Of a DNA stretch of 64,000 bases, positions 1 to 64,000 are shown piece by piece. Under the pieces are notes generated by a model. It saw only the letters and a list, made by a program, of their open reading frames with translations, searched no databases and was not told where the DNA came from. A program made the position numbers and the translations under genes. The number at the start of each line of letters is the position of its first letter. The stretch's first letter is position 1. Source of the DNA: Bradyrhizobium sp. NP1 (GTDB lineage Bacteria; Pseudomonadota; Alphaproteobacteria; Rhizobiales; Xanthobacteraceae); NCBI RefSeq assembly GCF_030378205.1, contig NZ_CP127385.1, forward strand, positions 4,504,001 through 4,568,000, written 5' to 3'.

Positions 1-914
1 GCTTCGGGAGGGCGAGAGCGAGGAAGAGGCGCTGCGCGAGGAAAACATCCGCGCGCGCGTTACCGCCATCCTTGCCGATATCGGCCATACCGGACCGTGG
101 GAGCTCGAATGGTGGAGCATCTATTCCGCCAACACGCTGTGCCTGGACGATTACCGGCAAGGCCGCGTGTTATTCATCGGCGATTCCGCATATCGTGCCG
201 ATCTTCGGGGTTCGCGGGCTCAACAACGGCCTGGCCGACGCCGAAAACATCGGATGGAAGCTCGCGCTCGTGCTCAAGGGCGAGGCCCATGACCGCCTGC
301 TCGACAGCTATTCGCCGGAGCGGCGCGGCGCCACACTGGACGTGTTCGCCAATGCCACCAAGAGCACGCGCTTCATGACCCCGCCGACGCGCGGCTGGCG
401 GCTGGCGCGCGAGGCTGCGCTCTCCTTAAGCCTGCACCAGGAATTTCCGCGGCATCTCGCCAATCCCCGCCAGATGCAGCCCTATACCTATTCGGAAAGC
501 CCGCTGACACCCTACGCCGGGCGCGACGCGGAATTTGCCGGCGGACCGGTCTGCGGCAGCGCCGCCCCGAATGCCATCCTCGCCGACGGCAGCCATCTGC
601 TCGACCGTGCCGGGGACGGCATGACGGCGATCCTGTTCTGCGATGGAGCGCCTTCGGCCGAGCAGGCCGACCTGCTTGAACGGCTCGGCGCAATCGACAG
701 CCGCTTCGTGGCGCTTGTCGTTGGATCGCAGCGCGCCGCCGGCACGAAAGGGATCGCGGACGATGACGGCGAAATCGCCCGCCTGTTCGCAGCCAGGCCC
801 GGCACGCTTTACCTGCTGCGGCCCGACCTACATATCGCCGGACGATGGAGGACGATCGCACCGGCCGAGATCGAGCGGACGGTTCGCCTTTGTCTCGGGA
901 AGGAAATCCCATGA
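1..914 (+). pseudogene. FAD-dependent aromatic-ring monooxygenase (MhpA/PHOX-like), 5' cut by window, frameshifted
   Basis: This is the C-terminal part of a class A flavin monooxygenase, the NAD(P)H-dependent hydroxylases of phenolic rings. Frame 2 from base 2 reads into the second FAD-binding motif, GRVLFIGDSA, at about 152-190. The expected continuation HIVPIFGVRGLNNG is found only in frame 3 from base 189. About two bases are therefore missing, or one is extra, at 186-190, where GCGC-type sequence would be expected. The rest is intact: helical middle, then a thioredoxin-like C-terminal domain ending with RPDLHIAGRWR. The stop overlaps the next start (ATGA). It may be a real decaying gene or a sequencing error. 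The family is clear; the exact substrate is unknown. Confidence 0.75.
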
Positions 915-1096
915 GCACCATGCCCGCCGACGATTTCGAGGCCGCCTATGAGGCGCTGGCTATGGCGATCGATGCGGCCGGCCCCGAGCGCGAGGCCCTG
1001 TTCCTGACCCGCCTTGCGCTGGTGCTCGGCCATCAGCTCGGCGACGTCGAAGCCTTCAGGACGGCGATCAGGATCGCGCTCGACGACCTCAACTAG
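911..1096 (+). CDS. DUF2783 small protein, partner of the flavin monooxygenase
   Basis: This is a 61-residue acidic, helical protein with no signal peptide or membrane segment. Its ATG overlaps the monooxygenase stop as ATGA, so the two are probably translationally coupled. Small DUF2783 proteins are typically found directly downstream of FAD-dependent monooxygenase genes in Bradyrhizobium-like genomes; their function is not established. The assignment rests on size, the sequence (VLGHQLGDVEAFRTAI) and position. The TAG stop lies inside the left end of a CTAG-terminated palindromic repeat. Confidence 0.75.
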   Translation: MSTMPADDFEAAYEALAMAIDAAGPEREALFLTRLALVLGHQLGDVEAFRTAIRIALDDLN

Positions 1097-1168
1097 TGTC
1101 CCGAATCCGAAGTTCGCATCATTTCGCGGCAACCTCTTAAGCGAACTTCGGATTCAAAGGACACTAGT
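1092..1168. repeat. CTAG-ended hyphenated palindromic repeat, copy 1
   Basis: An inverted repeat of about 26 bp per arm: ACTAGTGTCC plus GAATCCGAAGTTCGC on the left, mirrored by GCGAACTTCGGATTC plus GGACACTAGT on the right. The internal segment TTCGCATCATTTCGCGG recurs in copy 2 at 18678-18752. The left end supplies the TAG stop of the DUF2783 gene. It could fold into a long hairpin in RNA and may act as a terminator, but no T-run follows. Confidence 0.8.
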
Positions 1169-1210
1169 GGGGGAACTGCTTTTTTGTACGCACGATCGCT
1201 GAGCAACGCA

Positions 1211-2500
1211 TTACAGATCGATTATCGTTCTTGCAGGGATTGCTTCTGGTGACTTGGGCACATTCCCCAGGATCACGAGACGCTGCAGCCAAGTCAGTTC
1301 GCGCTCAGGCGTCTTGGGAATTTCGACATAGTCGATCGTAATCCGGTCGTTTTCCTTCTCGATCCGGAAGTAATTCAAGCGATACGAAGGATAGTAGACC
1401 GCGGGCAACAAGCCAAAGCGCACCGGAACACGGGACAATAGCTTCAGCCACGTACCGGTATTGATGACGACTTGACCGGCGGGACCTAGTCGCCGCAGGA
1501 ACGCCGCGTGCGTGTGTCCGAAAATGAACACCGCTACCTTGTCATCCGCCTGGAAAACCTCCTGAGCCCCTTTTAGGTAGGGCGCATCCGAATCGAGGTT
1601 CAGGGTCACTCCGTGGCTCGTCTGTAGACGAAAGCGATGCGCCGTGCGCATGAGGTCACGTTCGACGACCAACGCAGGGATACCGAACAAAATCAAAAAT
1701 AGGGAATTGATCGTGATCACGACCTGAAGGACGTTGTCGATGATCCCGAGCCTGCTCATCAGCGGGTTGTGAAATATGATATTGTAATCAAAGATGCCTG
1801 CGACCCGAAGAATTTCCCCGAGAATCGCTATCATCGTGACGCCGGCCAGCAGCAGGAAGGGCAGCAGCACCCAGCGCAGCGCCGTACTCATCTCGCGGTA
1901 GAAGTAGTTCGACAGCATCCAGTCGGGAATCTGCATCGTGCCCACGGAGCGGATGTCCTTGAGCCAGTCTCCCCGGCCGAAGTCGGAATACCGGCTGGCT
2001 CCGCTGACGAAGGTTTCCGTGATGAAGTAGCCCACCGGGAGAGCGTAAGCGTTGCCATATTCGGGGAAGCTGTTGAACTGATCGCGCTGCTGTCCGTGTT
2101 CGATCCATATCCTCTTGTCGCCCACCGGGCGGATCAGGACCAGGCTCGGGTCCAGATGGATGTTGTATGCCTGCAGTTTCTCCACAAAGGCCGGATCGCA
2201 AGCGAGATCGTAATCGTGATTCCCGACCATCATGGTCACCTTGATGCGCGCACCGGTGGCCCTGAGTTGATCGAAAATCGCCTGGTGCGCCTGTATGATG
2301 TGCGCAAGCTTTTCGACCCCGCGTACAAGCGTGAGCTCCCAGAAGCCAAACGTGTCGCCCACGATCAGAAGTTCGGTGTCGGGGCCTTCCTTTTCCAGCT
2401 CCTTCAGGAATTCGATGAACTCGGCGGCGTAATCGCAATGCTGCAATTGACCGTCGCCACCCATGTGCAGGTCACTGACAAAGTAATACTTCTGTGCCAA
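1211..2500 (-). CDS. Membrane-associated calcineurin-like metallophosphoesterase
   Basis: This 429-residue protein has the dinuclear-metal phosphoesterase motifs in order: SDLHMGGDG (residues 9-17), GDTFGFWE (about 48-55), GNHDYD (about 93-98) and GHTHAAF near 330. Between the third and fourth motifs are two hydrophobic stretches (around 210-235 and 255-280), which suggests a membrane-inserted loop or hairpin. UDP-diacylglucosamine hydrolases of the LpxH type share the catalytic core but lack these segments. The substrate is unknown. It is divergent from the AI-2E-family gene (98-bp gap), so the two may share a promoter region. Confidence 0.8.
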   Translation of the reverse strand: MAQKYYFVSDLHMGGDGQLQHCDYAAEFIEFLKELEKEGPDTELLIVGDTFGFWELTLVRGVEKLAHIIQAHQAIFDQLRATGARIKVTMMVGNHDYDLACDPAFVEKLQAYNIHLDPSLVLIRPVGDKRIWIEHGQQRDQFNSFPEYGNAYALPVGYFITETFVSGASRYSDFGRGDWLKDIRSVGTMQIPDWMLSNYFYREMSTALRWVLLPFLLLAGVTMIAILGEILRVAGIFDYNIIFHNPLMSRLGIIDNVLQVVITINSLFLILFGIPALVVERDLMRTAHRFRLQTSHGVTLNLDSDAPYLKGAQEVFQADDKVAVFIFGHTHAAFLRRLGPAGQVVINTGTWLKLLSRVPVRFGLLPAVYYPSYRLNYFRIEKENDRITIDYVEIPKTPERELTWLQRLVILGNVPKSPEAIPARTIIDL

Positions 2501-2597
2501 AGTATGATCTCCGTGCCAGGCCGGTCGAAAATTTCCGACCGCGGGTCATACGCGTGCGCAGGATATCCCCGCGGCCGGCTTGATGTAAGCTTGAACC

Positions 2598-3713
2598 ATG
2601 AACCCCACTCGGCCCGTCGCATTCTGGATTGCGGTATTGGCGGCGGTCGTCGTCGCCGTCGTTCTGTTGCGCGAAGTCCTGCTGCCTTTCGTCGCCGGTA
2701 TGCTCCTGGCGTATCTACTTGATCCTCTGGCCACCCGGCTGGAACGGCTTGGAATGAATCGCCTCATTGCAACGCTAACCATCGTCGGGTTGTTCGTTGT
2801 CGGCGTGACCGCGCTTATCATTCTGACCGCCCCTGTCGTTGTCCGTGAGCTTGCCTATTTCATCGATAATTTTCCGCTCTACATCAAAAGGGTGCGGGAG
2901 CTCGCGACCGATCCAAATCGGCCGTGGCTGAGCAAGCTTGTCGGAGAAGGCCTAGCCTACGCCGAGCAGTCGGTTGGCGAACTTAGCACAATGGCGACTG
3001 CCTGGCTCCGCGATTTTCTGCGTTCGGTTTGGACCGGAGGCCGCGCGCTGATCTCGGTTTTCTCCCTCCTGGTGGTGACCCCGATCATTGCCTGCTATCT
3101 CATCTATGATTGGAAGAAGATGGTGGCGGTTATCGACAACTGGATACCGCCGGCGCAGCGCGATAACGTCCGGGCTCTTGCTCGCGAGATCGACAACACG
3201 ATCGGCGGCTTTGTGATCGGTCAGAGCACGCTGTGCCTGATCCTCGCGGTATTCTACGCGGCAGCGCTGTCCTTGCTCGGGCTCAAGCATGGGCTCCTGA
3301 TCGGAATTGCGGCAGGACTGATAAGCTTCGTGCCGTATCTCGGCTCGCTGAGCGGGCTGGTCATATCGACGTGCATTGCGATTGCACAGTTCTGGCCGCA
3401 TTGGGCCGTCATCTGGACCGTCCCGGCGATCTTCTTCGTGGGCCAGACTCTGTCAGACTATTTGCTGTCGCCCTATTTCGTCGGCCGGCGCGTCAACCTG
3501 AACCCGGTCTGGATCATGTTTGCGCTGTTCGCATTCGGCTACCTGTTCGGATTCGTCGGCCTTTTAATTGCCGTGCCGCTTGCGTCCGCCATCGGCGTGC
3601 TGACGCGCTTCGCGTTGCAACGATATTACGAAAGCTTCCTTTATACGGCCATCCCGAGGGCAACTGCGGCAGATGCGGTTAGATTGACGCCTTCCGACAA
3701 GAAGATGGGTTGA
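2598..3713 (+). CDS. AI-2E family transporter (PF01594-type permease)
   Basis: This is a 371-residue polytopic inner-membrane protein. It has hydrophobic helices at the N-terminus (IAVLAAVVVAVVLLREVLLP), a large soluble loop with amphipathic helices (about 90-145), then a C-terminal block of about five helices containing the family-typical PYLGSLSGLV and the segment AFGYLFGFVGLLIAVPLAS. Family members export diverse small molecules or act as Na+/H+ antiporters, so the name does not fix the substrate. The length is normal. The gene begins just upstream of the divergent phosphoesterase and has no close downstream partner. Confidence 0.85.
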   Translation: MNPTRPVAFWIAVLAAVVVAVVLLREVLLPFVAGMLLAYLLDPLATRLERLGMNRLIATLTIVGLFVVGVTALIILTAPVVVRELAYFIDNFPLYIKRVRELATDPNRPWLSKLVGEGLAYAEQSVGELSTMATAWLRDFLRSVWTGGRALISVFSLLVVTPIIACYLIYDWKKMVAVIDNWIPPAQRDNVRALAREIDNTIGGFVIGQSTLCLILAVFYAAALSLLGLKHGLLIGIAAGLISFVPYLGSLSGLVISTCIAIAQFWPHWAVIWTVPAIFFVGQTLSDYLLSPYFVGRRVNLNPVWIMFALFAFGYLFGFVGLLIAVPLASAIGVLTRFALQRYYESFLYTAIPRATAADAVRLTPSDKKMG

Positions 3714-3969
3714 TTCCATCAATTTGCGGCTTGGAGAGTCAGCAACGGGTCTTTTCGACCTGGTCTGTGGATCTTGCCCGCAATTGTTGCCCGCGACCGC
3801 CCCGGCCGCCGTTTCGGCAGCGCGTCGTGGTCGGCCAACCTTTGCTCACCCGAGCACGAAATTTTCTCATGAGGCGACCCACGCTTTTTCATGGGATCGC
3901 GCGTTGCATTTCTTGCGGCGCATCATATGATATTCGTCATACAACTATTTCGCTCCGGGAGTTCCAACC

Positions 3970-5160
<1,191 letters not shown>

Positions 5161-5178
5161 CAGCAATTTGGGGGTTTC

Positions 5179-6474
5179 GTGATTTCGAACTGGCTTGCGG
5201 GCAGCCTTGCCCGCCGCAACATCCACTACGGCTGGGTGATGGTCGGCGTAACCTTCCTCGCCGCCCTGATCTCGGCCGGCACGGTCGGCGCGCCCGGCGT
5301 GTTCATCGTGCCCCTGCAGCACGAGTTCGGCTGGACCACCGCCGAGATTTCCTCGGCGCTGTCGGTGCGCTTCATCCTGTTCGGGTTGATGGCACCGTTC
5401 GCCGCGGCGCTTTTGAACCGCTACGGCCTGCGCAACGTGACGCTGGCCGCCCAACTGATCGTCGTCTCGGCGCTGCTCGCCTCGTTGGCCATGACCAAGG
5501 TCTGGCAATTGATGCTGCTGTGGGGCGTGCTGATCGGCATCGGCACCGGCATGACCGCGCTGGTGTTGGGCGCGACCATCGCCACGCGTTGGTTCGTGGC
5601 GCGGCGAGGATTGGCGGTCGGCATCCTCACCGCGAGCGTCGCAACCGGGCAACTCCTGTTCCTGCCGCTGCTCGCAAGCCTGACCGAGCGGCTCGGCTGG
5701 CGGATCGCGCTGGCGCTGGTCTGCGCCGCGCTTGGGGTGGCCGCGCTTGCGGTGCTGCTGCTGATGCGCGACCGGCCGAGCGATGTCGGCCTGCGCCCGT
5801 TCGGCGACGACGGCAAGGCTCCCCTGCCCGCGCCGCCGCCGGCCAATGCGCCGATCGTGGCGGCCGCACTCGGCACGCTGCGGGACGCTTCCAAGTCACC
5901 GTCGTTCTGGATCCTGTTTGCGACCTTCTTCATCTGCGGCGCCTCGACCAACGGCCTCGTCCAGGTGCATTTGATTCCGATGTGCCTCGATTTCGGCATT
6001 CCGCAGGTCCAGGCAGCGAGCCTGCTCGCCGCCATGGGGATCTTCGACTTCTTCGGCACCATCGTCTCGGGCTGGCTGTCGGATCGCTACGACAACCGCT
6101 GGCTCCTGTTCTGGTATTACGGCCTGCGCGGGCTGTCGCTGCTGTTCCTCCCCTTCACCGACTTCTCGTTCTACGGTTTGTCGCTGTTTGCGATGTTCTA
6201 TGGGCTCGACTGGATCGCCACGGTGCCGCCGACGGTGCGGCTGACCGCGCAGCGGTTCGGCGCCGAGCGCGCCAACCTCGTGTTCGGCTGGATTTTCGCC
6301 GGCCACCAGCTCGGCGCCGGCACGGCCGCCTTCGGGGCCGGCCTGTCGCGGACGGTGCTCGCGTCCTATCTGCCGGCCTTCTTCATCGCCGGCGCGCTCT
6401 GCCTCGTCGCGGCCCTGATCGCGCTCGCGATCTCGCGCCAGCCGAAACCGGCGCTGGCAACCTCGGCGCCCTAG
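5179..6474 (+). CDS. MFS transporter (12-TM, anion/OFA-like)
   Basis: This 431-residue major facilitator superfamily permease is predicted to have twelve helices, with a cytoplasmic loop around residues 195-225 (Pro/Ala rich) separating the two halves. Both conserved interhelical signatures are recognisable, including WLSDRYDNRW in the second half. The start is GTG, preceded by a G-rich Shine-Dalgarno (TTGGGGG) 5 bases upstream. It sits 18 bp after the thiolase and likely forms a transcription unit with it. It probably imports an organic acid, but the substrate is inference. Confidence 0.85.
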   Translation: MISNWLAGSLARRNIHYGWVMVGVTFLAALISAGTVGAPGVFIVPLQHEFGWTTAEISSALSVRFILFGLMAPFAAALLNRYGLRNVTLAAQLIVVSALLASLAMTKVWQLMLLWGVLIGIGTGMTALVLGATIATRWFVARRGLAVGILTASVATGQLLFLPLLASLTERLGWRIALALVCAALGVAALAVLLLMRDRPSDVGLRPFGDDGKAPLPAPPPANAPIVAAALGTLRDASKSPSFWILFATFFICGASTNGLVQVHLIPMCLDFGIPQVQAASLLAAMGIFDFFGTIVSGWLSDRYDNRWLLFWYYGLRGLSLLFLPFTDFSFYGLSLFAMFYGLDWIATVPPTVRLTAQRFGAERANLVFGWIFAGHQLGAGTAAFGAGLSRTVLASYLPAFFIAGALCLVAALIALAISRQPKPALATSAP

Positions 6475-6491
6475 TCCGCGCTTGGAAGCGA

Positions 6492-7271
6492 CTATTCCGC
6501 CGCAAGCCCCGTGGCGATCGGCTCGGCGTGCCTGACGTAGTCGTGAACCACGCGGCCGAAGGGCAGCGTCAGGTCGGCGAGGAAGTGATGCGCGCCGACC
6601 ACGCGCCGCACCGGAAAGTCGGCCACCGGTGCGTTGACATGCGGCACCAGATGCAGCCGTCCCGGCCCGATCCACGAGCCCTTGACGTTGATATCGGTCA
6701 GGTTGATGGCGACGAGCTGGCAGACTTCGAGCTGGCCGTCGACGCCGGGGATCATCTTCAGGTTGACCTGCGTCTTCGACAGCGTGGCGCGTGTGAGGTC
6801 GCCATTGCCTGCCATGCTCTCGTGCTTGTAGCCCATAGTGCCCATCGCCACGAGCTGGCCGGCATATTCCAGCGTGCCGGTGAGCGTGTCCTTGACGATT
6901 TCAAGCTTGGGATGGGCGTATTTCTTCGGAAAGCCCCAGATCTCGCGGCCCGCGGCGATCGGCGGATCGTCGTCGAGATACATCTGCGAGACGAAGTTGA
7001 CGTCCTCGCCGTTGAGCCGCGCCGGAATGACGAGGCCTGATTCCGTGTAGCTGCCGAAGCCGGAACTGTCGGGCATCTTGATCCATTCATAGTGCACGAT
7101 CGGCTCATTGATCGGCTCGAGCGGCTCCGGCAGGCCGGCGCGGATCAGGGCCGCATCGGTCTCGTAGGTAATGACCAGGAATTCACGGTCGACGAAGCGG
7201 TAAGGGCCCGCCGGGTAGCTCGGGCCCGCGGCCGGCATCGACGGAAGCTTGAGAAGGTCTTCCCTGCGCAT
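6492..7271 (-). CDS. Acetoacetate decarboxylase
   Basis: This 259-residue protein of the ADC family decarboxylates acetoacetate to acetone and CO2 through a Schiff-base lysine. The catalytic region GREIWGFPKKYAHPKL contains the expected adjacent lysine pair. An ATG six bases upstream (7277) is also possible, but the AGGGGAA ribosome site sits 8 bases before 7271 and only 2 before 7277, so I chose the inner ATG. It is divergent from a patatin gene across a 230-bp region and convergent with the MFS gene. Pairing with a patatin suggests ketone-body or PHB metabolism, which is inference. Confidence 0.88.
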   Translation of the reverse strand: MRREDLLKLPSMPAAGPSYPAGPYRFVDREFLVITYETDAALIRAGLPEPLEPINEPIVHYEWIKMPDSSGFGSYTESGLVIPARLNGEDVNFVSQMYLDDDPPIAAGREIWGFPKKYAHPKLEIVKDTLTGTLEYAGQLVAMGTMGYKHESMAGNGDLTRATLSKTQVNLKMIPGVDGQLEVCQLVAINLTDINVKGSWIGPGRLHLVPHVNAPVADFPVRRVVGAHHFLADLTLPFGRVVHDYVRHAEPIATGLAAE

Positions 7272-7501
7272 CGCCATTTCCCCTGCCAAAGGTTGCTGAC
7301 AAAAAGCTAGCCAGCACACTTGACAGGGATGTGAGGGAAATCCGTCAGGCGCGTGACCTCCATGATCTGACCTGCATTTTGTCATGGACGGCAATGCCCG
7401 CCGCGCAGGCAAGCGCGTCACATCGGGCCATTGCGCGCGACCCGCCGTCATCACGGCGTCACGGCGAGGCGAAATGGTCGGCGCGCTGGGAGCAGACCAC
7501 C

Positions 7502-8665
7502 ATGGATGCGAGAACACCGAGCCTGGAACGGACGACGGCGCGCGGCTGGCGGCCGGAGGGCTGCGACCGTGTCGCGCTGGTGCTGCAGGGCGGCGGCGCG
7601 CTCGGCGCCTATCAGGCCGGCGTCTACCAGGCGCTGCATGAGGCCGGCGTCGAGCCGGACTGGGTCTGCGGCGTCTCGATCGGCGCGATCAACTCGGCGA
7701 TCATCGCCGGTAACCCGCCGGAGCGGCGGCTGGAGCGGCTGCACACCTTCTGGGACCGCATCACCAGCCGCAAGATCTGGCACTACACGCCGGATGGCGA
7801 CATCTATCGCAAGGCACGCAACCTCGCGAGCGCGCTGATGACGACGACGCTCGGTCAGCCCGGCTTCTTCGTGCCGCATTCGACCAATCCCTGGCTCAGC
7901 GCGGCCGGCGCAAGGACCGCGACCAGCTATTACGACACCGAGCCGCTGCGCCGCAGCCTGCTCGAGCTCGTCGACTTCGACCGCATCAATTCCAAGGCGA
8001 TCCGGTTTGCGGTCGGCGCCGTCAACGTACTCTCCGGCAACTTCATCTATTTCGACAACGCGCACGACGAAATCATTCCAGAGCACGTGATGGCAAGCGG
8101 CGCGCTACCGCCGGCGCTGCCGATGGTGAAGGTCGGCACCGATCATTTCTGGGACGGCGGCATCGTCTCCAACACGCCGTTGCAGCATCTGCTCGACCAG
8201 GAAGACAATCTCAACTCGCTGGTGTTCCAGGTCGACCTGTTCAGCGCCCGCGGGGTGCTGCCGCGCGACATCCAGGACGTGATGGCCCGTCACAAGGACA
8301 TCATGTATTCCTCGCGCACGCGCCACAACACCGACGTCTATCGCAGGACGCACAACCTGAAGGCCCGCCTTTACAAGGCGCTGTCGCGGGTTCCCGAGCA
8401 CGAGCTTTCAGAGGACGAGCGCGCGCTGAAGGCGTCGCTGAGGAGCCTACCGGGGATCGCGATCATGCAACTGATCTACCAGCAGAAGGCCTATGAGGGC
8501 GACGCCAAGGATCACGAATTCTCAGGCACCTCGATGCGCGAGCACTGGTCCAGCGGCCACGAGGACACCCGGCGCACGCTGAAGCGGCGCGACTGGATCA
8601 GGATGCCCGAGGACGGCATGGGCATCGTCGTCCACGACGTGCACCGCGAGAACGAGCAGGCCTGA
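7502..8665 (+). CDS. Patatin-like phospholipase with DUF3734-type C-terminus
   Basis: This is a 387-residue Ser-Asp dyad acyl hydrolase. The oxyanion loop GGGALGAYQAG is at about 30-40, the nucleophile S59 lies in GVSIG, and the catalytic Asp is in FWDGGIVSNTP (about 218). The C-terminal third (from about 280) matches the DUF3734 extension common in soil proteobacteria. The ATG at 7502 is preceded by GGGAG; the longer reading frame upstream lacks family residues. No signal peptide, so probably cytosolic. It could act on phospholipid or on PHB granules. Confidence 0.85.
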   Translation: MDARTPSLERTTARGWRPEGCDRVALVLQGGGALGAYQAGVYQALHEAGVEPDWVCGVSIGAINSAIIAGNPPERRLERLHTFWDRITSRKIWHYTPDGDIYRKARNLASALMTTTLGQPGFFVPHSTNPWLSAAGARTATSYYDTEPLRRSLLELVDFDRINSKAIRFAVGAVNVLSGNFIYFDNAHDEIIPEHVMASGALPPALPMVKVGTDHFWDGGIVSNTPLQHLLDQEDNLNSLVFQVDLFSARGVLPRDIQDVMARHKDIMYSSRTRHNTDVYRRTHNLKARLYKALSRVPEHELSEDERALKASLRSLPGIAIMQLIYQQKAYEGDAKDHEFSGTSMREHWSSGHEDTRRTLKRRDWIRMPEDGMGIVVHDVHRENEQA

Positions 8666-8679
8666 TACCGCCGACGCGA

Positions 8680-10239
8680 TCAGGGCCTGATCGCCATATT
8701 CGTCGCAAGCCCCGGGGTGCGCAGCGGCTCGGCAAGGCGTGCGAACTCGCAGAGCAGCGAGCGCGTCTTGCGGGGATCGATGATCTCCTCGACCCAGAAC
8801 TTCTCCGCCGAGCGGAACGGCGAGCGCAGCTTGTTGAGCCGCTCCTCGATCTCCTTCAGTTTCGCGGCCGGATCTTCCGCCGCGTCGATGTCGGCGCGAT
8901 AGGCGGCCTCGATCCCGCCCTCGAGCGGCAGCGAGCCCCAATAGGCCGACGGCCAGGCATAGCGGATCGAGAAACGGTCGGCCGGCTGATGCACGACGCC
9001 GGCGACGCCAAACGAATTGCGGATGATGACGGTGCACCAGGGCACCGTGGTCTGGTTCACCGCGGCCATCGCGCGCACGCCGTGGCGGATGGTCGCCGCC
9101 TTCTCCGCCTCGAGCCCGATCATGAAGCCGGGGCAGTCCATCAGATAGACGATCGGCAGATGAAAGGTCTCGGCGAAATCGACCCAGCGCACCACCTTCT
9201 GGCAGGCGTCCGCCGTCCACGAGCCGCCATAGTGGAAGGGATCGCTCGCGAGCACGAGGACCGCGCGGCCCTCGAGGCGCGCCATCCCGACGATGATGGG
9301 GCGGCCGAAATTGGCGTTCATCTCGAAGAATGAGCCCTTGTCGACGACGGCCTCGATGATCGGGCGCATCTTGTAGACCTGGCGGCGGCTGCGCGGCACC
9401 GCCTTGATCAGCGACTCCTCGCAGCGTTCGGGATCGTCCGCGCAGGGCAGCGTCGGCGGCAGCTCATAGACCGAGGACGGCAGATAGGAGAGGAAACGCC
9501 GCGCCCGCGCGAACGCCTCCTGCTCGGTATCGACCGCATCGTCGACGCCGCCGGCGCGGGTCTGGATGTCGGCGCCGCCGAGCTCCTGCTTGGAGAGATC
9601 CTGCCCGAGCCGCTTCACGACCGGCGGGCCGGCGACGAACATCGCGGAGTCCCGCGTCATCACCGAATAGTGGCTGGCCGCGAGTCGCGCCGCGCCAAGC
9701 CCTGCGACCGAGCCGAGGCCAAGGCCGACCACAGGCACGCGCGCGAGGTTCTCCGTCGTGTAGCGGTACCAGCGATTGCCGCCGATGCCGCCCGGCAGGT
9801 TTGCGGCGCCCTTGGTCTCGATCGTCTTCACCGAGCCGCCACCGCCGGAGCCCTCGATGATGCGGATGATCGGCAGGCGGAAATCATGCGCCATCTCCTC
9901 CGCCATCAACGGCTTGGCCGAGATCGAAGCATCCGCCGAGCCGCCGCGCACCGTGAAGTCGTCACCGACCACGACGACCGTGCGGCCGTCGACCCTGGCG
10001 CGGCCGAACACGCAATTGGCCGGCGTCACATGCTGCAGTTCGCCGTGCTCGTCATATTCACCGATGCCGGAGACGGCGCCGATCTCGTGAAAGCTGCTGG
10101 CGTCGATCAGCCTGTCGATACGTTCGCGGACGGTGAGCCGGCCCTGGTCGCGCTGCCGCTTGACCTTCTCAACGCCGCCCATCTCGCGCGCGAAGGCTTC
10201 GCGCCGGGCGAGTTCGTCGAGTTCGGGCTTCCAGTTCAT
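8680..10239 (-). CDS. Acyl-CoA carboxylase carboxyltransferase subunit (fused alpha/beta domains)
   Basis: This 519-residue biotin-dependent carboxyltransferase moves carboxyl from carboxybiotin to an acyl-CoA. The N-terminal domain carries VRERIDRLIDASSFHEIG and the CoA-binding stretch EGSGGGGSVKT; the C-terminal domain carries MDCPGFMIGLEAE and RNSFGVAG. The start at 10239 is preceded by GGAGGAGAC. Its first 71 bases overlap the 3' end of the IclR gene in another frame. A biotin carrier lies beyond IclR, but no biotin carboxylase is in the window. Substrate (acetyl-, propionyl- or other CoA) unknown. Confidence 0.88.
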   Translation of the reverse strand: MNWKPELDELARREAFAREMGGVEKVKRQRDQGRLTVRERIDRLIDASSFHEIGAVSGIGEYDEHGELQHVTPANCVFGRARVDGRTVVVVGDDFTVRGGSADASISAKPLMAEEMAHDFRLPIIRIIEGSGGGGSVKTIETKGAANLPGGIGGNRWYRYTTENLARVPVVGLGLGSVAGLGAARLAASHYSVMTRDSAMFVAGPPVVKRLGQDLSKQELGGADIQTRAGGVDDAVDTEQEAFARARRFLSYLPSSVYELPPTLPCADDPERCEESLIKAVPRSRRQVYKMRPIIEAVVDKGSFFEMNANFGRPIIVGMARLEGRAVLVLASDPFHYGGSWTADACQKVVRWVDFAETFHLPIVYLMDCPGFMIGLEAEKAATIRHGVRAMAAVNQTTVPWCTVIIRNSFGVAGVVHQPADRFSIRYAWPSAYWGSLPLEGGIEAAYRADIDAAEDPAAKLKEIEERLNKLRSPFRSAEKFWVEEIIDPRKTRSLLCEFARLAEPLRTPGLATNMAIRP

Positions 10240-11152
10240 TCGTCTCCTCCGTCTTGACGGTCTTGTTGTCGGTCGCGGCCGCCGTCGCAAGCGACTTCCG
10301 CTCCAGGCGGCTGTTGAAGAAATCGCCCTCGGCACCGGCGAGCAGGCCACCGACCGCCTTGCCCAGCTCCAGCATCAACGGCGCGACCTCCTTGTGCAAC
10401 CGCTGCTCGTCAAACATCGCCGAAAGCAGTCCGATCGTGATCACGACGTAGGTCTGATATTGCGGCGACCACAGGGGAACGGCGAGACCGTTGATGTGCG
10501 GGCTCCACAACCCGCAGGCCACGACATAGCCGCGCTCGTGCAGGAATGCGCGCGTCGCTTCGATCCGCGGCCTGAGCATTCGTCCGCCTTCGGGAATCTC
10601 GCGCTCAAGCTCCGCGATCAGGTTGTCGCCGACCTCCGGCTGCAGCGCCGCGGTATAGGCGTGGCCTGCCGCGGTGCTCCAGATCGCGATCCGGCTGCCG
10701 ATGGTCTCGTGCAGCCCCAGCGCATTCGCCGCGCGCGCATATTCGAGATAGACCATATGGAAGCGATCCGGGATGACGAAGCCGACGGTGCCGGGCAACT
10801 GGTCGGCGACATCCTGCAGCCGCAGCCGGATCAGGTTGCGCAGTTGCAGGCCCTTCATCATCGATGTGCTCATCGCCACCGCGCTCGGCCCGATCCGGTA
10901 TTTCTGGTCGCGCGGCAGATAGACGAGCTGGCCCATGCGGGTCAGCGTGTGGGTAAGCCGCGACACCGTCGATCGCGGCAGCCCGCAGCGGTTGGCGATT
11001 TCGAGGTTGCCGAGCCGCGCCTCTTGGCCTTCGAAACAGCGCAGCACCTCGAACGCCCGCGACACCACCTGGATGATGTCGCCCTCGCCTGACCGATCCC
11101 CGGCGAGCATTCCCACTCTGCTTAACCGTTCCGAGCGTCGTCCCAATGCCAT
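10169..11152 (-). CDS. IclR family transcriptional regulator
   Basis: This is a regulator of up to 327 residues. A winged helix-turn-helix near residues 25-85 (GNLEIANRCGLPRSTVSRL) is followed by the IclR effector domain (about 95-270). The C-terminal tail of about 40 basic residues (RTRRTRPARS) is encoded inside the carboxyltransferase gene and looks like read-through, so the original stop may have been lost. The start could be 11152, where AGGGAG abuts the ATG, or Met15 at 11110 (GTGGGA). A palindromic operator lies 10 bases upstream of 11152. It probably controls the flanking carboxylase genes and itself. Confidence 0.85.
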   Translation of the reverse strand: MALGRRSERLSRVGMLAGDRSGEGDIIQVVSRAFEVLRCFEGQEARLGNLEIANRCGLPRSTVSRLTHTLTRMGQLVYLPRDQKYRIGPSAVAMSTSMMKGLQLRNLIRLRLQDVADQLPGTVGFVIPDRFHMVYLEYARAANALGLHETIGSRIAIWSTAAGHAYTAALQPEVGDNLIAELEREIPEGGRMLRPRIEATRAFLHERGYVVACGLWSPHINGLAVPLWSPQYQTYVVITIGLLSAMFDEQRLHKEVAPLMLELGKAVGGLLAGAEGDFFNSRLERKSLATAAATDNKTVKTEETNELEARTRRTRPARSLRARDGRR

Positions 11153-11161
11153 CTCCCTATT

Positions 11162-11185
11162 TTCCGTAATACGGAATAAAATTCC
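11162..11185. promoter_or_regulatory. IclR-type operator
   Basis: A perfect 7-bp inverted repeat with a one-base spacer, TTCCGTA-A-TACGGAA (11162-11176), is followed by an overlapping GGAAT-AAA-ATTCC palindrome (11173-11185). Together they make three TTCC half-sites. It lies between the divergent iclR-like gene and the biotin carrier gene, the usual place for autoregulatory IclR binding. Family assignment of the motif is inference. Confidence 0.7.
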
Positions 11186-11260
11186 ACTTGCAGATCACGC
11201 TACCTCAGGCAATCTGCCGCGACAACAAGAAGCGGTTCATAGGTGGGGGCGTGCCTCGGA

Positions 11261-11482
11261 ATGCCTGAGATCAAGATCGTGACCGAGGTCGCAGGACGCG
11301 TCTGCGCGCTGCCGGTCGAGGCCGGCGCCACCATCGATGACGGCGAAGAGGTCGCGTTCGTCGAGGCGATGAAGATGGAAATCCCGGTCGCCGCGCCTGC
11401 GGCGGGCCGGTTGAAGGCGATCCTGGTCAAGCTCGACGAGGTGATCACCGAAGGCCAGGCCGTGGCCATCCTCGAAACCTGA
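11261..11482 (+). CDS. Stand-alone biotin/lipoyl attachment protein (biotin carboxyl carrier)
   Basis: This 73-residue single biotinyl domain carries the EAMKMEI motif, whose first Lys is the biotinylation site. The fold-defining glycines (AGRVCALPVEAGATIDDGE and AAGRLKAI) are in place. I chose the ATG at 11261, where the conserved PEIKIVTEVAG begins; a frame opening 18 bases earlier adds only MGACLG. It is divergent from the IclR gene and its operator. It most likely carries carboxybiotin to the carboxyltransferase at 8680-10239. The biotin carboxylase needed to charge it is not in the window. Confidence 0.85.
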   Translation: MPEIKIVTEVAGRVCALPVEAGATIDDGEEVAFVEAMKMEIPVAAPAAGRLKAILVKLDEVITEGQAVAILET

Positions 11483-11548
11483 GCCCGCCGAATTGCCTAT
11501 TTCCTGGGCCGGTTGCGCGAGCGGCAATGGCGCGGCAAAACTCCCGCG

Positions 11549-13393
11549 ATGAAACCCGCTTCCGCCTCTCACGCCTGGGCCAGCGCCAAGCCGCCCCTGC
11601 TCCGGTTCCTCGACCGCTGCCACCAGGATTTTTCCGCCGAGACCGGCGGCAGTGTCGCTGACTACATTCCCGAGCTCGGCAAGGCCGATCCCGATCATTT
11701 CGGCATCAGCCTCGCGACCCTCGACGGCCATGTCTACGAGGTCGGCGACACCGGCGTGCCCTTCACCATCCAGTCGATGTCGAAGCCGTTCGTGTTCGCG
11801 CTGGCGCTGGATACGCTCGGTGCCACAAGGGTCGAGAGCACGATCGGCGTCGAGCCTTCGGGCGATCCGTTCAACTCGATCCGGCTCAATGCCGAGAACC
11901 ATCCCTTCAATCCGATGGTCAACGCCGGCGCGATCGCCTGCACCGGCCTGATCCACGAGGCCAGGGGCGCCGAGGCCTTCGAATTCATCCGCCAGGCACT
12001 CAGCCGCTTTGCGGGGCGCGAGCTTGGCGTCGATGAAGCGGTGTTCGCCTCGGAAAGCGCGACCGGCGACCGCAACCGCGCCATCGCCTATCTGTTACGA
12101 ACCAACGCGGTGATTACCGACAACGTCACTGCGGTGCTGGAAGTCTATTTCCGGCAATGCGCCATTCTGGTCACCGCACGCGATGCCGCGATCATGGCGG
12201 CGACGCTCGCAAACCGCGGCGTCAATCCGGTGACTGGCGAACAGGTGATGACGCCTTACGCGATCGCGCGCACGCTTTCGGTGATGACGTCATCGGGCAT
12301 GTACGACTATGCCGGCGAATGGATCTACCGGATCGGCATCCCGGCCAAGAGCGGCGTCGGCGGCGGCATTCTGGCGGCACTGCCGGCGCGCCTCGGGCTC
12401 GGCAGCTATTCGCCGCGGCTCGACCGGCACGGCAACAGCGTGCGCGGCATCAAGCTCTGCGAGGCGCTGTCGGCGCATTACGACCTGCACATGCTCAACC
12501 GCAGCGACGACGCGCGCAACTCGATCATCGCCGACTACACCATCGGCAAGAGCCCGTCGCGCCGCAGTCGCCGGCCGCAGGAGCGGAAGATCCTCGCCAC
12601 GCATCAGGACGCCGTGCGCGTGTTCGAGCTCGTGGGTACGCTGTCCTTCTCCAATGTCGACTACGTCTCGCGGCAGCTTGCGACGAGGCCGCACCCGCAA
12701 TTCGTGATCTTCGACCTGCGCCGCGTCACGGCGGTGACGCGCGCCGGCGCGCGCCTGCTCGCCGAGGAATTCCGCGAGCTGGAGCGTCTTCGCGTCACCG
12801 TGATCCTGTCCGGCATCAAGCGCACGTCGGCAGGCTGGAAGATCGTCCAGGAATGGACCGAGGGCCTCACCAATCTGCGCGATTTCTATCTGCTCGATAC
12901 CGCGATCGAGTGGGCCGAAGACCAGCTCGTCTACCGCCATGGCGGCGCGATCGACTTCGACGACATCACCGAACTGTCCGAACAGGCGCTGCTGGCGGGC
13001 CTGAGCACGGAGGAGCTGACCGATCTCGCCTCGCTCGCGTCGGTGAAAACATACCGCTCGGGCGAACGCATCATCGCGGCCGGCGGACCCGCGACGTCGC
13101 TCTACTTCCTGCGCAGCGGCGTGGTCCATGTCACGCTGCCCGATGGCGTTCGCCTGGCGACGCTGACGGCCGGCACGACCTTCGGCGAAATGGCGCTGCT
13201 GGAGCCGGTCCGCTCCGCCGATGTGTCGGCGGATCGCGCCGCCAGCGCCTTCGAAATACCGCTGCGCGACTTCGAACGCTTCCGCAGGCAACATCCGCGC
13301 GCCGGCGAGCGGATCATGCGCAACCTCGCCCAGCTTCTCGCCGAACGGCTGATCGTCGCCAACGCCAAGGTCGAGCTGCTGACCTCCAACTGA
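11549..13393 (+). CDS. glsA: Glutaminase with C-terminal STAS and cyclic-nucleotide-binding domains
   Basis: This 614-residue protein has three domains. Residues 1-310 are a serine-dependent glutaminase (glutamine to glutamate plus ammonia), with catalytic S76 and K79 in QSMSKPF and the substrate motif NPMVNAGAI near 130. Residues of about 345-460 form a STAS domain (FVIFDLRRVTAVTRAGARLL). Residues of about 480-600 form a cNMP-binding domain (FGEMALLEPVRSADV). Bacterial GlsA is normally about 310 residues, so the last 300 are an add-on that could regulate activity allosterically. The start is the ATG before KPASASHAW. No partner gene is evident. Confidence 0.88.
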   Translation: MKPASASHAWASAKPPLLRFLDRCHQDFSAETGGSVADYIPELGKADPDHFGISLATLDGHVYEVGDTGVPFTIQSMSKPFVFALALDTLGATRVESTIGVEPSGDPFNSIRLNAENHPFNPMVNAGAIACTGLIHEARGAEAFEFIRQALSRFAGRELGVDEAVFASESATGDRNRAIAYLLRTNAVITDNVTAVLEVYFRQCAILVTARDAAIMAATLANRGVNPVTGEQVMTPYAIARTLSVMTSSGMYDYAGEWIYRIGIPAKSGVGGGILAALPARLGLGSYSPRLDRHGNSVRGIKLCEALSAHYDLHMLNRSDDARNSIIADYTIGKSPSRRSRRPQERKILATHQDAVRVFELVGTLSFSNVDYVSRQLATRPHPQFVIFDLRRVTAVTRAGARLLAEEFRELERLRVTVILSGIKRTSAGWKIVQEWTEGLTNLRDFYLLDTAIEWAEDQLVYRHGGAIDFDDITELSEQALLAGLSTEELTDLASLASVKTYRSGERIIAAGGPATSLYFLRSGVVHVTLPDGVRLATLTAGTTFGEMALLEPVRSADVSADRAASAFEIPLRDFERFRRQHPRAGERIMRNLAQLLAERLIVANAKVELLTSN

Positions 13394-13505
13394 GGCGAAA
13401 AGCCGGGGCGTTGCGCCATTTCCGGTCGAGTCTTTGACATCCGGCGTCAAATGGTTTCTTAACGTAATCCAAATTCAATGTCCGTTTGGTTCGGCCTCCT
13501 GAAGC

Positions 13506-14903
13506 TTGAGTTTGTCCGGCGTGCTGCGTCCTGCTGTTCTCATCATTGGGCTTTGCATTGCCCTGCTCGGCTGTGCCTCCATCCAGAATGCGCCGGTCAA
13601 CCTGCCCGGCTCCAGCGAAGGGCTCGCTGGACAGATCCGGCTGAACTTCGAGGGAAAGAACCAGGAAAGCGAGGACGTGATCGGGCTCGCCTTTTCAGGC
13701 GGCGGCACCCGGGCCGCGGCCTTCTCGTTCGGCGTGCTCAGCGAGATGGAACGTACCCCGATGCGGGGCGCCAGCGGCTCGATGCTCGACCGCCTCGACT
13801 TCATCTCCGGCGTATCGGGCGGCTCGGTGACGGCGGCCTATTACGGGCTGCGCAAGCGCGCCGCGCTTGCCGACTTTCGCGAGCGGTTTCTGCTGCGCAA
13901 CGCCGAGGAGGAGCTGGAGACCAACCTGACGCTTGCGACGCTCGGCAAGGCGCTGGCGGGCGGCGTCAACGATGCCCGCGGCTTCCCGCGCTGGCTTGAC
14001 GCCAACCTCTTCAACGGCGCGACCTTCGCCGATTTCCGCGAAGCCGGGCGTCCGCGGGTATGGATCAACGCCTCCGACATCTACAACCGCACGCCGTTCG
14101 TGTTCGGGCCAACCGTCTTCAACGCGATGTGCAGCGACCTCTCGAAATACCCGCTGGCGAATGCGGTGGCGGCGTCGGCCGCGGTGCCGGTGGTGTTCGC
14201 GCCCGTGGTGATGGAGACGTTCTCCAGGCAATGCCGCGATCCGCTGCCCTCCTGGGTCAACAAGGCCCTGAAGGATCGCAACGCCCCGCCGATGGTGAGC
14301 TCCGTCGCGAAGGCGATGCGCCGCTACCACGACGGCGAGGTCCCCTATATCAAGCTGCTCGACGGCGGCCTCGTCGACAATTTCGGCCTGTCCGGATTCA
14401 CGATCGCGCGCCTGACCGCCGACACGCCTTACGGGCCGCTGTCGCCCGAGCAGGCGGTGCGGCTGCGGCGCGGGCTGTTCCTGGTGGTGGACGCCAAGAA
14501 CGGGGTTGCCGGAAACTGGGTCAACACGATCGAGGGACCGAACGGCGTCGAACTGATGATGGCGGCCGCCGACACCGCGATCGACGCCAGCGTCGCCACC
14601 AGCTACACCGCCTTCGACAGCACCATGGGGGACTGGCAGAGCGCCCTCATCAAATGGCGCTGCGGCCTGTCGGCGGCGGATCGCGTCAAATTCGGCGCCA
14701 GCCCCGGCTGGAACTGCCGCGACCTGAAATTCTACATCGGGCGGCTTGGCTTCGATCAGCTCGATCCGGCGCAGGCACGCGCGCTCGAAACCATTCCGAC
14801 GCGCTTCCATTTGCCGGCCGAACAGGTCGACAGCGTCATCGCCGCGGGCCGCGATGCCTTGCGCAGCAGTCCCGTGGTCCGCAGCTTCGTCCGCGGCGTG
14901 TAG
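13506..14903 (+). CDS. Patatin-like phospholipase lipoprotein
   Basis: This protein of about 465 residues begins with a lipoprotein signal (hydrophobic run ending LLGC-A, lipobox Cys near 23), so it should be anchored in the cell envelope. Patatin motifs follow: GLAFSGGGTRAAAFSFG, the nucleophile motif FISGVSGGS and the DGGLVDNFG Asp. No ATG fits: the frame opens with TTG at 13506, with GTG at 13521 as an alternative that keeps the signal peptide. It differs from the cytosolic patatin at 7502 in having export and a longer C-terminus. Confidence 0.82.
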   Translation: MSLSGVLRPAVLIIGLCIALLGCASIQNAPVNLPGSSEGLAGQIRLNFEGKNQESEDVIGLAFSGGGTRAAAFSFGVLSEMERTPMRGASGSMLDRLDFISGVSGGSVTAAYYGLRKRAALADFRERFLLRNAEEELETNLTLATLGKALAGGVNDARGFPRWLDANLFNGATFADFREAGRPRVWINASDIYNRTPFVFGPTVFNAMCSDLSKYPLANAVAASAAVPVVFAPVVMETFSRQCRDPLPSWVNKALKDRNAPPMVSSVAKAMRRYHDGEVPYIKLLDGGLVDNFGLSGFTIARLTADTPYGPLSPEQAVRLRRGLFLVVDAKNGVAGNWVNTIEGPNGVELMMAAADTAIDASVATSYTAFDSTMGDWQSALIKWRCGLSAADRVKFGASPGWNCRDLKFYIGRLGFDQLDPAQARALETIPTRFHLPAEQVDSVIAAGRDALRSSPVVRSFVRGV

Positions 14904-14904
14904 T

Positions 14905-15429
14905 TCAAACCACTTCCGACACCGGCTGCAGATCCACCTCGAACGTCTCCAGGAACTTGGAGGTCATGATGTAGAAGCCGACCGAGAGCTGCAGCTCGAC
15001 CAGCGCGCCAGGCGTCAATTTCGCAGCGACCGCCTTGAAGGTCGCATCCGTCGGCTTGCGCAGGCGCACGATCTCGTCAGTGAAGGCGAGCACCGCGCGC
15101 TCGACCTCGTTGAAGCAGTCCGCCTTCTGCCAGTTCGCGAGCGCCTCGTTCTGCACCTCGGTGACGCCGACATTGCTGCCGATCCGCTTGTGGGCTGCGA
15201 CCTCGTAGGGCGCTTCGCAGAGAATGCCGGTGCGCGTGATCGCGAGTTCGCGCAGGACGGGATCGAGTTCCCCCTTGTGCCGGATGGCGCGGCCGAGCCG
15301 GCAGTATTGCTCAAAGTAGGCAGGCGAATGCGCCATCATCCGGAAGATGTTGGCGTTGCGGTTCTTGTCGAGGATTTCGCGGGTGCGATCGCTTGCCTTG
15401 GTCGGATCGCAATAGTCGATACGGGCCAT
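14905..15429 (-). CDS. Carboxymuconolactone decarboxylase family protein
   Basis: This 174-residue cytosolic helical protein belongs to the CMD/AhpD superfamily. Its core carries a single Cys followed by CEAPYEVAAHKRIG, the ExxxxxH-type site of CMD proteins rather than the CxxC of AhpD peroxidases. The ATG start and MARIDYCDPTKASDRTREIL opening are typical of Bradyrhizobium homologues. It is convergent with the patatin lipoprotein, with stops 1 base apart. Possible roles are aromatic-ring catabolism or a gamma-carboxymuconolactone-like reaction; the sequence alone does not decide. Confidence 0.82.
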   Translation of the reverse strand: MARIDYCDPTKASDRTREILDKNRNANIFRMMAHSPAYFEQYCRLGRAIRHKGELDPVLRELAITRTGILCEAPYEVAAHKRIGSNVGVTEVQNEALANWQKADCFNEVERAVLAFTDEIVRLRKPTDATFKAVAAKLTPGALVELQLSVGFYIMTSKFLETFEVDLQPVSEVV

Positions 15430-15565
15430 TTCCCAGAACCTTCAATGATCGGCGTTTCCTGTTGCGACAAAAACACTACCCAGCGGTCGCCCGCCGGGCA
15501 ACACGACGGCGACACGAACGAGTCAAATTGCCGCCGCATTAGTCATCGAGCCTGACATGTGTCGA

Positions 15566-15601
15566 TATTCGCTCGAATGGGGACTTGCTGAAGAGCGAAT
15601 A
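15566..15601. promoter_or_regulatory. Inverted repeat upstream of the CMD-family gene
   Basis: A perfect 9-bp inverted repeat, TATTCGCTC (15566-15574) and GAGCGAATA (15593-15601), has an 18-base spacer. It lies in the 265-base region between the CMD-family gene and a small membrane-peptide gene, which is otherwise featureless. It may be an operator or an RNA hairpin; no regulator is nearby. Confidence 0.35.
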
Positions 15602-15694
15602 CGCGTCGTGGGGTGTTCCGAGTACCGAATATTTGCGTGTCGTCCGAGGCCTCCCCGGGCAACGATGACGCGTGCCCAGGTCTAGGGAGAAACC

Positions 15695-15796
15695 ATGAAG
15701 GAAGCCACCAAGAGGGCGGCCTCGGAAGCACTTGCGCAAATGCTGGCGGTGACGGCAATGCTCGTCATCGCCAGCGTCATCTTCTACTGGCACTGA
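15695..15796 (+). CDS. Predicted 33-residue single-pass membrane protein
   Basis: A short reading frame with a strong ribosome site (AGGGAGA, 5 bases before ATG). It has a basic/amphipathic N-terminus (MKEATKRAASEALAQ) and one hydrophobic segment (about residues 16-30) ending in FYWH. Its stop abuts the stop of the convergent DUF35 gene with no gap. I do not recognise a family. The Shine-Dalgarno and membrane-helix pattern argue for a real small protein, but it is too short to be certain. Confidence 0.55.
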   Translation: MKEATKRAASEALAQMLAVTAMLVIASVIFYWH

Positions 15797-16153
15797 TCAT
15801 CCCATCTTCTCGAAATACGGCACGAGGTGCCCGGCGAACGGCATGAAGCGCGCGCTGACGCGGTCGCCGATCGCAAGCGACCTGTCGCCGTGGGCCATCA
15901 TACGGAACCCTTCGACCGCATCGACCAGCACGATGTTGTAGGGAACATGCGCACGGGCCTCCGGCGTCGCGGCACGGACGACCAGTGAGGTCGCATGGAC
16001 CATGCCCTCGCCGCTGGCGCGCTTCTCGGCAATATCGGTCCCGCCGCATGCCGCGCAGAAGCCGCGGCGGAAATACTGCACATGGCCGCACGGGCCGCAG
16101 GCCTGATAGAGGATGGCCTCGTGCCCGGTGGTCCAGTCGGCAGGTTTCATCAT
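15797..16153 (-). CDS. DUF35 zinc-ribbon/OB-fold protein (thiolase partner)
   Basis: This 118-residue protein has an N-terminal rubredoxin-like zinc ribbon, CGPCG and CAACG (about 22-42), and a C-terminal OB-fold (about 48-110). DUF35 proteins form complexes with thiolase-fold enzymes and may bind CoA esters. Its tandem ATGATGA start overlaps the thiolase-like stop, so the two are almost surely co-translated. Met1 is at 16153, with 16150 equally possible. Together with the thiolase-like protein it resembles ChsH2-DUF35/Ltp2 aldolase pairs from steroid side-chain degradation. Confidence 0.85.
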   Translation of the reverse strand: MMKPADWTTGHEAILYQACGPCGHVQYFRRGFCAACGGTDIAEKRASGEGMVHATSLVVRAATPEARAHVPYNIVLVDAVEGFRMMAHGDRSLAIGDRVSARFMPFAGHLVPYFEKMG

Positions 16154-17286
16154 CGCACGCGCTCCAGGAACATGCTGACATGGGACGACAGCACGCCGCC
16201 GTCGCCATGCAGCAGCGCGATCGAGGCATCGCCCACCTGGCGCTTTCCGGCGCGGCCCGTCATCTGCAAATGGGTCTCGACGAGGTGCGCCATGGCGCCG
16301 CCAACGCCACAATGGCCGTAACTCAACAGGCCGCCATGGGTGTTGAGCGGCATCGCGCCGTCGCGACCGAAATGCCCTGCCCGCACGCGGGCGGCGGCCT
16401 CGCCGCGGCGCGCCAGCCCAAGGTCTTCGAGCAGCATCGCCAGCGTGATGGTGAAGCTGTCGTAGACAGCGGCATAACGCACATCTGATATCGCAAGCCC
16501 GGCGGCGGCTTTTGCTTTCGCGATCGATATTTCCGCGCCGAGCTCGCTTAAGCGCGGCATCGCGGTGACGTGCTGGTGGGTATGCGCCTGCGCGCAGCCG
16601 CGGATGCGCACGCCGAAATTCGATGCCCGCTCACGGCTGACAATGAAGGCCGCGCCGCCGTCGGAGACCGGGCAGCAGTCCAGCAGCTTCAACGGCAGCG
16701 CCACCGGTTTTGACACCATCACGTCCTCGACCGTGATCGGCTCGTGAAACTGCGCGCCGGGATGGTCGAGCGCGTGGCTGCGCATCAAGACGGCGAATTC
16801 GGCGAGGTCTTCTTCGGTGACGCCGTATTCATGCATGTAGCGCGAGGCGACGAGACCGTAATAGGCGGGGATGGTCGGCCCGAGCGGTACCTCGTAATCG
16901 GGATGGCCGACCTGCGCGAGCGCCTGGATCGCGGCGTCGCGGCTCTGCCCGGTCAGCCGGTTCTCGCCGGCGACGACCAGCACATGGTTCGCCACGCCGG
17001 CCTCGACCAGATGATGCGCCAGCATGGTCATCGCAAGTCCGGTGGCGCCGCCGACCTGCACCGCATGCGCGTAGGACGGACGGATGCCGAAATGCTCGGC
17101 GAACACGGTCGCAAGCATGATGTGCGGCGACACTGTCGAATAGCCGCACAGGATGCCGTCGATGTCGGCGCGCTTCAGGCCTGCGTCGGCCAGCGCCAGC
17201 GCAGCCGCCTGGCTCATCAGGTCGAGCGAGGATGAACCCTCATGCTTGCCGAACGACGTGAGGCCAGCGCCGGTGATGAAGCTCAT
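16150..17286 (-). CDS. Thiolase-fold (SCP-x/Ltp2-like) protein lacking the nucleophilic Cys
   Basis: This 378-residue thiolase-superfamily protein aligns well with SCP-x thiolases, but the usual ACATG nucleophile is VGGATG (Gly at about residue 80). It retains YDSFTITLAMLLEDLG and the GHCGVGG loop. Thiolase-like retro-aldolases of the Ltp2 type also lack this Cys and need a DUF35 partner, which is encoded immediately downstream with an overlapping start. I therefore infer retro-aldol cleavage of a beta-hydroxyacyl-CoA rather than thiolysis. The start at 17286 has GGGGAGGTAAG as ribosome site. Substrate unknown. Confidence 0.82.
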   Translation of the reverse strand: MSFITGAGLTSFGKHEGSSSLDLMSQAAALALADAGLKRADIDGILCGYSTVSPHIMLATVFAEHFGIRPSYAHAVQVGGATGLAMTMLAHHLVEAGVANHVLVVAGENRLTGQSRDAAIQALAQVGHPDYEVPLGPTIPAYYGLVASRYMHEYGVTEEDLAEFAVLMRSHALDHPGAQFHEPITVEDVMVSKPVALPLKLLDCCPVSDGGAAFIVSRERASNFGVRIRGCAQAHTHQHVTAMPRLSELGAEISIAKAKAAAGLAISDVRYAAVYDSFTITLAMLLEDLGLARRGEAAARVRAGHFGRDGAMPLNTHGGLLSYGHCGVGGAMAHLVETHLQMTGRAGKRQVGDASIALLHGDGGVLSSHVSMFLERVR

Positions 17287-17292
17287 CTTCTT

Positions 17293-17436
17293 ACCTCCCC
17301 TTGAAAAGGGGAGGTCGGTTTGCACCCGGCGATGCGATGCATCGTCCGGCAGCAAACCGGGAGGGGATCAGGTCGATCATCCGTAGCTGCTCAGCCGTTG
17401 ACCCCCTCCCCAACCCTCCCCCTTTCAGGGAGAGGG
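17293..17436. repeat. GGGGAGGG-type palindromic repeats between thiolase-like and acyl-CoA dehydrogenase genes
   Basis: Two hairpin units lie in the 212-base gap. The first is a perfect 10-bp stem with 3-base loop, ACCTCCCCTT-GAA-AAGGGGAGGT (17293-17315). The second is an imperfect CCCTCCCC/GGGAGAGGG (17414-17436). The first overlaps the ribosome-binding region of the thiolase-like gene, so it could influence its translation. A related element lies at 48519-48541. Confidence 0.6.
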
Positions 17437-17498
17437 AGAAGAAGCAGGCTGCGTCCCTCACGACTTCGACACGCATCATCAATGCGATTTCACCTTCA

Positions 17499-18665
17499 TC
17501 AATATGACTTCGGCAGGCCGAGCACTTTCTCGGCGATGAAGCTCAGGATCAGCTCGCGGCTGACGGGCGCAATGCGCGGGATCAGCGATTCCCGCAAATA
17601 GCGCTCGACATGGAATTCCTTGGCATAGCCGAAGCCGCCATGGGTCATCACCGCCTGCTCGCAGGCATGGTAGCCGGCTTCGGCCGCGAGGTATTTTGCC
17701 GAATTGGCGGCGGGGCCGCAGGGCAGTCCCTTGTCGTACTGCCAGGCGGCCGACAGCGTCATCAGCCAGGCCGCCTCGAGTTCCATCCAGTTCTTCGCCA
17801 GCGGATGCTGGATCGCCTGGTTCTTGCCGATCGGCCGGTTGAACACGATGCGGCCCTTAGCGTAGTCGGCGGCGCGCGACAGCGCGAGCTTGCCGAGCCC
17901 GACCGCCTCGGCCGCGATCAGGATCCGCTCCGGGTTCATGCCGTGCAGGATGTACTCAAAACCCTTGCCCTCCTCGCCGAGGCGATCCTCGACCGGGATC
18001 TCGAAATCCGCCAAGAACAATTCGTTGGAGTCGACGGGTTTTCTGCCCATCTTCTCGATCTCGTGCACCGCGATGCGGCTGCGGTCGAAATCGGTGTAGA
18101 ACAGGCTCAAGCCGAAGGTCGGGTTCTTCACCTCCTCCAGCGGCGTGGTGCGCGCCAATAGCAGGATCTTTTCCGCGACCTGCGCGGTCGAGATCCAGAC
18201 CTTCTGGCCGTTGACGATATATTTGTCGCCCTTCCTCACCGCGCGCGTCTTGAGCTGCGTGGTGTTGAGCCCGGTATTGGGCTCGGTGACGGCGAAGCAG
18301 GCCCGCTCGGTGCCGTCGACGATGCCGGGCAGCATGCGCTCGCACTGCTCCTTCGTGCCGAACACGACCACGGGATTGAGCCCGAACACGTTCATGTGGA
18401 TGGCTGACGCGCCGGACATGCCGGCGCCGGATTCCGCGATCGTGCGCATCATGAGCGCGGCTTCGAGGATGCCGAGCCCTGAGCCGCCATACTCCTCGGG
18501 AATGCAGATGCCGAGCCAGCCGGCGTCGGCCAAGGCCTTGTGGAAGTCGGCGGGGAAGCCGCCCTCCTTGTCCTTCTTCAGCCAGTAGGCGTCGTCGAAG
18601 CGCGCGCAAATCTTGGCGACCGCATCGCGGATCGATTCCTGGTTGGCGGTCAGTGCAAAATCCAT
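17499..18665 (-). CDS. Acyl-CoA dehydrogenase
   Basis: This 388-residue FAD flavoenzyme oxidises acyl-CoA to enoyl-CoA. The recognisable family blocks are CFAVTEPNTGLNTTQL, the flavin/acyl region YIVNGQKVWISTA and the C-terminal HGGFGYAKEFHVERYLRE. The start at 18665 (MDFALTANQ) is where the family begins; the longer frame crosses two palindromic repeats and is spurious. It lies in the block with a CoA-transferase upstream and the thiolase-like/DUF35 pair downstream, consistent with stepwise degradation of a branched or cyclic acid. Confidence 0.9.
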   Translation of the reverse strand: MDFALTANQESIRDAVAKICARFDDAYWLKKDKEGGFPADFHKALADAGWLGICIPEEYGGSGLGILEAALMMRTIAESGAGMSGASAIHMNVFGLNPVVVFGTKEQCERMLPGIVDGTERACFAVTEPNTGLNTTQLKTRAVRKGDKYIVNGQKVWISTAQVAEKILLLARTTPLEEVKNPTFGLSLFYTDFDRSRIAVHEIEKMGRKPVDSNELFLADFEIPVEDRLGEEGKGFEYILHGMNPERILIAAEAVGLGKLALSRAADYAKGRIVFNRPIGKNQAIQHPLAKNWMELEAAWLMTLSAAWQYDKGLPCGPAANSAKYLAAEAGYHACEQAVMTHGGFGYAKEFHVERYLRESLIPRIAPVSRELILSFIAEKVLGLPKSY

Positions 18666-18677
18666 CGGTCTGTCCTT

Positions 18678-18752
18678 CCAGTGTCCCGGCTCTGACATTC
18701 GCATCATTTTGCGGAGCCACGTCTGCGAATGTCGGAACCAAAAGGACACCAG
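18678..18752. repeat. CTAG/CCAG-ended palindromic repeat, copy 2
   Basis: The outer arms are CCAGTGTCC and GGACACCAG; the inner arms are TCTGACATTCGCA and TGCGAATGTCGGA. The inner TTCGCATCATTTTGCGG matches copy 1 (1092-1168) except for one or two bases. The right side ends 13 bases before a third, related palindrome. It sits between the CoA-transferase and acyl-CoA dehydrogenase genes. Confidence 0.75.
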
Positions 18753-18765
18753 CAAATATGAAGTT

Positions 18766-18841
18766 CTAGTGTGGCTCTGGCTCTGACGTTCCTTTGAGGA
18801 ATGTGCTGCGAAAGCGAAAGGAACGTCAGAGCCGCCACTAG
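18766..18841. repeat. CTAG-ended palindromic repeat, copy 3
   Basis: The left arm CTAGTGTGGCTCTG and CTCTGACGTTCCTTT is mirrored by AAAGGAACGTCAGAG and CCACTAG on the right. The arms share the CTAGTG termini and GTTC/GAAC layout of copies 1 and 2, but the inner sequence differs. The right end supplies the TAG stop codon of the CoA-transferase gene, just as copy 1 does for DUF2783. Confidence 0.75.
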
Positions 18842-20040
18842 CTCGCGGGCGCAGGCCTGGTGACGCCGTCGCGCACAAGGCCCGAAATCTCATCGGCCGA
18901 ATAGCCGGCTTCCCGCAGGATTTCGACACCCTGCTCGCCAAGCCGCGGCGCCAGCCGCTCGGGCACGGCCGGTGTATCCGAAAAACTGGCCGACACCTTC
19001 ATGGTGCGGATCGGTCCCTCGCTCGGATGGGTAACGATGGGGAAATAGCCGGTTGCCGCAAGGTGCGGATCGTCAAGCAGGCTCTCCAGATCGTGCATCG
19101 GCATCACGGGCACGTCGGCCTTGTTCAGGATCTCGATCCATTCGGCGGTCGTGCGTGTCTCCAGAATCCGCGCCAGCTCCGCATAGACCTCGTCGATATT
19201 GGCGGCACGCCCGGCGAAGCTTGCGAATTTCGGGTCGTGCTTGAGGTCATCGCGGCCGGTCGCCTTGAAGAAATTATCCCACTGCTTATCGTTATAGACG
19301 ATCACGCAGAGATAGCCGTCGCTGGTCTTGTAGGGCCTGCGGTCGCGCGAGAGATGCCTGGCATAGCCGCCCTTGTCGAGCGGCGGCTCGTAGGTGAGCC
19401 CGCCCATGTGATCGCCCATGACGAAGCCGGCCATGGTCTCGAACATCGGGATGTCGACGCGCTGGCCGCTGCCCGAGCGGTCGCGATGCACCAGTGCAGC
19501 GCAGATCGCACCGACCGCCGTCAGCCCCACGATGCGATCGACCAGCGCGTTCGGCACGTAGCGCGGCGTGCCGTCGGAGGTCTGCGCCATCAGCGCCGGC
19601 AGCGCGGTCGCGCCCTGGATCAGATCGTCATAGGCGGGCTTGGCGGCGTAAGGGCCGCCCTGGCCGAAGCCGAACACGCCGGCATAGACCAGCCGCGGGT
19701 TCACCTTGGAGACGACGTCGTAGCCGAGATTGAGCCGCGCCATCGCCTGCGGCCGGACGTTGTAGACCAGCACGTCGGCGGAACTGATCAGCCGCAGCAC
19801 GGCGTCGCGGCCGGCCGGCTTCTTCAGGTCGAGCGCAATCGAGCGTTTCGAGCGGTTGGTGTTGAGGAACACCGGCCCCATCCCCGGATGCCGGGTCGGA
19901 CCGATCAGGCGGGTGACGTCGCCTTCCAGCGATTCCACCTTGATGACGTCGGCGCCGAAGTCACCGAGCATCTGGGTCGCATAAGGCCCCATCAGCACGG
20001 TGGTCATGTCGATGACCTTGATGCCCGCAAGCGGTCCCAT
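18838..20040 (-). CDS. CaiB/BaiF (class III) CoA-transferase
   Basis: This 400-residue enzyme transfers CoA between acids. The N-terminal block MGPLAGIKVIDMTT, GDFGADVIKVE and the RSIALDLKKPAGRD segment are family-typical, and the catalytic Asp lies in AYDDLIQGATALP. The start at 20040 is preceded by GGGAGAG; the longer upstream frame is not conserved in character. The stop codon is made by a palindromic repeat. It probably activates the substrate acid for the acyl-CoA dehydrogenase and thiolase-like genes downstream. Confidence 0.9.
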   Translation of the reverse strand: MGPLAGIKVIDMTTVLMGPYATQMLGDFGADVIKVESLEGDVTRLIGPTRHPGMGPVFLNTNRSKRSIALDLKKPAGRDAVLRLISSADVLVYNVRPQAMARLNLGYDVVSKVNPRLVYAGVFGFGQGGPYAAKPAYDDLIQGATALPALMAQTSDGTPRYVPNALVDRIVGLTAVGAICAALVHRDRSGSGQRVDIPMFETMAGFVMGDHMGGLTYEPPLDKGGYARHLSRDRRPYKTSDGYLCVIVYNDKQWDNFFKATGRDDLKHDPKFASFAGRAANIDEVYAELARILETRTTAEWIEILNKADVPVMPMHDLESLLDDPHLAATGYFPIVTHPSEGPIRTMKVSASFSDTPAVPERLAPRLGEQGVEILREAGYSADEISGLVRDGVTRPAPAS

Positions 20041-20270
20041 GGCGGCGCTCTCTCCCGGTTGGTTGTGGCCCACGTAAGGACAGGCTTGGGCCAAGATCAA
20101 GCACGGCGGACGTATGGGCATATGCGTGGCGCCTGCTCGCGTTCCCCGAATTCCGCGCGGCGGGCAAAGGCGCCGCATCCGGAAACCGCCGATCAGACTC
20201 CATCGTCGGCGGCATCCGGCGTACAACCATGGGCAATCACAGCCACCACGAACGGGCCGCGGAGACGTCG

Positions 20271-21239
20271 ATGAACGCAAAAACAGAATTCGCCTTCGTC
20301 GAGACCAACGGCATCCGGTTGCGGGTCGCCCTTGCCGGAAAGGGACCATTGGTCGTGCTGGTGCATGGCTGGCCGGAAAGCTGGTACTCGTGGCGCCATC
20401 AGATTTCGGCGCTCGCCGAGACAGGCTATCGCGTGGCCGCGCCGGACGTGCGCGGCTATGGCGGCAGCGACAAGCCGGCGGCCATTGAGGCCTATTCGAT
20501 CAAGGAGATATGCACCGACATTGCAGGTCTGATCGACGCCCTCGGCGAAAGGCGGGCGATCCTGATCGGCCATGATTGGGGGGCCCCGATTGTCTGGAAT
20601 ACGGCGTTGTTTTTCCCGGAGAGGGTGCGAGCCGTCGCCGGATTGAGCGTCCCCTACACCGGAAGAGGCCCGGCGCCTCGCGTCGAACTCTTCCGCAACT
20701 TCTACAAGGATCGTTTTTTCTATCAGATCTACTTCCAGGAGCCAGGCGTCGCGGAATCCGAGCTCGAAGCCGACGTGCGCACGTCACTGAGGAAGATCTA
20801 CTACGGCTCGTCCGGCGACGCCTTGAAGGCAGGACCCAGGGCGAGGAAGCCTCCCGACGCGAAATATCTCGACGGCCTGATCGATCCGGATCCGCTGCCG
20901 GATTGGCTGACGCCCCGCGACCTCGACTATTATGTCGGGCAGTTCGAGCAAAGCGGCTTTCGTGGGCCACTCAACCGTTACCGCACGTCGGAAATCGATT
21001 TTGCCGAGCTGGCGGAGATCGCGGACCGCCGGATCGAACAGCCGGCGGCCTTCATCGCCGGCCGGCTTGATCCGGTGCTCGCGTTCGTGCCGGGCGTCGA
21101 CCTTATCGAGGTCATGCGCAAGCACGTTGCCGATCTGCGCCTCGTTCGACTTTTCGACGGTGCCGGCCACTGGATTCAGCAGGAGCGCCCCGCCGAGGTC
21201 AACGCCGCTCTCCTGGAATGGCTTCGCGGGGTGGACTAG
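20271..21239 (+). CDS. Alpha/beta hydrolase, epoxide-hydrolase-like
   Basis: This 322-residue protein has the epoxide-hydrolase/haloalkane-dehalogenase pattern: the oxyanion loop VHGWPESWYSWRHQ (about 33-46), the nucleophile region LIGHDWGAPIVW with Asp as nucleophile, a helical cap (about 140-225), the acid region AGRLDPVLAF and the final His in GAGHWIQQERP. It likely hydrolyses an epoxide or similar electrophile in the cytosol. The start at 20271 has GGAGAC 6-8 bases upstream. It is divergent from the CoA-transferase. Confidence 0.87.
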   Translation: MNAKTEFAFVETNGIRLRVALAGKGPLVVLVHGWPESWYSWRHQISALAETGYRVAAPDVRGYGGSDKPAAIEAYSIKEICTDIAGLIDALGERRAILIGHDWGAPIVWNTALFFPERVRAVAGLSVPYTGRGPAPRVELFRNFYKDRFFYQIYFQEPGVAESELEADVRTSLRKIYYGSSGDALKAGPRARKPPDAKYLDGLIDPDPLPDWLTPRDLDYYVGQFEQSGFRGPLNRYRTSEIDFAELAEIADRRIEQPAAFIAGRLDPVLAFVPGVDLIEVMRKHVADLRLVRLFDGAGHWIQQERPAEVNAALLEWLRGVD

Positions 21240-21338
21240 CGGCCTATCCCGCAACTCGCGAACCCGGCGACGTGAGCGCGACGTGGGTTTTGACGCGCGC
21301 CAGCTCGCCGACGGGGAGCGAATGCTGGAGTCGGCCCC

Positions 21339-21470
21339 CTAGCCGTAGACCCATATGATGATGAATACGACGGCGCTGTTGATGGCGGCCGCCAGCAGCG
21401 AGAGCAGTAGGGCTGCTTCCGCTGCAACCGTCCAGGATCGTGCTGGTTCGACCGGAATTTGTGTCGGCAT
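21339..21470 (-). CDS. Predicted 43-residue single-TM protein beside the MHS transporter
   Basis: A small gene with a strong ribosome site (GGGAGGT, 4 bases before ATG). The product has a short polar N-terminus (MPTQIPVEPARSW), then one long hydrophobic helix to the end (LLLSLLAAAINSAVVFIIIW). It lies 59 bases downstream of the MHS transporter on the same strand, so co-transcription is likely. Small one-helix proteins of this type can be transporter subunits, but I know no named family for this one. Confidence 0.6.
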   Translation of the reverse strand: MPTQIPVEPARSWTVAAEAALLLSLLAAAINSAVVFIIIWVYG

Positions 21471-21529
21471 GGATACCTCCCGTGGCATCCTCAGATCACA
21501 AATCATGTGCAATTTAGGTCCGCCCGCCC

Positions 21530-22861
21530 TCAATGCTCCCAGATGCTCATCTTGCGGGTCTCGGGCATGAGGAACAGGCTCAAGACCAGGCAGATCGCCG
21601 GAACAGCGATCGGGTAGATCAGTGCATAGGCGAGACTGCCTGTCGCCTGGTAGGCCGCTGTCGTGATGAACGGCACCAGGCCGCCGCCCCAGCCGTTGCC
21701 GATCATGTACGGCATCGACACCGCCGTATAGCGGATCCTGCCGGGGAAGAATTCGGCAAGGAACGCGCCGATCGGCCCGTAGACCATTCCCACGTAACAT
21801 ACAAGAATGACCACGATGAGGATGGCAATCGGCACGTTGATGTTGCCGGGCTGTGTGACCAAGCCGAGCCAGCTATACAGCGGATAGTAGGTCACCGCCG
21901 CGAGGAAGAAGCCGCCCAGGATGACCGGCTTGCGGCCGACGATGTCTGACAACCAGCCGAAGAAGACGAGCGACGGGGTTCCGATCACCAGCCCAATTCC
22001 CACGATCAAGGCGCTGGTCAAGGTGTCCACCTTGGACACCGTCTGCAGGTAAAACAACGCCCAGAACTGGCTTGAGTACCAGACCACGCCCTCGCCCAGC
22101 ACCACGATGGTCGCGATCACCACGTATTTCAGATTGACCGGATTGAGGAAGGCGTCACGCCAGGGGTTCGTGCTGGTCAGCCCCTTCGCCTTGATCTCGG
22201 CATAGACCGGCGACTCCTCGAAATTGGCCCGCATGTAGAGCGTGACGAACACCAGCAGGAAGGAGAACAGGAACGGAATGCGCCACGCCCATTCGTTGAA
22301 TACCGCCTCGCCGAAGTAGCTGCGTGTCGCAATGATCACGATGAGAGACACTACGATCCCAAGCGTCGGCGAGGTCTGCAGCCAGCCGGTATAGTAGCCG
22401 CGGCGTTCGTCCGCCACGTGCTCGGCGACGTAGGTGATGGCGCCGCCATATGAGCCGCCCAGGCAAAGGCCCTGAATCATGCGCAAGCAAAACAGGATGA
22501 TCGCGGCGGCCAAACCGATCTGCTCGAAGGTCGGGATCAAGCCGATCGCGCCGGTGCCAAGAGCCATGCCGACGAGCGTCATGATGAACGTATATTTGCG
22601 GCCGACGCGGTCGCCGAGCCAGCCGAAGACGAACGCTCCCAACGGACGGACCAGGAAGCCGGCGGTGAACAGCGCGATCGTCGAGAGCAGAGCCGCGACG
22701 GGGTGGCTCTTTTCGAAGAATTTGACCGACAAGATCGTGGCCAGACTTCCGAAAATATAGAAGTCATACCATTCAATGACATTTCCCGCGGACGCAGCCA
22801 TGATCACGGTCCGGAAGTTCCGCGGAAATCGAGATGCTTGATCGATAGCCATCTGAGCCAT
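21530..22861 (-). CDS. MHS-family MFS transporter (metabolite:H+ symporter)
   Basis: This is a 443-residue permease with 12 predicted helices. Signatures are GNVIEWYDFYIFG at the start of TM1, RPLGAFVFGWLGDRVGRKYT between TM2 and TM3, and RMIQGLCLGGSYGG in TM4, all characteristic of the ProP/KgtP/ShiA branch. The start at 22861 has AAGGAGATC 4 bases upstream; the longer frame is spurious. It imports a small organic solute such as a dicarboxylate, osmolyte or aromatic acid, with protons. The small TM gene follows. Confidence 0.9.
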   Translation of the reverse strand: MAQMAIDQASRFPRNFRTVIMAASAGNVIEWYDFYIFGSLATILSVKFFEKSHPVAALLSTIALFTAGFLVRPLGAFVFGWLGDRVGRKYTFIMTLVGMALGTGAIGLIPTFEQIGLAAAIILFCLRMIQGLCLGGSYGGAITYVAEHVADERRGYYTGWLQTSPTLGIVVSLIVIIATRSYFGEAVFNEWAWRIPFLFSFLLVFVTLYMRANFEESPVYAEIKAKGLTSTNPWRDAFLNPVNLKYVVIATIVVLGEGVVWYSSQFWALFYLQTVSKVDTLTSALIVGIGLVIGTPSLVFFGWLSDIVGRKPVILGGFFLAAVTYYPLYSWLGLVTQPGNINVPIAILIVVILVCYVGMVYGPIGAFLAEFFPGRIRYTAVSMPYMIGNGWGGGLVPFITTAAYQATGSLAYALIYPIAVPAICLVLSLFLMPETRKMSIWEH

Positions 22862-23767
22862 GTTGATCTCCTTCAAGGCCTGATCGCGTCGCGATGCTGT
22901 TAAATGAAACGCTTCGTCGTAATGAACGTCCCTTCTCGACATAGGCCGAGCCATTGTTGCCCACTGCCGGGCGAAAACGGGCGCGCCCGCTCGTCGAGCA
23001 CGGTCAATGGTCAAGCATGAGCACAGATGTCTTTACGCAAGATCACGTGTCTTGCGCCGGCGATGTCCGCCTTGGCTCCTAGCGGACCCAAGGCGACGTC
23101 CGGCCGGAGGCCGCTTTCTTTTCGGTCGCCTCAATGACCTCGGCGTTGCTCCGCCCGAGGGCTCTCACGCGCATCTCGCAGAAGATGTCCTATCATCCAG
23201 CCTTTGAAGGTCAGCAGCACTGGCCCATCTGCAAGTCGCGCCTGATATTGCAAGGCGAAACGGCGACGTGTCGGCCATACGGTCGGATGCGCAATCACGA
23301 CTTTACGACGCGCCAAATCCGCTGGCAACAACGCTTTGGTCGCGATTGCAATGCCATTCCCGCGGCCGCCGCCTCGATCGCAAGGCCAATGCTTCCCAGG
23401 CCGCTGCCGTACTCCGTTGACGCGGTGCCAAATCGCGCGTGAGCGAGCCGGCGACACCGACCGCCACGCCGCGGTCGAGACGCCGGCGCGTCATGGTGGC
23501 CGGCCGTCTTCGATGGCATCAAGGAAGCCCGTTTCGACCGATCCGCGGCGAGCAAATTCGAACGTCGAAAGCTTCGCTCTCCTTCGCTCACTCTTGTCGG
23601 GATTTTGATTGGAATTGTCGTCGCGGAGTTGCATTGCCTGAGCCGAACCACTTTTGCTAGCTTTGAGCGACTGGTCGCCCCGGGTCGAAAAGCAACCGAG
23701 ATGCGGCCAGACGTTCGTGCCATTGGCGGCAGGACAGTTGCTTGAACAAGAATGCAAAGGGGAAGCC
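22862..23767. other. Gene-poor interval of about 900 bases
   Basis: The interval lies between the MHS transporter and the Tat carbonic anhydrase. The only coding-like content is a decayed LysR-type regulator fragment on the minus strand at about 23131-23458. The rest (22862-23130 and 23459-23767) shows no conserved reading frame, repeat or RNA that I can support, apart from the likely promoter regions of the flanking genes. Confidence 0.5.
23131..23458 (-). pseudogene. Remnant of a LysR-type regulator (GcvA-like C-terminus)
   Basis: Two minus-strand frames together give the end of a LysR effector domain. One frame reads EYGSGLGSIGLAIEAAAAG (about 23368-23430). A second, offset by one base near 23365, reads GNGIAIATKALLPADLARRKVV and FKGWMIGHLLRD to the stop at 23131. 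These match the AAAxGxGIAL and xFRDWL regions of GcvA-type regulators. No DNA-binding domain is visible upstream. The gene is truncated and frameshifted. Confidence 0.5.
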
Positions 23768-24496
23768 ATGTGCGATTTCTGCCAACGCAAGACAAGCGCG
23801 CTGTCGCGGCGCGCCTTCGGCCTGTTCGCGATGTCGTCGGCGGCGCTGCTGCTGGCCCGGGCGGCGGCCGATGCAAAGGAAGCGAAATCGCCGCCCAAGC
23901 CGGAAAACGTCCTGGCGCCTGATGGCGCGCTGAAGCGCCTGCGCGAAGGAAACGAGCGCTATGTCGAAGGCGAGATGCGGCGACACGACTTCAAGCGCGA
24001 GCGGGAAGCTTTGGCCGGCGGACAGAATCCCTATGCGGCGATATTGAGCTGCGCCGACTCCCGCATCGCGCCTGAATATGCATTCGACAGCAGCCGCGGC
24101 GACCTCTTCGTGTGCCGCGTAGCCGGCAATTTCGCCAGCGACGAGACTGTCGCAAGCATGGAATATGCGGTCGCGGTGCTCAGCACGCCGCTGATCCTGG
24201 TGCTGGGTCACGAGGCGTGCGGCGCGGTCGAGGCCACGATCAAGTCGATCAAGGAGGACAAGCCGCTGCCCGGCCACATGCCGTCCCTGGTCGAGGCGAT
24301 TGCGCCCGCGGTCAAGGCGGTGGCCTCGCACAGCGGCGATACGCTCAGCAATGCGATTCGGCAGAACGTGTTCGACAATGTGGCCAAGCTGAAATCGGCC
24401 ACGCCGATCCTCAGTGCTGCGGTCAACGACGGGAAGCTGAAGGTCGTCGGCGGCATTTACCGGCTGAAGAGCGGAAAGGTCGAGCTGCTCGCCTGA
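23768..24496 (+). CDS. Tat-exported beta-class carbonic anhydrase
   Basis: This 242-residue enzyme interconverts CO2 and bicarbonate with zinc. The N-terminus has a twin-arginine signal (SRRAFGLFAMSSAALLLARA, about 13-32), implying folded export to the periplasm, unlike most beta-CAs. The zinc ligands are in place: C95, D97 and R99 in CADSR, and H148 and C151 in GHEACG. The start at 23768 has AAGGGGAAG directly upstream. It precedes the phosphoesterase-cytochrome-imelysin cassette by 266 bases on the same strand. Confidence 0.9.
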   Translation: MCDFCQRKTSALSRRAFGLFAMSSAALLLARAAADAKEAKSPPKPENVLAPDGALKRLREGNERYVEGEMRRHDFKREREALAGGQNPYAAILSCADSRIAPEYAFDSSRGDLFVCRVAGNFASDETVASMEYAVAVLSTPLILVLGHEACGAVEATIKSIKEDKPLPGHMPSLVEAIAPAVKAVASHSGDTLSNAIRQNVFDNVAKLKSATPILSAAVNDGKLKVVGGIYRLKSGKVELLA

Positions 24497-24640
24497 GCCT
24501 CGAGCCCCATCGGCCACGTTAGCTCGGCGTAAAGCTGTTTTCCAATCCGTCGCCGCCGGTCAAGCCCCGGCGCGGGGTCGCGCGCCTCGCGCCCTCGCGA
24601 CGGTGTCACCATTCGATCACGTCGCCGAACCTTCAAGGCA

Positions 24641-24669
24641 TTGTCACGGATGGTTCATCGCGTTGTGAC
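24641..24669 (+). promoter_or_regulatory. Candidate Pho-box-like triple repeat upstream of the phosphoesterase
   Basis: Three loosely related heptamers at an 11-base period, TTGTCAC, GGTTCAT and TTGTGAC, lie about 100 bases upstream of the phosphoesterase start. They resemble the PhoB direct-repeat layout (CTGTCAT-N4-CTGTCAT), but each matches only 4-5 of 7 positions. The idea rests partly on the gene's likely phosphatase role. Confidence 0.25.
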
Positions 24670-24762
24670 CCAGCTCTGAAAACTTTCCCCGCGGCGCCAC
24701 CCCCACCCTTCGCTGCGCCAAAAAACCTATCTCATTAAATACTCAAGAAGGAGGCAATCTTC

Positions 24763-26637
24763 ATGCGTTTGCCCATAACTCTCGGTCTGGTCTCTACTTT
24801 CGCCTTGTTGATCGGCGGCGCCGGCGCCATCGCTCAAGACCACGATCGCGACGATTTCCGCAATGGAACGCGCACACCCATCAAGCATCTGGTCGTGATC
24901 TTCCAGGAGAACATTTCCTACGACCACTATTTCGGCACGTACCCCAAGGCGATGAACCTGCCCGGCGAGACGCCGTTCAAGGCAAAGCGCAACACCCCGC
25001 TCAACAACAACCTTGTAACGCCGCTCGACGTCAATCATCACTTTGAGCCGATTGGCGAATTGAACCTCCTCGCCAACAACCCGAACGCCAACCCCAACGC
25101 CCCGGTTGGACCCAACAACTCCCGGCACAACGGCACTGATGCCGCCAATCCGTTCCGGCTTTCGCCCAGCCAGGCGTCGACCGCCGACCAGGGCCACAAC
25201 GACATGCCGGAGCAGGCCGCCTACAACAACGGCAACATGGACGGCTTCCCGGCGTGGGTCGGCAGTGCCGGCACCGCCTCCAGCGGCCCGCAGGCGCCCC
25301 CAGCCGCCGTCGCCACCAAGGGCCTGGCGATGGGCTACTACGACGGCAACACCGTCACGGCGCTGTGGAACTACGCCCAGCACTACGCGATGAACGACAA
25401 CAGCTACGCGACCCAGTTCGGCCCTTCGTCGCCGGGCGCCATCAACCTGATCTCGGGCCAGACCAACGGCTTCGCCCACGCCACCAACGTGCAGGACGCC
25501 AGCGGCAATCTGCTTCACTCGACCCACGAAGCATTCGGCGACGCCAGCCACACGTCGAGCAACATCACCCTGATTGGTGACGGCGATCCCGAGCAGGACA
25601 AGTGCTCCAACCCGACCATCGACCAGGTGACCATGGCAGGCCCCAACATCGGCGACCTGCTCAACAAGCGCAACATCACCTGGGGCTGGTTCGAGGGCGG
25701 CTTCAACCTGCAGACCGTCAACGCGAACGGCAGCACCGGCTGCGCGCGCTTCACGGCTGCAACCACCGCCGCGAGCCCCGCCTCCGCGTCGACCGACTAC
25801 ATCCCGCACCACCAGCCGTTCCAGTATTATGCGTCGACCCGCAACCCGAACCACCTGCCGCCGCACTCGGTGGCATCGGTCGGGTTCACCAACATCCCGG
25901 GTACCCGCACGGCGGATCCGGCGAACCACCAGTACGACACCGACGACTTCTTCGCGGCGCTCCATGCCGGCAACCTGCCGTCGGTGACCTTCCTCAAGGC
26001 GCCGGCATTCCAGGACGGCCATGCCGGCTATTCCGACCCGATCGACGAGCAGCACTTCATCATCAAGGTGAGCAACGCGCTGCAGGAAAGCAAGTTCTGG
26101 TCGAGCACCGCGATCGTCATCCTGTATGACGACTCCGACGGCTGGTACGATCACCAGATGCCGCCGATCGTCAACCCGTCGTTCAACCCGACCACCGACG
26201 TGCTCAACGCCGCCGGCGTCTGCAACGTCGGCCTGCAGCAGGGTCGCCCGACGCGCAATGTGCCGCTCAACGGCGCGTTCGGCCAGTCGGCGTGGGGCCG
26301 CTGCGCGTACGGCACCCGCCAGCCGCTGCTGGTGATCTCGCCGTTCGCCAAGCACAACCACATCGACCACACGCTGACCGACCAGACCTCGGTCCTGAAG
26401 TTCATCGAGGACAACTGGCTCGATGGCGAGCGCATCCAGCCGGGCGGCTCGCTCGACACCATGGCGGGCACGATCGAACACATGTTCGACTTCGACCGCC
26501 GCGTCGACAATGACGACCACAAGCTGATCCTCGATCCATCGACCGGAGCGGTGGTGTTCGCCAGCCACCGGGACGACGATGACGACCATGATCACGGTCA
26601 CGACCACGACCACGACCACGATCACGATCGTCACTGA
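24763..26637 (+). CDS. Exported phosphoesterase (PF04185 phospholipase C/acid phosphatase family) with His/Asp-rich tail
   Basis: This 624-residue protein has a Sec signal peptide (residues 1-24, ending GAGAIAQ). The catalytic domain begins with HLVVIFQENISYDHYFGTYP and has later metal/phosphate motifs VILYDDSDGWYDHQ and LLVISPFAKHNHIDHTLTD. It should hydrolyse phosphate esters in the periplasm. The last 23 residues contain 9 His and 11 Asp, a metal-binding-type tail not usual for the family. It starts the cassette with the di-heme cytochrome 62 bases downstream. The ATG has AAGGAGGC 7 bases upstream. Confidence 0.88.
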   Translation: MRLPITLGLVSTFALLIGGAGAIAQDHDRDDFRNGTRTPIKHLVVIFQENISYDHYFGTYPKAMNLPGETPFKAKRNTPLNNNLVTPLDVNHHFEPIGELNLLANNPNANPNAPVGPNNSRHNGTDAANPFRLSPSQASTADQGHNDMPEQAAYNNGNMDGFPAWVGSAGTASSGPQAPPAAVATKGLAMGYYDGNTVTALWNYAQHYAMNDNSYATQFGPSSPGAINLISGQTNGFAHATNVQDASGNLLHSTHEAFGDASHTSSNITLIGDGDPEQDKCSNPTIDQVTMAGPNIGDLLNKRNITWGWFEGGFNLQTVNANGSTGCARFTAATTAASPASASTDYIPHHQPFQYYASTRNPNHLPPHSVASVGFTNIPGTRTADPANHQYDTDDFFAALHAGNLPSVTFLKAPAFQDGHAGYSDPIDEQHFIIKVSNALQESKFWSSTAIVILYDDSDGWYDHQMPPIVNPSFNPTTDVLNAAGVCNVGLQQGRPTRNVPLNGAFGQSAWGRCAYGTRQPLLVISPFAKHNHIDHTLTDQTSVLKFIEDNWLDGERIQPGGSLDTMAGTIEHMFDFDRRVDNDDHKLILDPSTGAVVFASHRDDDDDHDHGHDHDHDHDHDRH

Positions 26638-26699
26638 GCAGATCGTTTGAGATCAGAATGCGCGGGCCAGGGCGGCGCCCCGGCCCGCGCGAATGCAAT

Positions 26700-28121
26700 A
26701 TGAAGACCATGACCGAGTACGCGAAGCGACGTCCTGCAAGCTTGCGGCGCGGCACCAGCGCCGTTGCCGGCCTTTTTCTGCTGCTGGCGCTGCCCCACGA
26801 CGCGACCTCGTTTCCGATCGACGGGGATCAGACGGTGCTGCCGGCGGGCAGTGAGCTCAACGAGGATGCGGACTACGTGCCGCACGAGATACTGCGTTCG
26901 GAATATAGCGGCGACCGCACCTCCTATGTGGTGGCGCTCGGCGATCTCGCCTTCAACTCGCCATCGATCCTCGGCGACGTCGCGCGCCGCGCCGGCATCA
27001 GTTGCGGCACATGCCACGTCGGCGGCGCGAGCAACGCCAGGCTGTTCATTCCCGGCCTGTCGACCCGACCCGGCACGTTCGACACCACCGGCGCGCTGTT
27101 CAACCCCAAGGCCGACAATCACGTGCTCGATCCGGTGCGGGTTCCGAGCCTGCGCGGCGCGCGCTACCTCGCGCCCTACGGACACGACGGCCGCACGGCG
27201 TCGCTCCGCGACTTCGTGCGCAACGTCATCGTCGGCGAGTTCGCCGGGCCTGAGCCGTCGCCGTCGACCCTCGACGCCATCGTCGCCTATGTCCAGGAGA
27301 TCGATTTCCTGCCCAACCCCAGGCTCGGCGACCGCGGTCGCCTCACCGCGACCGCGAACGAGGCCGAGCGCCGCGGCGAAGCCCTGTTCGCAAAGCCGTT
27401 TCCGCATGATCCAAATCTCAGCTGCGCCGGCTGTCACCCCGCGGCGGGCGCGTTCGTCGATCACCTGCAGCACGACATCGGCTCGGGCGGACTTCACAAG
27501 ACCCCCACCCTGCTCAACGCGAACTTCAACGCGCCCTATTTTCATGACGGCCGCTACGACAGCCTTGATCAGGTCGTCGATCATTTCGACCATGTCTACG
27601 AACTCGGGCTGTCGACGCAGGACCGCGGCGACCTCGTCGCCTATCTGCGCGCCGTCGGCGATGCGCGCCAGCCTTTCGACAGCGATGGCGTGACGACCCG
27701 CTTCAAGGACATCGACACTTTTTCGCTGCTACTCGGCCAGGCGATCACGGCGCGGGACCGCGATGCGATCAACCTTGCGGCCGAAACCCTGGGCGGCGAG
27801 TTCCGCGACCTTGCCGAACGGTTTCCCGACCACCGCGACACCGCGGTGACCGACGCGCTGGTCGAGCGCCGCATGGTCCGCGCGGCCGTGAAGGACGTGG
27901 TGATCAGCTTGCGCCGGATCGCCATGGCGGTTTCGGCCGGCGATCTCGACGCGGCCACCGCCGAATACAAGGTCTACTACGGCCTCACCTTTTCCAGGGC
28001 GATGCCGCTCTTGCGCGGCACCGAGCCGTGGTCGCTGTTCAATCCCACCGTGCGGGCGGCCCATGACGCCGAGCGGCGGCGGCTGCTGCGCGCGCCGGCG
28101 CAGGCGGAGCTGCAGCGATGA
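26700..28121 (+). CDS. Exported di-heme cytochrome c peroxidase/MauG-like protein
   Basis: This 473-residue protein has an N-terminal hydrophobic export signal (about 19-37). Heme c sites are CGTCH (102-106) and CAGCH (242-246). Two homologous halves each carry an APYxHDGR motif (LAPYGHDGRTASL and APYFHDGRYDSL), as in bacterial CCP/MauG proteins. A helical C-terminal region (about 345-473) is not part of the standard fold. The start at 26700 was chosen because an earlier frame adds only a short Pro/Arg tract. Its stop overlaps the imelysin start. It may oxidise a metal or a partner protein. Confidence 0.87.
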   Translation: MKTMTEYAKRRPASLRRGTSAVAGLFLLLALPHDATSFPIDGDQTVLPAGSELNEDADYVPHEILRSEYSGDRTSYVVALGDLAFNSPSILGDVARRAGISCGTCHVGGASNARLFIPGLSTRPGTFDTTGALFNPKADNHVLDPVRVPSLRGARYLAPYGHDGRTASLRDFVRNVIVGEFAGPEPSPSTLDAIVAYVQEIDFLPNPRLGDRGRLTATANEAERRGEALFAKPFPHDPNLSCAGCHPAAGAFVDHLQHDIGSGGLHKTPTLLNANFNAPYFHDGRYDSLDQVVDHFDHVYELGLSTQDRGDLVAYLRAVGDARQPFDSDGVTTRFKDIDTFSLLLGQAITARDRDAINLAAETLGGEFRDLAERFPDHRDTAVTDALVERRMVRAAVKDVVISLRRIAMAVSAGDLDAATAEYKVYYGLTFSRAMPLLRGTEPWSLFNPTVRAAHDAERRRLLRAPAQAELQR

Positions 28122-28936
28122 ACAGCGGAGACATCATGATGAAAGTCGCCGACTGCTGGATATGCCCGCTTCTGCTGGGCACGATCCTGGCGCTGGCCGT
28201 CGTGCCGCAGGCGGGTGCGGCGCCGCTCGAGGCCACCGCCGAGAGCTATCGGCACTACCTGATCGACGACATCGGCCAGACGCTCGCTGGCGCCCGTGCC
28301 CTGCGCGAGCGCCTTGCCGCCCACGACCTCGACGGCGCCCGCAAGGCCTGGATCGCGGCACGCACCGGCTGGGAGCGCTCGGAGGTCTTCACCAGCGGCT
28401 TCGTCCCCGAGCTTGATCAGCAGATCGACGCCTGGCCGAACGCCAGCCACGGCTTCCACGGCATCGAGGCCACGTTGTTCGGCGCGAGCCGCAGCACCGA
28501 TGCCGGCGCGGAAACCGACGCGCTGATTGCCCACCTCGCCGACCTCAAGGCGCAGCTCGACCATGTCGAACTCGCACCACAGCGCCTGCTCAACGGCATC
28601 GCGCGGCTGGCCTTCGAGATCGGCGGCAACAAAGCTGATGGCGGCGAGTCGCGGCTAAGCGGCACCTCGCTCAACGACATGCAAAGCAATGCCGACGGCA
28701 TCGCCCTCGCCTACCGGGTGGTCTTCGCCGACGCCATGGCGGCCGGCGATCCAAAGTTGGCCGCGGCGGCGCGCACCGCCATCGAGCAAGTGCAAGCGAC
28801 CGTCAAGATCTCCGACCTGCGCAATCTCGACGCCGACAAGCTGCGCGCCGGCAGCGAAGAGCTGATCGCGCTGCTGCAGACGGCCGCTCCCAAGATCGGC
28901 CTGGACAAGCCGACGCTCGAGGAAGGCGCCCGCTAG
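28118..28936 (+). CDS. Imelysin / EfeO-type (M75-like) periplasmic protein
   Basis: This 272-residue protein has a signal peptide (hydrophobic run about 18-35, ending AGAAP). It shows the imelysin/EfeO core: WIAARTGWERSEVF, then LDQQIDAWPN and HGFHGIEATLFG. The family's conserved GxHxxE-like motif appears here as HGFHGIE. Such proteins bind iron or copper or help its uptake. The ATG at 28118 overlaps the cytochrome stop (ATGA); the MM at 28136/28139 is an equally plausible start. Genetic coupling to a cytochrome suggests metal oxidation with uptake. Confidence 0.85.
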   Translation: MNSGDIMMKVADCWICPLLLGTILALAVVPQAGAAPLEATAESYRHYLIDDIGQTLAGARALRERLAAHDLDGARKAWIAARTGWERSEVFTSGFVPELDQQIDAWPNASHGFHGIEATLFGASRSTDAGAETDALIAHLADLKAQLDHVELAPQRLLNGIARLAFEIGGNKADGGESRLSGTSLNDMQSNADGIALAYRVVFADAMAAGDPKLAAAARTAIEQVQATVKISDLRNLDADKLRAGSEELIALLQTAAPKIGLDKPTLEEGAR

Positions 28937-28953
28937 GCTACGTCGGCCGCGGG

Positions 28954-30123
28954 CTACTTCACCGGCTCCAGCACCGAGACGTAGTTGGCGACCGCGGCAC
29001 CGCCCATGTTGAAGATGCCGGCGATTTTGGCATCCTTGATCTGCATGCCCTCGGGCGCCTGGCCTGCAAGCTGCATCGCCGTCATCACATGCATGGAGAC
29101 GCCGGTCGCGCCGATCGGGTGACCCTTGGCCTTCAGGCCGCCGGACGGATTGACCGGCAGCTTGCCGCCCTTCTGGGTCCAGCCTTCCAGGATCGCGCGA
29201 GCGCCCTGCCCCTTCGGCGTCAGCCCCATCGCTTCATATTCGATCAATTCCGCAATGGTGAAGCAGTCATGGGTCTCGACAAAGGAGAGATCGGTGAGCG
29301 CAACGCCCGCCTTTTCCAGCGCGCGCTGCCACGCCACCGTGCAGCCTTCGAACTGCAGGATGTCGCGCTTCGACATCGGCAGGAAATCCTGCGCGTGCGC
29401 GGTGGCGCGGAAGCTGATCGCCTTGCCCATGCCCTTTGCGGTCTCGGCATCGGTCAAGACCAGCGCCGCGGCGCCATCCGACACCAGCGAGCAGTCGGTG
29501 CGCTTCAGGGGGCCGGCGACGTAAGGGTTCTTCTCGCTCTCGGAGCGGCAGAAGTCGAAGCCGAAATCCTTGCGCATCTGCGCATAGGGATTGGCGACGC
29601 CGTTCTTGTGGTTCTTCGCCGCGATCATCGCCAGCGCATCGGACTGGTCGCCATATTTCTGGAAGTAGCCCTGCGCGATCTTGCCGAACACGCCGGCAAA
29701 GCCGCCGACCGTGTCGCCGTCCTCAGGCAGATACGAGGCTTTCAGCAGGTTGCGGCCGATCTCGGGGCCGGGCGTCCGGGTCATCTGCTCGACGCCGACC
29801 ACCAGCACGACCTTGGCCGCGCCGGCCGCGATCGCGCGGATGCCCTGGTGCACGGCGGCCGATCCGGTGGCGCAGGCGTTTTCCACCCGGGTCGCCGGCT
29901 TGAAGCGCAGATGCGGATCGGCCTGCAGCACCAGCGAAGCCGTAAAGTCCTGCGGGGAGAAGCCGGCATTGAAATGGCCGAGCACGATCTCGTCGACATC
30001 GGCGGCGGCAATGCCGGCATCCGCCAGCGCCTCATTGGCAACCTTCACCACCAGGCTTTCGACGGTTTCGGTATCGAATTTCCCGAACGGCGTATGCGCC
30101 CATCCGACAATGCTCGCTGTCAT
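28954..30123 (-). CDS. Thiolase (acetyl-CoA acetyltransferase, SCP-x-like)
   Basis: This 389-residue thiolase retains the nucleophilic Cys in VENACATGSAAVHQG (about residue 84). It also has THDCFTIAELIEYEAMGL, NPSGGLKAKGHPIGATG and a FNMGGAAVANYVS C-terminus. It should be catalytically competent, in contrast to the Cys-less protein at 16150. It is convergent with the imelysin cassette. It lies 56 bases downstream of the KDPG aldolase gene on the same strand, so read-through from the sugar operon is possible but a functional link is not obvious. Confidence 0.88.
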   Translation of the reverse strand: MTASIVGWAHTPFGKFDTETVESLVVKVANEALADAGIAAADVDEIVLGHFNAGFSPQDFTASLVLQADPHLRFKPATRVENACATGSAAVHQGIRAIAAGAAKVVLVVGVEQMTRTPGPEIGRNLLKASYLPEDGDTVGGFAGVFGKIAQGYFQKYGDQSDALAMIAAKNHKNGVANPYAQMRKDFGFDFCRSESEKNPYVAGPLKRTDCSLVSDGAAALVLTDAETAKGMGKAISFRATAHAQDFLPMSKRDILQFEGCTVAWQRALEKAGVALTDLSFVETHDCFTIAELIEYEAMGLTPKGQGARAILEGWTQKGGKLPVNPSGGLKAKGHPIGATGVSMHVMTAMQLAGQAPEGMQIKDAKIAGIFNMGGAAVANYVSVLEPVK

Positions 30124-30179
30124 GGCTATGTCTCCGTTGATCCCATTTGGTCCCGTTCTAGCCTATCGGAAAGAGGACT

Positions 30180-30824
30180 TCACGCCGCTTTCGCCGATTT
30201 GACCGCCCGCTGGCACAAGGCGGTTATGCCACTCCAGTTGCCTGCCTTGATGTCCGCGGCCTGGCACAGCCAGGAACCGCCGACCGCGACCACATTGGGC
30301 TCGGCGAGCCACGCGGCCGCGTTGCTCTCGCCAATGCCGCCGGTCGGGCAGAAGCGGACCTGCGGGAAAGGCCCCGCCAAGGCGCGCAGTGCCTTGATAC
30401 CGCCGGCCGGCTCGGCCGGAAAGAACTTGACGAGGTCGAAGCCGGCGGCGAGCGCGCCCATCACATCGGAGGCGGTGGCGATCCCCGGCGCGAACGGCAG
30501 GCGGCTCGCGGCGGCCGCGCTCAGGAGGTCCGGCGTGGCGCCGGGACTGATGCCGAAGCGGGCGCCGAGTGCCTCGGCGCGGGCGAGATCGTCAGGGTTG
30601 AGAATGGTGCCGATGCCGACGATCGCCTCCGGCACATCAGCGATGATGGCCTTGGCGGCTTCGACCGCGACCGGCGTTCGCAGCGTCACTTCGAGCGTGC
30701 GGACGCCGCCCGCGACCATGGCGCGCGCCAAGGGCACGGCATCCTCCAGCCGCTCGATCGTCAGCACCGGCACGATGCGGGCCGATCTGAACAAGGCTGC
30801 GAGCTTGTCCTGCTTGCTGGTCAT
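30180..30824 (-). CDS. eda: 2-dehydro-3-deoxy-6-phosphogluconate (KDPG/KDPGal) aldolase
   Basis: This 214-residue class I aldolase cleaves KDPG-type phosphosugar acids to pyruvate and glyceraldehyde 3-phosphate. The Schiff-base Lys is in DLVKFFPAEPAGG. ISPGATPDLL and TLEVTLRTP supply the phosphate and acid-base regions. The start at 30824 overlaps the kinase stop (ATGA), placing it as the next step after the KDG kinase. The longer frame upstream is spurious. Which epimer it uses cannot be told from sequence. Confidence 0.9.
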   Translation of the reverse strand: MTSKQDKLAALFRSARIVPVLTIERLEDAVPLARAMVAGGVRTLEVTLRTPVAVEAAKAIIADVPEAIVGIGTILNPDDLARAEALGARFGISPGATPDLLSAAAASRLPFAPGIATASDVMGALAAGFDLVKFFPAEPAGGIKALRALAGPFPQVRFCPTGGIGESNAAAWLAEPNVVAVGGSWLCQAADIKAGNWSGITALCQRAVKSAKAA

Positions 30825-31753
30825 GACGAAACCTCGCGACGGGGAACGGGAGTTGCCGGCATCGCCGAACGCGGAATGATCGCGCCGGGATGGCACACCA
30901 CGACGCCCGCGAGCCGGTGGCCGGCGCGGGCGGCCTCGACCGGGCTCTCGCCGGCCAGCCGCGCCGCGAGATAGGCGGCGGCGAAACTGTCGCCGGCCGC
31001 CGTGGTGTCGACCACCGGCGCAGTCACCGGCTCGGCCGCGATCCGGCGCGAGGCGCCCTCGAAACGCAGGAGGCTCGCGGGCTCGGCAAGCCGCAGCACC
31101 GCCTCGCCCGCTCCGATCCGCGCCAGCAGCGCGTCTGCACTCTCAGCCGGATAGAGCGCCGCGAGATCGTCGGCCGAGGCCAGCACGATGTCGGCGGCCT
31201 GGAACGCTTCTTCAAAGACGCGCCGCGCAATGTCGAGATCGGGCCAGCCGCGGGCACGGAAGTTGGTGTCGAAGACGATGCGGGCACCCTGCCGTCGCGC
31301 GCGCCCCAGCGCCTCCACGAGGCGCGCCCGCGCGGGCCCGGCAAAGATCGACAGCGTGATCGCCGAGAAATAGACCAGCGAATAATCGGACAGCGATTGC
31401 AGCAGGGACGCGGTCTCGGGCAGATCGAGCAGGCTTCGCGCCGCCGCGCTCTCGCGCCAGTGGAAGAAGCGGCGCTCACCCTTGCCGTCGGTCTCGATCA
31501 GATAGAGGCCGGGCAGCCTGCCCTTGAGCCGCGCGACCTTGCCGACGCCGATGCCCTCCGCCGCCCAGCCCGCGATCATCTCGTCGCTCAAGGGATCGTC
31601 GCCGAGCGCCGTGATGTAGTCGACGGCGACGCCGAGCCGGGCGAGATAGACCGCGGTGTTGAGCGTGTCGCCGCCGAAGCCCCGGGAGTAGCGGCCCCCG
31701 CCCGCCGGCTTCAGCTCGATCATGCACTCGCCGATGCTGGCAACACGGATCAT
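30821..31753 (-). CDS. kdgK: 2-keto-3-deoxygluconate-type sugar kinase (PfkB family)
   Basis: This 310-residue ribokinase-fold enzyme phosphorylates 2-keto-3-deoxy sugar acids. The first PfkB signature region is GGGRYSRGFGGDTLNTAVYLARLG. The second is DTTAAGDSFAAAYLA, which holds the catalytic Asp. It overlaps the aldolase start and follows the DenD-like gene by 39 bases, so it is part of the sugar-acid operon. The gene symbol reflects context; a related keto-deoxy acid could be the real substrate. Confidence 0.87.
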   Translation of the reverse strand: MIRVASIGECMIELKPAGGGRYSRGFGGDTLNTAVYLARLGVAVDYITALGDDPLSDEMIAGWAAEGIGVGKVARLKGRLPGLYLIETDGKGERRFFHWRESAAARSLLDLPETASLLQSLSDYSLVYFSAITLSIFAGPARARLVEALGRARRQGARIVFDTNFRARGWPDLDIARRVFEEAFQAADIVLASADDLAALYPAESADALLARIGAGEAVLRLAEPASLLRFEGASRRIAAEPVTAPVVDTTAAGDSFAAAYLAARLAGESPVEAARAGHRLAGVVVCHPGAIIPRSAMPATPVPRREVSS

Positions 31754-31792
31754 GCTGCGACCTGATCAGTAGACCTGGATCAGTTGACTGGA

Positions 31793-32779
31793 TCAGTTGA
31801 CGAATTGGCCGCCGAGCTCGTCCTCGATGTGGATGCGGATGATGTCGTCGAACGTCTGCTCGGCCGTGGTGAAGCCGAGCTCACGCGCCCGCCTGGCCGC
31901 GAAATTGCGCGGCCAGCCGTCGACGATGCCCATGATGAAGGGATCGGGCACCCGCTTGATGCGCGCGGCCACCTTCTCGCCGGCGACGCGCTTCAACGCC
32001 GCGATCTGCTCGCCGACGGTTGCCGACAGCCCGGGCATGGTGAGGTTGCGGCGCGCCCCGACCGTGGCCAGGTCCATGGTCCCGGCATGGAGCAGGAAGC
32101 CGACCGCCGAGCGCGGCGTCGCGTGCCAGTGACGGACGTCCTCGGAGACCGGCAGCACCGCCTCCTTGCCCGCGAGCGGCTCGCGCAGGATGTTGGAGAA
32201 GAAGCCGGACGCCGCCTTGTTCGGCAGGCCGGGACGGATGCAGATGGTCGGCAGGCGGATGCCGATGCCATCGAGGAAGCCGCGGCGGGAATAGTCGGCC
32301 AGCAGCAGCTCGCCAATCGCCTTCTGGGTGCCGTAGCTGAGCAGCGGCGTGTGGAAGAACTCGTCGCCGATCGCTTCCGGAAACGGCGCGCCGAACACCG
32401 CGATCGAGGACGTGAACACGACGCGCGGCTTGTAGCCGCCGCCGGCAAGCCTGATCGCATCGAGCAGCATCCGCGTGCCGTCGAGGTTGATGCGGTAGCC
32501 CTTGTCGAAATCAAGCTCGGCCTCGCCAGAGACGATGGCGGCGAGATGGAAGATCACGTCGGGACGGCCGGCGATCAGCTTTTCGGCCGCTCCCGGCACG
32601 GCGAAATCACCGGCGAGGACCTCGACCGGAAAACCTGTCTTCTCAGGTCTTGCCGGCGCCACCACATCGTGCAGCGTCAGGCGGCTGATCTCGCTTTTGC
32701 CAAGCCGGCCGTCGCGCAACAGCCGATCAACCAGCTTGCGGCCGACCATGCCGGCGGCGCCCAGGACCAGAACGTGCAA
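31793..32779 (-). CDS. D-erythronate dehydrogenase-like NAD-dependent epimerase/dehydratase (DenD-type)
   Basis: This 328-residue extended-SDR has the Rossmann motif LGAAGMVG at the N-terminus and the catalytic Tyr/Lys in SYGTQKAIGELL. IRPGLPNKAASGFF and HWHATPRSAVGFLLHA are typical of DenD proteins. The best start is TTG at 32779, preceded by AAGGAGAAG at a good distance; no ATG fits. DenD normally oxidises D-erythronate at C2. Here it is in an operon with a sugar ABC transporter, KDG kinase and KDPG aldolase, so another sugar acid is possible. Confidence 0.82.
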   Translation of the reverse strand: MHVLVLGAAGMVGRKLVDRLLRDGRLGKSEISRLTLHDVVAPARPEKTGFPVEVLAGDFAVPGAAEKLIAGRPDVIFHLAAIVSGEAELDFDKGYRINLDGTRMLLDAIRLAGGGYKPRVVFTSSIAVFGAPFPEAIGDEFFHTPLLSYGTQKAIGELLLADYSRRGFLDGIGIRLPTICIRPGLPNKAASGFFSNILREPLAGKEAVLPVSEDVRHWHATPRSAVGFLLHAGTMDLATVGARRNLTMPGLSATVGEQIAALKRVAGEKVAARIKRVPDPFIMGIVDGWPRNFAARRARELGFTTAEQTFDDIIRIHIEDELGGQFVN

Positions 32780-32832
32780 GAGCCTTCTCCTTTTTGTTTC
32801 TTTGCTTTTCTTCGCGACGAAGCAGCGCGCGC

Positions 32833-33741
32833 TTATTCCTTCACGGCGCCGGTCATCGCCGACACATAATGCTCGACGAAGAAGGCGTAAAGGATCACGA
32901 GCGGCAGCGAGCCGACCAGCGCGCCCGCCATCAGCGAGCCCCATTTGTAGATGTCGCCGTCGACGAACTCGTTGACGATCGCGACCGGCACCGTCTTGTT
33001 CGGCGTCGACTGCAGGAAGGTCAGCGCGTAGATGAACTCGTTCCAGCACAGCGTGAAGGAGAAGATGAAGGCCGAGATCAGGCCGGGGATCGCGAGCGGC
33101 ACCACGATCTTGACCAGGATCTGCCAGCGGCTGGCGCCGTCGATCAGCGCGCATTCCTCGAGCTCGAAGGGGATCGTCTTGAAGTAGCCCATCAGCAGCC
33201 AGGTCGAGAATGGAATGAGCAGCGTCGGGTAGACCAGGATCAGCGACAGCGGCGAGTCGAACAGGCCGTAGGCCTGGATCACCGAGGCCAGCGGGATAAA
33301 CAGGATCGAGGGCGGCACGAGATAGGCGAAGAAGATCAGGATGCCGACCGCGTCCGCGCCGCGGAAGCGCAGCCGCACGATGGCGTAGGCCGCGAGCACG
33401 CTGGCGACGATCGAGAGCGTGGTGGCGCCGACCGCGACATACATCGTGTTCCAGAGCCAGCGCGGATACTCCGTCTCGAACAGCAGCTTGCTGATGTGCT
33501 TGAAGGTCGGATGCACAACCCAGAACGGGTTGTACTTCTCCATGTCGATGAGCTGCTCGTCCGGTTTGATCGAGGTCAGCCCCATCCAGTAGAACGGGAA
33601 CAGCAGCACGAACAGGATGACGAACAGCGGCAGATAGAGCGTGACGAGGCGCCGCGGCAGCGACTCCAGGTAGCTCATGCCTTCGGTGTCGTCGCCCGCG
33701 GCGGATGATGCGGCTTTGGTCTGCAACACGGAATCAGTCAT
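32833..33741 (-). CDS. Sugar ABC transporter permease (MalG-like, CUT1)
   Basis: This 302-residue inner-membrane protein has six predicted helices. The cytoplasmic EAA loop EECALIDGASRWQILVKIV and the following VPLAIPG contact the ATPase. The start at 33741 has AAGGAGGCG 3 bases upstream. The first 40 bases repeat the end of the upstream permease gene (33824-33862), evidence of a small duplication. It pairs with the MalF-like permease, the binding protein and the ATPase to import a sugar or sugar acid. Confidence 0.9.
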   Translation of the reverse strand: MTDSVLQTKAASSAAGDDTEGMSYLESLPRRLVTLYLPLFVILFVLLFPFYWMGLTSIKPDEQLIDMEKYNPFWVVHPTFKHISKLLFETEYPRWLWNTMYVAVGATTLSIVASVLAAYAIVRLRFRGADAVGILIFFAYLVPPSILFIPLASVIQAYGLFDSPLSLILVYPTLLIPFSTWLLMGYFKTIPFELEECALIDGASRWQILVKIVVPLAIPGLISAFIFSFTLCWNEFIYALTFLQSTPNKTVPVAIVNEFVDGDIYKWGSLMAGALVGSLPLVILYAFFVEHYVSAMTGAVKE

Positions 33742-33862
33742 TGCCGCCTCCTTGCTGCCACTTGCGGCAGCGCGCGCGAGGCCTGCCTCGTTCGCGCAAA
33801 CAAGATGACGCAGCGACCCGCAGATCAGTCATTGCTGCCCCCTTGCTGCCACTTGCGGCGCT
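33733..33862. repeat. Near-identical direct repeat at the permease-permease junction
   Basis: A segment of about 39 bases (33733-33771) is repeated at 33824-33862, 91 bases apart. The two copies differ at only about five positions. One encodes the end of the upstream permease (RRKWQQGGSND-stop); the other contains the ribosome site and start of the downstream permease. The spacer carries TTCGCGCAAACAAGATG, similar to the core of the palindromic repeat at 40643-40720. Confidence 0.7.
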
Positions 33863-34784
33863 GCATGCCGAACCAGGAAATCGTGATCGCGGCGAGCAGG
33901 AACGGGATCATCGCGGTCGCGATCGCAGCACCCTCGCCGAGCCGCCCGCTGATGATGCCGCGCTGGTAGCTGAGCGTCGCCATCAGATGCGTGGCGTTGA
34001 CCGGCCCGCCGCGCGTCAGCGCCCAGATCAACTGGAAATCGGTGAAGGTGAACAGCACCGAGAAGGTCATCACCACGGCGATGATCGGGGTCAGCAAGGG
34101 ATAGGTGATGTAGCGGAAGCGCTGCCAGTTGGTGGCGCCGTCAAGGGTCGCGGCCTCGTAGAGCGAAGGCGACACCGTCTGCAGGCCCGCGAGCAGCGTG
34201 ATCGCCACGAACGGCACGCCGCGCCAGATGTTGGCGATGATGACGCTGGCGCGCGCCCATTGGGCATCGCCGAGGAAATTGATGTTGTGATTGATCAGGC
34301 CGAGCTTGATCAGCGACCAGGAGATGATCGAGAACTGCGCGTCATAGATCCACCAGAACGCGATCGCCGAGAGCACGGTCGGCACGATGAAGGGGATCAG
34401 CACGATGGCGCGGATCATCGCCTTGAACGGCATGTGGCGATTGAGCAGGAGCGCGAGATAAAGCCCGATCGCGAATTTGATCGCGCTGGCAACCAGGGTG
34501 TAGAGCAGCGTGTTGAACACCGAGAGCCAGAAGATCGCGTCGTCCCACAGCCACTCGTAGTTCTCCAGCCCGACGAAGATGCCGCCGCGGCCGATCCGCT
34601 CGTCGGTGAAGCTCATCCAGACGCCGAGGCCGAGCGGATAGGCGAGGAACAGGATCAGGAAGGCCGCCGCGGGCAGCATGAACCAGATCGCGATCCAGTT
34701 TCGGTTGGTCTGAAGCCGCGACCACAGCGAAGGCTCGCCGGTGGCGACGCCGCGGACCGGCATCGAGGTCTGAACGGTGCTCAT
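33825..34784 (-). CDS. Sugar ABC transporter permease (MalF-like, CUT1)
   Basis: This 319-residue permease has a cytoplasmic N-terminus (about 30 residues) and six helices. Its EAA-type loop is SLYEAATLDGATNWQRFRYI, followed by TYPLLTPI. The stop overlaps what would have been the start of the next permease (ATGACTGA), but that start now lies 84 bases downstream after the duplication. A 138-base gap with hairpins separates it from the binding-protein gene upstream. Confidence 0.9.
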   Translation of the reverse strand: MSTVQTSMPVRGVATGEPSLWSRLQTNRNWIAIWFMLPAAAFLILFLAYPLGLGVWMSFTDERIGRGGIFVGLENYEWLWDDAIFWLSVFNTLLYTLVASAIKFAIGLYLALLLNRHMPFKAMIRAIVLIPFIVPTVLSAIAFWWIYDAQFSIISWSLIKLGLINHNINFLGDAQWARASVIIANIWRGVPFVAITLLAGLQTVSPSLYEAATLDGATNWQRFRYITYPLLTPIIAVVMTFSVLFTFTDFQLIWALTRGGPVNATHLMATLSYQRGIISGRLGEGAAIATAMIPFLLAAITISWFGMQRRKWQQGGSND

Positions 34785-34807
34785 TCGAACTCCAAATCAA
34801 GCTGCGC

Positions 34808-34912
34808 CGCCCGGCCGGACCGACCGGGCGTCGCCTTGCTGTTTGCGCCGGAGCGCGGTGCGGCCGATCGCCGCCGCGCCCAGCTTTCACCGACCGGAAC
34901 GAGCCCGGTCGG
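34808..34912 (-). other. Two hairpins downstream of the sugar-binding-protein gene
   Basis: A perfect 8-bp stem with 7-base loop, CCGACCGG/CCGGTCGG (34890-34912), starts 10 bases after the stop of the binding-protein gene. A second 7-bp stem, CGCCCGG/CCGGGCG, lies at 34808-34830. No T-run follows either, so they are more likely mRNA-stabilising or attenuating structures than full terminators. Such structures after ABC binding-protein genes often raise binding-protein yield over the permeases. Confidence 0.5.
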
Positions 34913-34922
34913 GCCGCCGCCG

Positions 34923-36245
34923 TCAGCGGAAGATGCGCTTGGCCGAGCGTTCGGCCGAGGCCATCGCCGTCTTCAGGTCTTCGCGGCCGGTGCAGTAATT
35001 GGCGAACATGTCGACAACCACGAAATCGGCGATCGCGGCGGCGGCATTCTCACCCATCTTGCCGATGCCGGCGGGGGTGTTCGCGGTTGCAGCCACGCTC
35101 TGATACGGCGTGTTCTTCGGGTCCGCGGTCCAGATCGGATTGGAGTCGTAGGCCTTGAGGAAGTGCGACAGGTAGCCCTGCGCCGCCTCGACCCACGGAT
35201 TGAACTGCGCGGGTTCCAGCATGAAGGCGGTGAACGCCTTGCAGGTCTGCGGGTACTTGGTGAAGTTGTAGACCAGGATCGGGAAAGCGAGGTGCAATTC
35301 CCGCGTCTTGCCGTCGAGGCCAGCCGGCAGATGCGCGTGGTTCATGTCCTCGGCGATCTGCGGGTTCTCCTTCTTCGCCGTGACATAGATCGAGATGCCG
35401 TTCACGGTGAGGAAGAGCTGGCCGGCCAGGAACGCCTTGTTGTTGGAGCTGTCGTTCCAGGACGCGGTGCCCGGCACGAAGTTGTCGTACAGGCCCTTCA
35501 CATATTCGAGCGCCTTGGCGGTCTCCGGCGAATTGACGACCACCTTGTTGTCCTTGTCGATCAGGTTGCCGCCATGCGCCCACAGCGCCCAGTGCAGCCA
35601 GCCATTGGCGTCGCCCGAGGCGTGGCCAAGCGCCATGCCGGCCGGCGTGCCGTTCTTGTTCATGGCCTTGACGAGGTCGGAGAAGCCCGCGAGGTCCTTC
35701 GGGAACTCCTTGTGGCCAGCCTTCTCCATGGCGGCAACGCGGTAGTTCACCAGACCGCCGGTGGCGGCGACGGGAATGCCGATCCACTTGTTGTCGAGCT
35801 TGCCATAGGCCTCGCCCGACGGCGTCCAGCCGCCGCACTTCTTGCCGAGATAGTCGGCGACGTCGGTCATATCGGTGCATTTGCCCGGGAACAGGAACGG
35901 CAAGGAGTAGAGGCCCCAGACCATGTCCAGCCCCTGCCCGGTGTTGGCGGCAACCGACGCCTTGGGCTGGATGTCGTCATAGGATTCGTTCGACACGTTG
36001 ATGGTGGCGCCGGTCGCCTTCTGGAAGGCGTCGACGATCTTCATGAAGGCGACGTCCTCGGCCTCGACGAAGCGCTTCCAGCGCAGCAGGTTGACCTTGG
36101 CGCCGGCTTCCGGCTTCCACGGCGCCTCCTGCGCCCAAGCCTTGGCGTAGCCCAGCAACTGCTCGCTCGACATCGTCGCCGCAGCCGTGAGCATCGTCGC
36201 TCCGCCCTTGAGCAGCGAACGTCGGTCGGTCAGGAAATCAGCCAT
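34923..36245 (-). CDS. Sugar ABC transporter substrate-binding protein (Tat signal)
   Basis: This 440-residue family-1 extracellular binding protein has an N-terminal twin-arginine signal (TDRRSLLKGGATML), suggesting export in folded form. The mature region carries MVWGLYSLPFLFPGK and later NPWVEAAQGYL. It captures the sugar or sugar acid in the periplasm and delivers it to the MalFG-like permeases. It is the second gene of the minus-strand unit, 58 bases after the ATPase. The ligand is not evident from sequence. Confidence 0.88.
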   Translation of the reverse strand: MADFLTDRRSLLKGGATMLTAAATMSSEQLLGYAKAWAQEAPWKPEAGAKVNLLRWKRFVEAEDVAFMKIVDAFQKATGATINVSNESYDDIQPKASVAANTGQGLDMVWGLYSLPFLFPGKCTDMTDVADYLGKKCGGWTPSGEAYGKLDNKWIGIPVAATGGLVNYRVAAMEKAGHKEFPKDLAGFSDLVKAMNKNGTPAGMALGHASGDANGWLHWALWAHGGNLIDKDNKVVVNSPETAKALEYVKGLYDNFVPGTASWNDSSNNKAFLAGQLFLTVNGISIYVTAKKENPQIAEDMNHAHLPAGLDGKTRELHLAFPILVYNFTKYPQTCKAFTAFMLEPAQFNPWVEAAQGYLSHFLKAYDSNPIWTADPKNTPYQSVAATANTPAGIGKMGENAAAAIADFVVVDMFANYCTGREDLKTAMASAERSAKRIFR

Positions 36246-36303
36246 TTCACGTTTTCTCCCGGTTTATGATCTTGGTTGAATCGAATGTCGCAGCAAGGCG
36301 GCC

Positions 36304-37365
<1,062 letters not shown>

Positions 37366-37521
37366 CCACTTCCCTCCTCGAATTTCCCCGCAGCGCGCGA
37401 CGAGCGCCACCACCGTTATGCCTGTTTTTTCTTTGTCCGACCTCGCGTTGATGCGAGGCCTGGCCGGATCGGCATTGTCCGCAGTTTATACGGTTTTGGC
37501 AATCGCTCGATTAGCAATCTC

Positions 37522-37537
37522 TTGGTAGCGCTGTCAA
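37522..37537. promoter_or_regulatory. LacI-type operator, copy 1
   Basis: The 16-base sequence TTGGTAGCGCTGTCAA is an imperfect palindrome with central AGCGCT and TTG/CAA ends, the shape of LacI-family operators. It lies in the region shared by the divergent ABC operon and the regulator gene, 43 bases upstream of the regulator start. A near-copy at 38655-38670 supports its role. Confidence 0.7.
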
Positions 37538-37579
37538 TAATCCCTTTGCCTGTACCTATGCGCATGATATGAGCCGCTG

Positions 37580-38650
37580 ATGGCACGAAAGCGCAGCAAG
37601 CTGACCAAGGTCCGGCTGACCGAAGTGGCCAAACTGGCCGGCGTCAGCCCGATCACGGCCTCGCGCTTTTTCAGAAATCCCGAAGCACTCTCGGTCGGCA
37701 AGCGCGTGCGGGTCGAGAGTGCGGCCAAGGAACTCAGCTACGTTCCCAACCTTGCAGCGCGTGCGCTCGCCTCGCAGCGCACCGAGGTGATCGGCGTCCT
37801 GATCCCCTCGCTCACCAACAATGTGTTCGCCGACGTGCTGCGCGGCATCTACGATGCGGTCGACGGCAGCCGATACAGCATCCAGCTCGCCAATACCCGC
37901 TACAGCATTCTGCAGGAGGAAAAGCTGCTGCGGGTGTTCCTGACGCAGAAGCCGGCCGGGCTGATCGTGACCGGGATCGACCAGACCAGGGAGTCGCGCG
38001 CGATCATGGAAGCCTCCGATTGCCCGATCGTGCAGATCATGGAGATCGGCACCGAACCGGTCGACATGATGATCGGTTTCTCCCATTCAGATGCCGGTCG
38101 GGCGGCGATTTCCCACCTGCTCGCCGAAGGCTGCCGGCGGATCGGATTCCTCGGCGCGCGTATGGATCCGCGGGTGCAGCGGCGGTTTCTGGGTTACCAG
38201 GCTGCGATGACCGAAGCCGGCCTGTTCGACCAGAGCCTTGTGGTGACGACCCCGGCGCCGACCTCCGTCACGCTCGGCGGCACGTTGTTTGCTGATCTCC
38301 TGACAAAGGCGCCCGACACGGACGCGGTTTTCTGCGCCAATGACGACCTTGCCCTCGGCGTTCTGTTCGAGTGTCGCCGGCGCCATATTTCGGTACCGGA
38401 GCAGATGGCGATCGTCGGGTTCAACGACCTCGAATTCATGGGATCGGCCGTCCCGACACTGACGAGCGTGCGCACCAACCGCTACGAAATGGGCAGGAAC
38501 GCTGCGACGATGGTGATCGAGGCACTCGAAGGACGGCGACCGGAACAGCCGGTTGTCGACCTCGGTTACAGCGTGATGACACGGCAGAGTTCGACGCGGC
38601 GAGGCCACGCTGCTGCGTCCGCCCCGGTTCGAGAAAGCGTCCAAAATTGA
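37580..38650 (+). CDS. LacI family transcriptional regulator
   Basis: This 356-residue repressor has an N-terminal helix-turn-helix with hinge, VRLTEVAKLAGVSPITASRF (about 11-30), followed by a periplasmic-binding-protein-like effector domain (about 68-340) containing VIGVLIPSLTNNVFADVL and AIVGFNDLEFMGS. It is of the GntR/KdgR subgroup type. It sits between the sugar ABC operon and the dehydratase-SDR genes, with matching operators on both sides, so it probably represses both in the absence of a sugar acid. Confidence 0.9.
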   Translation: MARKRSKLTKVRLTEVAKLAGVSPITASRFFRNPEALSVGKRVRVESAAKELSYVPNLAARALASQRTEVIGVLIPSLTNNVFADVLRGIYDAVDGSRYSIQLANTRYSILQEEKLLRVFLTQKPAGLIVTGIDQTRESRAIMEASDCPIVQIMEIGTEPVDMMIGFSHSDAGRAAISHLLAEGCRRIGFLGARMDPRVQRRFLGYQAAMTEAGLFDQSLVVTTPAPTSVTLGGTLFADLLTKAPDTDAVFCANDDLALGVLFECRRRHISVPEQMAIVGFNDLEFMGSAVPTLTSVRTNRYEMGRNAATMVIEALEGRRPEQPVVDLGYSVMTRQSSTRRGHAAASAPVRESVQN

Positions 38651-38654
38651 CGAA

Positions 38655-38670
38655 TTGATAGCGCAACCAA
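38655..38670. promoter_or_regulatory. LacI-type operator, copy 2
   Basis: TTGATAGCGCAACCAA matches copy 1 (37522-37537) in the TTG, TAGCGC and CAA elements. It lies 5 bases after the stop of the LacI gene and about 140 bases upstream of the IlvD/Edd dehydratase. The shared form TTGRTAGCGCWRYCAA defines a local regulon motif. Confidence 0.65.
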
Positions 38671-38810
38671 ATTTGCTGGGATATGGTCGAAAGGCGAATC
38701 CCGACGGCCAGCGACCGCTTCGTCTGGGTTTGTCATGCGCGCGATTTGGCGCAAGGTAGAGAAAGAAGCCCTTCGACGGGCCTTCGAGTTGCATCGCGGG
38801 AGGGAAACCA

Positions 38811-40634
38811 ATGAACAAACCGCCCATCAATGGCCAGGGTGCGAACGGCAAAGGCCGCAAACTCCGCTCCAGCGATTGGTTCAATGATCCGCACAACCCG
38901 GGCATGACCGCGCTGTATCTCGAACGCTACCTCAATTACGGCCTGACCCGGCAGGAATTGCAGTCGGGCAAGCCGATCATCGGCATTGCCCAGACCGGCA
39001 ACGACCTCTCGCCCTGCAACCGCCATCATCTGGAGCTGGCGCATCGGGTGCGGGAAGGCATCCGCGCCGCCGGCGGCATCGCCATGGAATTCCCCACCCA
39101 TCCGATCCAGGAGACGGGCAAGCGCCCGACCGCCGCACTCGACCGCAACCTCGCCTATCTCGGGCTGGTCGAGGTCCTGTTCGGCTATCCGCTCGACGGC
39201 GTGGTGCTGACCACGGGTTGCGACAAGACCACGCCTGCCTGCCTGATGGCGGCCGCGACCGTCAATCTGCCCGCCATCGTGCTCTCCGGCGGCCCGATGC
39301 TCAACGGCTGGCACGACGGCCAGCGCACCGGCTCCGGCACCGTGGTCTGGAAATCGCGCGAGCGGCTCGCCGCAGGCGAGATCGACTATGAAGAGTTCAT
39401 GCAGATCGTGGCGTCTTCCGCCCCCTCGATCGGCCATTGCAACACCATGGGCACCGCCTCGACCATGAACTCGCTGGCCGAAGCGCTCGGCATGTCGCTG
39501 CCCGGCTGTGCCGCGATCCCGGCGCCTTACCGCGAACGCGGCCAGATCGCCTATGAGACCGGCGTGCGCATCGTCGATATGGTCTGGGAGGATCTCAAGC
39601 CGTCGGACATCCTGACCCGCAAGGCGTTCGAGAACTGCATCGTGGTCAATTCCGCGATCGGCGGCTCGACCAATGCGCCGATCCACATCAACGCCCTGGC
39701 CCGTCATGTCGGCGTGGAACTCGACATCGACGACTGGCAGAAGGTCGGCCACAAGATCCCGTTGCTGGTGAATATGCAGCCGGCCGGCGCCTATCTCGGC
39801 GAGGAATATCATCGCGCCGGCGGCGTGCCTTCCGTGGTACGGGAATTGATGAAGCACAAGGCGATCCACGAGGATGCGCTGACCGTCAACGGCAGGACCA
39901 TGGGGGAAAACTGCCGCGAGGCGCCGCTGCCCGACGGCGACGTGATCTGGAACTATGACAAGCCGCTGGTGAAGGATGCCGGCTTCCTCGTGCTGCGCGG
40001 CAATCTCTTTGACTCCGCGATCATGAAGACCAGCGTGATCTCGAAAGAGTTCCGCGACCGCTACTTGAGCAATCCGAAGGACCTCAACGCCTTCGAGGGC
40101 CGGGCCATCGTGTTCGAGGGACCGGAGGACTATCACGAGCGGATCGACGATCCCGCGCTCGACATCGACGAACGCTGCGTCCTGTTCATTCGCGGCGCCG
40201 GCCCGATCGGCTATCCCGGCGGCGCGGAGGTCGTGAACATGCAGCCGCCGGCGGCGCTGATCAAACGCGGCATCCTGTCGCTGCCCTGCATCGGCGACGG
40301 CAGGCAATCCGGCACGTCGGGCTCGCCCTCGATCCTCAACGCCACGCCGGAAGCCGCCGCCGACGGTGGCCTCGCGATCCTCAGGACCGGGGACAAGGTG
40401 CGGATCGACCTCAACAAGGGGACCGCCGACATCCTGGTTTCGGAGGAGGAGCTGAAGCGCCGCCGCGCCGAGCTGAAGGCCAAGGGCGGCTTCCCGTATC
40501 CGGCGGACCAGACGCCGTGGCAGGAGCTCTATCGCGCGACCGTCGGCCAGCAGGCGACCGGCGCCTGCATGGAGCTCGCGACCCGCTACCATGACATCGC
40601 GGGCAAGGTCGGCGTCGCCCGGCATAATCATTAG
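38811..40634 (+). CDS. IlvD/Edd family sugar-acid dehydratase
   Basis: This 607-residue Fe-S dehydratase is of the L-arabonate/D-xylonate/gluconate type. Cluster-ligand cysteines appear in [14 protein letters not shown] and GHCNTMGTA. The C-terminal region carries [17 protein letters not shown]. It converts an aldonate to a 2-keto-3-deoxy acid, the substrate expected for the KDG kinase and aldolase encoded on the other strand. The start at 38811 follows GGGAGGGAAACC. It is under the second LacI-type operator. Sequence alone does not separate the sugar acids. Confidence 0.88.
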
Positions 40635-40642
40635 GACCTGAC

Positions 40643-40720
40643 TGTCATTGCCGGGCTTGCCCCGGCAATCCATCCCTTTCGCAAACAAGATGGATACGCG
40701 GGTCAAGCCCGCGTATGACA
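40643..40720. repeat. Mosaic palindromic intergenic repeat (Bradyrhizobium type)
   Basis: Two sub-palindromes, TTGCCGGGCTTGCCCCGGCAA and TACGCGGGTCAAGCCCGCGTA, lie within outer TGTCA/TGACA ends. The middle CGCAAACAAGATGGA links them. This layout is a familiar intergenic repeat in Bradyrhizobium-like genomes. It lies between the dehydratase and first SDR genes and could weaken their transcriptional coupling. Confidence 0.75.
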
Positions 40721-40757
40721 CCGGGAAAATCCGAGAATGTCGTAGGGGAGAAACGCA

Positions 40758-41492
40758 ATGTCAGACCGCCTCAAGGGCAAACGGGCCTTCGTGACCGCGG
40801 CAGCCGCCGGCATCGGCCGCGCCTCGGCCATCGCCTTCGCGCGCGAGGGCGCCAGCGTGTTTGCCACCGACATCGACGAAAAGGGCCTCGCCGCGCTGAA
40901 GAATGAAGGCATCGCTGAGGTCGCCAGGCTCGATGCGCGCGACAGCGCAGCGGTGGCCGCGATGGCCAAACGCGTCGGCGCAATCGACGTGCTGCTGAAT
41001 GCCGCCGGCTTCGTGCATCACGGCACGGTGCTCGACTGCTCGGACGAGGACTGGGATTTCTCCTTCGACCTCAACGTCAAGTCGATGCATCGCACCATCC
41101 GTTCGTTCCTGCCGGGCATGCTGGAACAGGGGCGCGGCGCGATCGTGAACATCTCGTCCGCCGCCGGCGTGTTCAAGGCCGCGCCGAACCGCTACGTCTA
41201 CGGTGCGACCAAGGCCGCCGTCGCGGCGCTGACGCGGGCCGTCGCGGTCGATTTCATTTCAAAAGGCATCCGCTGCAACTGCATCTGTCCCGGTACCATC
41301 GAGACGCCGTCGATGCTGCAGCGCGCGTCGGCCGCCGGTCCCGGCGGGCGCGAGATGTTCGTCGCGCGGCAGCCGATGGGCCGGCTCGGCACCGCGGAAG
41401 AGATCGCCTCGCTCGCGGTCTATCTCGCCAGCGACGAGAGCGCATTCACGACCGGCGTGGCGCACATCATCGACGGCGGCTGGACGCTGTAG
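40758..41492 (+). CDS. SDR dehydrogenase, DHRS6/BDH2-like (2-keto-3-deoxy sugar acid dehydrogenase type)
   Basis: This 244-residue classical SDR has the cofactor motif TAAAAGIGRA, the catalytic Tyr/Lys in YVYGATKAA and an active-site Ser in NISSAAG. The segment NAAGFVHHGTVLDCSDEDWDF is strikingly like DHRS6/BDH2 and bacterial 2-keto-3-deoxy-L-fuconate or L-rhamnonate dehydrogenases. With the upstream dehydratase it could oxidise the keto-deoxy acid without phosphorylation. 3-Hydroxybutyrate dehydrogenase activity is the other possibility. Confidence 0.85.
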   Translation: MSDRLKGKRAFVTAAAAGIGRASAIAFAREGASVFATDIDEKGLAALKNEGIAEVARLDARDSAAVAAMAKRVGAIDVLLNAAGFVHHGTVLDCSDEDWDFSFDLNVKSMHRTIRSFLPGMLEQGRGAIVNISSAAGVFKAAPNRYVYGATKAAVAALTRAVAVDFISKGIRCNCICPGTIETPSMLQRASAAGPGGREMFVARQPMGRLGTAEEIASLAVYLASDESAFTTGVAHIIDGGWTL

Positions 41493-41507
41493 ATAATTCC
41501 TCTCCGC

Positions 41508-41544
41508 CATTCCGGGTCGGCGCCAGCCGGCGCATCCCGCAATG
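41508..41544. repeat. Short fragment of the palindromic repeat family
   Basis: CATTCCGGG (41508-41516) and CCCGCAATG (41536-41544) form an imperfect stem around GTCGGCGCCAGCCGGCGC. It looks like a partial copy of the element at 40643-40720 and lies between the two SDR genes. Confidence 0.5.
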
Positions 41545-41581
41545 ACGCGATCAAGCAACTCAATTCGGAAAGAGCCGTGAC

Positions 41582-42328
41582 ATGAACAAGATCGATCTCA
41601 ACGGCCGCAGCGCCGTCGTCACCGGCGGCGCGCAAGGGTTTGGGCGCGCGATCACCGAGCGCCTTGTCAATTCCGGCGCCAAAGTCGCGATCTGGGATCA
41701 TGACCTGCCGCTCGCCGAGAAGACGGCGAAGGAGATCGGACCGGCCGTCATCGCGCTCAAGGTCGACGTCACCGACCCTGCCGCGGTCGAGAAGGCGCGC
41801 GAGGCGACGCTCGCCGCCTTCGGCAAGGTCGACATCCTCGTCAACAATGCCGGCATCGCCGGCGTCAACAAAACGGTGTGGGAGACGGATCTGGAGGAAT
41901 GGCGCAAGGTGCTGCGCATCAACCTCGACGGCCCCTTCATCTGCTGCCAGGCGATCGTGCCGCAAATGCTCAAGCAGAAATACGGCCGCATCATCAACAT
42001 CGCCTCGATCGCGGGCAAGGAAGGCAATCCCAACGCATCGCATTACTCGGCTTCGAAGGCCGGGCTGATCGCGCTGACCAAATCGCTCGGCAAGGAGCTT
42101 GCCCAGCACGACATCCTGGTCAACGCGGTGACCCCGGCGGCGGCGAAGACGGCGATCTTCGACCAGATGACGCAGCAGCACATCGACTTCATGCTGTCGA
42201 AGATCCCGAAGGGCCGTTTCGTGCTGGTGGAGGAGCTTGCCGCGATGGTCGCCTGGCTGGCGTCGGAAGACTGCGCGTTCTCGACCGGCGCGGTGTTCGA
42301 CATCTCCGGCGGCCGGGCGACGTACTGA
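41582..42328 (+). CDS. SDR dehydrogenase (FabG-like sugar dehydrogenase)
   Basis: This 248-residue classical SDR has the cofactor motif GGAQGFGRA and the catalytic residues in NIASIAG and HYSASKAGLIAL. It probably catalyses NAD(P)-dependent oxidation of a sugar or sugar acid, as the third gene of the plus-strand catabolic arm. FabG and L-arabinose/L-fucose 1-dehydrogenases share this fold, so the label does not fix the substrate. The ATG at 41582 is preceded by a weak GGAAAGAG site. Confidence 0.82.
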   Translation: MNKIDLNGRSAVVTGGAQGFGRAITERLVNSGAKVAIWDHDLPLAEKTAKEIGPAVIALKVDVTDPAAVEKAREATLAAFGKVDILVNNAGIAGVNKTVWETDLEEWRKVLRINLDGPFICCQAIVPQMLKQKYGRIINIASIAGKEGNPNASHYSASKAGLIALTKSLGKELAQHDILVNAVTPAAAKTAIFDQMTQQHIDFMLSKIPKGRFVLVEELAAMVAWLASEDCAFSTGAVFDISGGRATY

Positions 42329-42421
42329 CCCGCTAGGAGGCCGCGCGGTGGCGCCGTGTCGAAGGCCCCATTTGCCCATTGATACGAGCGCCACTCCGTC
42401 GACAGCGGCTCGACACGTCGC

Positions 42422-43330
42422 TCATAGAGCTTCATCCACCCTCGGTCGCGCGGCCTTGAGCCGACCGCTGGTCGTTGCAATCCAGATGCCGGCAAAGACC
42501 GTCGCGATGCCCGCCACCAGATTCCAGTGCAGCGGCTCGTTGAGAAGCACCGCGCCAACCAGCGACGCGGCGATCGGATTGACGCAGACCGAGATCGCGA
42601 CGCGGGTCGGTGTCGTTCGTTCGAGCGCCAACGCCCACAGATAGAAGGTGAGCGACGCGCCGAAGGCCCCGAGATAGATGGCGGCAAACCATTGCGATGG
42701 GCCGAACGCGACGACCGGAGCAAAGCTGCCGCGCCACCATGAGAGCAGAATCAGGCAGGCCGCGCCGACCCCCATGGCCGCTGCCGTGAAGGGAATAGGC
42801 CCGGCTCGACGGATCAATGGCCTGGACCAGATGCTGTAGAGCGCCATGCAGAGCGCTGCGGCGACCATCAGAAGATCGCCGCGCCACGCTCCTTCCGGCG
42901 CCGCGGCCAGACCCGACAGCAGCGCCAGCGCGACGCCGAACACCGCGATCAGCACACCGGCGGACTTGCGCAGCGTCATTGCTTCCGCGCCGAGCAGCGC
43001 GCCAACCACCATGGTCAGGAGCGGCAGCGTCGACAGCGCAAGCGCGCCGCGCGCGGCGGTGGTGAAGATCAGCGCGGCATTGAACAGGATGGGGAAGAGC
43101 GCGAAGTAAAGCACGCCCAGCCCAGCCGTGCCGAGCCAGTCCTGACGCACTGCCCAGGCACCACCCTTCATCCAGGCGAGCGGCAGCAGAAGTAAGAACC
43201 CGATGCCGAAGCGGAAGGAACCGATCGCGAGTGGATCGATTGCGCCCACCAAGTAACGTGTCGCCCCGATCGAGATTCCGCCGAGACCGCTCGACAGGAC
43301 CGCGGCCAGGACTCCGCCGATTTCTCCCAT
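42422..43330 (-). CDS. EamA/DMT-family transporter
   Basis: This 302-residue permease has ten predicted helices in two EamA repeats. The first begins GGVLAAVLSSGLGGISIGATR; the second contains a similar pattern near 150-290 with RTTPTRVAISVCVNPIAASL, typical of the family's second repeat. It probably exports amino acids or other metabolites. It is divergent from a LysR gene with a 97-base gap that holds an AT-rich palindrome, so it is likely controlled by that regulator. Confidence 0.88.
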   Translation of the reverse strand: MGEIGGVLAAVLSSGLGGISIGATRYLVGAIDPLAIGSFRFGIGFLLLLPLAWMKGGAWAVRQDWLGTAGLGVLYFALFPILFNAALIFTTAARGALALSTLPLLTMVVGALLGAEAMTLRKSAGVLIAVFGVALALLSGLAAAPEGAWRGDLLMVAAALCMALYSIWSRPLIRRAGPIPFTAAAMGVGAACLILLSWWRGSFAPVVAFGPSQWFAAIYLGAFGASLTFYLWALALERTTPTRVAISVCVNPIAASLVGAVLLNEPLHWNLVAGIATVFAGIWIATTSGRLKAARPRVDEAL

Positions 43331-43397
43331 GGCCCCGCTCCCCGCGTTTCTTTCTTGCGGTCGATCGTAGGGAGGGGCTAATAATCATGAAATGGAA

Positions 43398-43415
43398 TTT
43401 ATCTGATAGAATAAA
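43398..43415. promoter_or_regulatory. AT-rich palindrome, candidate LysR operator
   Basis: TTTATCTGATAGAATAAA has mirrored TTTAT/ATAAA ends around a GATA core. It lies between the divergent EamA and LysR genes and stands out as AT-rich in GC-rich DNA. LysR sites usually show a T-N11-A dyad, which this fits. Binding is not shown. Confidence 0.45.
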
Positions 43416-43427
43416 TCAAATTCTGTG

Positions 43428-44345
43428 ATGAGCTCCCCTCACCTCGATCCTGACCTTCTGCGCGCGTTTGTTGCAGTAGCCGACCTGCGCTCCTTCACGC
43501 GCGCGGCCGCGACGCTCAACCGGACCCAGTCGGCGGTCAGCATGCAGATCAAGCGCCTCGAGGAACAGTTGGGTACGAAGCTGTTTCACCGGACCAAGGC
43601 AAGCGTCGACCTGAGCCCTGCCGGCGAAGGCCTGCTCGGATATGCAAGACGTATCCTGGTGCTGAGTGACGAAGCCGTGGGCCGGCTGCGCCAGCACAAG
43701 ATCGAAGGTGTGGTCCGTCTCGGCGTGATGGACGACTATGGCACCTTGATTGTGCCGCCATTGCTGGCGAGTTTCGTTGCCAGCCATCCCTTGATCCATG
43801 TCGAGATGGAAACAGGACTCACATCGTCGATGTCGGCGCGGCTCGGCAAGTCCTACGACCTCGTCATCGCCATGCATCCGCAAGGAAGCGGCGACGGCGA
43901 GTTTTTGCGGCGCGAGCAAGCGATATGGGCAGCCGGCCACACGCGTTTCGTGGAGGACCAGGATCCGTTGCCGCTCGCGCTCTACCCTCAGGGCTGTCTG
44001 TTCCGAAAATGGGCGATCGAGGCGCTCGACGGCCTCAAGCGGCGCTGGCGTCTCGCATTCGTGAGCCACAGCCTTGCCGCCGTGGAGTCGATTGCCGCAC
44101 AGGGGCTCGCCGTCACCGTCGTCAAGTCGGGCACGTTTCCACCACGACTTCGACCGTTGTCGGAGCGCGAGGGCCTGCCGCCGCTTCCCGCTGCCGACAT
44201 CTGCCTGCATCGAAGCGCCAATCTGTCGCGCGCGGCATCGTTGCTTGCTGACCATTTGCGCAGGTCAATCGCCAGCGGCCCGCCCTCGAAGCGCCATCGC
44301 GGCAGCGCCGTACCATCACGTAAACCGCATGAGACCGTCGCGTGA
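43428..44345 (+). CDS. LysR family transcriptional regulator
   Basis: This 305-residue regulator has an N-terminal helix-turn-helix (LRSFTRAAATLNRTQSAVSM, about 22-41) followed by RLEEQLGTKLFHR and an effector domain from about 95. I chose the ATG at 43428; a GTG precedes it by three bases. There is no clear Shine-Dalgarno. It is divergent from the EamA gene. Its stop overlaps the protease start (GTGA), so the two are probably co-translated, although no functional link is evident. Confidence 0.88.
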   Translation: MSSPHLDPDLLRAFVAVADLRSFTRAAATLNRTQSAVSMQIKRLEEQLGTKLFHRTKASVDLSPAGEGLLGYARRILVLSDEAVGRLRQHKIEGVVRLGVMDDYGTLIVPPLLASFVASHPLIHVEMETGLTSSMSARLGKSYDLVIAMHPQGSGDGEFLRREQAIWAAGHTRFVEDQDPLPLALYPQGCLFRKWAIEALDGLKRRWRLAFVSHSLAAVESIAAQGLAVTVVKSGTFPPRLRPLSEREGLPPLPAADICLHRSANLSRAASLLADHLRRSIASGPPSKRHRGSAVPSRKPHETVA

Positions 44346-45028
44346 GCGCCAACATCACCCTCTACCAGATCTCGGTCTGGGTCCTGCCGCTGGTCATCGC
44401 CATCACCTTCCACGAGGCGGCGCACGGCTTTGCTGCCCACCGGCTCGGCGACGACACCGCCTGGCAGATGGGCCGGGTCAGCTTCAACCCGCTGCGCCAC
44501 ATCGATCCCTTCGGCACCTTGATCCTGCCGGCGATGCTCTTGTTCGCCCATTCGCCGTTCCTGTTCGGCTATGCCAAGCCGGTTCCGGTGAATTTCCGCA
44601 AGCTGAACAATCCGAAGCTGGACATGGTGTGGGTGGCGCTGGCCGGCCCCGCCACCAACATCCTGCTCGCGCTTGCCGCGGCGCTGGCCTTCCACGCGCT
44701 GCCTTTGGTGCCGGCAACCAGCGCTCAATGGGTCGCCGACAACCTGAAAAACGCGCTGCTGATCAACATCGTGCTCGCGGTCTTCAACATGATGCCGATT
44801 CCGCCGCTCGATGGCGGCCGCGTCGCGGTCGGCCTCCTGCCCGGGTTCCTTGCGCGGCCGCTGGCGCGGCTCGAACCGTTCGGCATGCTGATCCTGATCG
44901 GAATTTTGATCCTGCTCCCCTTGGCGGGCTCGCAGTTCGGTCTAAATCTTGATGTTATTTCGACCATACTGCGAACGGTCACCGGTTACGTGCTCGGGTT
45001 GATTCTGCTTCTCAGCGGCAACGCCTAG
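44342..45028 (+). CDS. Site-2 protease family (M50) membrane metalloprotease
   Basis: This 228-residue polytopic protein has HExxH zinc-binding residues in FHEAAHGFAAHRLGD (about 24-38) and the third ligand region in NMMPIPPLDGGR (about 154-165), the NPxPPLDGGR form of M50 proteases. It has about six membrane helices and no PDZ domain, so it is a minimal intramembrane protease. The start is GTG, overlapping the LysR stop. It is followed after 35 bases by a small tail-anchored protein. Targets are unknown. Confidence 0.85.
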   Translation: MSANITLYQISVWVLPLVIAITFHEAAHGFAAHRLGDDTAWQMGRVSFNPLRHIDPFGTLILPAMLLFAHSPFLFGYAKPVPVNFRKLNNPKLDMVWVALAGPATNILLALAAALAFHALPLVPATSAQWVADNLKNALLINIVLAVFNMMPIPPLDGGRVAVGLLPGFLARPLARLEPFGMLILIGILILLPLAGSQFGLNLDVISTILRTVTGYVLGLILLLSGNA

Positions 45029-45063
45029 CCGCCGGGAGGGCTTGTAAAAGGGCTGGAGCCATC

Positions 45064-45498
45064 TTGGTCAAAGCTGCCGACATGATGATCGCGCGACGTG
45101 CCGATACCAGGGCCCGCGCCGATTTTGCGACCTGGAAGATGATGGCCAAGCTGAACGGAACCTCGACGCTGCCTGCGGAAGCGCAGACCTTCCTTGCCGG
45201 CTACAAGGCGCTGCTCGACAAGATGCCGGACACCGAGGCGACGGAAGCGACCATCAGCCTGATCTACAAGGCCTACTTCAAGGAGATGGGCGGCACCGGC
45301 GCGCCGCCCGACGTCCGGCCGCGGTCCGCCCCCCCGCCAGCCGCAAGCGACAACGTCACCGCATTCCGCCGGCCGGCACCCAAGCCGAAGCCTTCGATGT
45401 TCGCGGCGAGCGCGACCGGCAAGCCGCGGCTTCCGGTGGCGCTGATCTTCATCTGCCTTGCCGCGATCTATGTCGGCATCCGCTATTACTGGCGCTGA
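45064..45498 (+). CDS. Hypothetical protein with C-terminal membrane anchor
   Basis: This 144-residue protein has a helical N-terminal half (DFATWKMMAKLNG, AEAQTFLAGYKALLD), a Pro/Ala-rich linker (about 80-122) and one hydrophobic helix at the extreme C-terminus (PVALIFICLAAIYVGIRYYW). The start is TTG with GGAG 7 bases upstream; an ATG lies 18 bases later. I do not recognise a family. It follows the M50 protease gene closely, so it might be a substrate or regulator of the protease; that is speculation. Confidence 0.7.
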   Translation: MVKAADMMIARRADTRARADFATWKMMAKLNGTSTLPAEAQTFLAGYKALLDKMPDTEATEATISLIYKAYFKEMGGTGAPPDVRPRSAPPPAASDNVTAFRRPAPKPKPSMFAASATGKPRLPVALIFICLAAIYVGIRYYWR

Positions 45499-45507
45499 GG
45501 CCGGCCT

Positions 45508-47068
45508 TTACCGGTAGCGCTTCAGGCGGTCCCATATCTGCTCCAGCGGCACGCGCAGGCCGCGGCAGATGAAGATCGGCCGGCCGTTCTCGTAAGGCAT
45601 CGCAAAGGGGCTGTCGGTTCGATCGACCACATCGATCGAATTGCAGGCGCGCCGCCAGCGCTCGACATCGCCGCCGACATGGATGACGAGCGGATAGCCG
45701 CTGCCGCGCGGCCCCCACAACCAATACTGGTTATGCCCGCTGAGCGCCGGCGGCAAACCGTCGGCGCGGCCATAGACATCGATCGCCGCGGCCTGCCCGT
45801 AATGCGCGGTCAGGATCGCGGCGTGCTTCTGCTCGTCCGGCGAAAGGCTCCGGAACACCGCCGCAACCTTGCCTTCCAGCTCGCGCCATCCGAACTCGTC
45901 GGACAGGCTTTGCGTCAGTGGCGCACCGACGCCGGCCGCCTCGATCGGCGCGGGCCGCAGGCGCGTCACCTCCATGTAGCGTTGCAGCACGGAGGGTTCG
46001 AGAATCGGCAGCACGACCGGCGCCATCAGCACGCCGAGGGCAAGCGCGGCAACCATCCAGCCGCGTGTGATCCACACGCCGAGCCGCTCGCTCCAGACCG
46101 CGCCGGCCGCGAACATCGCCGGATAGGCCGGAAACAGATAATAGTTCGTGCCACGCTCCAGGAAATAGAAGGCGGTGGCGAGCACGAAGCCCAGCGACAG
46201 CCAACGCACATCCGCAAGCCTGCGGTCGACGAAGGGAGCGACGACGCCGGCCAGCCACAGCGGCGCCAGCGCCAGGTTCATCGCGGCCGCCTGGCGCAAT
46301 TCGAATTGCCAGAACGGTCCGGTAAAATCCTTCTGGCGGTCGAGATGCGGCAGGATCACCTCGAAGAACGGCCAGCCGTGCCACCATTGCCAGATCAGGT
46401 TCGGCGCGAACAACGCGGCCGAGATCGCAACCCCGACCCATAGCTGCCACCACAGCAGGATGCGCCGCGCGGGCGTTGCGGCAACGCCGAGGCCGAGCGC
46501 GACCAGCCAGACGGCGATCCCCCATTTGGCCTCCATGGCTAGCCCGGCCAGCACCCCGATCCAGATCAGATCGCGGCGCCGATCCTCGATGATGGCGCGC
46601 GCCAGCAGAAAGGCAGCGCCGGTCCAGGCGATCGGCTCGAAGGTCGAGGTTGTCAGGTGAGATGCGAGCCCGGCGAGCCCCGGCGCGATCGCGGCGGCGA
46701 CGCTTGCGAACACCGCGGCCCTCCCGCCGCCGCCGAGCAGCCGCGCGAAGCAGCACCAGTCCGACCGCCGCAAGGGTCGCCGGCAGGCGCAGCAGCCAGA
46801 TATTGATGCCGAAGACTTGCGTGGCCGCGGCGATCAGCGGCACCAGCGGCGGCTGGTCGACATAGCCGAAGTCCGGATGCCAGCCGCAAGCCAGGAAATA
46901 GAGTTCGTTGCGCTGGGCATCGTAGCGGTGCGCCGTCGCGGCGTGCACGATGGCAACCAGAAGCGCCACCAGCCAGACCGCCGGCTGGCGCGCGATCGCG
47001 GCCCTGATGGACGCCAGTCCGGTCGGCCCCGCAGGCGCGGTGACCGTGGATAGACCCGTCTGACTCAT
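45508..47068 (-). pseudogene. GT39/PMT-type glycosyltransferase, frameshifted
   Basis: This is an integral-membrane glycosyltransferase of the ArnT/PMT type. The first part (47068 to about 46750) has the catalytic-loop pattern AQRNELYFLACGWHPDFGYVDQPPLVPL. It then continues only in a different frame with ARLLGGGGRAAVFASVAAA and STFEPIAWTGAAFLLARAI to the stop at 45508. The break is near 46744-46753, with about one extra base in a GC run. Each half alone lacks part of the enzyme. The disruption may be real or a sequencing error. Confidence 0.72.
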
Positions 47069-47276
47069 GGGAGAGGATGCCCCTTGCAACGGGTCGAACT
47101 CTACCAAGTCGCAGGATCGGGCCTAATGAATTTGTCGCAACGTGGAATTTGCCGCGAACCGCGGGCGACCGATCGCAAAACGGAGAAGAACCCCACACTA
47201 GGCGACGCCGTCAAGGCCGGGCATAGTGGCGCGATAGACCGGGCCGAGACCCGGAAAAAAGCACATGGGAGGGGAA

Positions 47277-48497
47277 ATGAAGCGGGCGATTGCGGCCGTG
47301 GTCATGTCCACGGGATTGTTCTTGGCCGGCAGCGCGTTGGCGCAGACCATGGACAAGGTGGTGAAGGTCGGCAGCCTCGGCGACCAGTCCGGCCTCTATG
47401 CCGACATCGGCGGCGCCGGTTCCACGGTCGCCGCCCAGCTTGCGATCGAGGATTCAGGCCTGCTGGCAAAGGGCTGGAAGATCGAGGTGATCTCGGCCGA
47501 CCACCAGAACAAGCCGGACGTCGGCGTCGCCATCGGCAAGCAATGGATCGACGTCGAGAAGGTCGACGTGTTCGTCGACCTCGCAAGCTCCGGCGTCGGG
47601 CTCGCGATCGCCAACCTCGCCAAGGAGAAGAACGTCGTCAATTTGAACTCGGGCTCGGCGTCATCGGACCTCACGGGTTCGCAATGCTCGCCGAACACCG
47701 TGCACTGGGTCTACGACACCTACATGCTCGCCAACGGCACCGGCAAGGCGCTGGTGAAATCCGGCGGCGACACCTGGTTCTTCCTGACCGCCGATTACGC
47801 GTTCGGCCAGGCGCTGGAGCGCGACACGTCAGCCGTCGTCACCGCCAATGGCGGCAAGGTGCTGGGCTCGGTCAAGCACCCGCTCAACAATGCCGACTTC
47901 TCCTCGTTCCTGCTGCAGGCGCAGAATTCCAAGGCGAAGATCGTCGGCCTCGCCAACGCCGGTGGCGACACCACCAACGCGATCAAGCAGGCGGCGGAGT
48001 TCGGCATCGTCTCGGGCGGACAGAAGCTCGCGGGCCTGCTGATGTTCCTGTCCGACGTCAACTCGCTCGGACTCAACGTGGCACAGGGGCTCAACTTCAC
48101 CGAGACGTTCTACTGGGACATGAACGACCAGACCCGCGCCTTCAGCAAGCGCTTCATGGAGCGCACCAAGAAAATGCCGCCGACCATGGTGCAGGCCGGC
48201 GTCTATTCCTCGCTGATCCATTACTTCAAGGCGCTCGAGGCGCTCGGCGGCAATCCGCATGACGGCCGCGCTGTCGTGGCCAAGATGAAGGAGATGCCGA
48301 CCGACGATCCGCTGTTCGGCAAGGGCTCGATCCGCGCCGACGGCCGCAAGATCCACCCCGCCTATCTGTTCGAGGTGAAGAAGCCGACCGAACAGAGATA
48401 TCCGTTCGACTATTACAAGCTGATTGCCACCATCCCTGCGGAAGAAGCCTGGCTGCCGCTGGAAAAGAGCGTCTGCCCGATGGTGAAGAAGAGCTGA
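47277..48497 (+). CDS. ABC transporter substrate-binding protein (LivK-like, branched-chain amino-acid family)
   Basis: This 406-residue protein has a Sec signal (MKRAIAAVVMSTGLFLAG, cleavage after ALAQ) and a type-I periplasmic-binding fold (KVGSLGDQSGLYADIGGAG, FFLTADYAFGQALERD). The start at 47277 has GGGAGGGGAA directly upstream. No permease or ATPase gene adjoins it; the LivFGM genes near the window end are 13 kb away. Substrate may be an amino acid, urea or an aromatic acid. Confidence 0.88.
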   Translation: MKRAIAAVVMSTGLFLAGSALAQTMDKVVKVGSLGDQSGLYADIGGAGSTVAAQLAIEDSGLLAKGWKIEVISADHQNKPDVGVAIGKQWIDVEKVDVFVDLASSGVGLAIANLAKEKNVVNLNSGSASSDLTGSQCSPNTVHWVYDTYMLANGTGKALVKSGGDTWFFLTADYAFGQALERDTSAVVTANGGKVLGSVKHPLNNADFSSFLLQAQNSKAKIVGLANAGGDTTNAIKQAAEFGIVSGGQKLAGLLMFLSDVNSLGLNVAQGLNFTETFYWDMNDQTRAFSKRFMERTKKMPPTMVQAGVYSSLIHYFKALEALGGNPHDGRAVVAKMKEMPTDDPLFGKGSIRADGRKIHPAYLFEVKKPTEQRYPFDYYKLIATIPAEEAWLPLEKSVCPMVKKS

Positions 48498-48518
48498 GCG
48501 GGGCTACGTGCTCTTCCA

Positions 48519-48541
48519 CCCTCTCCCACAAGGGGAGAGGG
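48519..48541. terminator. Strong palindrome after the LivK-like gene
   Basis: CCCTCTCCC-ACAA-GGGGAGAGGG is a perfect 9-bp stem with a short loop, 22 bases after the stop at 48497. It is followed by AAAGAGACC, not a T-run, so it may be a repeat element or intrinsic RNA end. It is related to the GGGGAGGG palindromes at 17293-17436. Confidence 0.5.
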
Positions 48542-48582
48542 AAAGAGACCATCCCGAGCGTGATCCAAGATGACGCCGCGGC

Positions 48583-49377
48583 TCAGCTCTTGCCCTTGAC
48601 GCGGAAGATCACCGGCAGCGTGAAATTCAGGCCCTCGTCGGCCACGAGCGGCGGCGGTTGCGGCACGGGATCGGAACGGCGAATCATCGCCAGCGCCGCC
48701 TCGTCGAAGGCGGCATCGCCCGATCCCTTGACCACGCTGGCCGACAGCACATGGCCGAGGCGATCAAGCGTAAAGCCGACCAAGATCTCGGCACTCTTCT
48801 GGACGCGCTCGGCGGGATAGCGCTTGTGGCGGTCGAGGTGGGCGATCAGCTCCTTCTGCCAGGTGGCGCGGACCCGTCGCGCGGTCTCGCCGGTGCCCTG
48901 CGCGGGCGCCACCGAACGGGTGCCCTGCGGCATGCTCTCCGAGCTCGGGGTGGCGGTCGCTTCCGCGGCAATCGACTCCTGCGAGGCCTGGGTCTGCACC
49001 GCCGCGATCTTGGCTTCGTCCTCGACCGGCTTCTTCACCTCGTTCGGCGTCACCACGCGGTCGGCGTCCTCGGTCTCGGTCGGGGTGTCCTTGGGCAGAT
49101 CGCTTTCCTTCAGCTCCGCCTTCTGCTCGGCGAGCGCTGGCGAGGCGACGGAAGCATCGGAGTCCGGGCCCGGCGGCAGATCGGTCGGCTCGAGCTTCGG
49201 CGAGGAGAACTCCAGCCCGATCTCGATCGCCGGCGCGCCCAACTCGTCATCGACCTCGGCATCCTTCAGATGCGCGACCGCCAGCGCCGCGCCGCCGAAA
49301 TGCAGCGCAAGCGCCGTCAGTCCGGCAAACACCCACAGCCGGCGCGACGCACGGGGCTCGGTGTCGAGAGCGTTCAT
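48583..49377 (-). CDS. tonB: TonB energy transducer
   Basis: This 264-residue protein has one N-terminal membrane helix (about 13-35), a long acidic and Pro/Ser-rich linker (about 60-165), and a C-terminal TonB domain (YPAERVQKSAEILVGFTLDR, about 190-260). It couples the proton gradient to outer-membrane receptors. Its ATG overlaps the ExbD stop. It is co-oriented with exbD, exbB and the siderophore receptor, the natural client. Confidence 0.88.
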   Translation of the reverse strand: MNALDTEPRASRRLWVFAGLTALALHFGGAALAVAHLKDAEVDDELGAPAIEIGLEFSSPKLEPTDLPPGPDSDASVASPALAEQKAELKESDLPKDTPTETEDADRVVTPNEVKKPVEDEAKIAAVQTQASQESIAAEATATPSSESMPQGTRSVAPAQGTGETARRVRATWQKELIAHLDRHKRYPAERVQKSAEILVGFTLDRLGHVLSASVVKGSGDAAFDEAALAMIRRSDPVPQPPPLVADEGLNFTLPVIFRVKGKS

Positions 49378-49817
49378 TTCGGCGTATCCGCCACTCCTTC
49401 CAGCGCGACCAGCTTGATCTTGGCGTAGCCCCCTGCCCTCAGGATCTCCAGCACGTCCATCAATTCGCCGTAAGGCACGGCGCGATCGGCGCGCAGGAAG
49501 ACGAAACGGTCCTTGCTCGCATCGGGCATGGTGTCGAGCGCGTGCACCAGGTCGACGCGCTTGACCAGCGTCTCGCCGATCGCGAGCGCAAGATCCGGCT
49601 TGATGCTGACGTAGGTCGGCTTGTCCGGCTTCTTGGTCGGCGCCGCGGTCGAGGACGGCAGGTCGACCGGCAGATCGACGGTGGCAAGCGGCGCCGCGAC
49701 CATGAAGATGATCAGGAGCACCAGCATGACGTCGATGAAGGGCGTGACGTTGATCTCGTGCGCTTCCGCGAACTCTTCCTCGTCGTCAAAGCCGCCTTCT
49801 ACGATTGAAGCGCCCAT
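49374..49817 (-). CDS. exbD: ExbD/TolR-type biopolymer transporter
   Basis: This 147-residue protein has a short cytoplasmic N-terminus and one helix. The classical [20 protein letters not shown] contains the membrane Asp that carries protons. The periplasmic domain follows. It works with ExbB and TonB. The start lies 3 bases after the ExbB stop, and its end overlaps tonB. Confidence 0.92.
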
Positions 49818-49820
49818 CGG

Positions 49821-50753
<933 letters not shown>

Positions 50754-51000
50754 TACCGTCTCCGGCCCGGATGAGCCTGTCGTTATGCCGGTTAGCTTGG
50801 CCAATTCAAGGTGAATGACCGAGCACGCCAAACAAAACCGCTTGAGAAGCGACCTTTTCGATCGAAAACCCTCAACGGGCGGTCTGATTTCCGATCCCGT
50901 TTCCAGGACCCTTCCGGTCTAGCCGCGAAATGGCTCCGAGTGAACCAGAAGGCCTCCAATCTGGATGGCCTCCTAATCTGGATAGCCTCTTGCCGCCCGG

Positions 51001-53460
51001 TCAGAACCGATAGGTCGCCTTCAGCCTGACGGTGCGCCCCTGCCCCGGCGAGAGGTTGTTGTTGGCGTCGGCTGAAGCCCAATAGCCCTTGTTGAAGATG
51101 TTCTCGACGTTGAGCTGGGCGCGCCAGTTCTGGTCGATCTGCGCGTAGACTGCCGCATCGAAACGGACGAAGCCCGGCAGCCGCACGGTGTCGTCGGAAG
51201 AAGCAAAGGAGTCGCTGAAATAGATCACGCCGAGCGCCGCCGACCAGATCGGCGTGAACTGATACTTGTTCCACCAGGCGAACTGGTTGTAGGGCACGAG
51301 CTGCACCCGGTTGCCGGGGACGACGGTCGCCGACGTCGCGCTGGTGATCCGCGCATCGGTGTAGGCATAGGCGAGCGAGGATTGCCAGGCGGGCGTGATA
51401 TAGCCGACGAGACTTGCCTCGAACCCGCGCGTCACGGTGCGGCCCGAGGCGAAGAAGAAGCCCGGATTGTTGCCGTCGGCAATCGGCTGGTTGCTGCGGT
51501 TCAGGTTGTAGAGCGCCGAGGAGAACAAGAGCTTCGGATTGACGTTCCACTTCACGCCGACTTCGCTGTTCTCGAATTTCTGCGGCTGGAGTATCGCCGT
51601 GCCCGGAGAGAGCGTCGAGAACTGGTCGCCGGAGGCCGGCAGATAGGAGGTGCTGTACATGCTGTACAGCGAGAGCGTGTCCACCGGCTTCACGATGACG
51701 GCAGCCTGCGACGAGATCTTGTCGTCGATCCGGGCCTGGTTGGTGTTGGTGTTCATGTCGAGCGCCGAGTTGTCGAAGCGGTCGAAACGCGCACCGCCAA
51801 TCAGCTGCAACCAGCGCGTGATCTCGACGGTGTCGCGCGCGTAGGCGGAATCGACATAGAGGCGATACTTGCTGTTGGTATCCGGGCTGGTCACTCCGTC
51901 GGTGTTGGTCCCGGTGAAATGGTGGATGAAGCTGACCGGGCCGAAATAGGTCGGCGCGAACGGATTGGCGACGATGGTGCTGGTGCCGTTCGGGAAGATG
52001 CCGGTATTGCGGATACTGACGCCGGACTGCTGGCCGAACTCGGTGCCGAAGGCCACCGTGTGCAGCGCCGGACCCGTATTGGTCTTGTAGACGAAGTCGG
52101 TCTGGTTGAAGACGTTGTCGCGGTTCGTCGTGTTGTTATAGGCGGCGCGATTGAAGGCTGTGTCCGTCGGGTTCACCGCGCCCGACAGCGGCCCGTTGCC
52201 CGGATAGATGTTCTGGTAGAATTTCTTGTAGTCGGCGACGATGGTGCCGTTGCGTACCGTCAGCCCGTTCTCGAAATCATGGTCGATGATCATCATGCCG
52301 GTCTGCACGTCGGCGCGCGCAAAGTTCAGGTTCGGACTGCCGAAGAAGGTGGAGTAGTCGCCGGCCGGCACAAAGGGCGCGGCCGGATTGAAGCGCGTCG
52401 ACGACGGCGCAGTCGCGCTGAGGCCCTGCGAGGGGTTGCCGCGATCGGCCGTGCGACCATCGTGGAAATACTCGTAGGAGAGCTTGATCTTGGTGGTGTC
52501 GCTCGGCGCCAGCGTCACCGTCGGATTGATGCCGTAGCGCTCCAGATGGGTGAAGTCACGGAAGCCGTCAGCGCCTTCATAGAACACGTTGAGCCGCGCG
52601 GCGACGTTCTCGTTGATCAGCTGTCCGGCATCGAGGGTGAACCGGCGGTCGCCCCAGGATCCGGTCTGGGCCGAGGCCTCATAGATGCGCGTGCCGTCAG
52701 CCTCTTTCAGCGTGCGGTTGACGAGGCCGCCGCCGGCGCCGCGGCCGAAAGTCAGCGCGCTCGGCCCCTTCAGCACCTCGACGCTCTGGGCGTTATAGAA
52801 GTCGCGGAAATACTGGACGTCGTCGCGAAAGCCGTTGACGAAGAAATTGGCGCTGGAATCGACACCGCGGATCACCAGCTCGTCGCGGTTGCCCTCGCCC
52901 TGATGCACGGCAACGCCCGGCACGTAGCGCGTCACGTCGGCGAGGTTTTGCGGGCTCTGGTCGGCGATGAAATCCTTGGTGATGACGGACAGCGACTGCG
53001 GGATGTTGACGAGTGCGGTGTTGGACTTGGTCGCAACCGAGGTGGAGTTGGCGTAGACGCCGACCTGGCCGGTGCGGGCGTCCTGCGAGACCGCGAAGGC
53101 CTTCGGCACTGCGGGTTGTGCCGGCTGGCTGGCGACTTGCGGACGCGGCTTGCGCGTGCCGCTGCCCGCGCGGCGCGACGGCGCATTGGCCGCGGTGCGC
53201 TTGGCTTCGGGCGCGGTGACCTGGATCGGCGGCAGCTGCGCCCCCGACTGCCCTTGCTGCGGTTCGCCTGCATTCTGCGCGCGCGCCGTGGCAGCGAGCG
53301 CGCCGAACGCGACCGCCATTATCGCAAACCTGCTTGTCGCAAGAAGGAATTTCGTCGAGCAGTTTGCAGCGCGGCTTGGTGCGCCGGTCGCCACGATCGC
53401 ACGCGGCGACATTGTTTGTTGTCTTGCCATTTTCTTGCGCCCCACAAGCCCGCCCAACAT
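51001..53460 (-). CDS. TonB-dependent siderophore receptor (FhuA/FpvA-like)
   Basis: This outer-membrane receptor has up to 819 residues. Its signal peptide runs to about 60 (FAIMAVAFGALAATARA), followed by a TonB-box-like IQVTAPEA, the plug domain (about 140-255, NIPQSLSVITKDFI) and a 22-strand barrel ending in YRF. Met11 at 53430 is an alternative start; neither has a strong ribosome site. It imports a ferric siderophore, powered by the TonB-ExbBD genes on the same strand, 250 bases downstream. Confidence 0.9.
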   Translation of the reverse strand: MLGGLVGRKKMARQQTMSPRAIVATGAPSRAANCSTKFLLATSRFAIMAVAFGALAATARAQNAGEPQQGQSGAQLPPIQVTAPEAKRTAANAPSRRAGSGTRKPRPQVASQPAQPAVPKAFAVSQDARTGQVGVYANSTSVATKSNTALVNIPQSLSVITKDFIADQSPQNLADVTRYVPGVAVHQGEGNRDELVIRGVDSSANFFVNGFRDDVQYFRDFYNAQSVEVLKGPSALTFGRGAGGGLVNRTLKEADGTRIYEASAQTGSWGDRRFTLDAGQLINENVAARLNVFYEGADGFRDFTHLERYGINPTVTLAPSDTTKIKLSYEYFHDGRTADRGNPSQGLSATAPSSTRFNPAAPFVPAGDYSTFFGSPNLNFARADVQTGMMIIDHDFENGLTVRNGTIVADYKKFYQNIYPGNGPLSGAVNPTDTAFNRAAYNNTTNRDNVFNQTDFVYKTNTGPALHTVAFGTEFGQQSGVSIRNTGIFPNGTSTIVANPFAPTYFGPVSFIHHFTGTNTDGVTSPDTNSKYRLYVDSAYARDTVEITRWLQLIGGARFDRFDNSALDMNTNTNQARIDDKISSQAAVIVKPVDTLSLYSMYSTSYLPASGDQFSTLSPGTAILQPQKFENSEVGVKWNVNPKLLFSSALYNLNRSNQPIADGNNPGFFFASGRTVTRGFEASLVGYITPAWQSSLAYAYTDARITSATSATVVPGNRVQLVPYNQFAWWNKYQFTPIWSAALGVIYFSDSFASSDDTVRLPGFVRFDAAVYAQIDQNWRAQLNVENIFNKGYWASADANNNLSPGQGRTVRLKATYRF

Positions 53461-53565
53461 CGATAGTGCAAATCGCAGCGAGCGATGCGCGGTGGTATCG
53501 AGCGCAAAAATTCAGGTCAACGCGAATGGGCGTTTTGCAATCTTGAATCCATCCAGATCAAAACC

Positions 53566-53586
53566 ATTCTAAAAACGATTCTAAAA
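53566..53586. promoter_or_regulatory. Tandem ATTCTAAAA repeats upstream of the receptor gene
   Basis: ATTCTAAAAA (53566-53575) and ATTCTAAAA (53578-53586) are direct repeats at a 12-base period about 105 bases upstream of the receptor start. Each contains the TTCTAAA half-site of iron-control-type motifs. They may be binding sites for an iron regulator. Confidence 0.4.
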
Positions 53587-53671
53587 GCGTGATGCGCAAA
53601 ACAGGGAAGATTACCCGATCGGTATCATGTGACGGCGGCGTCAGGCCAGCTCGCGGTGAATCGGCCAGACG

Positions 53672-54133
53672 TTACTTTGCCGCGATATGGCCGGACGGAT
53701 CGGAGATCAGCTTGATGCGATCCTTGATGTCCTGCAGCGCCTTGAGGCTTGTCTCGATCGCGTCGTCGGACATGCCGTCCAGCACGTCGGAGGCAATCGC
53801 GTCGCGCAGGCTGTCGAGGTCGTCGACGAGCTGGCGGCCGGCGGCGGTCAGGAACAGGCGGTTGGCGCGGCGGTCCTTCGGATCGTGGCGGCGCTCGAGC
53901 AGGCCATGCTCCACCAGCCGGTCAAGCAGCCGCACCAGCGAGATCGGCTGCAGCTCGAGCACGTCGGCGAGATCGACCTGGGACAGGCCCTCCTGCTGGC
54001 GCAGGCGAAACAGCACGATCCATTGCGCGCGCGTGGTGCCGCGACCCTTGGCGCGGTGGTCGATGTAGTTGCGCAACAGCCGCGAACTCTCGACCAGTTG
54101 TGCAACGAGCTGGCGTTTGAGATCGAACGACAT
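53672..54133 (-). CDS. MarR family transcriptional regulator
   Basis: This 153-residue winged-helix regulator has a helix-turn-helix (SQVDLADVLELQPISLVRLLD, about 51-71, wing DPKDRRANRLFLTAAG). The chosen start is the ATG at 54133 (MSFDLKRQL). It is divergent from an RND efflux operon across 161 bases that contain two palindromes, so it very likely represses the pump genes and itself, relieved by a phenolic or drug ligand. Confidence 0.9.
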   Translation of the reverse strand: MSFDLKRQLVAQLVESSRLLRNYIDHRAKGRGTTRAQWIVLFRLRQQEGLSQVDLADVLELQPISLVRLLDRLVEHGLLERRHDPKDRRANRLFLTAAGRQLVDDLDSLRDAIASDVLDGMSDDAIETSLKALQDIKDRIKLISDPSGHIAAK

Positions 54134-54177
54134 CAACGCCGTGCAAACCTTTCCAATAGTTTATGATTCTCAAGTTG

Positions 54178-54229
54178 TAGTGTGTTTACACATTAAATGC
54201 ATGCGTATTATACCCGATTATCTGGTATA
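54178..54229. promoter_or_regulatory. Two candidate MarR operators
   Basis: The first is TAGTGTGTTTACACATTA (54178-54195), an imperfect palindrome around TGTGT-TT-ACACA. The second has arms TATACC (54209-54214) and GGTATA (54224-54229), 9 bases apart. Both lie between the marR-like gene and the efflux operon. Confidence 0.55.
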
Positions 54230-54294
54230 CCTAGGAACGCTTTGAAAGACCCTTTATTCTTATTTTTTGACGTCCCGCACGGAACAACACGAAA

Positions 54295-55452
54295 ATGACA
54301 CGAACGGTTTGGTGGGTTTTGCTGGGGTTGGCCGTGGCCGTTGGGGGCTACTACGGCTGGTCCCGCTATCAGGCGGCCGACCTGGCCAGCGCCCAGAAAT
54401 CCGCCGCGCGGCCGCAGCCGATCCGGGTTTCGGTCGCCCCGGTCGAAAAGGCTGATTTTCCGATCTATTTGACCGGGCTTGGCACGGTGCAGGCCTTCAA
54501 CATGGTGGTCGTGCGCACCCGGGTCGACGGCCAGATCGACAAGATCGCTTTCCAGGAAGGCCAGATGGTCAACCAGGGCGACCTGCTCGCCGAAATCGAC
54601 CCGCGGCCGTTCCAGGCGGCGCTTGACCAGGCCAAGGCCAAAAAAGTGCAGGACGAGGCCGACCTCGCCAACGCCAATCTCGACCTGCAGCGCTACACCA
54701 AGCTCGGCGAGTTCGCGACACGGCAGCAGACCGACACCCAACGCGCAATGGTTGCGCGAATGACCGCACTGATCGCAGCCGACGACGCGGCCATCACCAA
54801 CGCCCAGACCCAGCTCGATTATACCCAGGTGAAAGCTCCGATTACCGGCATCGTCGGGCTGCGCCAGGTCGATGTCGGCAATATCGTCAATGCCGTTACC
54901 CAAACCGGCATCGTTTCGATCACCCAAATCGAGCCGATTTCTGTTATCTTCACCGCGCCAGAAGATCAGCTGCCTTACATCAATGAAGGCCAAGCGGCAG
55001 GCGCACTCAAGGTGATCGCGATCACCACCGATGGCAAGAAGCCCTTGGCCGAAGGCAAGCTGGCGGTCATCAACAACCAGGTCGACACCACCAGCGGGAC
55101 TATTCGGCTGAAGGCGGTGTTCGACAACAAGAACCATGCGCTCTGGCCCGGACAGTCGGTCTTGACCCGCCTTCTGATCAAGACCCTGAAGGACGTCACC
55201 GTGGTCCCGGACGACGCGATCCAGCATTCGACCGACGGCCTCTATGCCTACGCGGTCAGCCAGGACAACAAGGCGGAGCTGCGCAAGGTCAAGGTCAGCC
55301 AGTCGATCGACGGCCGCTCGGTGGTCGACGAGGGGTTGAAGCCCGGTGAACAGGTCATCACCGGCGGGCAATTCAAGGTTCAGCCGGGCTCGCTCGTCAC
55401 CACGGCGGTGGCGAGCTCGGATCCGGCGCAAGGCAAGGTCAAGCAGGAATGA
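54295..55452 (+). CDS. RND efflux periplasmic adaptor (MdtA-like)
   Basis: This 385-residue membrane-fusion protein has an N-terminal anchor (about 5-22), a lipoyl/barrel-sandwich region (VVVRTRVDGQIDKIAFQEGQ), an alpha-helical hairpin (about 105-170) and beta-barrel domains with VKAPITGIVGLRQVDVGN. It links an RND pump to an outer-membrane channel, for which no gene is seen nearby. Its stop overlaps the pump start (ATGA). Probably controlled by the adjacent MarR regulator. Confidence 0.9.
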   Translation: MTRTVWWVLLGLAVAVGGYYGWSRYQAADLASAQKSAARPQPIRVSVAPVEKADFPIYLTGLGTVQAFNMVVVRTRVDGQIDKIAFQEGQMVNQGDLLAEIDPRPFQAALDQAKAKKVQDEADLANANLDLQRYTKLGEFATRQQTDTQRAMVARMTALIAADDAAITNAQTQLDYTQVKAPITGIVGLRQVDVGNIVNAVTQTGIVSITQIEPISVIFTAPEDQLPYINEGQAAGALKVIAITTDGKKPLAEGKLAVINNQVDTTSGTIRLKAVFDNKNHALWPGQSVLTRLLIKTLKDVTVVPDDAIQHSTDGLYAYAVSQDNKAELRKVKVSQSIDGRSVVDEGLKPGEQVITGGQFKVQPGSLVTTAVASSDPAQGKVKQE

Positions 55453-58400
55453 TCGGCGGCGGGATTTCAGCACCCTTCATCCGCTTCCCCATCGGCACCT
55501 CGCTGATGATGGCCGGCATCCTGTTTGTCGGCCTCGTCGCTTATCCCCTGCTCCCGGTCGCGCCGCTGCCGCAGGTCGACTTCCCGACCATCCAGATCAC
55601 CGCGACGCTGCCGGGCGCGAGCCCCGAAACCATGGCGACCTCGGTGGCGCAGCCGCTGGAACGGCAGTTCGCGCAGATCCCGGGCATCGCCCAGATGACC
55701 TCGACGAGCTATCTCGGCACGGCGAGCGTCACCATCCAGTTCGACCTCAACCGCTCCATCGACGGCGCCGCCAACGACGTGCAGGGCGCGATCAACGCCG
55801 CCAGCGGCCAGTTGCCGAAAAACCTGCCCTCGCCGCCGACCTATCGCAAGGTCAATCCGGCGGATTCCCCGATCCTGATCCTGTCGGCGACCTCGGACAC
55901 GCTGCCGCTCACCACCGTCAGCGACGCGATCGACGCGCAGCTCGCCCAGCAGATCAGCCAAATCTCCGGCGTCGCCCAGGTCTTCATCGGCGGCCAGCAG
56001 AAACCCTCGATCCGCGTCCAGGTCGACCCGGCGAAGCTCGTGGCCAAGGGCCTGTCGCTGGAAGACGTGCGCAGCGCCATCGCGATCACCACGGTCGACA
56101 GCCCCAAGGGCAATATCGACGGCGACAAGCGCTCCTACACCATCTACGCCAACGACCAGCTCCTCGACTCCAAGGACTGGAACGACGTCATCATCGCCTA
56201 CCGCAACGGCGGACCGTTGCGGATCCGCGACATCGGCCAGGCGGTGACCGGACCGGAGGACGCCAAGCAGGCCGCCTGGGCCAACGGCAAGCGCGGCGTG
56301 TTCCTGGTGGTGTTCAAGCAGCCCGGCGCCAACGTCATCGAGACCGTCGACAAGATCAAATCGCTGCTGCCGCGGCTGGTGGCGGCGATCCCGCCGGCCA
56401 TCAGCATCGAGATCCTCTCAGACCGCACCCAGACCATCCGCGCCGCGGTTGAGGACGTCCAGTTCACGCTGGCCCTGACCATCTTCCTGGTAGTGATGGT
56501 CATCTTCGTCTTCCTGCGCAGCTTCTGGGCGACCGTCATCCCGACCGTGACCGTACCGCTGGCGCTGTTAGGTGCCTGCGCGCTGATGTGGGTGTTCGGC
56601 TACACGCTCGACAACCTGTCGCTGATGGCGCTCACCATCGCGGTCGGCTTCGTGGTCGACGATGCCATCGTGATGCTGGAAAACATCACCCGCTACATCG
56701 AGGAAGGCGAGCGGCCGCTTGCCGCCGCTTTCAAGGGCGCAAGCGAAATCGGTTTCACCATCGTGTCGATCAGCATCTCGCTGGTGGCCGTGCTGATCCC
56801 GCTGCTGCTGATGGGCGGCATCATCGGCCGCCTGTTCCGCGAATTCGCGGTCGTGCTGGCGATGACGATCTTTGTCTCCATGGTGGTGTCGCTGACGTTG
56901 ACGCCGATGATGGCCTCGCGCTTCCTGCGCGCGCACGGCGAAACCAGGCACGGCAAGTTCTACCAATGGAGCGAACGCGCCTTCGACGGGATGCTGCACG
57001 CCTATGAGCGCGGCCTCGACCTTGCGCTGCGCTGGAAGTTCACCACGCTGATGATCTTCTTCGCGACCGTCGGCCTGTCGGTCTATCTGTTCGTGATCAT
57101 CCCGAAGGGCTTCTTCCCGCAACAGGACGTCGGCATGATCACGTCGACCTCCGAAGCCTCGCAGGACATTTCCTTCGCGGCCATGAAGGACCGCCAGGAA
57201 GCGCTCGGCAAGATCGTGATGGCCGACCCCGATGTCGCCACCTCCGCGATGTTTATCGGTGGCAGCGGCCGGGCCGGCAACAATGGCGGCATCTTCATCA
57301 CGCTGAAACCGCGCAACGAACGCAAGGCCAGCGCCCAGCAGATCATTGCGCGGCTCCGCCCCAAGCTGGAGCAGGTCCAGGGTGCCCGGCTTTACATGCA
57401 GGCGGCGCAGGACGTGCGGCTGGGCGGCCGGCCGACCCGCACCCAGTTCGAATTCACGCTGCAGGACGCCAACCTCGCCGAGCTCAACGAATGGGCGCCC
57501 AAGATTCTGGCGAAGATGCAGACGCTGCCGCAGCTGCGGGACGTCGCGACCGACCAGCAAAGCCAGGGCACGACGCTGGACCTGAAGATCAACCGCGACA
57601 CCGCCTCGCGCTATGGCATCCAGCCGCAGCTGATCGACGACACGCTGTATGACGCGTTCGGCCAGCGCCAGGTCACGCAATATTTCACCCAGCTCAACAG
57701 CTATCACGTGATCCTGGAAATCCTGCCCGAGCTTCAGGGCAAGCTGGATTCGCTGGACAAGATCTACATCAAGTCGCCGACCACCGGCGATCAGGTGCCG
57801 CTTGCGACCTTCGCGAAATGGACCACCGTGCCGGTCCGGCCGCTCTCGATCAGCCACCAGGGCCAGTTCCCGGCGATCACCATCAGCTTCAACCTCGCGC
57901 AGGGCGTGGCGCTCGGCCAGGCCACCGATGCGATCCAGAAGGCGATGGTCGACCTCGGCGCGCCCGCGACCCTCAATTCGAGCTTCCAGGGCACCGCGCA
58001 GGCGTTCCAGCAGTCGCTTGGCACCGTGCCGCTCCTGATCCTGGCCGCGCTGGTCGTGGTCTATCTGATCCTCGGCATCCTCTATGAGAGCTACATCCAC
58101 CCGCTGACCATTTTGTCGACGCTGCCCTCGGCGGGCGTCGGCGCGCTCGCGATCCTGATGGCGTTCGGCTACGACTTCAGCCTGATCGCGCTGATCGGCA
58201 TCATCCTTCTGATCGGCATCGTCAAGAAGAACGGCATCATGATGGTCGACTTCGCCATCGCCGCCGAGCGCGACGAGCACCTCACGCCGGAGCAGTCGAT
58301 CCGCCGGGCGGCCCTGCTGCGCTTCCGGCCGATCATGATGACCACCATGGCGGCGATGCTCGGCGGCGTGCCGCTGATGCTCGGCACCGGCACCGGCTCG

Positions 58401-58595
58401 GAAATCCGCCAGCCGCTGGGCTATGCCATGGTCGGCGGCCTGATCGTCAGCCAGGCGCTGACGCTGTTCACGACGCCGGTCATCTACCTCTATCTCGACC
58501 GGCTGAACAACGCGTTTGCGAATTGGGGCAGCTCCGATGCAACGCCTGATGAGGGCGATGCCGAGCACGGCTCGGTCAAGCAGGCCGCCGAATAG
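55449..58595 (+). CDS. RND multidrug efflux permease (MdtB/MdtC-like)
   Basis: This 1048-residue trimeric inner-membrane pump has 12 helices and large periplasmic loops in two halves. It carries FPTIQITATLPGASPETMATSV near the start, the proton-relay Asp pair in GFVVDDAIVMLENITRYIE (TM4) and GIVKKNGIMMVDFAIAAERD in TM10. The length is standard. It probably expels amphiphilic drugs or plant compounds. It is translationally coupled to the adaptor. Confidence 0.93.
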   Translation: MIGGGISAPFIRFPIGTSLMMAGILFVGLVAYPLLPVAPLPQVDFPTIQITATLPGASPETMATSVAQPLERQFAQIPGIAQMTSTSYLGTASVTIQFDLNRSIDGAANDVQGAINAASGQLPKNLPSPPTYRKVNPADSPILILSATSDTLPLTTVSDAIDAQLAQQISQISGVAQVFIGGQQKPSIRVQVDPAKLVAKGLSLEDVRSAIAITTVDSPKGNIDGDKRSYTIYANDQLLDSKDWNDVIIAYRNGGPLRIRDIGQAVTGPEDAKQAAWANGKRGVFLVVFKQPGANVIETVDKIKSLLPRLVAAIPPAISIEILSDRTQTIRAAVEDVQFTLALTIFLVVMVIFVFLRSFWATVIPTVTVPLALLGACALMWVFGYTLDNLSLMALTIAVGFVVDDAIVMLENITRYIEEGERPLAAAFKGASEIGFTIVSISISLVAVLIPLLLMGGIIGRLFREFAVVLAMTIFVSMVVSLTLTPMMASRFLRAHGETRHGKFYQWSERAFDGMLHAYERGLDLALRWKFTTLMIFFATVGLSVYLFVIIPKGFFPQQDVGMITSTSEASQDISFAAMKDRQEALGKIVMADPDVATSAMFIGGSGRAGNNGGIFITLKPRNERKASAQQIIARLRPKLEQVQGARLYMQAAQDVRLGGRPTRTQFEFTLQDANLAELNEWAPKILAKMQTLPQLRDVATDQQSQGTTLDLKINRDTASRYGIQPQLIDDTLYDAFGQRQVTQYFTQLNSYHVILEILPELQGKLDSLDKIYIKSPTTGDQVPLATFAKWTTVPVRPLSISHQGQFPAITISFNLAQGVALGQATDAIQKAMVDLGAPATLNSSFQGTAQAFQQSLGTVPLLILAALVVVYLILGILYESYIHPLTILSTLPSAGVGALAILMAFGYDFSLIALIGIILLIGIVKKNGIMMVDFAIAAERDEHLTPEQSIRRAALLRFRPIMMTTMAAMLGGVPLMLGTGTGSEIRQPLGYAMVGGLIVSQALTLFTTPVIYLYLDRLNNAFANWGSSDATPDEGDAEHGSVKQAAE

Positions 58596-58673
58596 CCCGC
58601 AAACGAGCGCGCCTTCCACGACGAACCAAGCCGCTCCTTCGGCGGCCGCAGCGAGAACGGGGGCTCGCGCCGC

Positions 58674-60962
58674 CTACTGCCTTGCCATCTGCGCATTGCC
58701 GACCGCCTCGCCGTCGAGCTTCTGGTCCTCATGCATAACGACCGTGACCTTGGCGAGCGCGCCTGTGAATTCGAACGGGGCCTCGTAATGCGACACCGGG
58801 CTGCCGCGGTCGCGCCCGATGTCGAGCCCCGACCACGAGATCAAATTGTGGAAGCCGAGCTGGGTCTGCAGGCTGCCGGCGGGCTCGCCGTCGATCAGCA
58901 GCGTGTATTCGCTCACCCCTGTGCGCGCGCCCTTCGCCGGCGGCTCCTTGCGCACCAGCCGCTCGACACGAACGCCGAGGCAGCGCGCACCTGATCCCAC
59001 CTTGCGCTCCGAGCGCACGACCTGATGCGAACCGCCGATATTGAGATCGTGCACCAGGAAGCCGTCCTTGATGTAGAGGCTGTAGCCGGAGGTGGCGTCG
59101 CCATGGGCGATCAGCACGCCCTCGGCGCCGCCGGCGTCGATCTCCACATGCGCCTCGACGGTGTAGCTGCGGCTGCGCACATCGGGGGCGACGTCGGTCG
59201 GCACATGGCCCATGCCGGCGTGGAAGGTGAAGCGGTTGCGCGCGCCCTGGAAGCGCGCGGCGTTCTCGGCAAAGCGCGGGCCGAAGCGGTCGTCGAGCGG
59301 CAGCACCTTGTGCTTCTCGGCCTCGCTCCACCACAGGGCGACCATCTCGGCGAGCCGTTCGGGTTCCCTGGCCGCCAGATCGCTGGTTTCGGAAAAATCC
59401 TGGTCGAGATGAAACAGCTCCCACTGGTCGTTCTCGAACGGCGTGCCCGGCGGATGATAGGTGACGGCCTTCCAGCCGCCCCGCCAGAGCCCGCGATGGC
59501 CGAACATCTCGAAATATTGCGGCGAGGCTTTTGACGGCGCCCCGGCATCCTTGATCGAGCGCGCAAAGCTCTCGCCTTCGAGCGGCATCTGCGGACATCC
59601 CGCGATCTCCTTCGGCGCGTCGATGCCGACAAGCTCGAGCAGTGTCGGCACCAGGTCGCAGGCATGGACGAACTGGTGGCGCATCTCGCCCCCAGCCTCG
59701 ATGCGCTTCGGCCAGGACAGGACGAAGGGATCGCGGATGCCGCCACCATGGGTGTTCTGCTTGTAGCGGCGCAGCGGCGTGTTCGAGGCCATCGCCCAGC
59801 CATGCGGGAAATTGGAATGCGTATCGGGGCCGCCGATGTCGTCGATGCGGGCAAGCTTCTCGCTGACAGGCTCGGGCTTGAAATTGTACGGCCCCATCGC
59901 GTTGATGAAGCCGAGCGGGCCGCCCTCCTGGCTGGCGCCGTTGTCCGACATCACGATGACGAGCGTGTCGTCGCGGACGCCTGATTTCTCCAGAAAGGCG
60001 ATCAGGCGGGCGAGATGGCGATCGGCATGGTCGAGCATGCCGGCGAAGGCGGCCTGCAGGCGCGTGAAGACGCGCTGCTCGTCGTCGCTGTGCTCGTCCC
60101 AGGCTTTCACGCCGTCATTGCGCGGCGGCAATCGGGTGGTCTGGGGCACAAGCCCCATCGCCTTCTGCCGCGCCAGGCGGCGGTCGCGCTCGATGTCCCA
60201 GCCATCCGCGAAGACCTCGTCGTAGCCCGCGATGATGTCGGCGGGAGCCTGATGCGGCGCGTGGCAGGCGCCGAACGCGACCCAGGTCAGCCACGGCAGA
60301 TCGGGCCGATCAGCGATGTGGTCGCCGATGAAGCGGATCGCCTGGTCGACGAGGTCGGCGGTCAGATGATAGCCGCTGGCATGGTTGCCCGGCGGATCAA
60401 TATGCGTGTTGTCTGACACGAGCTCCGGCGCGTACTGGTCGGTCTCGGCGTCGAGGAAGCCGTAGAAGCGGTCGAAGCCGCGGCCGAGCGGCCAGCCGTC
60501 GAACGGCCCGGTCGCGCCGCTCTCGGTGAGCGGGGTGACGTGCCACTTGCCGACCATGTAGTTGCGATAGGCGTGCGCCCGCAGCATTTCCGCAAGCGTT
60601 CCCGCCTCGCGGGCGATCTTGCCGCGGTAGCCGGGATAGCCGGAATCGAAATTGGCGAGGCAGCCGACGCCGACCGAATGATGGTTGCGCCCGGTGAGCA
60701 GCGCCGCGCGCGTGGTCGAGCACATCGCCGTGGTGTGGAAGCCGGAATAGCGCAGGCCTTCGGCGGCAAGCCGATCGATGGTCGGGGTCCTGATCGGCGA
60801 GCCGTAGCAGCCGAAATCGGAGAAGCCGACATCGTCGAACAGTACGACCAGGATGTTGGGCGCGCCGGCCGGCGGCTTGATGGCCGTCGGCCACCAGGGT
60901 TTTGAGCTCGCAACCGTCTTGCCGATCGTGCCGCCAAACGGCGTGTCGCTGGCTGCGCCCAT
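58674..60962 (-). CDS. Sulfatase (arylsulfatase family) with CSTTR formylglycine motif
   Basis: This 762-residue type I sulfatase hydrolyses sulfate esters. Metal ligands DD at 43-44 (LFDDVGFSDFGCYG) and later VMSDNGASQEGG are intact. The formylglycine site reads C81-S-T-T-R85, followed by AALLTGRNHH, where the family consensus C-x-P-S/T-R has Pro at the third position. No signal peptide is evident, so cytosolic. The C-terminal 200 residues form a beta-rich domain. It is divergent from a TetR gene. Activity depends on whether the motif is modified. Confidence 0.87.
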   Translation of the reverse strand: MGAASDTPFGGTIGKTVASSKPWWPTAIKPPAGAPNILVVLFDDVGFSDFGCYGSPIRTPTIDRLAAEGLRYSGFHTTAMCSTTRAALLTGRNHHSVGVGCLANFDSGYPGYRGKIAREAGTLAEMLRAHAYRNYMVGKWHVTPLTESGATGPFDGWPLGRGFDRFYGFLDAETDQYAPELVSDNTHIDPPGNHASGYHLTADLVDQAIRFIGDHIADRPDLPWLTWVAFGACHAPHQAPADIIAGYDEVFADGWDIERDRRLARQKAMGLVPQTTRLPPRNDGVKAWDEHSDDEQRVFTRLQAAFAGMLDHADRHLARLIAFLEKSGVRDDTLVIVMSDNGASQEGGPLGFINAMGPYNFKPEPVSEKLARIDDIGGPDTHSNFPHGWAMASNTPLRRYKQNTHGGGIRDPFVLSWPKRIEAGGEMRHQFVHACDLVPTLLELVGIDAPKEIAGCPQMPLEGESFARSIKDAGAPSKASPQYFEMFGHRGLWRGGWKAVTYHPPGTPFENDQWELFHLDQDFSETSDLAAREPERLAEMVALWWSEAEKHKVLPLDDRFGPRFAENAARFQGARNRFTFHAGMGHVPTDVAPDVRSRSYTVEAHVEIDAGGAEGVLIAHGDATSGYSLYIKDGFLVHDLNIGGSHQVVRSERKVGSGARCLGVRVERLVRKEPPAKGARTGVSEYTLLIDGEPAGSLQTQLGFHNLISWSGLDIGRDRGSPVSHYEAPFEFTGALAKVTVVMHEDQKLDGEAVGNAQMARQ

Positions 60963-61024
60963 GCGTCCCTCCCTTAGCCGGCGCCTCGCGGTGGACGACC
61001 GCCGCTCACCTCCGCGTCGACGCG

Positions 61025-61057
61025 ATTCGGATTGCGTTAAATAATAATCCGAATTAT
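61025..61057. promoter_or_regulatory. Nested palindromes, candidate TetR operator
   Basis: A perfect 9-bp inverted repeat ATTCGGATT (61025-61033) / AATCCGAAT (61046-61054) has a 12-base spacer. The overlapping ATAAT-CCGA-ATTAT (61044-61057) is a second palindrome. It lies between the divergent sulfatase and TetR genes, just upstream of the TetR start. Confidence 0.6.
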
Positions 61058-61075
61058 GATTATGATCGAGCGGAG

Positions 61076-61738
61076 ATGCAAGCGCCCATGCGGCTGGAAA
61101 CAGGAGAACTCGACCTCCCCGGTGTCACCCCGTCGCGGCAGAAGCGCAGCCGCGCGACGACGCTGGCGCTACTCGAAGCCGGCGCCGACATGCTGAGGAC
61201 CCGCGGCCTCACGGAGCTTTCGATCGAAGCCCTCTGCGCCAAGGTCGGCGGCACCGTGGGCGCCTTCTACAGCCGGTTCGAGAGCAAGGAGGCCTATTTC
61301 AACGCCCTGATGGAGATCGCCGCGCGCGACGGGGCGCGCCGGCTTGCCGCACTCGATCGGCGCGGCACGCCCGGCGACGCCGAGCTTGCCGATCTCTGCC
61401 GCGGGATCGTCAGCGGCATCGTCGGCTGGATCCGCACACATGAGGGCGTGCTGCGCGCGGCGCTCCAGCACGACGACACAAGGCCGGACAAATGGACGCC
61501 GTTCAAGCGGCTCGCGCGCTCAAACGCCGAACGCGCCACCCCTCTCCTGCTGCCGCTCATGGGCAAGGGCCGCAAGGCCGCCAAGACGCGCGCCATCGCG
61601 TTCGGATTCCAGGTCGTGCTGGGAACGCTGGTGAATGCGATCATCAATGATCCCGGCCCGCTGTCGCTGCATGACAAGGAGATGGAGACGCGGCTTGCGA
61701 GCTGCCTCGTGCTGCTGCTGGAGGCGGAGGCGGGTTGA
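61076..61738 (+). CDS. TetR family transcriptional regulator
   Basis: This 220-residue regulator has an N-terminal helix-turn-helix (SIEALCAKVGGTVGAFYSRF, about 48-67) and a ligand domain that continues with KEAYFNALMEIA. The start at 61076 is supported by family length; Met5 at 61088 is an alternative. It probably represses the divergent sulfatase gene, with the palindromes at 61025-61057 as operator. Confidence 0.87.
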   Translation: MQAPMRLETGELDLPGVTPSRQKRSRATTLALLEAGADMLRTRGLTELSIEALCAKVGGTVGAFYSRFESKEAYFNALMEIAARDGARRLAALDRRGTPGDAELADLCRGIVSGIVGWIRTHEGVLRAALQHDDTRPDKWTPFKRLARSNAERATPLLLPLMGKGRKAAKTRAIAFGFQVVLGTLVNAIINDPGPLSLHDKEMETRLASCLVLLLEAEAG

Positions 61739-61765
61739 AGGCGGCGCGGCCTTACGGCTGCGGCT

Positions 61766-62485
61766 TCAGGCCGTCCCGAGATAGGCCTTCTGCACCTGCG
61801 GGTCCTCGGCGAGGGCTTTCGCGGTGCCCGACAGCACGCTCTTTCCGACCTGCAGCACGGTTGCGAAGTCGGCGACCTCCAGCGCAAGCTCGATCGACTG
61901 CTCGGCGAGCAGGAGCGTCAGGCCCTCGCGATGCAGCCGGCCAAAAGTCTCGTACATCGTCTCCACCACCGCCGGTGCCAGGCCGAGCGACGGCTCATCA
62001 AGCATCAAGAGCTTCGGGTCGCTCATCAAGGCCCGGCCGACCGCGAGCATCTGCCGTTCGCCGCCCGACATGGTGCCGGCGCGCTGCTTGCGCCGCTCCT
62101 TCAACTGCGGAAAGACTCCGTATACGCGCTCCAGCAGCGCCGCGGCGCGCGCCTTGTCGCGCAGCGGCGTGGCGCCGAGCAGCAGATTGTTCTCCACGCT
62201 CTGCTGCACGAACAGCCGCCAGCCTTCCGGCGACAGCGCGAGCCCCTTGCGCACGATCGCAAAGGCGCTCTGCCCCGCGATGGCCTCGCCGCGAAAGCTG
62301 ATCGAGCCCGAGTGCACCGGGATCAGCCCGGCGATGGCGTTGAGCGTCGTGGTCTTGCCGCCGCCGTTGGAGCCGAGCAGCGCCACCACGCTGCCCTCGG
62401 GCACCTCCAGCGACACGTCGGACACGCCAATCAGGTCGCCGTAGCGCACCTCCAGATGCTCGATCCTGAGCAGCGGTCCGGTCAT
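61766..62485 (-). CDS. livF: Branched-chain amino-acid ABC transporter ATPase (LivF-like)
   Basis: This 239-residue ATPase has Walker A GSNGGGKTTTLN, signature MSGGERQMLAVGRALM and Walker B LLMLDEPSLGLAP. Its small size and KAYLG C-terminus are typical of LivF. The start overlaps the LivG stop. It pairs with LivG and LivM to drive uptake of branched-chain amino acids or related acids. Confidence 0.9.
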   Translation of the reverse strand: MTGPLLRIEHLEVRYGDLIGVSDVSLEVPEGSVVALLGSNGGGKTTTLNAIAGLIPVHSGSISFRGEAIAGQSAFAIVRKGLALSPEGWRLFVQQSVENNLLLGATPLRDKARAAALLERVYGVFPQLKERRKQRAGTMSGGERQMLAVGRALMSDPKLLMLDEPSLGLAPAVVETMYETFGRLHREGLTLLLAEQSIELALEVADFATVLQVGKSVLSGTAKALAEDPQVQKAYLGTA

Positions 62486-63264
62486 GGTTCGTCCGCTCGT
62501 GGCTCGGGGACGCCCATCAGCTCGATCGGGGTGTGGCCGGCGGCAGCCTTGGCGGCGCGCGTGCCGAGATAGGCGGCGATCACGGCGGGGTTGCTGGTGA
62601 CCTCACGCGGGGTGCCGCGCGCGATCTCGCGGCCCTGGTGGAACACCACGACCCGGCTCGCCAGCGACATGATCACTTCCATGATGTGCTCGACGATCAC
62701 GAGCGTGATGCCGGAGCGGTGGATATCGCGCACCAGTTCGATCGCAAGCTGCACCTCGCGCTGGGTCAGCCCGGCCATGGCCTCGTCGAGCAGCAGGACC
62801 TTCGGTTCGGTCGCAAGCGCGCGCGCAATCTCCAGCCGCTTGCGGCCCGGCGTGCCGAGCGAGCGTGCCGGCGCATCCGCAAGGCGCGCCATGCCGACGC
62901 GCGCCAGCACCGCGCGCGCCTTTGCCTCCGCCTCCGCGCGATGCGACGTGCGCAGGAAGGCGCCGATCATCACGTTCTCCTTGACCGACATGCCCTCGAA
63001 GGTCAGCGGCACCTGGAAGGTACGCGCGAGCCCGAGGGCTGCGCGCGCTTCCGGCGAGAGCGCCGTGATGTCGTGGCCGTCGAACCGCACGGTGCCGGAG
63101 GTCGAGGCGAGATCGCCGGTCAGGCAGTTGAAGAAGGTGGATTTTCCGGCGCCGTTCGGCCCGATCAGGCCGAGGATGTCGCCCTGCTCCAGCGTGACGC
63201 TTGCGGAATCGACCGCCTTGAAGCTGCCGAACGCCTTGGTGATGCCGCGTGCCTCAAGCAGCAT
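62482..63264 (-). CDS. livG: Branched-chain amino-acid ABC transporter ATPase (LivG-like)
   Basis: This 260-residue ATPase has Walker A GPNGAGKSTFFN. A degenerate LGTPGRKRLEIARALA stands at the signature position where LivG normally has LSGGxxRRLEIARAL. Walker B is VLLLDEAMAGL. The C-terminal extension HTPIELMGVPE is unusual but short. The start overlaps the LivM end by 11 bases. The altered signature (Gly-Thr-Pro-Gly for Ser-Gly-Gly-Gln) is worth noting; it may weaken ATP turnover. Confidence 0.88.
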   Translation of the reverse strand: MLLEARGITKAFGSFKAVDSASVTLEQGDILGLIGPNGAGKSTFFNCLTGDLASTSGTVRFDGHDITALSPEARAALGLARTFQVPLTFEGMSVKENVMIGAFLRTSHRAEAEAKARAVLARVGMARLADAPARSLGTPGRKRLEIARALATEPKVLLLDEAMAGLTQREVQLAIELVRDIHRSGITLVIVEHIMEVIMSLASRVVVFHQGREIARGTPREVTSNPAVIAAYLGTRAAKAAAGHTPIELMGVPEPRADEP

Positions 63265-64000
63265 GGCCGGCTCCCGCCTCGCCTTCCGGCGCCTTGCGGC
63301 GCTTCTCGAGCAACTGCCTGATCAGCGTCAGAATGCCGCCCGGCTGGAAGCGCGCGATCAGGACGATGATCGCGCCATAGACCACGAAGGTGAGCCCGGC
63401 TCCCTTGCCGCCGAGCAGGCTGTTGGAGATTTCTTCCAGCGGCACCAGGATCGCGGCGCCAACCAGCGGCCCGAACAGGAGGCCGGCCCCGCCGAGCGCC
63501 GCCATGATCAGCATCTTCACCGAGATCAGGATGCCGAGCCCCGACTCCGGGTCGACGAAGCCGAACATCATCGCATAGAGCGCACCGGCAATGCTGGTGA
63601 GCCCCGCGCTCAGCATGAAGGCGTAGAGCTTGGTGCGGCTTGCGGGCGCGCCGAGCGAGCGCGCGGCGCGTTCGGAGTCCTTGATGGCGCGCAGGTAGAA
63701 GCCGATCCGGCTGTTGGTCATCCACCAGGTGATCGCGAGCGTGATGAGGAGGATCGCCAGAAACAGATAGTAGTAAGGCAGCGCCGAGATGAAGGAGAGA
63801 TCGAAGACGTTGCGCGGCACCGGCGGGCCGCTGAGGCCCACCGCCGCCCCGAGATAGGTGGTGTTGGTGACGATGAGGCGCGCAAGCTCGGCGACCGCGA
63901 TGGTTGCCATGCTGAAATAATGGCCGGACAGCCGCAGCGTCGGCACGCCGATCACGGCCGCGATCGCGACGCTGAACACGATGCCGGCGGGAATGCCGAC
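63254..64000 (-). CDS. livM: Branched-chain amino-acid ABC transporter permease (LivM-like), 5' cut by window
   Basis: This is the C-terminal 248 residues or so of a LivM-type permease; the reading frame runs past the window end. The family core LRLSGHYFSMATIAVAEL is present near the cut, and later IKDSERAARSLGAPASRTKL, the cytoplasmic EAA-like loop, and FGFVDPESGLGILISVKML. It overlaps livG by 11 bases. The rest of the operon, presumably LivH and a binding protein, lies outside the window. Confidence 0.88.
   Translation of the reverse strand, partial: VGIPAGIVFSVAIAAVIGVPTLRLSGHYFSMATIAVAELARLIVTNTTYLGAAVGLSGPPVPRNVFDLSFISALPYYYLFLAILLITLAITWWMTNSRIGFYLRAIKDSERAARSLGAPASRTKLYAFMLSAGLTSIAGALYAMMFGFVDPESGLGILISVKMLIMAALGGAGLLFGPLVGAAILVPLEEISNSLLGGKGAGLTFVVYGAIIVLIARFQPGGILTLIRQLLEKRRKAPEGEAGAGHAA

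Follow-up and report, generated by a model that had tools for sequence, protein, structure and literature searches.

Among the closest described systems are the di-heme enzymes MbnH and MauG with their respective partners MbnP and MADH; MbnH reportedly oxidises residues of MbnP so that metal binds. Type II secretion in response to phosphate starvation is known from Pseudomonas Hxc. The same kind of secretion is described, in the available portions of the two sources, for Caulobacter ElpS (PMC2996285) and Pseudomonas Xcp (PMC5082522). Ferrous-iron transport by EfeUOB/M, as set out in the accessible part of PMC9174327, has the pairing of an M75 protein with a heme peroxidase as its theme. A further group is formed by AcpA and the other acid phosphatases and phospholipases C of family PF04185.

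In the window analysed here (the whole stretch of 64,000 nucleotides), a PF04185-type phosphoesterase gene, a di-heme cytochrome gene and an imelysin gene stand in a row (Table 1). The parts belong to known families, and it is their arrangement and likely phosphate control that are likely to be new. The initial annotation knew of no described system of this composition, and a literature search, with most subscription journals outside its coverage, found none either; under the same coverage nothing was found on imelysin and phosphate starvation, and imelysin and cytochrome c peroxidase were joined only in Leptospira, by title. We propose, with a probability of roughly one half for the whole chain, that PhoB-driven cleavage of phosphate esters is combined here with oxidation and holding of metal by a cytochrome-imelysin helper pair.

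Layout of the locus and its three proteins

Table 1. Features of the locus, in window coordinates.
Feature	Position	Strand	Basis
Five Pho-box-like half-sites in 11-bp register, phosphoesterase promoter region	24630-24680	+	Phased half-site scoring
PF04185 phosphoesterase ORF, 624 aa	24763-26637	+	ORF listing and Pfam
Intercistronic hairpin, phosphoesterase/cytochrome	26660-26690	+	-34.8 kcal/mol, conserved in L007
Di-heme PF03150 cytochrome ORF	26700-28121 (other starts: 26709, 26658)	+	ORF listing and Pfam
M75 imelysin ORF, 272 aa	28118-28936	+	ORF listing and Pfam

As the initial annotation had it, the three genes share a strand and belong to the families claimed, with profile scores above the cut-offs for PF04185 (211.9 against 23 bits), PF03150 (54.0 bits) and PF09375 (82.2 against 23.5 bits), and all three proteins begin with what, by eye, looks like a signal peptide. 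The cytochrome and imelysin genes have ATGA at 28118-28121 in common, which is the 4-base overlap reported before. The 62-base gap given for the first two genes is right for a start at 26700, whereas the start that aligns with L007, a Bradyrhizobium relative (82% identical) used as the comparison locus for start, hairpin and promoter array, is 26709; the automatically called ATG at 26658 impinges on a hairpin that is conserved. The L007 equivalent of this hairpin reaches -34.7 kcal/mol, with outer bases changed yet still paired, and the window hairpin has no U-run. It might act as a stabiliser or a partial stop, so that more phosphoesterase than helper protein would be made. Scans of 23500-29200 for sigma-70 promoters and terminators gave no match. 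We infer a single transcript for 24763-28936. The gene upstream is, as had been stated, a carbonic anhydrase, of the beta type (PF00484) and with a leader that by eye is twin-arginine-like. Its own upstream region has no Pho-like array (the 2-site score is reached by 155 of 200 shuffles) and tblastn found no match for it in L007 at E 1e-5; on these two grounds it was excluded as a member of the cassette.

The closest solved structure to the phosphoesterase is the acid phosphatase AcpA (2d1g, E 6.9e-100). The motifs QEN, FGPS and DDSD line up with 2d1g, where we take them to match the active-site Glu-Asn, the nucleophile Ser and Asp-Asp of AcpA. Equivalent active-site residues are given for NPC4 in the available part of PMC9837106. 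The likeness to the AcpA/PF04185 acid phosphatases and phospholipases C lies in family, active-site motifs and nearest solved chain, whereas the difference lies in a predicted operon shared with a cytochrome and an imelysin and in scores below the cut-offs of TIGR03397 (acid_phos_Burk, 143.1 of 362.75) and TIGR03396 (PC_PLC, 118.5 of 580.25). The C-terminal tail is rich in Asp and His (10 of the final 40 residues are His); since orthologs that occur without the other two genes (L154-L157) also carry Asp/His tails, with 2 to 4 His, the tail is no mark of the trio.

The PF03150 match, the two CxxCH motifs (C102GTCH and C242AGCH, counted from the 26700 start, and two as first noticed) and the predicted fold place the cytochrome in the di-heme CCP/MauG superfamily. 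The cytochrome represents a large di-heme family with no assigned task (2669 proteins at E <=1e-20 among 7998 scored candidates). The structure model, which was built without hemes on 106 sequences and replaced a poor 18-sequence model (pLDDT 50.8), resembles the MbnH, MauG and CCP oxidases and has in addition a C-terminal four-helix bundle, whose structural matches are helical bundles generally (cytochrome b562, PsbQ, designed proteins) and so carry no information on function. The protein may have bacterial cytochrome c peroxidase activity.

In the imelysin, the HxxE motif is formed by H114 and E117, which line up with the His and Glu of EfeM site III. That site comprises Tyr82, His126, Glu129, Glu189 and Asp190 in the available part of its description (PMC9174327), and by comparison with it the full site is missing from the window imelysin, which has Trp78, His114, Glu117, Glu177 and Ser178, with Trp78 in place of Tyr82 and Ser178 in place of Asp190. 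Four of the five residues of EfeM site IV, as far as the same source gives them, are retained in our reading of the alignment. The score against the EfeO equivalog NF041757 is below its cut-off (107 of 270).

Another reading is that the enzyme is a maturase of the MbnH and MauG kind, oxidising residues of the imelysin so that metal binds. The scores, however, fall below the curated cut-offs for MbnH (TIGR04039, 45.7 of 362.85) and MauG (TIGR03791, 38.8 of 443.85), and the locus differs from MbnH-MbnP and MauG-MADH in the C-terminal four-helix bundle and the imelysin partner as well. Since the imelysins of L133 and L134 also have Trp at the W78 and W106 positions, these residues give no sign of modification, and the second cytochromes that many relatives encode, together with a second phosphoesterase, are encoded some 4.5 kb away from it. 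We therefore regard maturation of the imelysin as unlikely.

The promoter array and phosphate control

The promoter of the phosphoesterase gene carries TTGTCAC-GGAT-GGTTCAT-CGCG-TTGTGAC, with one further half-site on either side. When half-sites like CTGTCAT were scored in an 11-bp register, with the E. coli consensus and by a phased score that was designed after the pattern had been seen, the values for two, three and four half-sites were 11.6, 17.6 and 19.4, none of which was reached by any of 200 first-order shuffles. The array is the top 3- and 4-site match in the 64-kb window; the top 2-site match is elsewhere, at 38565. The direct repeats in 11-bp phase that characterise a Pho-regulon promoter are thus found by the phased score, whereas a plain count of CTGTCAT-N4-CTGTCAT in the window promoter is not significant, being reached by 43 of 100 shuffles (first-order resamplings here too).

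As a positive control, the promoter of pstS in the own genome was scored in this way, and 0 of 200 shuffles reached its value; this pstS precedes pst- and phoU-like genes and a response-regulator gene, the ORFs being named by eye. Before the phosphoesterase orthologs of L007 and L058 stand arrays whose 3-site score was matched, in either case, by none of 200 shuffles. An array is also present before three of the four orthologs that lack a cytochrome (L154, L155 and L157), and none was found upstream of the fourth, in L156; on the other hand, L156, L157, L158 and L159 have strong sites at a distance from the gene. Six promoters of relatives that lie between the second phosphoesterase and the second cytochrome were tested, and in all six no more than 6 of 200 shuffles attained the 3-site score. 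Across 516,600 bases of related loci there are 12 sites with a 3-site score of at least 13; 11 of the 12, falling at 9 of 10 places, belong to pstS or to these cassettes. Among the promoters of the imelysin-first operons of relatives, 1 of the 14 tested has a 3-site score that no more than 5 of 200 shuffles attain, and most are without an array. Judged from sequence, phosphate control as a step taken alone is likely, and the three genes probably form an operon of the Pho regulon.

A separate observation concerns the imelysin upstream regions of L041, L045, L050, L052, L057 and L094, which have in common the element GTCACAAA..C.GCATA followed by GACAAT; it is not a Pho array.

Gene neighbourhoods in relatives

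That the three families would rarely be neighbours outside this strain had been named beforehand as the outcome that would tell against the initial annotation. They are not rare neighbours: the trio is clustered in 20 of 149 related genomes, own genome included, and is also found on two MAG contigs and on a conjugative Bradyrhizobium plasmid. Of the co-occurrence in this order that had been suggested as a check, the clustering recurs, with the imelysin placed first in most relatives. Their usual order is imelysin, cytochrome, phosphoesterase and a protein of about 240 aa, beside type II secretion (T2SS) genes. The conjugative plasmid, p186_1 of Bradyrhizobium sp. 186, likewise has T2SS genes, imelysin, cytochrome, a phosphatase-family gene and an extra protein in a row. 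The protein of about 240 aa at the end of the imelysin-first operon (L057:11133-11912 and orthologs) looks exported, and the one tested had no Pfam match.

Neighbours were counted for 38 cytochrome copies from 24 stretches (at most 20 kb) of 21 genomes and two MAG contigs; 36 copies come from genomes and 2 from the contigs, and the window copy stands outside the 38. A gene was counted as a phosphoesterase when blastp matched it to a representative at E 1e-10, and Pfam was used to check representatives of the three phosphoesterase groups. In 36 of the 38 copies the cytochrome has a PF04185-type gene no more than 700 bp away, in loci that were chosen for holding the cytochrome and that, being mostly of one genus, are not independent; the exceptions are the order-level L061 and the short copy L062. 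An imelysin directly adjoins the cytochrome in 22 copies, and in 18 of these the imelysin comes first with a 4-base overlap, whereas the window and L007 have the 4-base overlap with the cytochrome first. Fourteen copies have a PF04185-type neighbour and no directly adjoining imelysin. Chance neighbours were considered and are ruled out by the recurrence among the 38 copies. The neighbouring phosphoesterases fall into three groups (3, 23 and 45), with groups 3 and 23 only 23-30% identical to the window enzyme, and because of this the link between cytochrome and phosphoesterase is not that of one inherited pair.

These counts bear on two further explanations. The imelysin is similar to EfeO/EfeM, and its pairing with a heme peroxidase fits the EfeUOB theme as far as the available part of PMC9174327 presents it, so that the cytochrome and imelysin might form an EfeOB-like ferrous-iron uptake unit that merely lies behind a phosphatase gene. 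However, FTR1/EfeU has 0 matches in the own genome, in a search that was positive in 4 of 14 control genomes, and the phosphoesterase neighbour persists in the copies without a directly adjoining imelysin. Further differences from EfeUOB/M are a heme protein of the CCP/MauG rather than the DyP type and the presence of a phosphoesterase in the cluster, and we believe that such a unit is an improbable account of the locus. Somewhat less probable still is that the cytochrome, in keeping with its CCP fold and PF03150 match, is an ordinary periplasmic peroxidase that removes H2O2, the imelysin binding loose iron and the link to phosphate being general stress co-regulation; in the genus, cytochromes of this type hardly occur away from phosphoesterase genes, which argues against so general a role.

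The same association could arise if the cytochrome matured the phosphoesterase itself. Phosphoesterases that are 63-67% identical nevertheless occur without a close cytochrome in four genomes (L154-L157; two are fragmented, 93 and 95% complete), where no cytochrome match is better than E 9.8e-12 (own genome: 4.8e-243), and for this reason the cytochrome is unlikely to mature the enzyme. Moreover, at the 9 positions that separate three partnered from four unpartnered enzymes, the residue on the partnered side is never Trp, Tyr, Cys or His, and the unpartnered side has one His and no other residue of these four kinds. We consider maturation of the phosphoesterase very unlikely. The relationship is asymmetric, in that the cytochrome is nearly always beside a phosphoesterase whereas phosphoesterases occur without the cytochrome. 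Since unpartnered enzymes exist and the separating positions lack Trp, Tyr, Cys and His on the partnered side, cytochrome and imelysin together look like an accessory to phosphate release rather than a step in maturing the enzyme.

The cassettes of relatives resemble the phosphate-starvation secretion of Caulobacter ElpS and Pseudomonas Xcp and Hxc, as far as the accessible descriptions go, in that they adjoin T2SS genes and are likely to be under phosphate control; in 18 of the 38 rows an imelysin-adjoining cytochrome has a T2SS prepilin peptidase gene no further than 1.1 kb away. In contrast, the window cassette lies away from the T2SS genes of its own genome, and heme and metal proteins are added to it. 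A stretch of that genome at 1.990-2.006 Mb (L063, G000:C1:1990000-2006000) holds T2SS genes and a group-3 phosphoesterase, as in relatives, and gave no match to imelysin, cytochrome or the protein of about 240 aa. The T2SS would be a candidate route for export of the window phosphoesterase.

A large protein of 603-1,522 aa is encoded near the second phosphoesterase in seven loci (L057:15520-19434, L048:1372-4905 and others). The one tested contains DUF5801, and it is possibly a surface or secreted protein.

Proposed mechanism and spread

The initial annotation proposed that phosphate-ester cleavage is joined with metal oxidation and capture, with a metal-organophosphate complex as a candidate substrate. 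The phosphate part has gained the Pho-box-like array in its favour, and the metal part rests on family knowledge. We propose that, upon phosphate shortage, PhoB would bind the array and drive a secreted phosphatase or phosphodiesterase of the AcpA group, which would cut phosphate from organic esters. The cytochrome and imelysin would act together in the periplasm as a translationally coupled pair, the one a di-heme c-type oxidase or peroxidase and the other an M75 metal-binding protein. Most likely, this pair would oxidise and hold a redox metal, iron in the first place and copper in the second, that comes free with the phosphate esters or is bound close to them. Oxidation and holding of metal are favoured because the combination of an M75 protein and a heme oxidase, known from EfeOB, suggests that a redox metal is handled, and the conserved grouping suggests that phosphate release and metal handling are done together. 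In acid soils, the habitat of many of these bacteria, phosphate is bound up with iron. If the coupling of phosphate release to heme and metal chemistry is true, the cluster would offer a genetic handle on the freeing of iron-bound phosphorus by root-associated bacteria and would suggest a task for the large di-heme family.

A bolder version, which we hold to be doubtful, is that of a dedicated phosphorus-from-iron system, in which a phosphoesterase exported on starvation, an iron oxidase driven by heme and an imelysin that retains iron would open iron-bound organic phosphate in acid soil, cut the phosphate off and keep the iron away. The cytochrome family would then be a wider partner in phosphorus acquisition, recruited by three phosphoesterase groups and, on Rhodobacterales and Roseibium plasmids, set between mntR and a PhnD-type transporter.

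Strong relatives of the cytochrome among the 149 related genomes are confined to the genus, with a weaker one in the order (G125), and the trio was seen only within the genus, apart from one alphaproteobacterial MAG contig. Among 299 genomes of the phylum, PF04185 occurs in 43 and PF09375 in 72, and comparison of the lists by eye found the two side by side in the own genome only; a profile of the cassette imelysins has matches in 10 of the 298 other genomes, the best at E 9.4e-23 against 1.9e-124 for the window. A class-level sample gave cytochrome matches at E 1e-20 in 28 of 385 genomes, own included, and in 20 stretches opened around such matches, some of them truncated where a contig ends, neither an imelysin nor a PF04185 match was seen. 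Outside the genus the cytochrome relatives adjoin other genes. Eight class stretches have one named neighbour each, which is TldD/PmbA in three and, in the others, an M20 peptidase, MAPEG, a serine acetyltransferase, an IF-2B-family gene and a phosphonate-binding protein. On three plasmids, two from Rhodobacterales and one from Roseibium (L095, L096 and L097), the cytochrome gene is flanked by mntR on one side and by a phosphonate-type ABC transporter on the other. In these and in L101, longer cytochromes (617-632 aa) precede a binding protein of the phosphate/phosphite/phosphonate type, and the four loci possibly represent a manganese- or phosphonate-linked operon.
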